Source: Sympetrum striolatum (Eukaryota > Arthropoda > Insecta > Odonata > Libellulidae). From it: a stretch of DNA of 64,000 nt. Below are positions 1-64,000 of the stretch, piece by piece (within the stretch, counting starts at the first letter, position 1; the number at the start of each line of letters is the position of its first letter). Below the pieces are notes generated by a model. It saw only the letters and a program-made list of their open reading frames with translations. It did no database searches and was not told the DNA's origin. The DNA is taken from contig OX388350.1 of the NCBI GenBank assembly GCA_947579665.1, positions 43,433,393 to 43,497,392 on the forward strand, given 5' to 3'. The translations under genes and the position numbers were made by a program.

Positions 1-1004
1 TCACCCCGGTGGATTGAAGTTGAGGATACGCATGTTTCTTTGTGGATTTGCTTAATAATCGGGCAAAAGTTTTTCCTCACGGAATTGTACAATTGGTGCC
101 TATTTTGTCCGGGAATATATTGGTGATTTCTACTGCAATAGTCATCTTATATATATGTGGTCATATTACGACTCGTATCTCTTCTCCTATGATAATATGA
201 GTTTATTGTGGGAGTAGTCTTCCTAGACTTAAATACGCCTAATAAATAAAGACGGATATGCTTCTATTAGGATACCTACTCTTATATTTTTCAGTGAGAT
301 ATGCTTTATCTTTTTTACGAAGCTATACTCGATATAATGCCTCCATATCAGGTCTGCTAATTTCATAAAATATAACATGTATACATAGATATCTCCCTGG
401 CTATTCCTTTTAGTTATTGGAAAGTTATAAAATCATATTTTTTCAACATCTATAGAATTTTATATTTCTTGTTTATATACAGTACTCATTCATACTAACA
501 TACCCTTGTATACTACCTACGCTTCAGACTAACGATTCATTCTATATCCATTTATTTTATATCCTTTTATCGTTTGTCCAATCATTTTCATCCATTCATT
601 ATGAACCAGCTTTTCCTTTCTTTACGATGCATTCGTCTATTATCTCAGCATTTCATCCAGAGATTCAACCACGGAATTCACTGCTTAGGCCTCTACCTTG
701 AGGTAGCTCTTCGTGATGAAAGAGAAATAAAAACACTTTACCACAGAATTTATTACACGTTACCACAAGATTTAATAAAAACGACCTATTACTCCAATTA
801 ATGCACCTTTTAAGTTAAAAAAATGTTCGTAATTTTAAGTATATCCAATCAAGTTCAGTTCCTAGGGTTCCTACTTTAAATAAAAACATCTCTCCTTACG
901 CAAATTTTCCCAAATCGTGTATCTCAATGATCAGTATTTACTCCGCCAAGATGAAATCTGCGTTCGAATCTGTATGAATCATCAACCGTGGACCTGCATT
1001 TTTA

Positions 1005-1469
1005 ATGGAAGGCCACACTTCGGGAATTCTCGTCTTTTGTTCTCTTCGGAAGTACCCCCACTCGCTCCCCCGTGAGCGGTCGCCGTTTTTAGAAAAAAAG
1101 GCTCGTCTCACATTCCGACAAATATGGTCATTTACTTTTCGAAACCCGTACGCGATCGATTGTCGCAGAATCGTCCCTGGGAATCCCTTAGCCTTGGAGA
1201 AACATCTGCGTGATCCTTCCATCATTAAAAAAGCGCATAATCCCCGTCGTGTGTTGCCCTTGGAGGTGAGTAATCGAATCGCTTCACGCTCCCCGGACAG
1301 CGCGTGTCGCCTAACAATTAGGGGAGACGTGCAGACCGCCCCCTACCGGAGGACAGCAAGAAGCGACGCAGTGGGTGAGGTCACTATCTCGGAGAGAGGG
1401 GACCGAAGACAACTGCGACGGAATGCTTCCGAAGCAGAAAATCGTAGTGGCAGAACGAATTCGGATTAA
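1005..1469 (+). other. GC-richer open stretch, possible exon, unrecognised
   Basis: The composition is clearly richer in CpG and GC than the flanks. A 154-codon frame runs through it, and the opposite strand is also open over 938-1225, so openness alone is weak evidence. A good splice-donor match (GGAG|GTGAGT) lies at about 1263-1272. No domain is recognised. It could be a 5' exon, a promoter-proximal UTR or an old transposon fragment. Confidence 0.15.
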
Positions 1470-1927
1470 ATCGTGCGTAATTGTTTCAATGCCAGCACCT
1501 CTTGCTTTCTCAGTCGGTAGCTTGAACTATCAGTAGGTCTGCGTAAGTCTTCCTTCAGTGGATCTTTTTTCCTAAGATATTACCTCAGGTTTTTTTTATG
1601 TCCACTCTTCTAAAGGTTTCTTCCCTATCTCCCTCTTCACCAGCACTTTACTTACGTTTTAATATCGCTGACGAAAGGTTAGATGGGCTTTATATATATA
1701 GACTTATAGTCTTATATATATATATAGACTTATAGTATATACTTTTAGGAATATAGACTAAGTCTCAATTAAGCCTTATTAAAAATTTTATATACCTTAT
1801 AGTTGCTTCTATCTATATCAGGTTTATGTCTCGGATATTTATCGTATGTCTGTGAGGGTATTCAGCCGAAGGTTGGTCAGAAGCTCACTGTAAACATTTG
1901 CTACCAGAGCTAATGAGACTTATTAGT

Positions 1928-2118
1928 CAAGATGAGGAGTGAGGTAGTTTGCCCTTGCTTTCCTCGCCAAGTCTGAATACTATCCACATAAGTGAAGCCA
2001 AATTACTGAGCTTGTAACACTTTTCATAGCACTCCATTACGAGAGGGCTTAATTAGTACCAATATTCAGCTCGTACCTCATTAACTTTCATGCTATCACA
2101 GCCATAAACAAGACTGTG
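1928..2118 (+). repeat. dispersed ~200-bp repeat, copy A
   Basis: This matches two other places in the window: 34471-34679 in reverse orientation and 46447-46656 in forward orientation. Shared blocks are a start rich in GAGGAGTGAGGTAGTTTG, then CTTGCTTTCCTC, then GTAACACT, and an end reading CAGCCATAAACAAGACTGTG or close to it. Divergence is substantial. No ORF, terminal repeat or target duplication was found, so the class is unknown. Confidence 0.7.
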
Positions 2119-3444
2119 ACAAAATTATACGAAAGATTAATTTTTCTCCATCCTATATCAAACGAAAAATGAAAAATATTTCAAACATCAATATGGGGTA
2201 AAAAACTAGTATCGCACGTATCAATCTAAACCAACAGACCAATTGCGATCGATGTATTGTAATTAAGGTGCTCAATTTATCGAAATTATTAGATTATTAG
2301 GTAATATTTTGTCAGGTTATTACCTCGTATTAAAATCAAGTTTGTCAAGTTCAATGATAGACTTCATGCATCCTGTAATTACGAAGATACAACATAAAAC
2401 ATGTGTATAGACAGCAATGACTTCGATAAAATACCAATTACCGTTATCTCGATTGCTTCATTTGTTGTTATACGCCAACGAATCGATTACCTCCGTGATT
2501 AAATTATGCCGTAAAAAGTATGTCTACTATCCATCAAACCACGCAAGTCTGCTAATGACAGCACAATGCCTTATTTTAAGATTTTCCCGTTCAGATTTTA
2601 TACTCTTCCTCTTGGCCAGATTGACGTGTGCTAAGGATTTTTCGACTTATTCCTGTGATTCACGTATATCTCGTAGGAGATGTACGCAATCCCGCTTATC
2701 TCTGACATTACTTTCCCAATTAGCCATCACGTTAACTCGTGTCCTTTTCTATTACTTCCTCGATATCTGACGAGATTGCCTTCTGTCGATGTTTACATGA
2801 TCTAAATTAAACGCGGTAGCAAACCAGATACCGTTTGCTTGAAGGCCTGAGAGTTATCAGCATGATCTTTAATAAATCTACGCCTTGGTCTTGCGGGAAA
2901 TGGATAAATATTGGAAATTCCATTTTTCGATAACCTTCCAAGTAATCTTTCATCGCAAACGGAAGTTGATGAAATTTGGAACTATTTATTAGTACTTGTA
3001 TATAGTCGGACTACTAGTCTGATGGCGACATCAACATTACGATAATATTCATATTAATTCATCAATATACGATCCAATAAGGATATACTATATACAATAT
3101 TCATGAAATTATTGCAATACTATTAGATATTATAGAAAATAATCTTGTCACAAAACACACTTTTACGATACAAATATCCCTTAGCTAAAACGAAGCAATA
3201 TAGATACATCTAATACATTTTCCCATGAAAACTAAAATAAATTCCGTTCTTTTTAAAACCGTTGTCAAATGATCCTCACTTCATATGCTTAGGGGAGTAA
3301 ATATTTTGTTTATCTGTCCGGAATTTTTCATAAGATAACTCTAATAATTGCTTATTAAATTTTATTATTATTATAGAATGAACTGCTGGAAGACTGCAAT
3401 CTTGGTGGCAGTGTTTTCCTATCTACATATACATACATACATAC

Positions 3445-4069
3445 TGTGGCAATTTCGTCGATAATTTCGTGCCGACGTGACGTCGTGACCGGAGTGACCA
3501 GAGTGAATCTGACTTATGGTGACTTAGGGTGGCGAAGGGTGGCGCCTTCGACTCCTGTTCGCTTTTTATGCCAAATGGTGGAAGAATACAAAATCTTTGC
3601 CAAGAGTCAAAAGTTCGAACAGAGATTATTCCGCGGTTACGTGTGAAAGGCGTGCCAGCCAGCCTGTCCCGTTCACTGTGTGACCGTGAACTCAAGGGCG
3701 AGTCTAGATTGGTGCTGGTGTTAGGAGTTGGGGCTGCTCGAACACACTTCTGCTAAGAGACTTCTTGAAGAAGGTTGTTGTGAGGAGAGAATGTTTCGAC
3801 GTCTTGTGAATTCGGAGTCTTCCCGAATCGACGTTCGTATTGGGTGATTTTGTACTAATTGTAAATGAGCAGTTCAATTTAAAGTGTTATTTTGTTGTAT
3901 GATATTGTTTGACCTCTTAATATTATTACTTATTATATTTATGGTTGAAACTCATTCTCTGATTGATTTTCCGATGTTCGATATCCCGAGCTGATTGCTG
4001 TTCAGAGTAGTTATTGAGTTACCGAATATTTTTCAGTTCTTTCCGAGTACAGAAAAATAAGGTGGCACA
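3445..4069 (+). repeat. 5' LTR of E1 (625 bp, TG...CA)
   Basis: Begins TGTGGCAATTTCG and ends AAGGTGGCACA, the TG...CA ends of an LTR, and is repeated without visible change at 9587-10211. It should hold the promoter and polyadenylation site. Short open frames inside it occur twice because the LTR occurs twice; they are not genes. Confidence 0.97.
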
Positions 4070-4072
4070 AAT

Positions 4073-4083
4073 TGGTAGCAGAG
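4073..4083 (+). other. primer-binding site of E1, initiator tRNA-Met
   Basis: TGGTAGCAGAG lies three bases after the LTR end. It is the reverse complement of CTCTGCTACCA, the 3' end of animal initiator tRNA-Met. Pairing covers 11 bases and then stops. Confidence 0.85.
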
Positions 4084-4257
4084 TGCGGTTTGATTCACAA
4101 CTCTGTTCTTGCAAATTGCTTTTATCGACATCTTATGGACTCTGTTTGTGAGTATTCCCTGTTGATTCTTTGACATGTTGTTATTTCGTATCTTCAATGC
4201 TGACGTTCTTGATTTTTTTTCTAATTGCGCTCCAATTGTAAGTATTGTTTCGTGTTA

Positions 4258-7200
4258 ATGCCACCTCCTAATCCTTACGCCAAAGGTTATTTAAGTTCCT
4301 CTAAAGATCGTCGTAATCGAGGTAGTTCTCGAGAGATTGCCAATATGGAAACTACAACGCAAGCGTCCTCGGAAGATTATTCCGCTAATTCCATTAAGTT
4401 GGATTCTGTCAAGTTATTACTTTCGGATATTCTTCCCTTGGCAAACGTCGAATCCGAAAACTTGTTTAATTTTTTGAGTTCGGTCATTCATGTCTCTGAT
4501 TTATCGCTAATTCCATTCGATTCGCTTATGATATATCTGACGTCGAAATTACCTGTTAATTTTCGGATGTTTTGGTTTGCCGCTATTCAGAGGAAATTAT
4601 CTTTTCAAATGCTGGTCTCGGAAATTTGGCAAGAGTTTGTAAGTTCTCGCGAATACGAGCGTTTGATTGCAGCTAAAGTCAAACGTTATCAAATGCCATC
4701 CGAGCCTCCCTTGGAGTTTTTAAATGTTGTAACTGTTTCGGCAAAGGTTTTGGGGTTGTCTTTATCTGATGTTGAGCTCGTTTCTATTGTTCTCGATGGA
4801 GTAAATCCTCTCACACGAAGTACGTTCGTTTTCCGAAGTAAGCCTACTAATATTTTAGAATTGAAGCAATTATTGTCGTACGCCTCGAAGCAGCTGATGG
4901 ATTTCGCTAATTATTCGGCTACTTTCAACCCCAATTCGCCACGTGCAATCACTTGTACTTTTTGCAATCGTCAAGGTCATACTTTTGGCAATTGTCGTCA
5001 GCGAAGACGAAATTCGAATTCGAATCGGCCGGCTATTACTATGTTCCATGCTACAGATTCGTTGTCTCCTGCTTTGCCAATTGTTAAGGTGACAATTGGT
5101 AATCATTCTCTTGAAGCCTTGATCGATTCTGGTTCTACTTATTCGCTGATTGATGTTAATTCTTGTAACAATTTACAGTTACGTTCGGTTAAAACTCTTC
5201 AGTCCCCAATTCAAATTCGAGGCCTTGGAGGAACCACATTTACGTTAACTCAGCAAATTAAGGTGAAGGTCAAGGTCAGCTCATTCTCTTGGAGCCATTA
5301 TTTCTACCTTGTTGACTTGCCATTTCCAGTACTAATTGGTAGGGATTTTATGTTAAAAACTAGAATGATCTTAGGCCATAACTATTTCACTTTTCAGTCT
5401 GATCCCACTCAAATAATCCCCTTCATTGATAGGCAGCTTGAGAACAGTTCACGAGATACTGCTCACCCGGTGCTAAGCTCAAGCTCTTCCGTTAAAAGGG
5501 TTTCCCCTGCATTATCTACCAATCTGGGATCGAACAAACTGGTGAACTCATGCTCCCCTTCTGATAATTCTGATATTCCACAGGACGTGGTGCAACTAAT
5601 TAATGAATTTCCAGACGTCATTACTACCAAACTTGGGTCTACTGGTGTAATGGCTTATGAAATCCAGCTTACAGATACCACTCCTGTGAGGTCGCATCCA
5701 TTTTCTTTGCCTCCAGCCAAAGCCAAGATCCTACAAGATTCTGTATCATCTCTGATTCAGCAAGGTGTGGTTGAGGCCTCCACATCTCAATGGGCTTCAC
5801 CGGCATTTCTTATTCCCAAGAGGGATAAAGGTTGGAGATTGGTGGTGGATTACCGAAAATTAAATGGAAAAGTACAGGTAGACCCCTATCCAACTCCTTC
5901 GGTAGAACATGCATTTCAATACCTGTCTGAGGCTAAAGTATTTTCTATTCTTGATCTAAATTCTGCCTTTAATCAGATACCTTTGAGTGAGTCTTCTAAG
6001 AAATATACTGCTTTTGTAACGCCTTTCGGTCTCTTTCAATACACCAGATTGCCTTTTGGATTTGTCAATTCTCCACAAGTTTTCACTCGTTTAATGGATC
6101 TTGTTCTTGGTGATTTGAAATATAATTGTGTTTATCCTTATATTGATGATCTTTGTATATTTTCAAAGGATATCAGCTCTCATTTAGTCCATCTGAGAGC
6201 TGTACTCCAAAAACTGCGAGACGCTGGGCTAACTCTTCATCCAGGAAAAATGAAGCTGTGTCAAAATTCTATTTCATTTCTTGGGCATGTTCTTCGAGGG
6301 GGATGTCTCCATATTGACCCGGAAAGAGTTAGACCCATTCAGAATGTTCCTGTTCCGCTAAATCTTCAGCAAGTGTCCAGATTTCTAGGTATGGCAGGTT
6401 TTTATTCTAAATTTATTCCTGGCTATGCGGAGATTGCCCACCCTCTAAATCAACTCAAGAAAAAAGATGCAAGGTTTGTGTGGTCTACTGTTCACAATGA
6501 TGCCTTCAATAAATTAAAAAAGGCTTTAGCCAACCCTCCTGTATTATCAATGCCTTGTTTCACTCGTGATTTCCATTTATTTGTCGATGCCAGTAATGTG
6601 GCTCTTGGTGCAGTTCTAAATCACCATATTGATGGGAAATACTGTCCTGTGGCATATGCTAGTAGAACTTTAAATCCACATGAACAGAAGCTAACTGCAT
6701 ATGAATTGGAATGCATGGCATGTATCTGGGGTATTGAAAAATTTAAAGATTATTTACAATTTAGACCTTTCCATTTGTATACAGACAATGGGGCTTTAAC
6801 CTGGCTGTTTAATCATCCAAAGCAATTGGGAAAAATTGCTAGGATGGTTTTAAAATTATCTTCTTATAAGTTTACAATACATCATATTAAGGCTAATTTA
6901 AATAAACCAGCAGATTGTCTCTCCAGAATTCAGGTACAAGAGTCTGCTACTTCTTGTTTTTTACATAAGCTACCTATGTCTTTTGTTGATATTAGAACCC
7001 ACCAAAATAATGATCCTTACTGTGTACCACTTATTAATAAATTAACTAATGATGGACTTAAGTTAGTTAAAGAAAATGGGATTTCTTTTGCTCTAAAGAA
7101 TAATCTATTGTGTTCTAAAGTTAGTAAGGCTAAAAACTTTAGAGTTGTTGTTCCTGTTGTCATTAGACCAATGTTATTCCAATATTTCCATTCTTTACCT

Positions 7201-8202
7201 AGTTCGGGGCATTTAGGCATATTTAAGACTGTCCAAAAAATATCCCAGAGTTATTGGTGGCCAAACTTTAAGACTGAGATCACTGAAATGGTTAAAAGAT
7301 GTTCGGTATGTCAGATAACAAAGCCCAGAAATGTTCTTTCTTCTGGTGTATTATCTTCTCAGCCTATTAGCAACCCTTGGGAGAGAATTTTCATTGACTT
7401 CGTGGGTCCCCTTCCTCGATCCAAATCAGGAAATTGTTATATTTTTACAGTAATTGATGGTTTTTCTAAATTTGTTTTCCTTGAATCTGTGAGAGATGCT
7501 TCATCCAAAAGTGCAATACATGTGTTATTTCATAATTTGTTCCCAAAATTTGGCTATCCCAAATATATTGTGTCTGATAATGCTACTGCTTTTACCTCGT
7601 CTGCCTTTAAAGATGCTTGCTTCAAAGTTGGGATTAAAATAGTACATACAGCCCCTTACTATCCCTGTCCTAATCTGGTTGAAAGAGTTCATAGAAATCT
7701 GCGTTTTGCACTGTCTGCCTATTGTACGCCTTCTCATAAAATCTGGGATGAATTCCTGGGAGATTTGACATTTGCATTTAATACATCAGTTCATGAAAGT
7801 ACTTTATATTCCCCTGCTAAATTGTTTCTAGGTAGATTGATTCCACATCCCCTAGATAATGTGTGGGACCTACCTAATTGTGTTGTTGATACTTCTTGCT
7901 CTGACCGGGATCTCAGGCAGCACTGGACCAAAGCAGTTCAAAATTTAAACAAGGCTCACAAAAGATATGCTGCCTCTTATAACAAATTACATTCAGTACC
8001 ACAATTCAAAATAGGGGATTTAGTACTGACTCAAAATCATTCAGTAAGTTCAAAACTGAAGAAAAGAATGTCTAAATTGGAGCCTCTATGGTCAGGACCC
8101 TTTTCAATTCTAAGATTTGTTACTCCTGTTACTGTGGTGTTACAGGTTGGGCCTAACAAGGAGAAAATATCACATGTTTCGCAATTAAAAGCATATCATT
8201 AA
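4258..8202 (+). CDS. Gag-Pol polyprotein of Ty3/gypsy element E1
   Basis: One uninterrupted frame of 1314 residues. I choose the ATG at 4258; the frame is open 11 codons further up but without an ATG. The N-terminal part is Gag, ending in a CX2CX4HX4C zinc knuckle (C233, C236, H241, C246). An aspartic protease follows with the DSG motif at D290. Reverse transcriptase has YIDD at 628-631. RNase H has its first aspartate in LFVDAS at about 777. Integrase has an HHCC zinc finger (second CxxC near 1015-1018) and catalytic D1047, D1107 and E1142, then a GPY/F-type module near the C-terminus (PLWSGPF). Gag and Pol share one frame, so no frameshift is needed to make Pol. All catalytic motifs I can check are intact, so the protein is probably functional. 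The integrase D-to-E gap is 34 residues, one fewer than the usual 35. Confidence 0.96.
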   Translation: MPPPNPYAKGYLSSSKDRRNRGSSREIANMETTTQASSEDYSANSIKLDSVKLLLSDILPLANVESENLFNFLSSVIHVSDLSLIPFDSLMIYLTSKLPVNFRMFWFAAIQRKLSFQMLVSEIWQEFVSSREYERLIAAKVKRYQMPSEPPLEFLNVVTVSAKVLGLSLSDVELVSIVLDGVNPLTRSTFVFRSKPTNILELKQLLSYASKQLMDFANYSATFNPNSPRAITCTFCNRQGHTFGNCRQRRRNSNSNRPAITMFHATDSLSPALPIVKVTIGNHSLEALIDSGSTYSLIDVNSCNNLQLRSVKTLQSPIQIRGLGGTTFTLTQQIKVKVKVSSFSWSHYFYLVDLPFPVLIGRDFMLKTRMILGHNYFTFQSDPTQIIPFIDRQLENSSRDTAHPVLSSSSSVKRVSPALSTNLGSNKLVNSCSPSDNSDIPQDVVQLINEFPDVITTKLGSTGVMAYEIQLTDTTPVRSHPFSLPPAKAKILQDSVSSLIQQGVVEASTSQWASPAFLIPKRDKGWRLVVDYRKLNGKVQVDPYPTPSVEHAFQYLSEAKVFSILDLNSAFNQIPLSESSKKYTAFVTPFGLFQYTRLPFGFVNSPQVFTRLMDLVLGDLKYNCVYPYIDDLCIFSKDISSHLVHLRAVLQKLRDAGLTLHPGKMKLCQNSISFLGHVLRGGCLHIDPERVRPIQNVPVPLNLQQVSRFLGMAGFYSKFIPGYAEIAHPLNQLKKKDARFVWSTVHNDAFNKLKKALANPPVLSMPCFTRDFHLFVDASNVALGAVLNHHIDGKYCPVAYASRTLNPHEQKLTAYELECMACIWGIEKFKDYLQFRPFHLYTDNGALTWLFNHPKQLGKIARMVLKLSSYKFTIHHIKANLNKPADCLSRIQVQESATSCFLHKLPMSFVDIRTHQNNDPYCVPLINKLTNDGLKLVKENGISFALKNNLLCSKVSKAKNFRVVVPVVIRPMLFQYFHSLPSSGHLGIFKTVQKISQSYWWPNFKTEITEMVKRCSVCQITKPRNVLSSGVLSSQPISNPWERIFIDFVGPLPRSKSGNCYIFTVIDGFSKFVFLESVRDASSKSAIHVLFHNLFPKFGYPKYIVSDNATAFTSSAFKDACFKVGIKIVHTAPYYPCPNLVERVHRNLRFALSAYCTPSHKIWDEFLGDLTFAFNTSVHESTLYSPAKLFLGRLIPHPLDNVWDLPNCVVDTSCSDRDLRQHWTKAVQNLNKAHKRYAASYNKLHSVPQFKIGDLVLTQNHSVSSKLKKRMSKLEPLWSGPFSILRFVTPVTVVLQVGPNKEKISHVSQLKAYH

Positions 8203-8329
8203 TGAAGAGTTGTTTGCCCAATGAGTTCATGCAAATTCACGGTCCTTAAACTTGTTTCTATTCTGTTGTGTCTCTTGGATGTTTTTGTATTTAGTGTTTG
8301 ACATAATGCTGTTAATATTGATAGGTGGC

Positions 8330-8650
8330 GTAGCAGGATGGGATCTGCATCGCCCGGCAAGATTCTCTTGTCGCAACTACCACCTAACTTTATGTTAGAA
8401 ATATTTTCTATACACCTTTCGACATTGTGTCAAAGCGAAGTTCTCCGGTACCCTAAATTCCACAATTGGGTATCCGGGCCATATGAGTTCTCTTCTTTGA
8501 CCTATTTAGCTAACCTGTGTTCTTTTTTTTTGGGTTTTGCCCTTGAATAATATTGTAAAGGCAGAGAAGAGACTCTATTCCTGAAAACAGCCCCAGTTTT
8601 CAGTTTTACATGGGTTTTGGACCCCTTAGGGACAGATCTATCTGAATTAA
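8330..8650 (+). promoter_or_regulatory. structured 3' non-coding region of E1
   Basis: This is the part of the non-coding tail most similar to E2. It contains three hairpins. Hairpin I is 8356-8372, stem GGCAAGA with TCTTGTC. Hairpin II is 8445-8477, stem CCGG+TACCC with GGGTA+CCGG and one bulged T. Hairpin III is 8581-8603, stem CTGAAAA with TTTTCAG and loop CAGCCCCAG. E2 has the same three at 42271-42288, 42367-42402 and 42533-42555, with paired substitutions in the stems. Blocks between them such as ATGAGTTCTCT, TTAGCTAACCT and ATAATATTGTAAAG are shared too. The role is unknown; RNA export, packaging, translation or stability are candidates. Confidence 0.8.
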
Positions 8651-9360
8651 GTAATTATTGTATTGTTTGAAGTATATTTATGGCAAATGAAGGCATCACA
8701 CAGCACAATTATGCTAATTGTTTGACTATGTTTCTAAGTAGCTGCTAATTTAATGGAGGACTTGGCATTCATTTAAATGATTTCTTATATTTGTTCTGCT
8801 CATTTGGCATTTATTGTAATTGAGTTATTATATTTGTTCTGCTCCTTTGTTAATATTCAAGGACACCATTTGTTATTTTATCTATTGCCCCACATAATTA
8901 AACTAATGATAATTCGTAAATAACAAATATTTCTCTGTGTTTTCCAAAGAATCAGGCACCCAATTTTGTAAAATGGAAGTTTTTTGTTAATAAACAGAAA
9001 AGTCTTTCTGTTGCTCTCTTGTCTTCTTGACTGAAAGTTATTCCAACCCTTTGGAACTCATCTCAGTCCACAATGTTTTCATTTAGTGTAATTTTGGCCC
9101 TAATTTCTGGCAAAAAGTGTATTGCCAATAAATATGCCTTCCATTCTATATTTACTAAGGTTATTTTCTGTAATTGCACTACTGCAAAGGGTTTAATCCT
9201 GACAATTATATAATTAATTGATAGTTAAGCTAATAATTATGATATCACATTTATATTTGTTACAATTAATTTCTAAATTGTTGATGCCTAAACAATGTGC
9301 TTGGAATATAATGAATCTATAGAGACTGCCACTGGTGTGATATTGTGATCAAGCGACATT

Positions 9361-9495
9361 GTTATTTCTTTCTGGGCATCATAAAAGAGACAATGCTATT
9401 GTGTGCCTAGTTGATGTCCAGTTAACTCAGTTACTTCTTTCTGGCCATCATAATTAAGACAGTGCCATTGTGTTCCCTATTGATAGCCAGTGAAC
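9361..9495 (+). repeat. ~69-bp tandem duplication before the E1 polypurine tract
   Basis: Two diverged copies start at 9361 (GTTATTTCTTTCTGGGCATC) and 9430 (GTTACTTCTTTCTGGCCATC). Each continues into a run resembling AGACA-TGC-ATTGTGT. The copies differ at many places, so the duplication is older than the insertion and belongs to the element lineage. Confidence 0.75.
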
Positions 9496-9570
9496 TTATC
9501 CCAATTGGCTCAATTAAAGAACTATGAACCCTTCGTTTGTTTGAAAAAAGAAGATGGACATATTTTTTCC

Positions 9571-9586
9571 AAAAAGCAAGGGGGGA
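9571..9586 (+). other. polypurine tract of E1
   Basis: The 16 bases AAAAAGCAAGGGGGGA directly precede the 3' LTR and are purine except for one C. This is the expected priming site for plus-strand DNA synthesis. Confidence 0.9.
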
Positions 9587-10211
9587 TGTGGCAATTTCGT
9601 CGATAATTTCGTGCCGACGTGACGTCGTGACCGGAGTGACCAGAGTGAATCTGACTTATGGTGACTTAGGGTGGCGAAGGGTGGCGCCTTCGACTCCTGT
9701 TCGCTTTTTATGCCAAATGGTGGAAGAATACAAAATCTTTGCCAAGAGTCAAAAGTTCGAACAGAGATTATTCCGCGGTTACGTGTGAAAGGCGTGCCAG
9801 CCAGCCTGTCCCGTTCACTGTGTGACCGTGAACTCAAGGGCGAGTCTAGATTGGTGCTGGTGTTAGGAGTTGGGGCTGCTCGAACACACTTCTGCTAAGA
9901 GACTTCTTGAAGAAGGTTGTTGTGAGGAGAGAATGTTTCGACGTCTTGTGAATTCGGAGTCTTCCCGAATCGACGTTCGTATTGGGTGATTTTGTACTAA
10001 TTGTAAATGAGCAGTTCAATTTAAAGTGTTATTTTGTTGTATGATATTGTTTGACCTCTTAATATTATTACTTATTATATTTATGGTTGAAACTCATTCT
10101 CTGATTGATTTTCCGATGTTCGATATCCCGAGCTGATTGCTGTTCAGAGTAGTTATTGAGTTACCGAATATTTTTCAGTTCTTTCCGAGTACAGAAAAAT
10201 AAGGTGGCACA
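9587..10211 (+). repeat. 3' LTR of E1 (625 bp)
   Basis: The same 625 bases as 3445-4069 with no difference seen. It is followed by ATAC, matching the four bases before the 5' LTR. Confidence 0.97.
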
Positions 10212-10935
10212 ATACGTACTAGTTATAAACATAGTTAATATATAATACATGCATTATAAACAGTCATAGAAAAGAATATTTCTTCACATACATATATTAT
10301 ACTATTTACCGAATAACTAAATAATGCATCCATAATATCATTTAAACCGTTTTACTGGATTCTTCGGGATTCGTAGCACTATAACCAAGGTTAAGCCACG
10401 AAATAGGAAATTTTTGATGAAATATGTGGGTTTGCACGTGGTTTCTTCATTCTCGCCTTCTCATCATTTTCCTAAGAAGATTACTCAAGTTCAAAGATTA
10501 AAGCGAGCGAAGACTACCAAAGAAGTTAGGGCTGGTTGTTACTTCTTGTTTTGCGAGCTCAGCTTCTTTTCGAATAAGCGATGACGAGGTCGCCAGAAAT
10601 GCGAAGTGTTGGAGAAAACTTAGATGTAACTAGTTTAAGGCCGAACAAATTGGTAATTATTTTCAGAGCATTCCTTCCCCCCTCTTCGACTGCATCCCAA
10701 CTCCTCCCAACTCCATACCTCAGTCACTCCTCTTCCTCTCCTCAGCTCCCTCTCCTCTGTTTCCTCTCTCTTTTTCAGCAAATTGCGTGAAAGAAAGGCC
10801 AGGGGGGACGGAAAAGCCTGGAGGCTTTGTAAGAATTGCGAGGGAAAATTATGAGGAAAGCCCCAAATGAGTGGCTGAGATACGTAAATCTAGATTAAGC
10901 TAATCTTTTCTCGACATTTATTCTTCTATAGCTAT

Positions 10936-11150
10936 AAATCAATGACGTAGCTCGTTTATATGTGAAACATTACTTATAAGGAAGAAAATATTGTAGTATT
11001 GGTAATTTTTTACTCAGTCGTATGATATTTACCAATGATCCTATGAATCAATAACGTAGATCGTTTCTGTGTGACTCTTTTCTTATGGGGAAGAGAATTT
11101 TTGAGTATTGGTGAAATGTTTTACTCAATCATAGGATGTTTAATGATTTA
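10936..11150 (+). repeat. two-copy tandem repeat, ~108-bp period
   Basis: AATCAATGACGTAGCTCGTTT near 10937 recurs as AATCAATAACGTAGATCGTTT near 11045. Each is followed by a related ~90 bases containing GGAAGA-AAT, GTATTGGT and TTTTACTCA-TC. The copies are clearly diverged. Confidence 0.7.
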
Positions 11151-11859
11151 CAATTAGGTGATTTACGATGATCTTATGAAAACCACCTTTCAGAGCATTC
11201 AATAAAGAAACCTCAAAACGAATGGCAACATTCATCGTCATTAATACCTCAGAAGTTTTCATTTATCATTACCATAATCAATGCTAAGGCAAAAATAAAT
11301 AGAAGATTCAGTTTACTCTATCTAGTACATTAAGGCATTAAGCATTATTGCATTTATTATTATATATTAACAGGAACTCGAACTTGGTAATGAAATAAAT
11401 TAATAAATTGGAGTAGTTAAACTGTAAATTTACAATGCTATATAATTTATCCTGTAATGTACATAGTTTACTTCTAGGAAGAATAGCATGCCTTGTAAGT
11501 TCCATAATGAATTATCTGAACCTTAAGATATCAACTAGTTGACGAAACCGGTCGATAATAAATTCGTCGTGGTACTGTGTTCTTCTTCCAAGATGTCGGC
11601 TGTATTCCACGAAATCAAGCTTAAACATTTTAGTTTTATATGGTTTACGTCTAATTGAATAATCTATTATTTATAATTATAATCCATAATTTATTCGTGT
11701 AGATATGATTACAAGAATAGAATCGCATCTTGTTCATCAGTATTGTATAATTTGAGCTAAGTTCATTTTATTCAACAAAATACTCCCCTGGGATAACAAA
11801 AATGCGTAGTTTGCAGTCGAGTGAAATGATATTACAAGTCCCCGGATAAACAAATGAGT

Positions 11860-11965
11860 AATGCGTTGGCCTTCATTGCAAATGGTCCCTGAATCGATTC
11901 CCGGTAGTGGCCCACACACAATAAAGGCGCGGAATTACCTCAACTGTCGAAGCACCTTCGCAGGA
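11860..11965 (+). repeat. SINE-like fragment with B-box and shared tail
   Basis: A degenerate Pol III B-box (GAATCGATTCCCGG, near 11891-11904) is followed about 35 bases later by ACCTCAACTGTCGAAGCACCTT. A second copy of this arrangement is at 62150-62250. B-box plus a shared downstream tail suggests a tRNA-derived SINE family. No intact A-box was identified here. Confidence 0.5.
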
Positions 11966-12789
11966 AGTGCTACCGAAAGATGCCAATCTCAATGACGATT
12001 TCCTTTTATTTGCATCACACTTCCTTCCACCCCCTCTTCTCCCCCACGCCTCTCTCCACCAATACCACGGGCTCTTGTTTACTCACCTGTCTTATGTCAC
12101 TCGTCCGAGCGAAAATTCCCGCCCTCCCCTCGATCGGTCACTCCTACAGCTTCTTCATTTTCTAAGGCGCGATAAGCCCCCCTCTCACTTCCGTCGGCAT
12201 TCCTCCAAGGGCCTTCCACATAGTTGTCCCCTCAACCCCGCAATAGTGAGTGTCTCCCGCGTTCTCACCATGGAACGAGGGACGTAGTCGCTGGTTAACT
12301 CGTGGGTGTTCTCTTCGGGTCTCTGCCCGTCTTCGAGTGTGTGCTTGTTCGCGGAAGTGCTTCGTCGATCTCGGAGCTTTAGGAAGTGATATATCTGGCG
12401 GAGTCGGGAAAGAACCGGTCAATGTGGTGCTGATTTTGCTTGTGAGGTGTACTCCGCCGGTGCTTTGCTTACCATTTCGCAGCGTTAAGTGTGCGTGGAA
12501 GGGAGATGAGAGAAATTGGTGATTCCATCGACAAAACTGCGAAGGAACGGAGGTTTTTTAGTTTTCCATGGCCCCTGCGGTTGCCTAACACCAAGACAAG
12601 GGCTCGTATTTATGGTAGAAAGTTAGTATTTATTCTTTGCTATAAAGGTGTTTCCATTACTATTCAGTAGATATGTTGTTTGCTACTATTCTAGTTATAC
12701 TCTTTCAATGTTCAACTGTTGTTGCAAAAGTGCGCCTTTGTGTTATAGAAGACTTACTTCCCAAGGAAGAATAGACTTGAAAAGTGTCC

Positions 12790-12862
12790 GTCATGACCGG
12801 GAATCGAACCCGGGTCTCCCGATTGTCGGTCAGGTGCTCTGTCCATTGGGATTTTTCTCGGG
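12790..12862 (-). repeat. tRNA-derived SINE head, minus strand
   Basis: Read on the minus strand this contains GGACAGAGCACCTGACC, an A-box/D-arm-like part, then a B-box GGGTTCGATTCCCGG (plus strand 12798-12812). The T-arm is intact, but the flanks do not form an acceptor stem, so it is a SINE head or tRNA relic, not a working tRNA gene. Confidence 0.6.
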
Positions 12863-14113
12863 TGCACGCCATCTCGTCCAAAAATACCTTACCGATTTTC
12901 CTGAAAAGACTTACATTTAGATTTAGATATATACCCCGCGAGCCATTAATTGCGTACGGCAGTATGACTTACTTAACAAATAAGTTGTTTCTTGGTGCAG
13001 AAATGCTAAAAATACATTCCTTCCGTCTGTCTGTAAGTTTTCAATGGCGATATTACGTAGAATTTTGATAAAGTTTAGTCTTTCTAAGAGGGTAGAAGGT
13101 GGTTTAATATACGTTTCATGGTAGTGCTGCTTTATTGCCGCTTATTTCATTGGGATTTCATATCGCGCACATGAGGCTTGAGTCATAATTTTATATTGGG
13201 GTTACGCACTTTATCAGAAGACCCTGACCTGTGACAAAGATACCTTGCCATCGGTCCCTCTGTGTATGGATTTCTCTGCTATTATTTGGGTATAATTATT
13301 TTTATTCTTAACAAAAATGTTCGTTACATTATTTTTTACTCGTACATCAATGAATGTCCTCCTAAATTCCGGCTTTAAATCCACAGACGATCATAGTGGT
13401 AGTAAATTATCAACTAAAAGTGATTCAATTTGAGGAACTTTGTTGCCTATTAAATTATCGCTCATCGTTAAATCGTTCATACCGGTGAACAGACGGTCTC
13501 TCGTAATTATTGCCTGAGACTTTGGTAAATAAAAATCTCCATAAGTTCTCCATAATCTCCTATTAGTTCGGTGACCTCCGAGAAAGTCGTGTTAAGTAGT
13601 GTTATTCAGTTCATTAGTCACATTTATTTTCTAAAAGGAATTTTATTTTGAATTTTATATAAGGGCTATAATTTGTTTTCCTCTCTCTGATTTACCTTTC
13701 TCTGAAAGGAAAATTAATTTATAATGGGTTTCCAACGATTCTCGAGTAATTAATCAACGATAGTTGAGAAAACAATATCCTTGCATTGAGTTTCTCTGTG
13801 AACGCCGTGCACCAAAAATTGTCCTTCAAATTCACTGCCGTCGTTTCACGAGGATCAAAGCTCATCAAGTCGGAAGATTGTTTGGAGTTTGGCACCGCCT
13901 AATCGTCGGCTCTACGCAGGTGTTTTTGTAAATTTCGAGCAAATCACTTCCCAAATTTTCAGTCAATTATGTCATGATTCCTTCGTAATCAAGAATATGC
14001 CGCCGAAAGAAGACCGTAGCAACAAAGTAAATTCACAAATGATCGAAATTAAGCTTTAACTTAGCACAAGAAAGTGTGTACCTAAACCCAAGTTTTACAA
14101 GAAGTAAAAAATA

Positions 14114-14187
14114 GTGACTTGACTGGGACTCGAACTCTTGTCTCCACTTTCCGGGCAGGTGTTCTAACCACTAAACTATCAAGCCAC
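14114..14187 (-). repeat. tRNA-like sequence with intact acceptor stem (SINE or tRNA pseudogene)
   Basis: On the minus strand these 74 bases start GTGGCTT and end AAGTCAC, which pair over seven positions with one G-T wobble. An A-box (TAGTTTAGTGGTTAGAAC) and a B-box (GAGTTCGAGTCCC) are in place. The anticodon and T stems pair poorly, so I do not call a functional tRNA gene. It lies about 440 bp upstream of corkscrew exon 14625. Confidence 0.6.
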
Positions 14188-14624
14188 GTCCTTTTCACTG
14201 ATTTTTTGCCGAGTATTGTTATGCTTTGTATTTATCAATGGGAAGGGAAGAGTCAACGAATAGCTCCAATGACTCAGCTATTGGGAAGAATCAAAGAGTA
14301 TAGCTCGTGCAAATGGAATTCATTGAGAGATTGTAGCAACATACTTAGTCCTTATTTTTCGAAACATTTATTCTCTCTTTTCCGCTACTTTTCTCTTATC
14401 ATTTCCTCCTCAGTATTTCCTCGAACATTTCTGTGCAATTGCCTCTCATGTGTCTACGTTTCCTTGGGATTAAGATTTTTGCCTTATCTGACGCGCTGAT
14501 TGTATATCGCTAGTGAAATAATATGCTTTATCGTCGTTATTGTTTAAAAGCTTAGTCTTTTGACCGAGCATGTAGTCTTTATTTGGCTATAAGAGATTCT
14601 TAATGAGGATTTTGTTTTTTTCAG

Positions 14625-14787
14625 GTGGTTCCACGGCCATCTCTCGGGCAAGGAAGCGGAGAAGCTGATCCTGGAGAAGGGGAAAAATGGGAGTTTTCTT
14701 GTTCGGGAATCTCAGAGCAAACCTGGCGATTATGTTCTCTCTGTGCGGACGGACGATAGAGTGACTCACGTCATGATAAGGTGTCAA
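14625..14787 (+). CDS. csw: csw exon: first part of C-terminal SH2
   Basis: Starts with the third base of an Arg codon and encodes [14 protein letters not shown], then GSFLVRES with the phosphotyrosine-binding Arg, through VTHVMIRCQ. Acceptor TTTTTTCAG, donor GTAAGT at 14788. Length is 1 + 54 codons. Confidence 0.97.
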
Positions 14788-17700
14788 GTAAGTGTTGTTT
14801 ATTGTCTCCATGCCTTTAAAACCGGAATGTTTTCTTCAGCGAACCATAATGGACAAATCCTTACGCAAGGAAAAAATTGATGTATTTCGATCGGTAACAT
14901 GACATTGTTTCATTCTTTACATTTCCCCGACTTGATACATTTGTTTTGTATTCTCGGACTAGTTCAAAGTTTAATGTTATTTATAATTAAACGTTTAATG
15001 TTATTAGAATTATTGAAATTAAGCTTATTTTCCTCTCTGATTAAATTTTCTGAGTCCACGTTTTTACTTCGATTGGATGCTTTTTAATATTAATGTAATG
15101 TTATAGATTGTTTTCGATCTAGAATCTTTCCCCTATCTAAGGTTGCTATAATTTTTTGTCTACATTTTAAAGTTTTTATTCTTGTTTATATTTTCATACC
15201 ATGTATATTTTGTTTCAATTCTGAAAGTGACGGGTGCATTAAAATGAAATGGCTGCTAAAAATGGTATTCTTATTTTAGCCTCTATATCTGTAAATGAAA
15301 TATTCTCTCAGAATGTTGAACTTAAATGATTCTTTGATATCTATGATCCAGCAATCGTATATTTATTGAGTGTGTCTCGTTAAAAGAACAAGTTTTGCCT
15401 ATCCTCGATTTTTTATATTTTATTTTTCTGTTTTACTTAGTACTTTCATTAATTTTTCGCTCGGCAATTATTGCCAATTTAAAGTGATTTCTTTAGCATG
15501 AACAAACCCCAACATCCATGACGTAAAAAGAAAAAAAAACTGTCAGTGGGGTCTGGAATCTAGAACCTTTGTATTAGTTGTTTAGCACACCAAGGTCAGA
15601 AAAGTTAATTTAGTATGAATTTCTGTTTCAGGATAATCGGTACGATGTAGGAGGCGGAGAGAAATTTGACAGCCTGAGTGAGTTGATAGAGTTTTACAAG
15701 AAGAACCCTATGGTTGAAACCTCCGGAACAGTAGTCCATCTTAAGCAACCATTCAACGCCACCCGCATCAATGCCAGTGGTATTGATAGCAGAGTCAAGG
15801 AACTGCAGGTAAATAATTTGTCAAATTTCCTCTTAAGTTGTTTCTAAATTTTTTACTACATTCATCTGGCTCTTACTTCAGCTTCCTTTACCTTTTTCTT
15901 TTGGTTTATAGGTATATCATTTTATACTAGTAATTAAATTGTCTTTTAGCAGCATAGTAGAACTAGGACTCCATATATTTACCAAATTCACCTAAAACAT
16001 TTTTCCATATTTCAGTAATATTATCAATTAATAATATGGTACATGTATTAGCAACATCTTCAAAAATGTTGTTTCATTTTGGGAAGATATTTCAGAATTG
16101 CTATTGTTTTTCACTGAAATATTGTGTGTCCAAGGCTTGCATTTATTTTTATTTGCTCCTCAATATATATTGGAAAATATATTCTGATCTTCATAGTATT
16201 AAATGATTCCCATGATTTATTTTACAGAAAGAGAATGGGCATTCAACTGGAAAGGCTGGATTTTGGGAGGAGTTTGAATCTCTTCAGCAGCAAGAGTGCA
16301 AACATCTATTCTCTCGGAAGGAAGGCCAAAAAGTTGAGAATCGCAACAAAAATAGATACAAAAACATCCTGCCATGTGAGTATATTCAATTGAATCCTTA
16401 AAAAAAGGTTTTTGTAATTTTATTTAGCAGACTTCTAGTGCATACATGTGAATACTTTGGAGAGTTTATCTATAATAATCATTGTGTAAATTATAAAAAG
16501 TGGTTTAGTGTCACTTTATATCACGTATATCATTTCTATAAAAAACTCTAATATCTTACTTATATCTCAACAATATTTTTCATAATGATGATAAATTTAG
16601 TTATTCTCAATTTTCTCTTGATTTTTATTACGTAACTCAACTCTTTTTGTAAATATATTTTTTCTTGTTCTTATTTGTCCCCTTTGCATATAAGTCATTT
16701 TTATTGTATGAGTCTTAATGAATCAATTCTCTGTTTTTTAACAAGTTACCTAATCACTATCAACTGACTATTTTTTAATCATAAAATGGGGGATTTCATT
16801 GTAAGAGACATTAATGAAAATCACACTTTTTCTTTGGTGTAAATTGCAATCTTTATGAATGACAGTACTGTTCATTTATGTTTCAGAATATAAAATATCT
16901 GAGATCCAATGTTTTCATCTTCAAAGGAATGCCATTTTCTTGTCACATACACTTCTTTTTTAAGTTCTGAGAATGATTTATACTTTTCTTTTGCAGTTGA
17001 TCACACAAGAGTAAAATTAAAAGAAGTGGACCCATCCATTCCTGGATCAGAGTACATCAACGCAAATTACATCAAGGTATGAATATTATCACATTACTAT
17101 ATATGATCTCATTCTATACAGTATAATTGAAATGAACTTAGAAATTTCATTCTCATTGTCTAAAAATATTTCATTTACTTTTTCTTTATACAATAAGGTA
17201 TTATAAGGTTCATTGCTAATTGTTTATAATTGAACATATCATGTAAAATAACTTCTTATTAAACATTCCAAAACTACATTAAAACTGATTTTGTCTCTTC
17301 AGCCTGAGGATGAACCATTTCCTGATGGTCGTATGAAGCACTACATTGCCACGCAGGGATGCTTGCCAAGTACTACCTCTGACTTCTGGCAGATGGTATG
17401 GCAAGAGAATACCCGCGTGATTGTCATGACAACCAAGGAGATAGAGCGTGGAAAGGTTTGTACAGAAATAATCATTCCTAAAAAATGAAATTCACAGAAT
17501 AAATCAATCCTAAAAAAATAACTTTTATAAAATATTGTTGGTTAGTAATTGAAACTCTTTTATCCTTCCATTTTTAAACTTATTGTCTTCATTTTAATAC
17601 TGTCCTAAGGAAAACATGATAGATTCTTTAATTTATGAAGTGTTATGAATGTGTATTATATGATACACTTTATATGTATGCATTATATCAAAGAATTAAT

Positions 17701-20700
17701 TTTAATATCCTTTTTCAATGTTTATCAAGCTTTTGAAAATGGTGATTCATCATTTTTTTTCAAAATGAATAGCTTTATAAAACTCAGACAATGGCCAAAA
17801 AGTGATAGATATTCTTTCTCACAAACGGTTTAGTTTTAAAAGATAATCTTAGAGTTGAAAGATTTACTCTAAAACCAGAATAAGAAAAAAAATCTTCTAA
17901 TTGAAAGTTTTGATTTCCTTGGTTTGAAAATTATGAAGTTGAATGTTAGAGATACAGGAAGCAAATATTTAATATTTTTGAATGCCAATTGAAGTATGAA
18001 AGCATTTTATCAAAAATCATGAGTTAAGTATTGTAGGCCATTTTTTTAAAGGCATTCTGTGCAATTATTTTACAAGAATTAAAGTAACTGAAGTGGAGGA
18101 CTTAAATTGATCAAAAATGTTTATTATTAAGGTTTAAAATTAGTGGCAGATAATTTAGAATATTGTAGTAAACATCATGAGTATTATTATCATTAAGTTC
18201 TTGCAAGAAATATGGAGAAGAGTGGTGTGATAGTTGGTAAGTTGGCCTAGTGAGGCCTATGTAAAATGTCTTAATTTTGGTCAATTGAAATATGTTACTC
18301 ATTAAGAAATTAAATCCATATCGTGTATATTTATGATTCCAGAACAAGTGTGCTAGGTACTGGCCAGAGGAGGGTCAGATGAAGGAATATGGGCGGGTCC
18401 GTGTACGGAACCTCTCAGAGTCATCAACAGCAGACTATACGTTGAGGGAATTCCTAGTGTCCTGCGTCCATGATGAGAGAGAAGAACCTAAAGCTCCCCT
18501 TGGCCTCCGGGGAGGCCGCAAGGGATGCGATAGTGATATGATGGACGGCATGTCAGGGGAAGAGAGGAAGGTCTTCCATTATCACTTCCAGGTAAAGCAC
18601 TTTTTCAGTATCTAAGAGACAGTAGAATATTAGCATGCTATTTCCATTATTTATTCCACAGTAGTTGAAACTTAGCACTACTTTCAGCATTTGGAATGAC
18701 TCTTCTCTTGTGCAAATTCATATTATAGTACTTAGGGAGGGCTTATGTTAAGAAACTTATTATAATCCCTTAAGTTCACGTCTATGTTTCTATTACTGTA
18801 TATATGTCAATCTTTTACCTTTTTGTATGTTGAGGTGCCATAAAACTCCCTGTTCTAAGACATACTCTATCATACCTGGTAAATATCCACATCCTTTTGG
18901 CATCTGTTAACTAATGTCATTTGTCTTCCCTTACCAACTTTTCTCTTGGATTCTACCATCAATAGTTTTGCTACCATCTTACTTACTTAATATTTGATCG
19001 TCCTATTTCTTCTGCCTATATTTTATTTATTAGAGCCGAAGCCCCTTCTTTTTCAACATCTCGAATATTATCCTTTGATGCTCCTAGCCCTACTTATTTT
19101 TTCCATTCTACACTACATACTCTTCTGAAATACTTCCAATCTTTTATAGTACCTTCCTTTCTATTACTTGTTACCTGAAATGTAACATGTAAGAAAGTAT
19201 CACAGAACAAAGCTGTGATATCTTGGCTTCATGATAAAGGTTATAAATGAAATAATTAAGTTGAAAAATAACCTTAAGAATTCATAAGATAATTTAAAAG
19301 TATAAATTATGCTTTACAAGCTACTGAACTTCTTTTTTCTTAATTAGAAATACAAATTTAAATTTATGAATGTTTTGAAAATCCAGATAACATCAAAAGT
19401 AAAGAACTAGAAGTTGAGCTCTTTAAGGAGAATGTATTGATGTGTTGCATTCGAAAACAACAAAATTTTGACTTTGATTTCATTATGTTGATGTCGTTCT
19501 TCTTGCAGGCATGGCCAGATCATGGAGTTCCTTCAGACCCAGGCTGTGTACTCAACTTTTTGCATGATGTGAATGCACGCCAGGAATCTATACCTAATGC
19601 AGGGCCTGTGTTGGTCCATTGTAGTGCTGGCATTGGCCGCACTGGAACTTTTATTGTGATTGATATGATCCTTGATCAAATTGAGAGGCAAGGTTAGTAT
19701 ACCCCTGGGTTTTCATTTAATGTTTATTTATTATGGTTATTCTTAAATTCCTTAAATAATGTGCAGTATGTTGCTATTAAGTAGTGTATTTTACAATTAT
19801 TCCTCAAAAATCAATGATTTGTATAAATTTAAAGATATTTAAAATTTATTCCGGAGGAAATACCTATAGCCCATAATAGTTTCAAAATAAGAATGCAGAT
19901 AAATGTATTTTAGTACTTCATGGATTTCCTTGTAATTAGCCTTAAAAATGGTAATTCTCTACCTCTCTATCAGTGGTTTCTATAAATATCTCATTTTAGA
20001 TTCAAAATAAATTTTAGCCCAGTCTCTGAACTAAAAAAAGTTACTTAAATAATTCAGAACATTTCAATTAATAGCTGAAGTACTTTATATTTTGTAATTT
20101 AAGTGAATAAATCTCTAAATTACTTGTTAGAACTCTATGTCAGTGGTTGCAAAAAATATCTAATTTTAGATTCAAAATTCATTTATTTTAGTCCTAGTCT
20201 ATACCTGCAAAAACAATTATTTAAATAAATTATTAAAATCCAAATTATTTCAATCAATATCTAAAGTATTTCATATTTATTTTATTAAACTAAGTGAATA
20301 AATCTCTAAATGACTTGGGATTAATGCTGATATTTAGTAATACTTAATCTTCTATTCTTCAGGGCTTGACTGTGAGATAGATATTCAGCGTACAATCCAA
20401 ATGGTGCGATCCCAAAGGTCTGGAATGGTCCAGACGGAAGCTCAGTATAAGTTTGTGTACTTAGCTGTACAGCATTACATAGCTGCCGAGTCTCAAAGGA
20501 GGCAGGCAGAACAGGTTAGTTTCAATAAATGTCTCCCTTATCGTTTACTCATAATTTTATCGAATATTATTTTAATTACTTTAGTGCAAATTGTGAGTGT
20601 TTTTATTCTTTGCACCATTGGTGAAAATCTTTTTGTCTGACATTTTTGTGGCTGTAGTCTTCATTTTAATGCAAGAGAATGAATTGATTGCCTTTTACGC

Positions 20701-23447
20701 TTATATTTTTATGCATTAGCTAGAAATTTCCGTCTCTGCTGGTTAGTTATGTTTCTCTTTCATTTTACAACAATTTTCATTACATAGTTTCTTATTCCCT
20801 TTAATGTTCATATTTTCTTGAAATTTTCTGGATTTTTATACAACTTTTCTTATTGAATTTACCTTTTTAAATTATTTCCATTACAATTCCTAATCTTATC
20901 ACATATTCTCTTCTCTTTTTTTATTGAGGTACTTATATCAATTGCAATGTTTAATGGAAGCATTGTGCTTTGAAATCTCCTTGACAAGAAGTCCATTCCT
21001 TGATATTTATGCTGAAGCTCTGAAGCTTTTATCAGATCAAGCAGATTCCCTTACAGTAACTTAAAACATCATTCTGAAATGAATCTCTTTTCTTCTGGTT
21101 TTTACCAATGGAGTTTCTTATTCCCTGAAACTAACATTCACTAATCTTATCAACTTTCTTCTTTATACTGACTGACTTCTAACCTTTGTGTACTTTTCGA
21201 ATAATTGATTGAGCAGTGGAGAAGTTAATTCTCAATAAAAAAGTAATTTTGACAACATTTATTGTCAAGGAACAAGATTGATTCCAGTAGTATGAAAATG
21301 TGTTATAGTTTTCCTGGCCATCATATGTCTGACGAAAAGATTGATCCTTTTGTCCATGTTTCTTGTTTTCACATTACTCTGCAAGTCTTACTGAAAAAAA
21401 CTATAGCTAGAATTCCTCCCACTGCAGAAGAGCTTGCAGCTTGGACGAGAGTACACTAACATCCGGTATTCAAGTGAAGGGGGCAGTAGTGGTCTGGGGG
21501 TGGGGACAGGAGGAATCGGAGGCAGTGGGGGTGTTGCAGTTGGAGCAGGAAATGCAGGGGGCCTAACGTTAACGTTATCTAGGTCTACGACATCGTTACC
21601 TACAACTCCTAGTTCTGCTTCAACTTCCACAAGGGACAAGAGGGGACCTAGCAGGGCATCTTCGGATGCTCATCTTCCAAGGTATGTCTAATTCAATTAT
21701 AGAAAGCCTTGTTTAGTAGCCCGCGTTCTGATGGTTGTAGTATACAGTCAGTCATCGACTTATGACCAAGAACCTGGAAAAGACTTGATTGGTGTTTCTC
21801 AGCTTGATAGCATCTGTTTAAATGAAGATAATAAAAAGATTAAATAGCTAACTAAGGAAATGGTTTAGTATTTATTTAAACAGTATGCTGAAGGGTGATA
21901 AAATGTTATACAAATAATCTAAAGAAAGCTGCTATAGTAAAAAAACTATGACGATTATAAGTAACTTCTATTATGTTTTTTGGCTAACTTAAAGAAGGTA
22001 AAAGGAATTTTAAATTCAAGCAGCCTCCATTTTGGAACAAGATGGTGTGCATAAAAAGTACATCTATTGAAATATACATACATACATATACGTATAAAAA
22101 CTATTAATAACTGACTAATGTCCAAATCGACGAACAATCTATCTGTCAGAACTGAATGTAGTCATAAGTCGACAACTGACTGTATATGAGTGTGTTAATC
22201 CAAGCAATTTATCTTTTCATCTTCAGAGAAATTTTTGCCAATAAAAAATTAAACTTGTGATATTCTCTCTCATTCAGTAATCGTCATTTAATAGAAAACA
22301 ATTTGGAAAGTTCATGATTTTGGTCTTTAAACTCCTGATATTAAATGCTTATCTATGCTTACGGTGCCAATATTGCTTGTCAAAGCAATTTCCTTTGCAT
22401 ATAATTTATCTAGTTGTAATGTTTCCAGCTTCCATTATCTCCAGTTTAAATTTTCTCTAACCTCATGAGCATTGTAGGAATTGTCAAGGGGGCCATACAA
22501 AATCTAGTTAAAGCAATATAATTGCTATGTATGCACTTAACTATTTACATCCGAGCTGCACTTTTTTAGCATTACACATTACTTTTTTTTAATTAACAAC
22601 TGTTTATGTGGTTACATTAACTGTTAATTGGTTACATTAACAGTGGTTATGGTATAGAGTTATAAATTTGCTAATTATAAAATAAATTAATATGCTTCTG
22701 ATAATTTTAAAAACTGGCAAGAACAGATTCTGTGGTTTGATATGCACATCTTGTACTTTGAGTTTTTCATGAATTGTTCTTCAGTTATATTTATTGTTGA
22801 TTATTTTCAAAGTTTGCCTCATGGATAGCCAAATAGGTTGTGAAATTGCCATTTGGTTAAAGTTTTATTGTGTTCAATTTACATTGGGGGACCAAGTAAG
22901 CATATTTACTTTCAAAAGCATTCAAAACTGCAACAACTATGTTTAAAATTATTTTTCTGAGTAAGAATAAGTCATTTCTGGTTGATTTCCAGTCATTTAT
23001 CATGGATATAAACAATATATTCAATGAATAGTTTTTATCTGATAAGGCTCTTCTTTACGTTCTATCTTCTATAGATTTCAATCTGAAATTTTCTCATTAT
23101 ACTCATATCTTAAGAGCATGTGTTCAACTTATATCTGGACTTAATATACCTAAATTGAAAGTAACGGTTTTACAATAATTCATGACTGGAACCTTGTGCT
23201 TACAATAAGCAGAATATCTATCAAAATATCTTTTATTAGTAATACCTTTATTGTTTAGAGAGGGTATTTTAGAACTGAATTTTCTCAAAAACTTTTACTC
23301 TCATTTTCCAGGCCCCCTGAGGAACTTCCCAAGCAGATATACGAGAACATCCCTCTGAAAGAAAGGAAATTGTCTGCAAACAGCTACAACATCAACCCCC
23401 CACCAAGTTTTGCTCCACCACCACCTCCTCCTCCTCGTAAAACGTGA
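14625..23447 (+). CDS. csw: corkscrew/SHP2 tyrosine phosphatase, 3' ten exons
   Basis: Non-receptor protein tyrosine phosphatase that acts with receptor tyrosine kinases (Torso, Sevenless, EGFR in Drosophila) to promote Ras-MAPK signalling. Exons: 14625-14787, 15632-15808, 16228-16375, 16997-17076, 17303-17455, 18343-18591, 19509-19692, 20363-20514, 21428-21681, 23312-23447. All have GT-AG introns and matching phases and encode 564 residues after a split Arg codon. Seen: the second SH2 domain with FLVRES; a PTP domain with [18 protein letters not shown] loop, [10 protein letters not shown] and a QTEAQYKF Q-loop; then a tail with YTNI and YENI motifs and a proline run. The first SH2 domain is not in the window, so the gene is 5'-partial here. 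There is no large insert before IATQGC, unlike Drosophila. Confidence 0.96.
15632..15808 (+). CDS. csw: csw exon: second part of C-terminal SH2 and linker
   Basis: Encodes 59 codons in phase 0, including [22 protein letters not shown] and the linker into the phosphatase domain. Acceptor TTTCAG, donor GTAAAT. Confidence 0.96.
16228..16375 (+). CDS. csw: csw exon: start of PTP domain
   Basis: Encodes [13 protein letters not shown] and KNRYKNILP, the PTP entry motif. It ends one base into the next codon, completed by the exon at 16997. Confidence 0.97.
16997..17076 (+). CDS. csw: csw exon: PTP domain, YINANYI motif
   Basis: 2 + 26 codons encoding DHTRVKL and [10 protein letters not shown]. In Drosophila a long serine- and cysteine-rich insert follows shortly after this motif; here the next exon leads directly to IATQGC. 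Confidence 0.96.
17303..17455 (+). CDS. csw: csw exon: PTP domain, IATQGC to ERGK
   Basis: 51 codons, phase 0 at both ends. Encodes [30 protein letters not shown] and ERGK. The first 12 residues ([12 protein letters not shown]) are all that stand where Drosophila has its large insert. Confidence 0.97.
18343..18591 (+). CDS. csw: csw exon: PTP domain with an internal insert
   Basis: 83 codons. Begins [11 protein letters not shown], continues to [10 protein letters not shown], and ends KVFHYHFQ. Between them is a charged, Gly-rich stretch (starting [12 protein letters not shown] and including GLRGGRKG) with no counterpart in vertebrate SHP2. Confidence 0.96.
19509..19692 (+). CDS. csw: csw exon: catalytic WPD loop and P-loop
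   Basis: Encodes [12 protein letters not shown] (WPD general acid) and [10 protein letters not shown], whose nucleophile Cys codon is at 19620-19622. 61 codons plus one base. Confidence 0.98.
20363..20514 (+). CDS. csw: csw exon: PTP Q-loop and end of domain
   Basis: 2 + 50 codons with [15 protein letters not shown] and [10 protein letters not shown]. The frame stays open about 125 bp into the intron, but the donor AACAG|GTTAGT at 20515 fits the phase of the next exon. Confidence 0.96.
21428..21681 (+). CDS. csw: csw exon: C-terminal tail with YTNI motif
   Basis: 84 codons plus two bases. Begins [14 protein letters not shown]; the Tyr codon is at 21452 and matches the Grb2-type pYxN site of SHP2 (Y542 region). 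A Gly-rich and then Ser/Thr-rich linker follows. This part is poorly conserved, but its phases fit both neighbours. Confidence 0.92.
21745..22182. mobile_element. 438-bp TA-flanked MITE in last csw intron
   Basis: Terminal inverted repeats begin CAGTCAGTCATCGACTTA at the left. The right end reads the same inward, with two substitutions (CAGTCAGTTGTCGACTTA). Both ends are flanked by TA (21743-21744, 22183-22184). There is no coding capacity. TA targets and CAGT-initial ends fit a Tc1/mariner or pogo-type MITE. Confidence 0.85.
23312..23447 (+). CDS. csw: csw last exon: YENI motif and proline tail
   Basis: Completes an Arg codon and encodes 44 residues to TGA at 23445-23447. QIYENIPL (Tyr codon 23340-23342) matches the second pYxN site of vertebrate SHP2 (Y580 region). 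The protein ends in a run of seven prolines and RKT. Confidence 0.93.
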
Positions 23448-25870
23448 TCTCCCAGTATTCAAACATAACTGCAAAACCCTGTGGAAAAATCTAATTAAAA
23501 ATACTTTCCTCACCCACCAACATGCACTGATATCTCTTTCAGACAATTGGTGTTTAGCTAGTGTGCAGGGTTTTTTCCTTAAAAATTTCCATGTCGAAAA
23601 TTGTGGCATATTACAAAAACATGCCCTCTCATTTGGTCTTTTGTAAAAGAAATGCTGGTGATAGGATGAGATCTATGTGCTTAGCTGCACATTGGGAATC
23701 CTAATTTGTCCACGGTTTTACAAACTTCCCATCTTAAAAGTAGTTTTCACTCCCCCAGAACATTTTTCCTTCCCTCAAATTTTGCAATTGGCTAAAAAGT
23801 CTTTCATTGAATTGGAATTAATTTTATGATTTTTCGTCATTCGTTTTAAGCTCCAGAAACTGTATCATTCAATCCCCTGATTTATTGCACATCTTTTTAT
23901 TTATTGCCATATATGAGTGAATGTTGAAGATAGCTTTACTTGACCTTAATGTTAGAGTAATGGACATTTTTTAAGCAAGTTGTCTAGTTTCCATTTTACT
24001 CACTTATATGTTAGTGTTTTAGTTTACAACAATGAATTTTTATTTTTCTCATGTTGATTACCTTTAAGATTTGTTCAGAAGGTTAGGCGATGAAAGGATT
24101 TTTCCTTAACCTGAATCAGCTTCTTTGTAGTTCTTGAAAAAGAAATGCGCATGAAAACAAACTCTCAGACCTATATGAGTAACACTAGAATGACTGCATT
24201 GCTGAAAAATTTTTAACAGATACTCTGTGTGTTGATGCCAATATAGAAGAGAAAAAGCTATACATATTTTTTTCTAGTCAGTTCTGTGCATGAATATTTA
24301 TGGTGGTGTAGTTGAACTGGAGAAAAAGTATAAAAACTTCATTTTAATATGCATGCCGCCCTATTCGTCCATTCAATTCCTTCAAGCAATATTTTCTGTG
24401 ACCATGTTACATCCTTGAGTTTAGATATGGAAAAACGGCAAGCTTTTGTCCGATTATGTAACTATGAGGCATGACGTCACTACATGGTTGATGTAAAATA
24501 AGGCTGATTTGAGATTTCATATTGATGTAAATGATCCAAAAAGTTCAGTATTTTGAGTCCTTCAATCCGGAAAAAATGTTTGAGGAAAAGTGGTTGTTCT
24601 TCATCAATTTACTTTCACATATTCTTGTCTTCGATTAATGAGTCATCATAACAATTAACAACAGTTGAATCAAATATATATATTTATGCAGAACCTCTGG
24701 TGTTATATGATTATACTTTGTGTTTAAAGATACTGCATCAGTATTGGCAAGCACTTGCTTTCAAATAACTTAACAGGACATGTTGTTGATTTGTCCTAAA
24801 CAAATTGAGGGTTTATGTTTAATGTCAGGTTACATCCTTCTAATTGACTTGTAAGAAGGGAAATTGCGGAGATGAAGAATTGAACGTTGTTGCTGATGGA
24901 ATTTATTACAATTATTTGAGTACCTTTCTCCCTTGTGTTATGTTTACGTTGGGAATGTATATTTCTTTGGTTGCACAATATGGATGTTGTCTTTGGATCA
25001 CATCCAAATGTTAGCATGAGAATGCACCTTTATTTTTCAAATTTAAAAAAACGAAATCCGTCAAAACTCATCCTTTTTTAAGAGAGAGAGCAAAAGAATT
25101 CCTGTCCCAGGGAAAAATTGGCCTGTCATCATTATTTATTGTTCCAGACGAAAAATTTTAAGGTATTAATGCACAAAAAGGGAAGTCGACTCTTGAATTT
25201 TCCTGCTTGTAATTCATAGATTAAGATGTTCTTAATATTAAGCGGCGTTTAAGAAAAAATTAAAGTGCCGGCAGGTGTTCGAGATGGCACGATTTTCAGA
25301 CCTTGTCATAGTGTTGTGTGTGTGATCCATTAAGTGTGAACATAAAAGATAAATGTGTCCAATGGTGCATCTCTCCATCCCAGCTCGCCAGATTCAAATG
25401 GTCTTTGAGTGCTGCGTGCTGTCACGCGATGGAAGTGCATCCAGTGAAGTTCACAACAGACCAAAATATCACTTATTTTCCTCCAATTGTACCTTTGATC
25501 CCATTTCATTGTAACATCAATTTACAGCTTTATATTTCCCCTCCAATTCGTGGTGGTGTTGAGTGTGTCTGCTGCAGTTTTATTTTTGTACCGAGGACTC
25601 GAGTGTCTGCTAAGTGGCTGTCAAAAATTAAGGTGTTGAACAATGAAACCAAACGATGGATGACAATTGCTGTCGGTTACTTGCCTAGTGCATGCTTTTA
25701 TTCAGAACCATGACTCAGACTGATGAAATGAAAAGGATTTTAAATAGGGGTGAAGGCTGCAATGTATTGTGGGAAGGTTTTGGAGAGGAATGCCTCACTG
25801 CACTTGTTGCCACATGTACATTTTTGTATGTGAATATAAATAAACCACTGATTGTGAACCAAGAAGTGAT
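23448..25870 (+). other. csw: probable corkscrew 3' UTR
   Basis: No coding signal follows the csw stop. AATAAA at 25839-25844 followed by a GT-rich stretch near 25865 is a good polyadenylation candidate, which would give a 2.4-kb 3' UTR. Short open frames at 25318-25713 and 25692-25925 resemble nothing and overlap this tail. Confidence 0.4.
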
Positions 25871-27512
25871 GTTGTGTTCAAGAATTCAGTTTTATTACTT
25901 CTCTCCGAATTGGAATTTCCTGTAAATATCTAGGTCATCAGAAAAATACATTGAAGAGGTATTATTTGGTTGACTCATGGCTATTTACGAGTATTTTCGT
26001 ATTTTGGGCAAATTGACTTCTTCAGAGTACTTAAAATTAAAATTCGTAATGATCTGACCATCCGTGAATTAGTAGTTGTGGTAAATTTTAATGATCATCA
26101 AGATATTCTTCCATGGTTGGAACATTTCCTTTTGCAGAAACTTGATGTTCCATTCTGATATGATTCATCTCATACTTCTATGTTATATGAATGTTTGAAC
26201 TGCCAGTTCCTCATTAGGTTTCTTTTTCTGTAAGTTGAAGCAATTTTTTAAATTCAAATTTTTCATATTTATAAAGATTCAGCATTCTTACCTGTGGATT
26301 GTTAGCTTAATTCAGACTATTATTTTCCTGTCATAAATGTTACATGCGAAGAAAAATAATTATTCCCTATCTGTAGGGTAAGCATTTTTAACCATCTGTT
26401 TTGAATGCTCGTTGTTTGAAATTCATCACTGATCGGGATTTGATCCTTGATAAGAATTTGGGAAATTGTGGAAACGGTCGGCTATCAACATTGTTATGCT
26501 TTATTAGATAAACTTAAATGCTTATGTTCAATTATAAATACACAATTCTTAGTAGTAACATTCATAATTTTTCAGGTTGTATCATAGAATATTGTAGATT
26601 TTCAATCTATTCTTTGTAAATTAATAAGAGGAATAGTCAAGTAATTGAAACATATTTTGTTCTGATCAGATACGATTATAGAAAATAATCATGCATAAAT
26701 TCTATGGAAGAGTTCGTATTCAAATCTTAACAACTCTCATTCAAGACTTTGTTTTGGCAAAAGAATGTATCCTTCGTAGAATTTAAAAATATATTCTTTG
26801 AACATGATGTATAGGAAGATAACATAGTAAAATATACTTTACTACTTACTAACAATTATTTATACACTCATATTAAATTTTTAAATTCTTATAAATTTTA
26901 CATGAATTGGCAACAACATAGCCTATCAGATGCCAGTAATAATCGTGGAATATTAATGCTAAAGTCATAAAAGGAGTACTAAATACACTCACACTAAACA
27001 CACACTACTATGCCATTATAAATAAATGTTGGACTTAATATGAATAAAAATGATTGGATTTAAATAATTTTATTAATAAATGGAATGGTAAAATTTTTCA
27101 TAAAAACAATTCACAGTCATTAATTGACATATTCCCATCAAGTTACATTTACAATATTCACAAAGAGAGCATTCCTTGTAAAATTTATTTATAGCAATAT
27201 TTATTGTCATGTTGTCAGCAGTAATATTGTTTAGTCAACATATATTGAACATTCATTGAGTATCAGTTAAGCGATATAATTAGAACATAAAAATATAATA
27301 AGCATATATTTAGTTAACAAAAATAAGCACAACTTTCTTAGCCTTACAATTGAAGATATTAGAAATAATTGACAATGTTAAAGCTTATTAAAGGACTTAC
27401 AAAAATATATACATATTAAAAATAGCAAGGGATAAGAAACTTCCTCAAATCAAAATTTATAATATCTTGTAATGCAATAATTTTCTTGGCAAGCAAGCAG
27501 CACCTCAATTTT
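25871..27512. other. intergenic, between two converging genes
   Basis: AT-rich with no recognised feature. TTTATT at 27184-27189 could be a minus-strand AATAAA signal for the Costars gene, among several such hits. Confidence 0.4.
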
Positions 27513-30500
27513 CTAATCTTCATCACTGTCGGAATGAAAGATAGCTCTGATTTGTTTAATGGGCTTCAAGAGATAAATTATAACATCATCATCTCTTCTC
27601 TGAAAAATAAACAAAAGAATTATTTCATATGTTTCATAAATTACTGGCAGATGTAAGCTTTTAGTTATTCTTCATACCTGAAATAACATTTCTCCTTCAA
27701 AATGTAAAAGTTCATGTTTGCGACCTCTAAGGAGAATACCAACAACTTTGTTGGATATATTTGTGTATATCTGAAAATATAAAAAGGGAAAAATAAGTCA
27801 TTAATACATCATGATTAGAAAATTTTAATCAAAGAAGAAAGTTTATGCTTTCAAATCACAAATATTTGCAAAAATCTAAACAAGAAGGAAGTATTTCCAG
27901 GTTATCTATGAGTTCCCTTCTTTAATAATTTAGTTTTAGTTGCCTGTCGCTAGAACAATCATCTGAATAATGAGGATTTTATGACAGGGATTCAACCCTA
28001 CATATACATGCTTATGCAAAATTCTCTGACTCAAATCAAATACGTATCTTGATGCTCTAGAGAGAAGCAGAAATGCCAAAAATAATCCAAGTAGAGGCCA
28101 ATGTATGAATTCAAGTATGAATTTTTGAAGATGATTTTGAAGAAATCATGACTGACAAAAATATTGTTTTTATTCAAGGCAATACTTATTCAAGGCAATA
28201 CAAGAAACAGATAGATATAGAAGCTAATGATAAAAGGATTTTAAAAAATAGCCTAAGAAGAATATGTTGAGTTAGAAACTTAGATGGGAAGTAAAGATAA
28301 TTATTAGAACTAAGGTTAAGGTAAGTTTTTAAATGTAAAATTATGGCTCAAACACAGGAAACAAACATAGTAATTATTCAAAAATCTGATTTCTCTTATA
28401 ATCAGCCTATTTTTTTAAGTATAAAAATCTGTACATTTAGCAATCTCATACAAATATTCTATTCCACAAAATTACTAGCTGTTCTAAAATTTATTTAGTT
28501 GGATAGCTTATGTTCAAGCACACTGGCATAATCTAAAGATAAGTCTATTATCCATTATTTCAGTCAGAAAAATTCCACTTTTTATCAATTTGTTTGGACA
28601 TGTTACCAATAATAATTATTACTGACTTACCTTCCATTTTATTTTTAATTATTTAGAATTGAAAATATGATGCTGCAGCATAGCTTTACCTTAAACAATT
28701 CTCCAAAAGATATACCAACCACATCTCCATCAGTATATTCAGCATTCTCATGGATGATTTCACAGAGTTCTAACATTTCTTTCGAGATGTGGCTGTGTGC
28801 TTTAAGACCTCTGAATTCAGTTTTTGATCCGGAAGGAGGCCTGAAAAAGTGGAAACAGTCAAGTAAGTGCCATTTGGAAAATTCTTATAATGCCATTTGG
28901 AAAATTCATTTTAACTTTCTCTCCTATTTAATAGTATCATCAATGAATTACAATGGTTTGACAACAGGATATATTAATATTCTGTCATGAGTCACCATCT
29001 TCAGTCTTATTTAAAGATAATTTCATTGAATGTTCGAATTGTGTAATCAAGGCTATTTGAAGAAGCAGTTCTTTTGAATTCAAAATAAGAACTGGTGTAA
29101 ACTTCTGTAACTTAGCATTACATATTGAATTCAATTTTGTGTGGCATTTTTGGCCAATTTGTCACTTCAAACCGATGAAATGACAGTGTACATGACAATT
29201 CTGCTCAAAACTGAATTTCATACACAATGCTAAGTTACAGAATTAGAACCATGGTCGTTAATTTCAATTATTGACTGACAATGAGTAATAAATTTATAAT
29301 ATTATTTATTTATATTTGAAATTACCAAGAGATTAGTTTAAGTGTGTTTCTGTGAAGCAAGATATTTGAAAACGTAATTTGTAATGTTCTTTTTGAGCTC
29401 CTACTAACCTTCCATACTCAGGATCTCCTTTTTTGGGACAAAATGCAACTTTTCCATGTCCTTTATATTTATCTGAGAAGGGATTTTCCTCTTGAGATTT
29501 TTGATGGGAGTCAGATTTTTTCTGGAACATGGCCACTTTGTCTGAGAGTCCTCTGCAGTATCGTTTGTCTAAGGGATCTTTCTGGAATCCAATTAAGTAG
29601 TGGAAGAATCAAGTTTAAGTGAAATCTATATAATAAAATAGCAACATAGGTATGTTATCTGGATTGCCGTTATAAGTATATGATTTGGTCTGCTCTTAAA
29701 TGCACTTCAAAGTGAGGATGAAATTTCAAATTCCTCTATTTCCTCACTGGTCCAAAGAGTTGTGCAAGTCTATGTAAGTGGAGCACCATGACCTTATGTT
29801 GTCCTTCATAAAATTCAGTAAATACAGACAGGGATAACTGCTATAATTCTGCATCAATAATCCCTCAGTATATTTCATATTATCACAGCCAAAAACATTG
29901 ACTGATGTGAGACAGAAATAAACAAATTATGCATATTTCTTTATCTCAAGCCAAAATAAAATTGAAATATACTTTATTCATCAAGATCAATGTAAAGTAA
30001 AATATATTGAAGCAAGAGAAAATTAAGGGTACTCTTCTTAAGATTTGAGCATTAGCAAATTCAAATGAATTAGCTTGCATTAGACCTAACATTTACTTGA
30101 CAAAACATAAGACAAGCATTGATGAAGATTTTTCGACTGTTATGTGAGGAATAAATAAATATTTTATGTGTGTCACTTGTGTATACATACTATCATGTTG
30201 TTTATAGGTATAGAATAATTTATCAAAATTATCCAAGAAGGTACTGAAGAAAGAACTAACTATTACATATCTCCCTTTTTTGATAGGATGTTAAATTGCT
30301 TAAACAAGTTATAAAAGTGGTAATTTTCATGGTAATGCTCTAATGTAATATTACCATTCAGTTTTGATCAATGAAGACATATAATTTTCATTTCCTGAAT
30401 GTAATCTCTCTGGGCATATTCATTTTAGTCATGAAATGAATTCCTTCCTTTCTTTTGAAGATTTAATTCGGTATTATAAAGAATTTTTTTTTCTCTCTCT

Positions 30501-31732
30501 TGAATTACATTTATGAAATAAAAAATTGGGTATAATAGCGTTCAAAATCTATGTGCATTTATGCTTCAGAGAAATGGGCCAAGTGAAAATTTGAAAATGA
30601 GTTGGGAACTTAATATTCCATAAAATTGAGTTAAGCAGGAGAAAGACCAACATGTTAAAAAAATTCTAATAGAAAGTAATTTGAACAGCTAGATTTTTAG
30701 CTATAATTGAAAGCAGCAGCGATTTAGGTCAAGTTAATTTTTTTGGATGGAACTTATGTACTATTTATGTATTCATCGGAAGGTGGAATTGAGACATTTT
30801 CTTATTCCTAAGACACTTTACATATTGCTTGTAATAAACTAGAGTTCACAATTCAAATCGATTTCTTCTTTCAAGTGTAAGAAAAAGGTTTGTTTCCCCG
30901 CAAGATATATATGTGATAAAAAGACATGTTTAAGGTAAAATTTTTCACCTTATATAAAAAATGTAATTGTTAGCCATTTTTACCTTTATCAAGAATGTAT
31001 GTATATAAATAATTTCTGGCTGGGATTTCCTGTGCTTCCCAAAAGCATCTTAGCACATTTTCTAACACAAAAGGTAAATGTCTTATCTTTAAATGCTTGA
31101 GCAAAATATGTATTATAAAATTTGAATTAGTCTGAGCCTGTGAATACTTTCTTAGCTAGAATAATTGCTTAGCATTCGAAGTTACGCTTTCATATCGCAG
31201 TTTCTTTTGAAAAATAAATCTTAAACACACACACGAACATTAAACATATATATCGCTATGTAGATGGAAACAATGGATAGAGGAACAATAGTGGGATTGT
31301 TGGGATGTTACATTTCGATACAGACGATACTCTTTGCTACAGAAAGATTACAAAGTCTTCCCGAGTAGTAAACCGCGATATAATAGTTTCTCCGTAAAAT
31401 TTGATCCATTTTGAAGCTGTTGTGTTTCACTCGTTAATATCCGTGATATGTTGAGCTGAACGTGCATCGCACTCGTCACGGTCTGGGCTCAACTTTTGAC
31501 CTGATAAATCGCCAGAGCGTTGAAAGCTCAACCCAAGGTATGAGAATGCTCTGGTTTATTCGCTAATAAAGTTTTTCTTTACACATTTACGGAGGTAAAG
31601 TTAACATTTATGTTTTACGAGTAACCTTCACATAGTTCTCCCAACGCCACAAATATTATAGTTTGCATACTACAATGTACATTACTAGAGGGTGTAACTC
31701 ACCAAAAGATCCTCCACCGCGTCTTTATCCAT
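27513..31732 (-). CDS. Costars-domain protein, STARS/ABRA-like, five exons
   Basis: Exons in transcript order: 31703-31732, 29409-29581, 28690-28840, 27678-27770, 27513-27599. They add up to 534 bases, 177 residues plus stop, with all phases consistent and GT-AG introns. Family knowledge: STARS (actin-binding Rho-activating protein) binds actin through its C-terminal Costars domain and promotes SRF/MRTF transcription. Seen: ENPFSDKY and GDPEYGRP match the NPFS and GDxGYGRP motifs of STARS. The Costars core is FGELFKIYTNISNKVVG, ARKH-like GRKHELLHFEGEMLFQ and DDDVIIYLLK. The start is the ATG in AAGATGG at 31730-31732 with an in-frame stop upstream. The protein ends in an acidic tail (SDSDED). 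It is shorter than vertebrate STARS and lies tail-to-tail with csw. Confidence 0.92.
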
Positions 31733-33513
31733 CTTCACTTCTGAGTCGACTGACGGAGCTTTTGGGGAGACTGCCAGTTGTGCTATTTTCCCCGTTACAG
31801 TCTAAAATTAGTCTGTATCCGAACGCAGTTTACGCATTGAGGCAAATCTTATCGCGATCTGCGTGGAGATTACGAATCAAACCTATAATTTATTCTATTA
31901 ATAACGAGCAGTAGACGTTGAATATTTAATTATATCTTCTCTTGCGGTACGGTTTTGTATTTCACAGGGCAAATACCCCTCTAGACCCCGCTCTTTTTTC
32001 CACACCAAACAAAGTTTTCTTATGTGTTTCTAAGCACGTACAATTGTCACGCGGGAAATATGAAATACATATATGAGTACTACCCGTAGTTAAGTTTTTG
32101 TGTGGCTCAATACTCCCCTTTCGATTCTATTTCTTTCGTTTCTTGGTTTCATACCCTTTCTTTCATAAGACATTTTTGTCTTTGACCTGCCCTCGGTATT
32201 TTCCCTTTTATTCTACTCTCACTTACTGGAAATATATAATATATATCCAATTAAAACCCTGCGAAAAAATAATTATGCTTTATGTAAATGGGTTTGATTT
32301 CATTAAATTCTGTCACAAGAGTAGTGTTTTTATGTAGATCGAAAGAAAAAACTAATTTTGTAAGTTAAGTTTAATTTTTGCGAAATCTTTACGTTTACCT
32401 TAGATTATGCCGATAATCTCCGAACTGCCTGCATAATCCAGCCCGCAAATACAGCGCATGCTATTATCCGGTATTCTTCATGATAATACAATACATTTTT
32501 TAATGTAACTGATGTCGCTGCAATTTTAGATCTCTCTGCATTGTTTTCTTTTCCTGCGATCAGTAACTCATTCTTTAATCTTTCCAAAAGCGTAACATTT
32601 AAAATCGCGAAAAAATAAAATAGATTTTCTCATAGACCCGGTCCGCCAAATGAATTTAAGCGGCCCTTCTCCTTTGAGGACCCTCGGTATAAGATAGAAA
32701 ATTCCTCACAAAATTCGCTCCTACCCTTCTCATCTCTTCAGTATTTGAAGACCCTCTCTCTTCGGCGCCTTATTTTTGTATCCTATTCTCTGTAAATTTC
32801 AGCTTTTTCTATAAGTCTTTTTCTGTACAAGTTTGCTAAGATATGATGATAAGATATAATTTTTTCATAGATGAAATTAATAGTGAAATTTATAAGGAAA
32901 TTTATTTCGTGCAATTGTATGTCTTAAAAAAATCCTTGCGTCTTGGAGCAGTATCAATTCGACAATTTAAAAAAATATCTACTACGTTGGTGTAAGGAAT
33001 ATACAGTAAATTCATCAGGTCATGTCCCCTGTCTGCGGAGAACATCAATTGACTCATGGTTCATATGCTTTCAGATTTACCGTACCTTAATGCAGGAACG
33101 GATCTAGAAAAAAATTTTGGGGGGGGTCCGATCAAAAAATTTCAAAATAAAAGACATTTCGGCTTCCACAAAACGTGAATAGAATTGTGTTAGACAAATT
33201 CGAATATTTTCACTAGTGATTGCTTATTAAATTGTGTGTTTATTTGCGTTATTTGAGTTTCATTTTCGAAAAATAGGCACAAGTGATATTTCGGGGGGGG
33301 TCCGGACCCCCAGGACCACCCCCCTGGATCCGTCCCTGCCTTAATGACAATTGACGTATTCAGAACATATTGATTGATCGAGAAAGTGATAATTCACTGA
33401 CATTCAATTTTTATGAGGACATTCCTATCCAATTTTAATGTTAGATCTTGTGCAATGCAAAATAGCTTATCTATTATTTCTGTAAAATAGAGATTTTCAC
33501 TTTTATTTTACAG
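31733..33513. other. non-coding region upstream of two divergent genes
   Basis: Lies between the start of the minus-strand Costars gene and the first visible exon of the plus-strand KEN-motif gene, so it should hold promoters and the missing 5' exon of the latter. I could not identify that exon. It contains a hAT-type MITE (33093-33338). Confidence 0.45.
33093..33338. mobile_element. 246-bp hAT-type MITE
   Basis: Ends are imperfect inverted repeats, CAGGAACGGATCTAG at the left and CTGGATCCGTCCCTG at the right, each followed inward by a G-run or C-run. The 8-bp sequence CCTTAATG is present on both sides (33085-33092 and 33339-33346). An 8-bp target duplication and CAGG ends are the hAT signature. 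Non-coding. Confidence 0.9.
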
Positions 33514-35420
33514 AAACCACAAGAAGATCAACGGAATATTTCTCGGGAAATCTCTAACAGGATAACGAAAGGGAGTATGCAGAAAGGAATTCTTTCAAAA
33601 GGTCCCGAGGAACAACCGAGAGATACAATAGAAGATGCTGGGACGGCAGCCACCAACGACGAGTTCGATTACGATAAAGAAAACAAAGTATTACCGTCTG
33701 CTGCCTCTGCTAACAGCAAGAAGCTTCGCAAAGGCTCAAACCAAAAGAAAAGGAAGAATAGGGTATGGGAGAGGTTATCTTAATGCTTATGAATTTAAGT
33801 TAAACATCAGATTTGATAGAAACCCTTTCTTAAGAATTATTTTATTTTCATCGAAGCTGCAATTGAGGAGCTACTTCAGTTGCATATATAATGGGAATGG
33901 GGTATTTTCTGTGTCATCCTTGATAACATTGAGAAACACAATATTGAGAAAGAGGAATATAATCTTTAGATTACACTTCAGGAACCTCTATAACAAGTGC
34001 AAGGTGCAAAATCCTTGATCAGACAAACTATTATGAAAGTACTTCTAGATACTTATCTCCAGTGTTATAATGTATTTACCTATATATGGTTACAACGTCA
34101 TGATAATTCGTTAATTTATTATTTTAAAGATTTTTCGAGAAGGTTCGTAATTTTTTTCGATACGTATTTGTTAAAAAAAAGAGTGCGACCGTTAGTTGAG
34201 GCTGCCAACTTGAGCTTTCTTTTTTCATTGTAAAGTCGAATCCGTAATCCCGTCCTCAAAGCTGAAGTAACCATGCTGCTGTCTTCCACGGTATTACGAA
34301 GTTTTATCTCGAAATTCAAACATAAAGATTTATTCCGATTGAAAGAAATAATAAAAATAGGAAATATTGTACGTGTAAAAAGTTCCTGATACCATATTCT
34401 GATGAATGTAATATATTCATCTGTCATTTGGTACAGGATAGAGAAATATGTATCTTTCATTTACTTTTGTCACAGTCTTGATCATGGCTGTGATGAAACG
34501 AAAGCTACTGAGCTAGGAGTGGATAATTGTATGGTCAAGCTCTATCCTTATGGACTGACAATAATAGTGTTACTCATAGAGTCATCGTGATTCACTTGCG
34601 TGGACATGTTCCGCTTATAGCATTCTGGCTCAGTGAGGAAAGCAAGGACAAACTACCTCACTCCTCATCCTGCTTATTAAACCACATTCCTCTCTGCAAG
34701 CTATTACCTATAGATAGCAGGTAGTAGCTTATGTCAGAAGGGGTGAGGCACCAACCAGACTTCAGGTTGAATTTTTTTACTCTACAGACAGACGTGCAGA
34801 AAATAGCCTAATGTCTCGGCATTACCAATTTTATTTAATCGTTAGCCTGTGGTTTCATATTGGGAAATCACTCATTGACATATGAAAAATTTCATCCTAA
34901 ACAGCCACGCCAAAGAAAGACAAAGAACAGCTGCATACCCCGAGCTGAAAACAGAAGAACCAAGAGGTTCCGTCGAGCGCGTCCTTCGAGTCCCATCAGG
35001 TTTGAAGATTATCATTGCCCAATGGTACAGTGGCCAAACACAGGCAGAGCAGAAAGGCCGGAATATCCATCTTGCTTGCAGGGAGTCGAAGAGTGCAAAG
35101 TCAGAGCAGAATCCTACCCCGTGATGACCTTATGGGACGCTGAACCAAGGAGTGCCTACGAGGGACTGGAAGCTTACATCGTTCCAGGATATTTGGAGGC
35201 GGTGCTCAAGTTCTGCCGTACTTCTCCAACCCTTCCTCCCAGTCTAAGACCAGACCCCGATAAATTACGAGAGCTTCTTCTGGACTCTTGCGTTTTGCAG
35301 TGTATTTTGAGGGGTATCTCTCCAATGATGATGGCTGCTTATCTTTCGTCTCTGACTGCAGAGAAGTGGCCGAGCGATTTTTCGAAGATGAGCGACTCCG
35401 ATTTGCTAGCCGGAGAATAA
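33514..35420 (+). CDS. unrecognised protein with KEN motif, two exons seen (5' partial)
   Basis: Exon 33514-33762 (83 codons, phase 0 to 0) begins after TTTTATTTTACAG and ends at AGG|GTATGG. Exon 34905-35420 begins after CATCCTAAACAG and ends with TAA. Together they give 254 residues. I do not recognise the family. The first exon is charged, has DYDKENKV with a KEN box (codons 33676-33684) and a Lys/Arg-rich end. The second starts very basic, then has a folded-looking region around VMTLWDAEPRSAYEGLEAY and LRELLLDSCVLQCILRG. A KEN box can be an APC/C degradation signal, which would suit a cell-cycle protein, but three residues alone prove little. A start exon is probably upstream; ATG 33577 is an alternative. 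The intron carries a dispersed repeat. Confidence 0.65.
34471..34679 (-). repeat. dispersed ~200-bp repeat, copy B (inverted)
   Basis: Reverse-oriented copy of the repeat at 1928-2118 and 46447-46656, inside the intron of the KEN-motif gene. Its reverse complement starts GATGAGGAGTGAGGTAGTTTG and ends ATGATCAAGACTGTG. Confidence 0.7.
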
Positions 35421-37280
35421 GCGCGGCATAAATAGTATGTGCTCGAAATTCACCCAGGAGAGGTGCACTCTGATATGGAATTGATTATGTCAATAGATGA
35501 AGGTTTTATAAGATTCATTTTTTATTTCCCATCGTTTACTCGGATTTAAAATAAAAAAATTTCTTACTAAAATAAGGTTAGCTTAATTTATTTTTATGTC
35601 AGGGTTATTTAAATCTTGTAGGCTCACTGACCTTGTTCCTCTTTATATACCGCAATCAATCTATCCCAATCAAATTATTGCTTAATTTACGAAAATAGAT
35701 TGAGATGAATTTCAAAATAGTAAATAGTTGTTAAATACGCTTAAACTTGTCTTTATTTTGAATAATTACGCTCTAATTATTCTGTTATTTTAAAAAAAAA
35801 ATCACCATATCAGCAGTTGCAACATTAATAAATCATTTTACTGAGCGACCGTCCTCGTCGCTTAACAACATCAAAAGATTCATTATTAATTAATTAATTA
35901 ATCAAATTAATTATATCAACAAAATTATAATAAATAAAAGGTGTTATAATGTAGGATTTACCACTGGTTTTATTTTTTTTATATTATAACGAAGGACTTC
36001 CGCAAGGTTACGCTTGAATCAGTCACTCTTAAAATTATAAATTTATTCCAAAATAAATCAAAAGTTATTGATACCAATTTTCGATGTGTATCACTATTGC
36101 AGAGATTCTTGGCGGGCATTGTATCATTATCATAAGTGTTATACGAAATCCTCTATATTCACCTTTGCGTCCAATAACTTTTGGAACTCTTCCATACTAA
36201 CTATTCGCGTAGATAAAACAACAGAAACCAGACTGTTCAGCTGGCGAGAACTTCCGTAGGACCGAACGAGTGATTGGCTGCGCAACCGGTTGCTTTGCAC
36301 GTGTCGCCGACTGAGTAACCGGTGGCGCCTGGCGGTCTAGTCTAATAAGACTCAGGAGGATTGGCTCATAGTAATAAAACTAGGAGAATATTCGTTGTTA
36401 TGTGGAACGTACGTCATCCGTCTCTGAGTGGAGCAGTTGGAAGTGACTACATAATAATGTAAGTTAAGAAAGAAAGGTCTTTCTTAATGGGCCAAGATCT
36501 AAATTCACTGTCGCGTGTTGTTTCGATCATTAATCCTTTGATTTTAGCTTGCGTTTTAAGTTTAATTTTTATACTAAACGAGCTGAAATGGGAGTATCTC
36601 TTGACCGATTAGGAACCCATAACACATTGACAAATTCCAAGTTTGAAGAGATAGAGTGGACCAACCCTTGGAGCTGTGAGGCAAGGCTTAACAAATCAGA
36701 GTAATGCTGAGACGTAATTTCTTCTTTCATCATAGTCCTAAAGTTTTTGAGCAACCAAATCGATAAATGGATCAGTTGATATGATAATGATAATATCAAA
36801 ACTCGTTTACTGCGATCTCATCCCTAACTATTTACTTATGGAGATTGAATTAGCTGTGCCGAACTGAAACACTTATTCATAATAACGTTATAGAATCTTT
36901 AGAATATTCTTACTGCCATGGCAAATGAAAACATTTTATTTTACTTTGCAGAGAATGATAACATTTTTTATGATCAATTATCGTATTATATCCATCCATC
37001 AAAAACACTTTCCATTATTTGTTTCCATTTATTCACATTCATTTCCATTGGTTAGGAGACTTATTTCATCGCATTTTTTCCTCTGCTGACTCGTGAAAGT
37101 GGATAAAAATAATGCACCATCACACATGAGCTTATGTATAAAACAATAAAACCTATTTCCTTGATTTCTTTTTATTTAAACATAGAAAACCTTGCTATCT
37201 CAAATCATTGCTTTTGTATTTTGCGCTTAGCATTTAATTTATCAATCTTCAACTGTTTGCACGGAAGACGCGCGTAAATT
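35421..37280. other. intergenic, no gene seen
   Basis: AT-rich sequence up to the second LTR element. A slightly GC-richer patch lies near 36230-36350. No exon, repeat family or RNA gene recognised. Confidence 0.4.
35550..35555 (+). terminator. polyadenylation signal AATAAA
   Basis: AATAAA lies 130 bases after the stop codon of the KEN-motif gene, in an A-rich run. It fits as that gene's polyadenylation signal. Confidence 0.45.
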
Positions 37281-37989
37281 TGTGACGAATTTCTAGGGAA
37301 ATTTGGCCATAGTAAGTTGCCCATTTTTAAGTTGCCCGTTTACAAGTTGCTGTCAGAATGGCTCAGTCAGAAGGGCCGAACGGAGAAGGGCCGTTAGAAA
37401 ACACGACTTTTATACTGACCAGTGCAGTGATACTGTCGGCGATCGGACTAATTAACACGGCGGAGTTCTGTGACAGTTTCTAGCAACGTGATTGGCCAAT
37501 TTGCGGAACCCCTTTCGTTGCGAATTTCTGTGCTTCATTGTTTTTCCCTCTTCGTCTCCAAACACGGACTCCTCCACTGAGAAGGTCATTTTCGCCCGAG
37601 AGCGTTCGTCGCTGAACATTACCCATCCACGCCGGTGGCGGCAGACTTTCTTTCTTTCCTTGTGAATTTACGTGGGACACTCTCTAAAGGCTAAGTTCAT
37701 ATCATTATTATTTGTGCAAACTGAACCATATTATATTTGTGTATAATAATCTGTTATTTTTCACTTGTTCACATTTACTTAGTATTATTGTTCTGTGGTA
37801 TCGTGCTTGAGAGTATTATCCTTGATAAAGGTCTTTCAGAGTGATTGTTTCTCATTATTTCGCATTTGGTCGTTTGTGTCGCTGGCCCTGTTGACTTTCT
37901 AACAGGTATTTCACGAAAATAATCGAATGCCGTGTACCGGTGGAGGACAAGGTGGGTTCGCCTTCCTTTCTATTGGGTATACTGCAACA
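37281..37989 (+). repeat. 5' LTR of E2 (~709 bp)
   Basis: Starts TGTGACGAATTTCTAGGG and ends TATACTGCAACA, just before the primer-binding site. The first 92 bases match 43373-43464 with one mismatch. The right boundary is inferred from the TG...CA rule and the primer site, since the other LTR lacks this part. Confidence 0.85.
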
Positions 37990-37991
37990 AT

Positions 37992-38002
37992 TGGTAGCAG
38001 AG
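37992..38002 (+). other. primer-binding site of E2, initiator tRNA-Met
   Basis: TGGTAGCAGAG, the same 11 bases as in E1, complementary to the 3' end of initiator tRNA-Met, starts two bases after the inferred LTR end. Confidence 0.85.
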
Positions 38003-38172
38003 CATGGTTGTTTCACTTTCGTGTTGAATTCTGTTAGAGTGCGAATTTTCGGGCTCACCGACGTTATTCTTTGTAGTTTCGTCTAATGTTTCATTTTTGC
38101 CTCGTGGTTGCTAAGTCGCACCTTAATTTGTAGATGTTTCTTGTATCTCTTGTTTAATTATTGGTTATTTGA

Positions 38173-41100
38173 ATGCCTCTAAATTCCTATCAAAAGGAAT
38201 TCATTACGACTGCACAAGATCGCGCTAAGAAAATGGTCCCTACGAAGACCGCGGCCGGCCCAAGTCAAGGTGACGAAGCATGTGGGGAGACCCCGGTATC
38301 TTTGTCTCGCACTCCTGACGTTAATTTTGATTTGGGTAAGCAGCTAATTCACGATATCGCTCCTTTGACAGATGCGACTTCCGAAAACTTATTTGCATTC
38401 TTTTCCTCTGTGTCGGAAGTAATAGATTTGGAGCTGTTTCCTTTAAATTCTTTATTAACTTTGTTACTTTGTAAGGTACCCTCGATTTTACGTAATTTCT
38501 TCTTGTTGGCAATTAAAAACCGGTTGTCTTGGGCTCAAATTACTCGACAATTTTGGGAGGAGGAGATTAGTTCGCGAGAGTACGAGAAATTAATAACGGT
38601 CAAGGTTAAAAGGTTTCAATTTCCGAACGAAAAGCCACTTCACTTTCTCCATAATATACGTAATGCTATCACGGTGCTTGGATTATCGTATTCTGAAGAG
38701 GAGTTTGTTTCGCTCATTTTGAATGGTGTGAGTCCGTTAACGCGAAGTACTTTTATATTTCAATCTCGCCCGACGACTCTCGAAGGTTTGACCGCGTTGC
38801 TTAAATTTTCCTCTAAGCAGCTCGCGGATTCTACCGATTATTCTCGCGCTTTCTCAAATGTTAGTCGTCGCGAGACTCCTCCTGTTACGTGTTCTTTCTG
38901 TCATCGAAGGGGTCATGAGTCTACCGAATGTTATCGTCGGAGAAGATTGAGCAACAGAAATCTCCCTCGAATTTCGATGGCAAATTTCGAAGATTCTTCT
39001 CTTAACTCGTTGCCGCTTGTTCCGGTTAGTATCGGACATATTCAAACGGTTGCTCTTGTCGACACTGGTTCCTCCGTCTCACTGTTAGATCCCCAGTTCG
39101 GGAAGAAACTGAAAATTAATATTAAATCTGGTTCTAATTCCGCGATCCACTTGCAAACTATCGGAGGGCATAAACTTAATTTGTTCGAGTATGTAAAATT
39201 AAAAGTGAAAATTCATTCATTATCTTGGTACCATCAATTTTACCTGTCTTCATTACCGGTGCCGCTGTTATTGGGAAGGGACTTTATTGCAAAGACCAAA
39301 ATGATTGTTGCAGCCGATTGTTTTTCTTTCGCGGTTTCGCCCGCGTGTACTTTTCCGTACGTCAATTTGCCTCGTCCACAAGAGTCTTGTCAAATTGTTC
39401 ATTCGAGTTCCTCTGTGAGTGAAGGTAGTCCGGTCTTTTGGCCGGAAGCAGGTCCTGGTAATATGGCAGCGAATTCTGTTGAAACTCCTTTTGATTCGAC
39501 TCTACCTTCGGGTTTCCGGGAGATAATTTCTCAGTTCTCTGATGTTGTCACCTCGAAGATGGGCATGACCAACATTATGCAATATCGAATCGAATTAAAT
39601 GATACTTCTCCAATACGTTCTCATCCCTACACTCTCCCTCCTCCAAAAGCGAAGTTAATGCGGGAACATTTAGACTCTTTAATTCAGCAAGGAGTAATAG
39701 AACCATCCAACTCGGAATGGGCTTCCCCTGCCTTTTTGATTCCAAAGAAGGCTGATAAATTACGGTTGGTGGTTGATTATCGTAAATTGAATAAAAAGGT
39801 TAAAATCGACCCGTACCCAACTCCGTCTGTTGAACATGCTTTTCAGTATTTATCCAAGGCTAAAGTATTTTCCATACTTGATTTGCACTCTGCTTTTCAC
39901 CAAATTCCTTTGTGTGAATCTTCCAAGAAATTGACCGCTTTTGTTACGCCTTTTGGTTTGTACCAATTCACACGTTTGCCATTTGGTTTTGTTAATTCAC
40001 CCCAAGTATTCACCAGAATGATGGATATTGTGTTAGGGGATTTGAAATACAATTGTGTGTACCCCTATATCGACGATTTATGTATTTTTTCTGAAGATTT
40101 GTCTTCTCATAAGGAACATCTGACGGCCGTTCTTCACCAACTTAGGAGAGCCGGTCTTACGATTCATGAGGATAAGATTAAATTATGCCAGACTTCTATT
40201 TCATTCCTTGGACACTGCATTCGAGATGGAGCACTGCTTGTCGACTCGGAAAGGGTACGTCCAATTCTCAATTTTCCTGTGCCCACCAGTATTAAACAAG
40301 TAGTTAGGTTTCTCGGTATGGCTGGTTTTTATGCTAAATTTATTCCTCAGTTCGCTGAAATTTCTTATCCGTTGAATCAATTGAAAAAGAAGGGTGCTCG
40401 TTTTATTTGGTCCTCGGAGCATTCTTCCTCTTTTCAAAAATTAAAGGCCGCCCTTGCTAATCCTCCGGTGTTAACCATGCCATCGTTTGATCGAGAATTC
40501 CATCTTTTCGTCGATGCTAGTCAGATAGCTTTGGGCGCTGTTCTTAATCATAAAACGAATGATAAATTCTCTCCTGTTGCTTATGCAAGTAAAACTTTGT
40601 CGCCTCATGAGCAAAGGTTAACGACCTACGAGTTAGAGTGCATGGCGTGCTCATGGGCCGTCGAAAAATTCAAAGATTATCTCCAGTTCGCTCATTTTCA
40701 CCTCTATACCGATAATGGGGCTTTGACTTGGTTGTTCTCTCATCCCAAGCAGCTTGGCAAAATTGGCAGGATGGTTTTAAAGCTATCCACTTATAAATTT
40801 ACTATACATCATGTCAGGGGTACAGTTAATAAACCAGCCGATTGTTTGTCAAGAGTTGTGATTCCTCCTCATCCTCCACTTTCTTCGGAAACTGTTTCCT
40901 CCATAAGATTCCTCTCTCTTTTATCGACATTCGTGAACACCAGAAAAAGGATCCGGTTCTGGGACTATTGTTGCATAAAATCTCGATGTCGAAAGATAGA
41001 CAGTTAATTTCGGATGGTATTAATTATAAATTAAAGAATGATATATTGTGTTACAAGCCTCTTAAGTCAAAGAAGTGCAAAGTCGTTGTCCCCGCTGCTC

Positions 41101-42146
41101 TTCGCCCTATGATATTTCAATACTTTCATTGCATTCCTTCTGGGGCTCATTTGGGAATTATGAAAACTGCACATAAGATTTCTCAAGATTACTGGTGGTT
41201 GAATTCCAAGAAGGAAATAAAAGATATGGTCACTCGATGTCATATTTGCCAAATTTCGAAGCCCAGAAACAGTCTTCCTCCGGGTCTCTTGTCCTCTCAA
41301 ACTCAATCTGCACCCTGGGAGAGAATATTTATCGACCATGTGGGCCCATTGCCACGGTCTAAGAAAGGGAATTGTTATGTATTCACCGTTGTTGATGGTT
41401 TCTCTAAATTTACCTTCCTCGAAGCCGTCAAGGATGCTTCCTCTGCAAGTGTAATTAAGGTCCTTTTTCATAATTTATTTCACAAGTTTGGTTATCCAAA
41501 GTATTTAGTTTCGGATAATGCGAGTTCTTTTAAGTCCGAGGTATTTAGGAACATGTGCTTCAGCTATGGTATTAAGCAAATTTTCACGTCCCCCTATTAC
41601 CCCTGTCCGAATATAGCGGAAAGAGTTCATCGAAATTTACGTTTCGCTTTGTCTGCCTTTATCCACGAACACCATGTTGTATGGGATGATATGCTTGGTG
41701 ATTTGTCCTTTGCGTTTAATACTGCTGTTCATGAGGGTACTGGTTTTTCGCCTTGTAAATTGTTCCTTGGAAGAAATCTCCCCCATCCCTTGAATAATAT
41801 TTGGGATATTCCACTCTCGCTACGTGACGATACTACTTCTGAAGATAGAATGTGGGAATATTGGGGGAATGCAGTTAAAAATCTGAAAAGAGCCCATCAA
41901 AAATATTCAAATACTTATAATAAATCACACAGTACACCCAGTTTTCACGTTGGCGAGATGGTTCTTTGCAAAAATCACCCTATTAGTTCCAAATTAAAGA
42001 AAAGGACTGCTAAACTAGAGCCTTTGTGGACTGGTCCGTTTGAAATACTCAAACTGCTAACTCCTGTAACTGTGGCCGTAAAGTCTGGGTCGTCTCAAGA
42101 AAAAATATGTCATGTGTCTCATCTCAAGCATTATCGCTCTCCATAA
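38173..42146 (+). pseudogene. Gag-Pol of E2, one frameshift between RNase H and integrase
   Basis: Frame one (ATG 38173 to stop 41007) carries Gag with a CX2CX4HX4C knuckle (C240-C253), protease DTG at D297, reverse transcriptase YIDD at 632-635 and RNase H. Homology to E1 in this frame ends near 40857 (CLSR). From about 40893 (CFLHK) it resumes in the -1 frame and runs to TAA at 42144-42146 with the integrase zinc finger, D-D-34-E residues and GPF module. The spacer is 38 nt, one short of a whole number of codons, so a 1-base deletion is the simplest explanation. Apart from this break I see no stop. No slippery heptamer was recognised, so programmed shifting is unlikely. Confidence 0.9.
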
Positions 42147-42255
42147 TCCCGTCATTATTCGTCACCAATGTTTTGATCTTTTCATGGTAAAACACTTTCG
42201 CATTTGTATTATTAATTACGTTGATTACGTAAAAGTTATTCTTTGGCGTTGTGCT

Positions 42256-42570
42256 GGTACCTCATCGCCCGGCGGTATCTCTACCGTCGCAATCTCCATC
42301 TAATTTTTTTTAATAAAATTAGAAATAATTCTTAATTAAATGAAATGTTGTTTTCTGCATAGTTTGCCGGCACCCTAATAATGCCAATAATTGGGTGTCC
42401 GGGTCATGTGAGTTCTCTCTCAAATCCTCTTAGCTAACCTCTGTGATTTTTTTTTTGGCATTTGCCGTTTTTTTTATGTCATTGCGCTGCCTTGACGATA
42501 ATATTGTAAAGGGTTTGTGGGAGACTCGCTTTCTGAACGTAGCCCCAGCGTTCAGCGTAATACTGGTTTT
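42256..42570 (+). promoter_or_regulatory. structured 3' non-coding region of E2
   Basis: Counterpart of 8330-8650 in E1. Hairpin I is 42271-42288, stem GGCGGTA with TACCGTC. Hairpin II is 42367-42402, CCGG+CACCC with GGGTG+CCGG and the same bulged T. Hairpin III is 42533-42555, stem CTGAACG with CGTTCAG and loop TAGCCCCAG. CATCGCCCGGC before the first arm and GTCGCAA at its end are identical in both elements. Function unknown. Confidence 0.8.
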
Positions 42571-43200
42571 CCACCAGCTGTATATAAATATATGTGTTTT
42601 TGTAATTATTAATATGACTGGGTACCCATTACTATTATTATTCATGTGTAAATATTATCATCATACAATTTTGTTATAATTATGTCAAGAAATGCCTTGT
42701 TTTGTGAAACTTTTCATTTACTCTATTCGGCAGGAAGTGTCATTTAATTTCTTGTCCTGCCAAGACGTATTTTGAGTTTGAAATTTGCATTTTCTTATGA
42801 TTTGCCAGACTGGGTTTAATGGTTTACATTGTATCTCGCAGGATGAACTATTTTGTAATACTATTTAATGCTATCCCCTGCAGATAACTGTCAATTAGTT
42901 TAAATATGTAATTTCATTTTTCTGACGTATTATCAGTTTGTCATAGGGTGTTCTGATTGTTTTTTTTTATGCTCACTTACTTTATGGTGTGCAAAGTAAT
43001 TATCTAAGCATTGTTTTCATTGAAATATAAAGGAGACCGCAAAATTCCAATTGCTTGACTTAGCAGTTCAGCGGCATACAGTCTTTGTTAAAGAAGTATT
43101 TAAATTGATTTAATATGGTTTATAGTGAAAGAGACACAAGTGTATATTATGTTATTTGAATTCAAAAACAAAGATGAATCAGTAGGAAAAGGACAGTGTC

Positions 43201-43320
43201 TGAACTGGTATTTGAATGAAATGATCAACAAACTATATTGTGCAACTGAACTGTGTCTTATAAACTGGTATTTTCGTCGACCTGATCAATAAACAATGTG
43301 TGCCACTCAACTGTGAATCA
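43201..43320 (+). repeat. ~60-bp tandem duplication before the E2 polypurine tract
   Basis: TGAACTGGTATTT at 43201 recurs as TAAACTGGTATTTT at 43261. Each is followed by a TGATCAA-AAAC stretch and an AACTGTG stretch. This is the same arrangement as at 9361-9495 in E1, but the sequence is unrelated. Confidence 0.7.
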
Positions 43321-43356
43321 TGCAGTATCATTTCAAATTAACCCAGAGGATTAATT

Positions 43357-43372
43357 TAAAAGTGGGGGTGGA
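43357..43372 (+). other. polypurine tract of E2
   Basis: AAAAGTGGGGGTGGA directly precedes the truncated 3' LTR. Two T residues interrupt the purines. Confidence 0.8.
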
Positions 43373-43464
43373 TGTGACGAATTTCTAGGGAAATTTGGCC
43401 ATAGTAAGTTGCCCATTTTAAAGTTGCCCGTTTACAAGTTGCTGTCAGAATGGCTCAGTCAGAA
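43373..43464 (+). repeat. 3' LTR remnant of E2 (92 bp)
   Basis: 91 of 92 bases match the start of the 5' LTR (37281-37372). The match then ends abruptly at AGAA|TTTTTG. The remaining ~617 bases of the LTR are missing. Confidence 0.92.
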
Positions 43465-44029
43465 TTTTTGCATCATGGATGGAAAAGTAATCCTCATTGA
43501 GCGCAAGTACGACTTAATTTTTACGACGTTGTAGCGAGTTATTTCATAAATGTATATTAATACACATTGGGATGTTAACTACTATAACTATAATGAAGAC
43601 TATTTACTTACCCTAGCTTAAGAGCTCATGTCGTTCGCTTATTTAAAATTTTTGCTTTTTAATAACTTTGGCTCAAATTTTTATGCAATAGTTAACTTCA
43701 ACTACCTGTTACATATGAATCCATAGCGTCTTTGGAAACTTGTTTAAGGATTGATTGATTCCATAAGAATTCCTTGATTCTGAGTTATTTATTTCTAGTT
43801 GCCTGGAAATGGTTTTTAAAAAGCCTGAATATTACTCAGTCAATAATTTGATTTATGAATCTTGAAGAGTTAGATTCTTAATTCCTGAAATATTTCTCAT
43901 TTCACTGATTGGATCAAAGCCCTTGCTTTTCAAATCTATTATATATAGATGCTTCTCCGGATTCATTCATGGATATACCTATCTATTATATATAGATGCT
44001 TCTCCGGATTCATTCATATATATACCTAT
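43465..44029. other. non-coding between E2 and the satellite
   Basis: AT-rich and without a gene. A 47-bp unit starting ATCTATTATATATAGATGCT occurs twice in tandem, at 43934 and 43981. Confidence 0.5.
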
Positions 44030-45150
44030 ATAGATAGATAGATAGATAGGATACAAATTCACAGCCTAAACTACAAGCGTCATTGATCTGAAATTTTTAT
44101 GACATATTGGCCATAACGTGAAACCCCCAGGAAAAAAGAGACTTTGATCCTCAGTGTCATGGGTTCAATTCCAGAGGGCCCCAAAGTCCCGATTTTTCCC
44201 GTTTGAATGCATTGCCGTGATTTTCGGGAATTTAAAAAAAATACTTTCCGGATAGGTAGAGAAGTAAAACTCAAGGTGCCTATATTTATGGTCTTGGACT
44301 TTCGAAAACATCAATGACTTTTACAAAAGTTATCCTGGGTTCGATGCTAGGACGATGCAAAGATCTGCCCTTTAAAATACATGGGAGCCGTTTTTCATTA
44401 TTTTTTTAGATGCACTTATCGAAATGATAGGATGTTCGTGCTTGGCTGGAAGATGTATGGTACGAATAAGTTTCAGAAAAAAATTTTCATAAGACCGTAC
44501 TGTTCCTGGGTTCGAAGCCAGAGCACAATAACGTTTCTCTCATAAGGAATATAAAGGAAAAGTAGGACGTCATTTGAGGCAGTTGTAACCAATATTTCTG
44601 CTTGAATTTGCATACGCGGTTAGAGATGGTGTTTTTCTTTTGTGCTGCATAGAAAGTATTGCCTGAAAGACCCGGGTTCGATGCCGGGCGGTAAAAATAT
44701 CCCCCATATATAATACTATGGGGTATCCTTTCATAATTTTTTTATGCATTTATCGATATGTAAGAGAGCTCTTGCTTAGATGGAAGATGTATTTTAACAC
44801 TTTGCTTAAGAAAAAAAATAGATAAGACCATGCTGTTCCTGGGTTCGATGCCAGAGCACATTATAATTTCTCAAATAAGGAGTGTATGTGAATAGTAGGA
44901 CGTCGTTTGAGGTAGTTGCACCTAATAGTTTTGCTTGAATTTTCACACATAGTTTGATATGGTAATCTTCTATTTTGCTGCATAGTAAGTACACCAGGAA
45001 GACCGGGGTTCGCTGCCAGGCGATTAAATTGCAGCGAATTCTACGAATATTTTGAATTTTTTTTTTCTTTTGATGTCCGTCCCGATATGATGCCGATATG
45101 AAATTAGTGTTGTCGATCTGCTTGCAGTATGCAAGCTACATTTTACTCGT

Positions 45151-45186
<36 letters not shown>

Positions 45187-46262
45187 GATACTAATTCACA
45201 GCCTAAACGACAAGCGTGATTGACTTGAAATTTTTACGACGTATTGGCCATAACGTGTAACCGCCAGAAAAATTGCGATTTTGATCCTCAGGGTCATGGG
45301 TTCGATTCCAGAGGGCCCCAAAGTCGCGATTTTTTCCATAAGAATGCATGGTGGGGATTTTCAAAAATTTTTTTGAGGTACTTCCCGGAGAGAGAAAGAG
45401 TTGAAACTCGAGGGATCGCTAGAAGCCGTGCGTATCCAACGAAAATCAGAAAAACATCTCAGAATATAGTCCATGGTTCGATGCTAGGTCGGGGCAAAAA
45501 TCGGCCGTTTAAAATGCATTGCGGCGATTTTTAAGATTTTTTTTGGATCCCTTCCCGATAACATGGATTCTTGAAACTCGGCACGTGGATAGATATCATG
45601 AATATATTTTATAATCGAATTTTACATGTTCGCTGATGGTCCTTGGTTCGATCCCAGAGGGCCATTAGTTCTTCTCAATGCATTTCTTACGGAGATAACG
45701 GAAACAAAATTTAGGTACTTCCCGGCATGCAATCGACTTCAAACTTTGCATGATACAAGAGCAAGTCTTTACAAATCAAACTGTGCATTCACAGCTTATA
45801 ATATTTCCTGGGTTCGACACCAGGTGTCTCTGCAATCAGAAGTTGATCCGATTTTTAGGAATTATTTTGAAACCTTTCCCAATAATATAGAAATTTGAAA
45901 TTCGGCATATAGATAGAGATCATAAATTACTTTCAGAAACATGTTTTAGATTTCAAAGATCGTCCTTGGTTCGAATCCAGAGAGCCATTTACATTCGTGA
46001 AAAGTAGAACGTCGTTTGAGGCAGTTGCAGTCAATATTTCGCCTTGAATTTTCGCATATAGTTATAGATGGTGATCTTCTATTGTGCTGCATAGTAAGTT
46101 CACCAGGAATACCGGGTTCGATGCCTGACGATTAAATTGAAGCGAATTTTAAGAAAAATTTCAATCCATTTTTTTTCTTATGATGACCGTCCCGATATGA
46201 TGCCGACATGAAAATAGTATTGTCGATCTGCTTGCAGTATGCAAGCTACATTTTACTCGTAT
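44030..46262 (+). repeat. two-unit satellite (~1.14 kb each) with twelve B-box-like motifs
   Basis: Two long direct units begin in a (TAGA)n run (about 44030-44050 and 45155-45187) and end with the same block (GTCGATCTGCTTGCAGTATG, then CAAGCTACATTTTACTCGTA). Inside each, diverged ~165-bp monomers carry a motif close to GGTTCGANNCC. Motif starts are 44162, 44338, 44509, 44675, 44842, 45007, then 45299, 45475, 45645, 45811, 45968, 46115. Short complementary arms often flank it (e.g. CCCGG/CCGGG at 44671). No tRNA body or convincing A-box accompanies them. Open frames here (45244-45534, 45626-45898) are incidental. Confidence 0.85.
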
Positions 46263-49200
46263 TATATATAATTACCAGCTGTTGCAGTGCTTTCTTATTT
46301 CTAAATTTATTTTATGTGCTCCAATGAATTAATTACATTGGAGCAAGAGTTTGTAGCACTTAGTACAGTGGTTATGTGTTTATTTTTCTTCAATATCTAC
46401 TCCGCTGATTCAATGTTATACTCTTTAAATGAGGAATAATGTTTACTAGGAAGGAAGAGAAGTGTAAGGGAGTTAGCCTTTGCTTTCCTCACTGAGCCAT
46501 CATGCTAGAAGCGTAACTTGTCTACACAAGCGAGGCACAATCACTCTATGAGTAACACTTTTGTTGGAATTCTATGAGGAGAGACCTCAATCAATGCACT
46601 TATTCACTCATACCTCAGTAGCTTTCATTCCATCATGGCCATAATCAAGAATGTACCAATAAATGTTTGATACATTTTTCTCTACCCTGTTGCTAATGAT
46701 ATATGAATAATATTCCATTCTTCAGAATATAGTAGCAAGAATGAGTTATATGTCACAGAATTGAATTAGTTTTATAAACTGCTGCTTTAGATAATTTCCT
46801 CTATGGTTGTGGGATTAGTTCAGAATAATTTCTGGTCCGAGACTTTTCTTCAGTTGCTTAAGCAACATGTTTCATGTTCATAATGTACATCTGTCTTATT
46901 ATGTTATATTTTGTGACCAATTGGTATTTCATAAGTATCACAACTCTATCAATTTATTCATAATATCTGTAAGGATTCAAACGGGTTTAATTATTTGAGT
47001 TATTTTCTTTGAATTCTAATAAGCTGCTAGGTTTTTTTTGAAAACTTATAGCTTTACATTGTTTGAAGGTTTTGAATTTTAGTGCACAATACTTACGATT
47101 GATTATTCTCAGCATCTCTCTCTTCCATAACTACACAGAGAAATAGTGTCTTACAGGGTTTTTATTTATTCAGTTGTTTATGTATTGTACAATTTTATGT
47201 ATTTATTCTGTTAATGGAGTGTATATATCAAATTCTTTGACAACTGCCTTCATAACATAAATTTTCAATTTATTCTTGTTTTTTTTTAACTATCCTCTCC
47301 ATCAATTGTTTAGTTTTTAGCCATCTTATCTTTCAAAATTTTCTCACTTTAAGTTTTTATTTAGTTGTGCAAAAGTGACTGTATTTATTACACATTTCTT
47401 TCCTGTATATACATATTTTCTTATAATATTTACTTTTGTGTTTCTCAGCTTCCTAACAGTGATCTTTGACATTGGCATTAGCAGAATTTAAAAATCTAAT
47501 ATCTAATAATTACTTAGGTGTACATAATTGTTGCTCTGTATATTAACAGTTGGTTATTTCTGACTACTAGAGTATTCATATCTGAAATAGAATTGATGAG
47601 ATGAGATAACAGAGATTGGAAAATATGCTTTTTTATTTTTAAGTTTCTGAAGCATGCTTAATGATTGATATTGTGAGCACTGAAGTTCTCTGGAACCTCC
47701 CAGTTAGTAACTAAGGGGAGTTTTTTACCATTATGTTACATCATACATCAGTATTGCCATGGTGACTGGTATTGAATATAGTACTTTGACTCAACAAGTC
47801 AGAGATTAATGAATGGAATGCAGCAAGACCTACCATTCGGCCTCTTCATTATGTTTAACTAAAAGGAGAACCTTAACTCCAATGATAAATTCTCATTGAA
47901 ATTTGTGACAATAAGTTTGTCTCAATTTTTCTAAGTTTTATTCATATCATCATCTTTAAATTCTTTGTTTCAAGTTTTTATTTAACTTCTTGCAATTTGT
48001 ATTCATATTCTCACGTTTTTTGAATTCTTTTATTTATATGTTCTTTGCATAACATTTTCTTTATCTTTCAGATAATTGAGTTAATTTTTGGCTGTATTCA
48101 GAAATTGGAGTTCTGATTTCTAAATGCAGCCTTAAATTAAACCTGGTACTTGGAAACAACAGACCCAGTTGATGGATACAGAGGAGCAATGAGCATCATC
48201 AAGAAATTTTCTAACTATAATAACAACTCTGGAGAGTTTCTGGCCAGGCAAATACTCTCATACCAAAAAGAGTGGCCAGGACAAGGCTGAAAGGATTTTC
48301 AATGAAAATTTGAACAGTTCAAGTTCGAAACCTTTTTTATAAAATGCTGTAGTAAAGTGTACACTTAAAGAATTTCAATAAAACGGTTGAATCAGAGTGG
48401 TGTGAGTCTTCTTTTCTCCTCTCCATTAGTCTGTCTGGTGCTGAAGAAAAATTGGAGTGGAGCAGCAAAGAGTCCTCCTTGAAGAAAAATCTACTCATGT
48501 AAATTTGGTCTTGCACATTGTTAAATAGGAGTACTTCCCTAAAAAAAAGTTTGTTATTGTGCATGCACAGAAATAAATACTGAGTGAAATGGATTCAATG
48601 CTTGTAAAAATTTAACTATCAGAGATGTTTAGTTCTTGAAAAAAATTAAATGAGAAATGTTCTCTTAACCAAGTAATTTGAGCCACATTGAAATTTAAAA
48701 TAAGACTTTGGAGTTGCATATGAAAAAATTTAAGCCCAAATCAAAACTTTTTAAATTAAATAAAAGTACTTAAAACTTGCAAATAGAAGTTAATTTGAAA
48801 ATTACATAATTTTGATTAAAGTAAGATTTTAAGTTGGAATTGATCAAGAGAGCATTCAAATTAATTAACAGATAAGTTTCGGACCATGGCCAGCTAGTAG
48901 GTATGTTGAAATATGCAGCTTATAAAATTATTCTGTTTAGTACCCTTGTACAATCTGTTTGAATAAGTAAAGTACTACTCATTAACCTCTTGTAACATGA
49001 ACCACCAACCATTTCCTTGACTTGTTCTCTTCACCTTTTGAGGAACATACTAATCTTGAGGCCCAGCAAACTGGATTGGCCATAGGTTCTCCTCTTTTAC
49101 ATCTTGAATAACCAGTAATATTTTCACAGTAGTGGAAACGAAGAAACTGATAATTTCAATTCACAATGAATGGATATTATTGTAATATTTTTGTCTAAAA

Positions 49201-49304
49201 CCAGCTGATTCCCCACTGTTAATTTCACAATCTACTCTTAATAGTATTATGAAGATGCAACAGAAAGGTAAGGCAGGACTTCCAAATGAAAAATGATACC
49301 ATTC
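46263..49304. other. long AT-rich gap, no gene recognised
   Basis: Contains one dispersed repeat copy (46447-46656). I see no exon pattern, RNA gene or terminal repeat in the remainder. Short open frames such as 48337-48564 (minus) have no recognisable motif. Confidence 0.45.
46447..46656 (+). repeat. dispersed ~200-bp repeat, copy C
   Basis: Same family as 1928-2118 and 34471-34679. Shares TTGCTTTCCTCACTGAGCCA with copy B and the GAGTAACACT and CATAATCAAGA blocks with the others. Confidence 0.7.
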
Positions 49305-50455
49305 CGTAATTTGCTTATATTAGTGGAATCTTTTTCAAAATGTGGTTAATGTGGAGTTTTGCGTATTTTGGGCATAATAGTGGAATCCTTGTTACAATGT
49401 GAAATGATCTCGTTTAGATCTTTAAGACAAGTGCTAATTTGAACAAATTTACTAGAATATTATGCAAAATATAGCAATAAAACTGAAATTATCGAAAAAA
49501 TGGGCATTTATGGCCCATTCTTTGTAATTTGCAGTTAAAATTTGAATTTTTCTTCAAAATATGGGAGGATATAGCTTAGATCATCAAAACGAGTCCACCC
49601 TTTGACAAGGTTTTCATGAATGTCAGGCAAAATACAGCCAATAATATAGATAAAAAATCTAAAAAACACGTTTCTTGACGATTTTTCCTTGATTTGGTCA
49701 TAAAAGTAGATTCGCTCTTCAATATATGGATTTAATTCCCTTAGATCCTCGAAACGAGTCCACATATTCTTTCGATTTACTTGAATTTTATGCAAAATAA
49801 GGCAAAAATCGGAAATATTTCGAAAAAAATGCCCATTTTTCGCCGATTTATGCCTAATATGCTAATAAAAATTAAGTTTCTGTTCAATATTTGGAAAGAT
49901 CATTCTGTTATAATAAAAACTCGTCCAAATACAAGTATGTTTTCACGAATTTTAGGCAAGATACAGCTAAATAACCAAATATATTCGAAAAATTGCACAT
50001 TTTTCCTTAATTTGATGATTAAATTGAAAGTTTTGTTCAAAATATTCAAAGATCTCGCTTAGATCTCAAAAACAAGTCCAACTTCCACTAGATTTCCTCG
50101 AATTTATGTAAAGTACAAAAAATAAAGAGATTCTAAGAAATGCCCTATTTTCACCGATTGTCCTGTTATTTGCAAATAAAAGTAGAATTTTCTTCAACAT
50201 ATGGAATGATCTCGCTAGAAACTTAAAAACAATTCCTAACATGAACAAGCATCCATTTTTTAGCCGTTTTTTCACTAATTTGCTTATATCAGTGGAATTT
50301 GTTTTCAAAATAAGGAACGACTTCGCGAACTACATAAAACGTGTTAATATTTGGCTAAATTTACTGGAATGTTAGGCAAAATAAGTAAAAAAAAATACAT
50401 TTTCCAAACAAAGGCCATTTATCGCCAATTTTCCCGTATTTTGTGCATATAATTG
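49305..50455. repeat. diverged ~160-bp satellite, about seven monomers
   Basis: A block like TGGAATGATCTCGCTTAGATC, followed by AAAACGAGTCCA-like text, recurs near 49401, 49562, 49726, 49892, 50046, 50202 and 50312. Spacing is 154-166 bp except for a shorter last one. Other shared blocks are AATTTTAGGCAAAATA and CGAAAAA-TGCCCATTTTTC. Very AT-rich. Open frames inside are by-products. Confidence 0.8.
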
Positions 50456-50458
50456 GAC

Positions 50459-51204
50459 TCCCGGAGTCGATCTCGGAACATCGACCTAGGGTCATTGACC
50501 TATGGTCATAGACCGCAAGTCGTCCCGGTGTCGACCTCCCGGAATCGCCCTCCCGGAGTCGACATCCCGGAGTTGACCTCCCCGATTCGACCTCACTGAG
50601 TCGACCTCACGGGGTTGATTTCGGGTCATTGATTTCGGGTCATCGACCTCGGGTCATCGACCTTAGGTCATCGACCTCGGGTCAACGACCTTAGGTCATT
50701 GACCTCGGGTCATCGGCCTTAGGTCATCGACCTCGGGTCATCGACCTTAGGTCATTGACCTCGGGTCATCGACCTCGGGTCATCGACCTCGGGTCATCGA
50801 CCTCGGAGCATCGACCTCGGGTCATCGACCTCGGAGCATCGACCTCGGGTCATCGACCTCGGTTCAACGACCTCGGGTCATCGACCTCGGTTCAACGACC
50901 TCGGGTCATAGACCGCAAGGCATTCCGGAGTCGAAGCCCCGGAGTCGACCTCCCAGAATCGCCCTCCCGGAGTCGACATCCCGGAGTTGACCTCCCGGAT
51001 TCAACCTCACTGAGTCGACCTCAAGGAGTTGATTTCGGGTCATTGACCTCGGGTCATTGACCTCGGGTCATCGACCTCGGGTCATTGACCTTAGGTCATC
51101 GACCTCGGGTCATCCTCAGGTCATAGACCACAAGGCATTCCGGAGTCGACCTACCGGAATCGAAGTACCGGAGTCGACCTCCTGGAGTCGAAGCCCCGGA
51201 GTCG
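50459..51204. repeat. 14-bp minisatellite with higher-order structure
   Basis: Built from 14-bp units such as TCATCGACCTCGGG, with variants ending TTAGG, CGGAG and CGGTT, and a second type like GAGTCGACCTCCCG. A composite block starting GGTCATAGACCGCAAG at 50503 recurs at about 50905, and in part at 51119. Strongly GC-rich compared with the AT-rich satellite that precedes it. The 101-codon frame at 50755-51060 simply translates the repeat. Confidence 0.9.
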
Positions 51205-51278
51205 TTAAACAACGCAGCCGCACGCCCCGAATTTAATTTATCTGGGTGATGTTTTTCGACAAAATTGGACAGTTCTTG

Positions 51279-52400
51279 TCACTTCGATAACATTTCTCTT
51301 AATTTTTCGGATGGTAGCGCATACTCCGACGTTCCTGATCTCTTCCCCAACACAGTATCCTCCACTGCATCTGACAGATTGTGCTCCTGAAGCAGCAGAA
51401 GTTCTTCTGTCGTCAGTTCTTCTCCGTGGCTCTCGAGGAGTTCATTGATGTCGGCATCATCCACCTCCAGCCCCATGAATTTACCAAGAGATACGAATTC
51501 TTCCACTTCAGGCATTCCTGGTTCGAGTCCTATGGAATCTCTTTGGGAAACAGCTTGGGGCCACAGCTTCCTCCAAGCCGTGGAATTCATAGTTCTTCTG
51601 GTGACTCCCTGCCACCCCAGATCGATGATTTTGATGCAGTTAACGATATTAAAATGATCTTTCCAGAATTTGTGCAGAGTGAGTTTTGTGTTCTCCGTGA
51701 TATCAAAGCACTGACGGAGCAAATGCTTGGTGTACAGTTTCTTAAACTTGGAAATCACCTGCTGATCCATGGGCTGCAAGATAGGGGAGGTATTCGGCGG
51801 CAGGTAGAGGATCTTGATGAAGCTGAACTCATCTAAAATTTCATCCTGAAGGTTCGGAGGGTATCCCGGGGCATTGCCAAGCATGAGGAGGGCCTCGAGA
51901 GGAAGGCCTTGTTCAATTAGGAATGTCTTCACAGCCGGACCGAAGGCGGTGATTACCCATTCGATGGTTAATTGCCCGGTGACCCAGGCTTTCACTTTAG
52001 CCTCCACATCACTGGTAGCTTTTCCGTAATTATCTTGTGAGCCTTGAAGGCCCTCGGATATTCCGAATGGTACACCAGAAGAGACTTGATTTTGCAGTCC
52101 CCACTGGCGTTAGCGCAAAAAGCAAGCGTCAGCCTATCCTTCATTGTCTTATAGCCTGGCAACTTCTTCTCTTCGGCGGTGATTAATGTCCGTCTCGGCT
52201 ACTTCTTCCAAAACAGGCCAGTCTCATCACAGTTAAAAACCTGCTGTGAGACGTAGCCCTGCGACGCGATGAGTTCGGCGAAGTCTTTAACGAACGCTTC
52301 AGCCACCTTGGTGTCCGAACTGGCTGCCTCACCATGTCGTAGTAAGCTGTGGGTACTTTTCATCTTTTTCTTATCATGCCAAAGAATATCGCACGGATGA
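51279..52400 (-). pseudogene. decayed Tigger/pogo transposase
   Basis: Minus-strand relic of a DDE transposase of the pogo/Tigger group. Recognisable parts in order are FNCDETGLFW with the first catalytic Asp, KDRLTLAFCAN, SLLVYHSE, KAWVTG, LMLGNAPGYP, LPPNTSPILQPMDQQ with the third Asp, and an acidic C-terminal region to TGA at 51279-51281. Breaks: an in-frame TAG at 52199-52201, a frameshift near 52005-52020, no N-terminal DNA-binding part, and Gly where the second catalytic Asp is expected (GNAP for DNAP). It cannot be active. Confidence 0.88.
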
Positions 52401-55220
52401 CTGCAAATTCAACATTCCATCAAACTAAAGTGGTACTACTATCGAGATTGACGTGTTAATGGATAAATTCACCTTCATTAATGACATAATTTTATATATC
52501 AAGTTTTAAAATCGAATTAATTACGGTAATTCTAGGTAATATTCCTAATACAAATTACTGTGGGACTTGGATCTGACAATTATCATAGGACTCTGACTCC
52601 ATTGAATCCATTTCAGCACCATCAACATTAGGTTAGTAATGGAATGTTTTAATATTTGGGGTTTAGTATTCGGGGATGGCCGGTTTAAGTTTCTTAGGAC
52701 AGGGAAATAAATTTTTTCTCATCTAGGAATATACCCGGTCCCCTTCCTTCGTCCTCCTCAAAGTGTACCGTTAGAACATGGGTAAGTGATTTCAAATATC
52801 AGCGTAAATTCTTGAGAATCTGCGTTGAAAATATCCCCGTCGATGAAAACTTTTTCTACCGAAAAGATGATATGTATTATTCAGCTAGAAATGAAATGAC
52901 GCGTAAAACCAGCAAATAATTATTCCTGACTGTGGCATTTAAATTTATATAATATTTACTAAAAACAGGGTAATTTTGCGGCAGAAAAAGGAGGTGAAAA
53001 AAATTAGATCGACCTGGGATTAGAAACAGCAAAAATACATATCCTATCTGGACACGCTTACCATTACACCACGGGAGCTATTATATGTGAAATTCGGTAC
53101 ATTTGCATCTAATCTAAATTGGAAATTAACGTAGATTTTTAAACGCTTTATACTAAGAAACTAGGAAGTGATGGTTAAAACTGCAATAATGTTGTTATTA
53201 CAATTAGCCAAAAAACCTATCCTTATAGTATCATTACGATCCGTTTCCGCAGAGGGTAAGGTTCCCGTTAATTACTCAGTTGGGTATAAACGTCTATGTT
53301 TATGAACAAATATCAGAGAAAATAATTCTCAGAGTCAGTATTTACAGCAAATATACTTTCTAATGTTTCCAGGAAATCCAACATGGTGGATCGGCCATAC
53401 ACGGGGAAATTTTCCTGGAAATATTTCCAGGAAATATTTTCAGGAAATATTCCCAGTTATGGCGGATCCGCGACGTTTTGGTCTTTCTTAAGCGCAATTG
53501 CAGACATTTTTTCTTTTGCAGAATTAAATGAGAAATAATAGTCGTACGAAATCGAGATCAGTACCAAAAGAAAGTAAATTGAATAGAGACTCTTATTTTG
53601 GTCGTAGTATATTGTATTCGGGTCGAAATTACGAGAACTAGTGCAAAATGAACGGAAGTTTACGACCAAGGCGATTGTTGAATCCGAGCTTATGCGTTTT
53701 CTCATTACAAATATTATAAAAGATGGCAATTAACTGAGATGCCAACATTTGCAAACTGATTCATAAACAATAGGGATACAATTACGGCGATTTTACAGTC
53801 TTTTGGAAATCATTCAACAAAATTAAAACTGACAATGAATTGTATAAAAAAATTAATGAAGCTAGAAGCTGTAATTGTCTTTTTTATTGTTACTTACATA
53901 AAAAAGTTTAAATTTCGTACGTATCGACGGGAATTAAGGCTAACAACACACCCAAATTACGTATTTGTACACACTCACAGCTGACGTAATAGAAAAATAA
54001 TGAAAAAATATAAGCAATGATTATATAGGTATATTCTTTGACGAAAGAACCTCAGTAAAGTTCAGACTTAAAAATTCAATGAATTACGGTCGAATTTTGA
54101 CCACTGGGCTATCACTAGTAAATATAAATGGTCCAAAATGTGATAAATATATTCTTAATTCTTGTCACACGTGAGTACGATTCCCGTGAACAATTTTTAA
54201 AGGTTGAACTGTGTAAACTTACTAGTAAGAAAAATATGCATTAAATAGTTCTTTTGTCAGTATTACGTGTACTTCATATCTTCGCAATGTAAAGTATTTA
54301 TCACAGATACAGTAAAACCAGTAAAACCCCTCCACGGGAGCGACTCTCCGTAAGGAGGGGGAAAACCAACAATGCCGGCGTCCACAGATAGGTGGCGTTG
54401 TTATTCGCATGCAAAGGTCTGCTACGCCGTCTGCTAACGCGTCATCCACTCGCGTTCTGCGGCGGTTCGTTTAAAATTCGACTCGAGCTTTTGTACGTAG
54501 GCAAAGTAATTCAACGAGAGAATGATTATTTTTAGGAAAGGGAATTTTAATAATGATTAATATCCAGAAATTAAGAAGTAAAAATATGATTTTATTTAAA
54601 AAATTCCACAAAGCAAGATACACACATAACAATTCAACACTCAAACAACATTAAATAATTGAATTCTAGGATTGCGTAGTTAAACTAGATAAGCATATAG
54701 TATATGAAAAACAACATAACTTGTAATATTAATTCAAAACAATTCAGTAAAGTTTCAATTGAAAAATATCAATAATCACATGATAGATAAAACAAAAATT
54801 TAGCATGTTATGCTAATAATTAAGACTATTAAAACAAACAATTTAAGATATATTAATGTTATCCTGCTCCTTCACAATATTTCTGATTAAGTCACTTATC
54901 TGTCCATGTGAAAAAGGATATCCTCAATTCTTAAAACCAAAATAAGTTAAACTCTTAGTCTTGTAATCACCATGGATGAGGCAGCCCAGCATCCACCTAA
55001 ACAAACCACTTGCACTATGTATCTCCAATGTGGCATGAGAGACTCCTTCCCTTGGTGAACCACTATCAAGGCACCCCATCACAAAATTATGGTGGCACTC
55101 ACACAGATTACCAAGTTCTCACTTGGGTAAGTATAGCACTCCTTCTTTTCAATAGTCTCCACAATGAAGCACTCCCACACAGCATCTTCTTGAAGCTGCA
55201 CCTCCAGCAAACCACTTTGG
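52401..55220. other. non-coding, scattered small repeats
   Basis: No gene recognised. A tRNA-like relic lies at 53005-53080. Around 53395-53455 a short unit GGAAATATTTCCA is repeated. Near 54307 a TACAGTAAAACC start followed by a short CG-rich inverted repeat (GGAGCGACTCTCC region) resembles a transposon end, but no partner end was found. Confidence 0.45.
53005..53080 (-). repeat. tRNA-like relic, minus strand
   Basis: Minus-strand reading gives GCTCCCGTGGTGTAATGGTAAGC, an A-box-like D-arm, and further on TTTCTAATCCCAGG in place of a B-box. The ends do not pair into an acceptor stem. Likely SINE head or tRNA pseudogene. Confidence 0.5.
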
Positions 55221-56912
55221 CTAAGCACCTCTAATTAGCCTCTCTTTCCAAAAGTTAGTGTAGTCCTTTTCAAGGAAATGAAGGGAACATAGATGTAGAA
55301 TTGTTTCTTCCTTTGCCAACCTAGTCTGCACACTAGCATTCCCCAAGAATGCTACCCAAAGCTCACAATCAAAACTGAAAAAAAAACAATTCCAGCAATT
55401 AACAGAGGAGTAGAAAATAATTTGCCAAAATGTATACCTTCCAAGACCCAAAAGCTTTTTTTTCTGGATGCATCAACAATTAAAGAAGAGGTACTCAGAA
55501 CATAATGCAGTAGCCTAATGAAACTTAGTTAGCCAAAAAGTACCATAACAAAAATCCTACTACAACTTAGTATAACATAGAAGGAGTAATTAAATTTATG
55601 CAACTACACCCAAAGCAGTGAAATATAATAATTTAGAAAATTCAGGGAGCCAATACTATATGATACATTGCTACCAAAACATAAAGCAGTAAAATATGAT
55701 CATCTGGGAAACATAGATAGCCCACAATATATAAATCCATGCTTTTAGCAAACTTTTGATAAAAGAGGTATATTAAAACACTTTGAAATTACCCTTTTTG
55801 AAAGCATGCACTATCATAATCTAATTCCATCTTCTAAGTGACTAAAGATTACTTATCTGTTTATTAACCTTCATAATTACTTCTCTCATTCACCTAAGGA
55901 AATGCTTAATGTTGTAACAGAAATAGAACTGAAATTTTACAAACTATTTTGAAAATAATAATTTACAAATATGTATCTAATTGTTTTAATCTATTTGACC
56001 ACATGCTGATAAATATGTTTTAGCACAAAATTTAGCATTTGAATTGCAACTGAAATCTAACTTTGAAGTAGGTCCAGAAATTGGTCATAGAAAAAGAAAG
56101 CTCACTTGCATAGAATATACTTAAATTCAATCCATGTGCAGATAATTGATTAAAAAAACACAAAATGTAATATCATTTAGGAAACAGGTAGCCCTCAATA
56201 TATGAAACCATGCTTGTAGCAAACTTTTTATAAGAGAGATATGACAGAGTTGTTTTAAAGGACTTAGAAGTTACTCTTTTTGAAAGCATACACTTAAATA
56301 ATCCAACTCCATCCTCCCAGTGATAAAAAGATTACCTATCTGATTATTTATGTTCATCATCACTTCACTCTTGTCCACCTAAGGAAATGGTTACCTTATT
56401 GTTATAACTGAAATAGACCTGAAAATTTACAAACTATTTCGAAAGTAATGTTTTATATAAATGTATTCAATTTCTTTAATCTTTATGACCACATGCTGAG
56501 AAATATGTTTTAGCACACAAAATATGTAATAGTTATAGTTCCTTAATCCCCAACAGTATGGAAGAAATTAAAAAATCGCAGATTAAGATTGCACACAAAT
56601 ATGGCATCATGGGAATTCAGAAGTTATTGAAAAATACTTTAGCTTATTGCATGTACTCGACGGCTAATAAAATGTTACTGCTTCTTTAATTATCGAATTT
56701 TGAAAGTATATATCGCCGAATTTCTTTACACTCCAGTCCCTACAATTTATGTACAAAAATTCTTACTTCACCTTACGTCCTCCATTTTGGACACTTATTA
56801 ACCAAAATTATTCTACTTACGTTTGCTTTGCTCTGGGAATAACAAAAAACCTTACATCTGGCTGCTCGCTGGTGGAAGTACACTTTGATACTATACAGCG
56901 AAGCTTATTCAT
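55221..56912 (-). CDS. THAP-domain protein, two exons, 81 residues
   Basis: Exon 1 is 56821-56912 (ATG to CAA AC|GTAAGT) and exon 2 is 55221-55374 (after TTTTTCAG, to TAG). The split codon AC|T joins correctly. The product has the THAP C2CH zinc-finger pattern: MNKLRCIVSKC, then FFVIPRAKQ, ELWVAFLGN and HLCSLHF. THAP domains bind DNA in transcription factors and in P-element-like transposases. After the domain the frame closes within about 20 residues, and no AVPTF-like end is visible. It may be a minimal THAP gene, one isoform of a longer gene with unseen 3' exons, or a degenerate transposase piece. The intron holds a large internal duplication. Confidence 0.6.
55680..56525. repeat. ~360-bp direct duplication in the THAP intron
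   Basis: About 55680-56040 and 56165-56525 are diverged copies roughly 485 bp apart. Shared text includes AGCAAACTTTT-ATAA, CCTAAGGAAATG and GACCACATGCTGA-AAATATG. AT-rich, non-coding. Confidence 0.75.
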
Positions 56913-57705
56913 CTTCACAATTTTCGGTGTAATGAAGAAAATCGCAGGACCGCGTTAAAAGCAAATGATAACATCAATGGCGTCAATGGCCACATGAGCT
57001 CTGTTAGACATTCGAAGAGAACGCCTGCCCCCACCTCCTTCTTCCTAGGCTTTGGAACCATTGGTACTAGTAGCTCCATCATTCGGACGCTCAAAAATAC
57101 AACGGCGAAAGCAAAATTGTGACAAATGAACGAGAGTCATCGGGTTGAACCCCTCTTTTACACTTTTGAGGGGGACAAGGAAAAAAAGTGTGAATCGCGG
57201 GAAAGTGTAAAATTGAGGTTAGGCACAATTTAATGAAAAATAACCCCTTAATATATAGTTAAATGTTCTATTTTTCATATGAATCATGTTCTAAATGAAT
57301 AGTAAGTAGAAAACCTTAAATTATGATAACAAAAAATTCTTTATTAGTACTGAACTCTCAGTGAGGTAGATCATACAAAACATCAGTCTTCTGAAAGAGA
57401 TCCTTTAACACAGGACGATAAATAAGTAAATACTGATAAATGAGTAAAACGGATAAACATTTTCCATTAGCTCCATAAACATAAAAGAATCTTCTAAAGT
57501 AAAAATATTTTAACCTTTGGACAAACTAAACAAAAATATTTGACTTAAAATCCATTTAACATTTAATTAAAAACAATATGTATCAACTTAAACTCTCCTA
57601 AGTCTTCTCAAAATTTAAAGCAATTAAATATATATCACAGAATTTATTAAACATTCTGGGGTGAATTAAGTGATGAAAAAAGAAGCACCATTACAATATG
57701 TTCTT
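56913..57705. other. non-coding, THAP upstream region and 3' flank of a Tigger element
   Basis: 56913-57060 is GC-richer and may be the THAP promoter/5' UTR. From about 57145 the sequence GAACCCCTCTTTTACAC, followed by TCGCGGGAAAGTGTAAA, resembles the terminal region seen inverted at 61560-61629. It could be the left end of the Tigger element that contains 57706-59259. Confidence 0.35.
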
Positions 57706-59259
57706 TTAACTAGCCTTCTTCTGGAAATATTCCATTATCTTTGTTTGCTTAGTCATTTCATTAGTGCAAATTATTTCTACTCTTTTTTCAATTATGTCCA
57801 ACAGCTCTAATTCTTTCTCATTTCCTGCAACAGTTGATAAATGTTGCCTCAGTGCACTGACAGCAGACATAGCATTGATTGTGCTTTCTTTTGGAATTTC
57901 TGTATCATCATCATCCTCCTCACTTGCTGTCTCATCACTGTCATGCAGGTCAATAGCTTCATCAATAGTAAGTGACTTACATGTTGATAACATCTCATCC
58001 ACTCCCACAAAGTCTGAAAAACTTATTTCATCTCCAAATAATGACAACTGATCATCGGCTTCCAAAGCTATATTACCACCTCTCCCTTCTTCTAATGAGT
58101 CTTCATAGTCCTGTGCAAAGTTGCAGTCTTCTGAAAAACTGAATCCTGCTTTTTTAAAACAATTTGCGATTTTGCCCTCATCAACTTCTTTCCATGCTCG
58201 TGCTACGTAGTGTAGTGCATCTAAAACAGATACTTCGAAGTTCTTAGGGTCCCTCCCACTGTCTATAAGATTAATTGCTTTTCTCACTAGAATCCTGCGT
58301 TAGTTGGATTTGAATACATGGATTATCCCTAAATCTAATGGCTGTAATTGGCTGGTACAATTTGGTGGGAAGAACACCAGTTTTATATTCCTCAAATTCA
58401 TATTTTTTGGGTGGGCTGGGCATTGGTCTAAAAATAATACAATTTTTCGGTTTTGTCCACCCATCTTGGCATCTAGAGCCTGTATTTGTTCCTGAAATAA
58501 ATGTGACGTCATCCAAGGTTTGGTATTAGCGGCATAAGTTGTGGGATATGTCTTGATATTTTTAAAACATCTGGGATTTTTGGATTTTCCAGTGACAAAT
58601 GGCCTCAACTTTTCACTACCATTAGCATTAGCACCTAACAATACTGTTAAACGAGCTTTGCTATGCTTTCCACCATGGCAAGATTCACCTCTAAACTCTA
58701 AAGTCTTATGGGGAAGTGTATTGAAAAAAAGGCCTGTCTCATCTAAATTGAAAATGTCTTATGGAGCATACCCTTCTGTATGCTCACTTAAACAATGTTC
58801 CTTCCACTGCGCCACTGTTTGGGGATCAACACTATTGGACTCACCACAAATTGTTTTGTATAAAACATTATGCCTAGTCTTAAACCTGCTTAACCATCCG
58901 TTTGAAGCCTTGAAGTCTTCAATTCCCAGCCTCATTGCCACATGTTGCGCTTTTTCCTTCAGAATAACTCTGATGGGTATGTTAGAGGACCTGGTGCACT
59001 GAAACCATTCTTTTAAAATTTCTTCTAGTCTATCATATTTCGAGTACTTAACATATTTTCGCCTCTTTGCACTGGGTCCGCATTCCACTGCACTGGTTTC
59101 TATGTTTTTGCGAGTTTTAACAACAGTGTTTAATGTGGACACTGGAATCCCAAGTTCTTTGGCAAGGGAAACGCGTGAACCTACATGCGAGTCAACTCTT
59201 CCCAAAATTTTTATTTTATCTTCTATTGAAAAAGTTTTCCTCTCTCGTTTCTGGGCCAT
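57706..59259 (-). pseudogene. Tigger/pogo transposase frame with two stop codons
   Basis: One continuous minus-strand frame of 518 codons from ATG at 59257-59259 to the final stop at 57706, broken only by TAA at 58759-58761 and TAA at 58300-58302. There is no frameshift. N-terminal helix-turn-helix (KTFSIEDKIKILGRV, LAKELGIPVSTL) and CENP-B-type part (NGWLSRFKTRHN) are present. All three catalytic Asp motifs are intact: NLDETGLF, LFLDQCPAHP, LQPLDLGII. The C-terminus has QTKIMEYF, which fits the PCNA-binding PIP-box pattern known from pogo transposase. With only two nonsense codons it died recently in this copy. Confidence 0.9.
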
Positions 59260-59389
59260 TCCGTATTTGATTCGCGTTTATAGACGCTGTCACGAAAAGA
59301 AGCAGGGAAAAAGAGATTACGATTAAAACAACTTTTAAATTAATCGTCAATAATATCGTCAAATAGCGTCAAACCAATCTTAGGATTAC
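59260..59389. other. upstream flank of the Tigger transposase
   Basis: AT-rich, no feature seen beyond being 5' to the transposase start. Nested repeats begin immediately to the right. Confidence 0.3.
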
Positions 59390-61190
59390 CTTGTTGGTAA
59401 AGTTATCGATGAAGACTGTTCGGAAATAATTTTTGTTTTTATATTAAAAATTGCCCTATTTCAAAGAAATTTTCTGGGAAGACATTTGAAATATTTCGGC
59501 TTATTTAGCAATTTAAAGGAAGGAAGTACCTCTTGTAGTTACTGAGATATGTCGATTATAGTGAACAAGGAACAGAAATGGCCTCCGGAGACCATGTTTT
59601 TTGTGATAGTTCAGGCATTTGGACGCCAGATGTAGCGGCGATCGACGAGTTTCACATCTCGGAATAAGCGTAATATTCACTAAATGAAGCAGTGTTTTTG
59701 TCGCAAATGTTGCTTTGTGTTAAGAAAAAGATAGTCATCCTCACGTTCGGATTGCAAGCTATAATTGATTTGCAAGCTCAATTGGCTTCCAAGGTCTTTT
59801 AACAGAAATAGGAAATAGGTGTCCGTTAGAGTTGAAATAAGTCTAAATCGCCCTACCGGGGAAGTGTGGAAACATCAAAAATGGCGGAAAATCAGTCGAA
59901 AAATGGTCGTTTTTCAAACGAAATATATTGAAAATGGAAGGTACTATGATCGTTTGAATACTATATATATATGCCGCCATCCTTTATCTACAACATGGTG
60001 CAGGGTTTGTTGAAATATATTCAGTATCAAGGGAGATATTGAATTATTTCCAAACAGTCTTCATGATAATTTTACCCGTGGATCATCACGAGAACGACCA
60101 CGAATATAAACATAGCGTCTATATTCGTAACTACGATGCTTACAAGTGAAGTGGAAAACCTACAATACTTACCACCAACGGTAAAGTTTTGGAAGAGGAC
60201 CGTCAGGGAGAAATTCTATATCTCCCTTATACGTTGATATTATGATAAAAAATTTAACGCACATTAAAGATAAAGAATAGCGGTATAATTATATGTTTAT
60301 AAACAATTTCTAGTACGTATGGTTTAGGAGATATTTACATCCAAATATTACCGTTTTTGGTCGTTTTTCGTCTGCTAGGACGCCATCTTTGATGTTTCCT
60401 CGGGTCTCCGCTAGGGCGATTGTGACTTATTTCAACTCTAATGAAGTCCTAGGGAAAAATTCCTTTTTCGGCAAAATTCGCTTTGTGTTATAAAAAAGAT
60501 AGTCACCCTCTCGTTCGGTTTGCAAGCTATAGTTGGTTTGCAAGCTCATTGGGTTTCCAAGGTCTTTCAAGGTACATATTAATTCAGAATTATGATGAAA
60601 AAGTGTTTCATCGCGGATGGGTTGAGTTGGGTGTTCCAGGCTCCCTTTATTATATGATCTTCATTAAAACAAAGTCATAATTTTTCTTAAAATACCTTGG
60701 AAACCTAATGAGCTTGCAAACCAACTATAGCTTGCAAACCGAACGAGAGGGTGACTATCTTTTTTATAACACAAAGCGAATAGGGCCGAAAAAAACAATT
60801 TTTTCCATTTAAATTCGTTCGTCGTAAAATACATCCGGAATCATCGAGAAATGTGTGAGTTTGACGTTCGTGCGATGTTTATGCTATTTGAAATGCGTTA
60901 CGTATTCTCTGTTTCGGAGATGTGAAACTGGGCGTGTGCTGCGACATCTAGCGTCAGAACGCCATAACTAAAGGTTTAAGAATGGTCTCCGGAGGCCATT
61001 TCTGCACCTCCGTCACTGAAAGTTACTTATCGCGGTAAATATAGCACGTACCCGTATGTTAGATATATGTACATAAAGCGCAATATTGAACACATGTGCC
61101 AGTGAAGTTTCATCTAAAAAGGGTCAATTTTAGTACAAAAAAATAAATAAAACGCTGACGGTCCTCTTCCAAAACTTTACCCCACCAACA
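59390..61190. repeat. nest of interleaved inverted repeats
   Basis: At least five inverted pairs: 59396-59430 with 60043-60077; 59573-59666 with 60911-61004 (shared AATGGCCTCCGGAGACCAT); 59824-59915 with 60359-60441 (shared TTAGAGTTGAAATAAGT); about 60180-60206 with 61154-61181 (27 bases, GGTAAAGTTTTGG then AAGAGGACCGTCAG); and 60479-60563 with 60694-60778. Some pairs are nested and others cross, which indicates successive insertions of foldback-type elements. No coding frame of note. Confidence 0.85.
60479..60778. repeat. 85-bp near-perfect inverted repeat with 130-bp spacer
   Basis: Arms 60479-60563 and 60694-60778 match at 84 of 85 positions when one is reverse-complemented. Each arm is also a member of the five-copy ~115-bp family found at 59688, 61854 and 61973. 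Transcribed, it would fold into a long hairpin. Confidence 0.95.
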
Positions 61191-61853
61191 AATGGAATGA
61201 AATTAAAACTTCGCAAACAACCTGTCTTAGGAAATCCCGCGAGTGGTCAGAAACAAATGATGAAGGAATTATTCTAGAAGTTAAAAGAGGCCGTATTAAT
61301 GATAATGGCGCTAGTGACAGGTATGCCAAAAAGGCAAGGAGGATGTAAATACAACTTCTTTTCCTATATTTACAACCTTCTTGCAAAAAGGTTATCCCTA
61401 CTGATCCCTACCTCCGATCGCTAACACTCTTTCTTCTTGATTACAGTGCGCTATCCGCCATGTTCCCTTTGGCGGCTTGGCGTAAATAGCGGGTCATTTG
61501 AAATTTCGTTAGCGTAAATGCGGGGAAGACTTAACATTGTAGAGGTACTTAAATCATCGGGACTTGACGAAAATGTCGTAAATTGCGGGAAAACGTATAT
61601 TGCGGGGGCGTAAAAGTGAGGTTCTACTGTATATATATCTGTGGTATTTATAGTGGTTATAGCGTATATTTCCCGATACCCTGCAATCTTACGGGTTCAT
61701 GGAGTGAAAAGGGTGCTAGGGAGGGATGTTCGGAATGAATTGCCATTTTTCAGTAATTTTCTGGGTAAAATACTAGTTTCACACAGTTTGGGAGAAAATC
61801 TATAGCTCCTTTATTACTGAAGATACACATATGATTCTTATGTATCCAGAAAC
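61191..61853. other. non-coding; right end of a Tigger-type element near 61629
   Basis: Read inward on the minus strand, from 61629 down, the sequence is CAGTAGAACCTCACTTTTAC followed by CGCCCCCGC and other CCCGC units, bordered by TA at 61630-61631. CAGTRGAACCTC is the typical Tigger terminal motif. It may be the 5' end of the element containing 57706-59259, split by the nested repeats between. Confidence 0.55.
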
Positions 61854-62094
61854 AGCAGTGTTTGTCGCAAATGTTGCTTTATGTTATGAAAAAGATAGTC
61901 ACCCTCACGTTCGGATCGCAAGCTATAGTTGGTTTGCAAGCTCAATTGGCTTCCAAGGTCTTTTTAAGGAAAAGCAGTGTTTTCGTCGCAAATGTTGCTT
62001 TGTGTTAAGAAAAAGATAGTCACCCTCGCTTTCGGATCGCAAGCTATAGTTGGTTTGCAAGCTCAATTGGCTTCTAAGGTCTTTTTAAGGAAAC
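61854..62094 (+). repeat. tandem pair of a 119-bp repeat
   Basis: Copies start at 61854 and 61973 (AGCAGTGTT, GTCGCAAATGTTGCTTT) and end CTTTTTAAGGAAA. The same family occurs at 59688-59805 (+), 60473-60570 (+) and 60691-60785 (-). Confidence 0.9.
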
Positions 62095-62149
62095 TCAGCA
62101 ACTTCAAACTAATTACTTACTCGATTTATTCTCAAAGGTTGAACTCGTA

Positions 62150-62250
62150 CTAACTTCAAATTTGCCTTTGGTGAAAGCGGTCTCGGGTTCGATTCCCGGT
62201 GGGAGCCAATGTGCGAAATGACCTAAGCTGTCGAAGCACTTTTAACAATA
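62150..62250 (+). repeat. SINE-like fragment with intact B-box
   Basis: CGGGTTCGATTCCCGG near 62184-62199 is a perfect T-arm-like B-box. It is followed by GACCTAAGCTGTCGAAGCACTTT, the same tail as at 11938-11958. A convincing A-box was not found upstream. Confidence 0.55.
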
Positions 62251-64000
62251 CTACTACTAACTTCAAATCCTATGTTCTGCAAAGACTAACGATATCTAAG
62301 CACAGAAACAGTACGCAAGAAGAGAAATTCGTTTAGTGTAGCACTAGCGGCAGTTCTCGGAAGCTCGTAAAAAGCCGAAATATCGGCATCAAAAGTAGTG
62401 AAAAAGGTATTTTTCGCAGCTTTATATCTAAAGATTAAACGCAGTGACATAATAGTGTTTTATCATTATATAATGCGCAATCTATACTCTATCTATAAAA
62501 GCAATAATTATAATTCTAGTGTCCCACATAAAGGAGATATGAATTTTTTCCTTGAACCAGATACAACAGATATTTACCAAAGTTTTATTCCATCGATAGT
62601 GCTCATTTTCAGTATCTCCTTTTACGATGATGGTCAATCTCGATTGATTTAATTTATTATCATAAGCGGTTTTCATATCTACATACCGTTGATTACATAT
62701 CCATTAGTAGATTTTACTTTTCGCAAACTTGTCCATGTGATTTGGATCGAGAGATAAACTGAAAGCTGGAAAGCAACAAACACCTCCAAAGGTAAACAAA
62801 GCAGATGACAGCATCCTTATCCTTCCCCATTGGTGTATTCTAGGCGGAAGTTGACAGTGGCTAATGGGAATGCTCGATACAAAACAATGAATTTATACAA
62901 ATTCAACAAGTTTTCCATGCTGACGACAAGGTGGCAGAATAGTCAAATATTTGGTAATATAGCCGACTGAAAATATTTTCAAAATCATTCAAAATAGAAC
63001 ATGTTCTATTTTCAACCAATCAGGAAAGAGGGTCGGCCATGTTACCAAATATTTTCGAAAAAATTTGCCCGTGTATGGCGGCCTTTAAAATAATCTTTCG
63101 CGTAACTTTGACAGTAAAAATCCCATTGGTATTATATCATGCTCTTCGATATTTAGTTATAATATCAATGTGTCTTAAAATAAAAAAACAGCTACAACAA
63201 GTAAGCAAAAAAACTTACCATCAGTAATACTCGAAAAAATAAACATGGTCATTTCTGTACCTGCATTCGAATCGAAAACTGAATCACTCGATTGGCCCAA
63301 ATATCGATTGATATCAATATTTTGCGGGATTTTAAAATTGTGTCATTTGCATGAAAACTAACGCACTTAATCTCTTCATTGACGGTTGTCTTCTGAAAAA
63401 CAAAAATCGATATTTTGGAAATTTAAAGGCAAACAAAAATTCTACTGAACTGTCGTTTGACAATTAAAATCGTTTCTTACGTGTCAAGAATATGTTCAAG
63501 AAGTATTCTATGTAGTTGTGCAATGTTTTGATAAATCGTGGGTCTTTTTGATGATTACTTTCCCGAAGTAACACAAAATAATGGCATCTCCCCTCGAAGC
63601 TCATAAATCTTGGAGATACATTGCGATCAATAGAGAATAAATGATTGACCGAGGTATAGGATAATTGTATAAAATGGCTAGTTATTTAAAATATAATCTC
63701 ACTTTTCCTTACGAATTATTATTTTATTTTCGTTTTAATAAAAGAAGGAATTGGTCTATTGCTCCGATAATAATAATGGAAGTGTCCGAAATTTTAGCAG
63801 TAGTATGCCCCATAGCTCTTAGCTTAATGATATTATAGCGTAACAGCATTCCATCCTAGAGATTTACCTCTTCGCTGCAATTAAAAACATCGAAATTCAA
63901 AGCAAATTTAAGTTTCCATCCTTTCAAGAGTCATAGAAGTTAGGGGTCCGTGGGGTGTAAATGACGACTTTATTTAAAACGGGAGACTTATATTAGAATT
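62251..64000. other. non-coding right flank
   Basis: No gene recognised. Contains an imperfect ~25-bp inverted repeat pair (62944-62968 and 63031-63057) around a 22-bp perfect palindrome at 62991-63012 (AAAATAGAACA and its reverse complement). This is possibly a small MITE. Confidence 0.45.

What the first reader, a model, noticed from the sequence alone, without database searches (positions are those of the whole stretch)
8351..8603. Three covarying hairpins shared by the 3' non-coding regions of two Ty3/gypsy elements
E1 and E2 are far apart in LTR and most non-coding sequence, yet both carry the same three hairpins in the same order after gag-pol. Hairpin I: GGC-AAGA/TCTT-GTC in E1 against GGC-GGTA/TACC-GTC in E2, three compensatory pairs, with CATCGCCC before and GCAA after unchanged. 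Hairpin II: TACCC/GGGTA against CACCC/GGGTG, one compensatory pair, with the same flanking CCGG/CCGG and bulged T. Hairpin III: CTGAAAA/TTTTCAG against CTGAACG/CGTTCAG, two compensatory pairs, loop YAGCCCCAG. Paired changes in stems with fixed flanks and loop are the mark of a selected RNA structure. A role in export, packaging, translation or 3' processing would be plausible; I know of no description of it.
Basis: partly seen in the sequence, partly recalled or inferred. Interest (0 to 1): 0.88.

Follow-up and report, generated by a model that had tools for sequence, protein, structure and literature searches.

The report
Conserved folded RNA in gypsy retrotransposons
Two distantly related retrotransposon families in one (likely insect) genome share a roughly 300-base non-coding segment just after their protein gene, in which paired base changes keep the same predicted RNA fold; the fold likely helps the element's RNA leave the nucleus and be used, but its function is untested.

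Summary
After gag-pol, E1 (8327-8624) and E2 (42245-42577) share a block of about 300 nt that can be laid out as eight matching helices, not three. The two elements are 55-60% identical in protein, and their LTR and leader areas do not align. On a sequence-only alignment, the plus-strand consensus fold scores z = -8.1 against 200 column shuffles (0 of 200 as good); seven control comparisons gave z from -1.33 to +0.54. Of 56 pairs aligned helix by helix, 39 are unchanged, 14 changed on both sides and still pair, 2 changed on one side, 1 broke. No Rfam family matches the block. Both families are multicopy with near-identical copies. Only two independent lineages could be compared, because most genome searches did not complete; the distant-family covariation test is still missing. 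Function is inferred: a structured plus-strand element of this size between pol and the 3' LTR works most like a retroviral RNA export element (CTE/RTE type). A decay shield near the stop codon and a packaging signal are the main rivals. ENE membership is not met in E1.

The parts
3445..4070 (+). E1 5' LTR (626 nt)
   Evidence: 100% identical to 9587-10212 over 626 nt
4225..8202 (+). E1 gag-pol open frame, one frame (first ATG 4258)
   Evidence: protease, RT, RNase H, integrase domains
8327..8354 (+). E1 H1: 8327-8330 / 8351-8354, 4 pairs, unchanged in E2 (42245-42248 / 42266-42269)
8356..8372 (+).
8384..8398 (+). E1 H3: 5 pairs, 1 double change; the E2 partner has 8 pairs (42300-42307 / 42315-42322)
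8445..8477 (+).
8485..8575 (+).
8532..8542 (+). E1 H6: 3 pairs, one a G-C to C-G change in E2 (42457-42466)
8581..8603 (+).
8612..8624 (+). E1 H8: 4 pairs, 1 double change (G-C to U-A); E2 42563-42577
8203..9586 (+). E1 spacer between gag-pol stop and 3' LTR; the block lies in its first third
9587..10212 (+). E1 3' LTR
38173..42146 (+). E2 gag-pol, in two overlapping open frames (38173-41007 and 40833-42146)
42245..42577 (+). E2 copy of the structured block (H1-H8)
43373..43464 (+). start of E2 3' LTR; only 92 nt match the 5' LTR at 37281

Best explanation
Two Ty3/gypsy families share a 3' block of about 300 nt whose predicted plus-strand RNA fold is preserved by compensatory changes, and it likely acts in cis as an RNA export element (CTE/RTE type) that would carry the unspliced genomic RNA out of the nucleus so that it can be translated and packaged. 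Shown: the shared block, the compensatory changes and their statistical weight, the position 98-124 nt after the gag-pol stop codon, the lack of a frame open in both, and the presence in multicopy families. Inferred: selection on the RNA itself, and that rigid helices present fixed loops (AGCCCCA, UUAGCUAA, the U tract, AUAAUAUUGUAAAG) to a host export adaptor. Nothing here tests export. The confidence below is for the mechanism; for a selected RNA structure alone it is about 0.97.
For: Consensus fold -54.0 kcal/mol, z = -8.1, 0 of 200 shuffles as good; seven controls z -1.33 to +0.54. Each sequence alone folds better than its shuffles: z = -3.39 (1 of 200 as good) and -3.99 (0 of 100). Of 17 changed pairs among 56, 14 are double changes that still pair, 2 one-sided, 1 broken; 200000 simulations gave at most 13 double changes and at least 3 broken. 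Plus strand favoured: -54.0 against -46.5, with 2 (E1) and 4 (E2) G-U pairs. No frame open through the block in both. Multicopy: E1 LTRs identical over 626 nt, 40 scored of 125 candidates near 100%; E2 40 scored of 102 at 98-100%. Why export: size and place fit; a 173-nt CTE and a 226-nt RTE were used between gag and the 3' LTR, and that paper's reference list names a study in which the simian retrovirus element needs an extensive secondary structure (PMC1363727, passages). Selection on helices points to a structured signal rather than to a string of unstructured protein sites.
Against: No export, binding or expression data. Only two independent lineages. CTE/RTE sequences were not fetched or compared; a CTE mutant that keeps the fold but lacks the NXF1 site is inactive (PMC1363727, passages), and whether such a site exists here is unknown. 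Closeness to the stop codon is not needed for an export element and fits a decay shield as well. Predicted helices are not stable in every context: folded within 700 nt, E2 loses H4 and H1 (mean pair probability 0.0) and E1 H8 falls to 0.37; in the block alone E2 H1 is 0.33 and E1 H3 0.19. By the count of double changes alone, the automatic fold (12) is not beyond all shuffles (mean 5.2, maximum 14). The two older E2-like copies add no double change.
Confidence: 0.4

Rival explanations
1. [quoted passage not shown]
For: The gag-pol stop is followed by 1384 (E1) and 1226 (E2) nt of spacer before the LTR, and H1 starts 124 and 98 nt after it. RSE activity needs closeness to the stop codon, and a 1342-nt 3' UTR triggers decay (PMC4764554 and PMC5580461, passages). 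CU-rich motifs and a U tract of 9-10 lie in the block.
Against: RSE function came back with six PTBP1 sites put at arbitrary positions (PMC4764554, passages), so it does not seem to need a fixed fold, whereas here the helices are what is conserved. Some CU motifs lie inside helix H5. Whether the host's PTB protein does this is unknown.
Confidence: 0.2
2. A packaging or dimer signal: the fold is bound by Gag, and the conserved palindrome UUAGCUAA in the H5 loop starts dimer contacts.
For: The palindrome is identical in both elements, in the loop closed by H5. [quoted passage not shown]
Against: The dimer palindromes that paper describes for Ty3, and by comparison HIV-1 and Ty1, are at the 5' end (PMC11381356, passages). 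An 8-nt palindrome in a loop of this size is not rare by chance (estimate, not tested). If Gag had to tell two families in one cell apart, their signals would be expected to differ (inference).
Confidence: 0.2
3. A regulated 3' splice site: CUAAC, U tract and AG inside the H5 loop, a relic of a third gene.
For: CUAAC, a U tract and then UUGUAAAG in the same order in both, with no AG between. E1 has GTGAGT and GTAAGT in its leader.
Against: The AG-free stretch is not unusual (0.17 of shuffles in E1, 0.07 in E2). In E2 the same scan finds GTAAGT and GTGGGT only upstream of the primer site and none in the leader. No shared downstream frame was seen. AAG is a weak acceptor (recalled).
Confidence: 0.07
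4. A triple-helix stability element (ENE) whose U tracts bind the poly(A) tail.
For: Evade, a plant element with a long spacer between its frame and its LTR, carries such a motif there (PMC12501189, passages). E2 has U tracts on both sides of the G-C hairpin H6.
Against: E1, the element with identical LTRs, has 9 U on the 5' side but only 2 on the 3' side of H6.
Confidence: 0.03
5. Chance pairing between two related sequences, or conservation for a reason other than RNA structure.
For: Only two lineages; some helices (H6, H8) are short and were picked by eye on the same two sequences. E1 has a 70-residue ATG frame at 8338 through much of the block.
Against: z = -8.1 with controls near zero on an alignment made without structure. 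In E2 the longest plus-strand open stretch is 51 codons (over 42147-42585).
Confidence: 0.02

Closest known systems
Constitutive transport element (CTE) and RNA transport element (RTE) of mammalian retroviruses and retrotransposons
   Same: Structured, 173 and 226 nt, plus strand, used between gag and the 3' LTR (PMC1363727, passages); no element protein needed (recalled).
   Different: Here about 300 nt with eight helices, in Ty3/gypsy elements; no Rfam match; adaptor binding unknown; sequences not compared.
[quoted passage not shown]
   Same: Lies right behind a stop codon that is followed by a long 3' non-coding stretch (PMC4764554, PMC5580461, passages).
   Different: RSE is 400 nt behind gag, not gag-pol, and works through PTBP1 sites that may be put elsewhere; here helices are conserved.
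ENE of Evade (Copia93, Arabidopsis)
   Same: Structured element in a long spacer between the frame and the 3' LTR of an LTR retrotransposon (PMC12501189, passages).
   Different: Facing U tracts are absent from E1; the elements here are Ty3/gypsy; the Evade motif is a fold-back structure with U-rich internal loops, not a row of helices.
Yeast Ty3 genomic RNA elements
   Same: Ty3/gypsy; the 3' UTR has cis functions (PMC11381356, passages).
   Different: The Ty3 3' UTR is 214 nt (same passages); the spacer here is 1.2-1.4 kb.

Membership tests
Ty3/gypsy LTR retrotransposon (host element) | Domain order protease, RT, RNase H, integrase between LTRs | tested here: met
   clade within Ty3/gypsy not determined; E2's 3' LTR is only 92 nt long
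CTE/RTE-type RNA export element | Conserved plus-strand secondary structure between the last gene and the 3' LTR | tested here: met
   on two lineages
CTE/RTE-type RNA export element | Binding of NXF1 or RBM15 by loop motifs | not testable with these tools
   needs a binding assay; no CTE/RTE sequence was compared
CTE/RTE-type RNA export element | Raises cytoplasmic share of unspliced RNA | not testable with these tools
   no expression data
RSE-type decay shield | Position close behind the stop codon with a long 3' UTR | tested here: met
   98 and 124 nt; spacer 1226 and 1384 nt
RSE-type decay shield | Clusters of CU-rich PTB sites | tested here: inconclusive
   a few UCUU, UUCUCU and U6 motifs in each, partly inside H5; no enrichment test
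ENE triple-helix element | U tracts facing each other across a G-C stem | tested here: not met
   E1: 9 U against 2 U around H6; E2 has both tracts
Any Rfam 15 family | Covariance-model match | tested here: not met
   E1 8200-9000: one match outside the block (snoZ5, 17.9 bits against a gathering score of 60, E = 3.6); E2 42147-42700: none at E <= 5
Retroelement dimer initiation site | Palindrome in a loop that makes intermolecular contacts | tested here: inconclusive
   palindrome UUAGCUAA present in both; contact not testable

The most novel reading that the evidence does not exclude
A new structural class of cis-acting RNA: an eight-helix 3' element, unlike CTE, RTE, RSE or ENE, kept by Ty3/gypsy lineages whose proteins have diverged by 40-45%, which lets env-less animal retrotransposons move their full-length RNA out of the nucleus without an element-encoded export protein.
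Probability: 0.3. Interest if true: 0.78.

Novelty: new variant of a known kind. Interest (0 to 1): 0.6.

Why it matters
How intron-less animal LTR retrotransposons export, protect and package their genomic RNA is poorly known (recalled). A covariation-supported RNA in a long, otherwise unexplained 3' spacer gives a defined piece of about 300 nt to test in cultured insect cells, with compensatory changes supplied by nature as controls. It also suggests that unexplained spacers between pol and the 3' LTR in other elements may hold similar signals.

Tried and rejected
Relatives in viral contigs (6 of 8 scans used): the integrase piece matched nothing; an alignment of 15 relatives matched 46 stretches, none confirmed; of four DNA patterns, two gave 0, one gave 13 stretches and one gave 1. 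None of the 13 had the conserved GCTAACC within 400 nt downstream. Model R1 found nothing better than E = 0.69 in those 13, in L048 or in L014, while it found the 6 E1 blocks of L045-L047. R1 used an automatic structure of 34 pairs that holds H5 only in part, because MAFFT set E2 one column off in H5. Bacterial genomes: 47 stretches matched a pattern, 1 encoded a distant relative (44 residues, in a Treponema MAG), without the block. Coding explanation: E1 has a 70-residue ATG frame at 8338 and E2 a 67-residue one at 42476, but no frame is open through the block in both. Shared leader structure: z = -1.33, not convincing. Splice-site and ENE readings: see rivals. Third family in the window's genome: a pattern with C/T after the GGC of H2 gave 0 matches; a pattern with G/T in H7 gave 2 places (the control pattern gave 1), both E2-like copies at 88-90%. 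In those: L079, 61 pairs: 54 same, 3 one-sided, 3 broken, 1 not paired in E2 itself; L080, 42 pairs, since its match starts inside H3: 36 same, 2 one-sided, 2 broken, 1 gap, 1 not paired in E2; no double change. That is decay, neither for nor against. A pattern on H4 did not complete and not sent again. Within 30 fetched E2 copies, 3 of 14 substituted sites lie in helices (all in H2) and 11 outside (read by hand); I did not count this as evidence. The simulation used helices laid out by hand on the same two sequences and so overstates; the test does not have this fault, though its shuffles keep only column classes, not dinucleotides.

Full report
What is there. The window lies in a 1.35 Gb assembly. 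In a protein search with the E1 integrase piece, the best-scoring hits are unnamed metagenome proteins; of 14 hits whose name gives a species, 11 are insects, 2 fishes and 1 a rust fungus, and the two most identical named ones (63% and 51%) are from the dragonfly Ladona fulva. The host is therefore likely an insect or other arthropod, which I did not identify. E1 has two 626-nt LTRs identical to each other (3445-4070, 9587-10212) around one gag-pol frame ending at 8202. E2 starts at 37281, has gag-pol in two overlapping frames ending at 42146, and matches its own 5' LTR only over 92 nt at 43373-43464. After gag-pol each has a spacer, 1384 nt in E1 and 1226 nt in E2.

Distance between E1 and E2. 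Proteins are 55% (gag to RNase H) and 60% (integrase) identical. LTR and leader areas give no cross-match at E 1e-3, and in the 3' spacers only E1 8439-8544 / E2 42361-42469 aligns at that cut-off (76%); with the smaller search space a second piece, holding H7, also passes (E = 1e-4). So the shared block is the only non-coding part that aligns between two old lineages at these settings.

Structure. A MAFFT alignment made from sequence alone, folded with RNAalifold, gives -54.0 kcal/mol on the plus strand; 200 shuffles that keep match, mismatch and gap columns give -20.2 +/- 4.18 (z = -8.1, none as low). The minus strand gives -46.5 (z = -7.2), as expected of a complement. Seven control comparisons from the same two elements (stop to block, two stretches after the block, two coding stretches, leader, E1 block against E2 after-block) give z from -1.33 to +0.54. 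Each element folded alone is also more stable than its shuffles (z -3.39 and -3.99). A first version of the test, with shorter 3' ends, gave z = -7.2 over 300 shuffles; there the count of double changes (12) was above the shuffle mean (5.2) but below its maximum (14).

Eight helices, H1 to H8, can be laid out in the same order in both. The most telling new one is H5: 16 pairs around a loop of 57 nt in E1 and 83 nt in E2, with the same bulged U near its base; 9 pairs same, 5 changed on both sides, 1 on one side, 1 a U-U in E2. In total 56 pairs aligned helix by helix: 39 same, 14 double changes, 2 one-sided, 1 broken. In 200000 simulations of independent change with the observed rates, the highest count of double changes was 13 and the lowest count of broken pairs 3. 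The helices were laid out by hand on the same two sequences, so this simulation is a description more than a test. Predicted pair probabilities support most helices, but not all in all contexts: in a 700-nt context E2 loses H4 and H1 and E1 H8 drops to 0.37; in the block alone E1 H3 is 0.19 and E2 H1 0.33.

Letters shared outside helices include GCAA after H2, UUAGCUAACCU (with the palindrome UUAGCUAA), a U tract of 9-10, AUAAUAUUGUAAAG at the 3' end of the H5 loop (its last G is the first base of the H5 3' strand), and the H7 loop AGCCCCA. No frame is open through the block in both elements, though each has one ATG frame of about 70 residues over part of it. Rfam has no match in the block.

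Family context. Own-genome searches were answered four times. E1 block: 40 scored of 125 candidates, all printed as 100% identical; the 30 fetched are 99.6-100%, at most 5 distinct sequences. E2 block: 40 scored of 102 candidates, 98-100%; the 30 fetched hold at most 16 distinct sequences. These upper bounds may count one indel placed in two ways twice. Pattern searches gave 0 and 2 places, the two being older E2-like copies at 88-90% identity that fit the model and show decay without compensation. A third distant family, the proper test, was not reached: a search with a dragonfly protein was sent eleven times from then on and never answered.

How it likely works. Pairing kept through change, plus strand, place between the last gene and the LTR, and a size near that of CTE (173 nt) and RTE (226 nt; PMC1363727, passages) point to a structured cis signal used by the full-length RNA. 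I commit to export as most likely (0.4). An RSE-like shield (0.2) would explain the place 98-124 nt behind the stop codon; against it, RSE works through PTBP1 sites that may be placed freely (PMC4764554, passages), which would not select for helices. Packaging or dimerisation (0.2) would explain the palindrome; the dimer sites described for Ty3 and its comparisons are at the 5' end (PMC11381356, passages). C. elegans Cer1 shows that an LTR retrotransposon can need a way to export unspliced RNA, there by its own protein CERV (PMC10309623, passages); in the two spacers here I saw no shared frame that could encode such a protein (frames from 25 residues on, compared by eye). ENE fails in E1.

Novelty. 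The listings of eight paper searches showed no description of such an element in Ty3/gypsy spacers; most subscription-journal papers are not in that library. I file it as a new variant of a known kind (structured cis-acting RNA of LTR retroelements) and do not call it a CTE, RTE, RSE or ENE.

Noticed in passing
G000:C1:33195000-33214800 (L045, L046), C40:305000-314900 (L047), C5:78966077-79003096, C10:81398544-81453913: Both families form head-to-tail arrays: E1 blocks 6138 nt apart (4 in C1) and 6132 nt apart (3 in C40), with one full LTR between successive blocks in the stretches fetched; E2 blocks 7 in a row every 6114 nt in C5 and 10 in a row every 6115 nt in C10.
   Followed up: partly
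window 50440-51204: Array of 14-nt tandem units with 28- and 42-nt higher periods and more than one unit type.
   Followed up: no
window 43465 onward: E2's 3' LTR stops matching after 92 nt; the cause was not examined.
   Followed up: no
window 40833-41007: E2 changes reading frame between RNase H and integrase, where E1 stays in one frame; not examined further.
   Followed up: no
window 42447-42456 and 42367-42577: The U tract in the H5 loop varies in length among the 30 fetched E2 copies, while helices H4 to H8 show no substitution in them.
   Followed up: partly
window 4148 and 4238: The E1 leader holds GTGAGT and GTAAGT before gag, like retroviral splice donors; the same scan finds none in the E2 leader.
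   Followed up: partly
window 4071-4090 and 37985-38006: Both elements carry ATTGGTAGCAGAG after the 5' LTR, which looks like a primer site for initiator tRNA-Met (recalled, not tested).
   Followed up: no
window 8762-8849 and 9361-9496: Two short tandem duplications (43 and 69 nt) in the rest of the E1 spacer.
   Followed up: no
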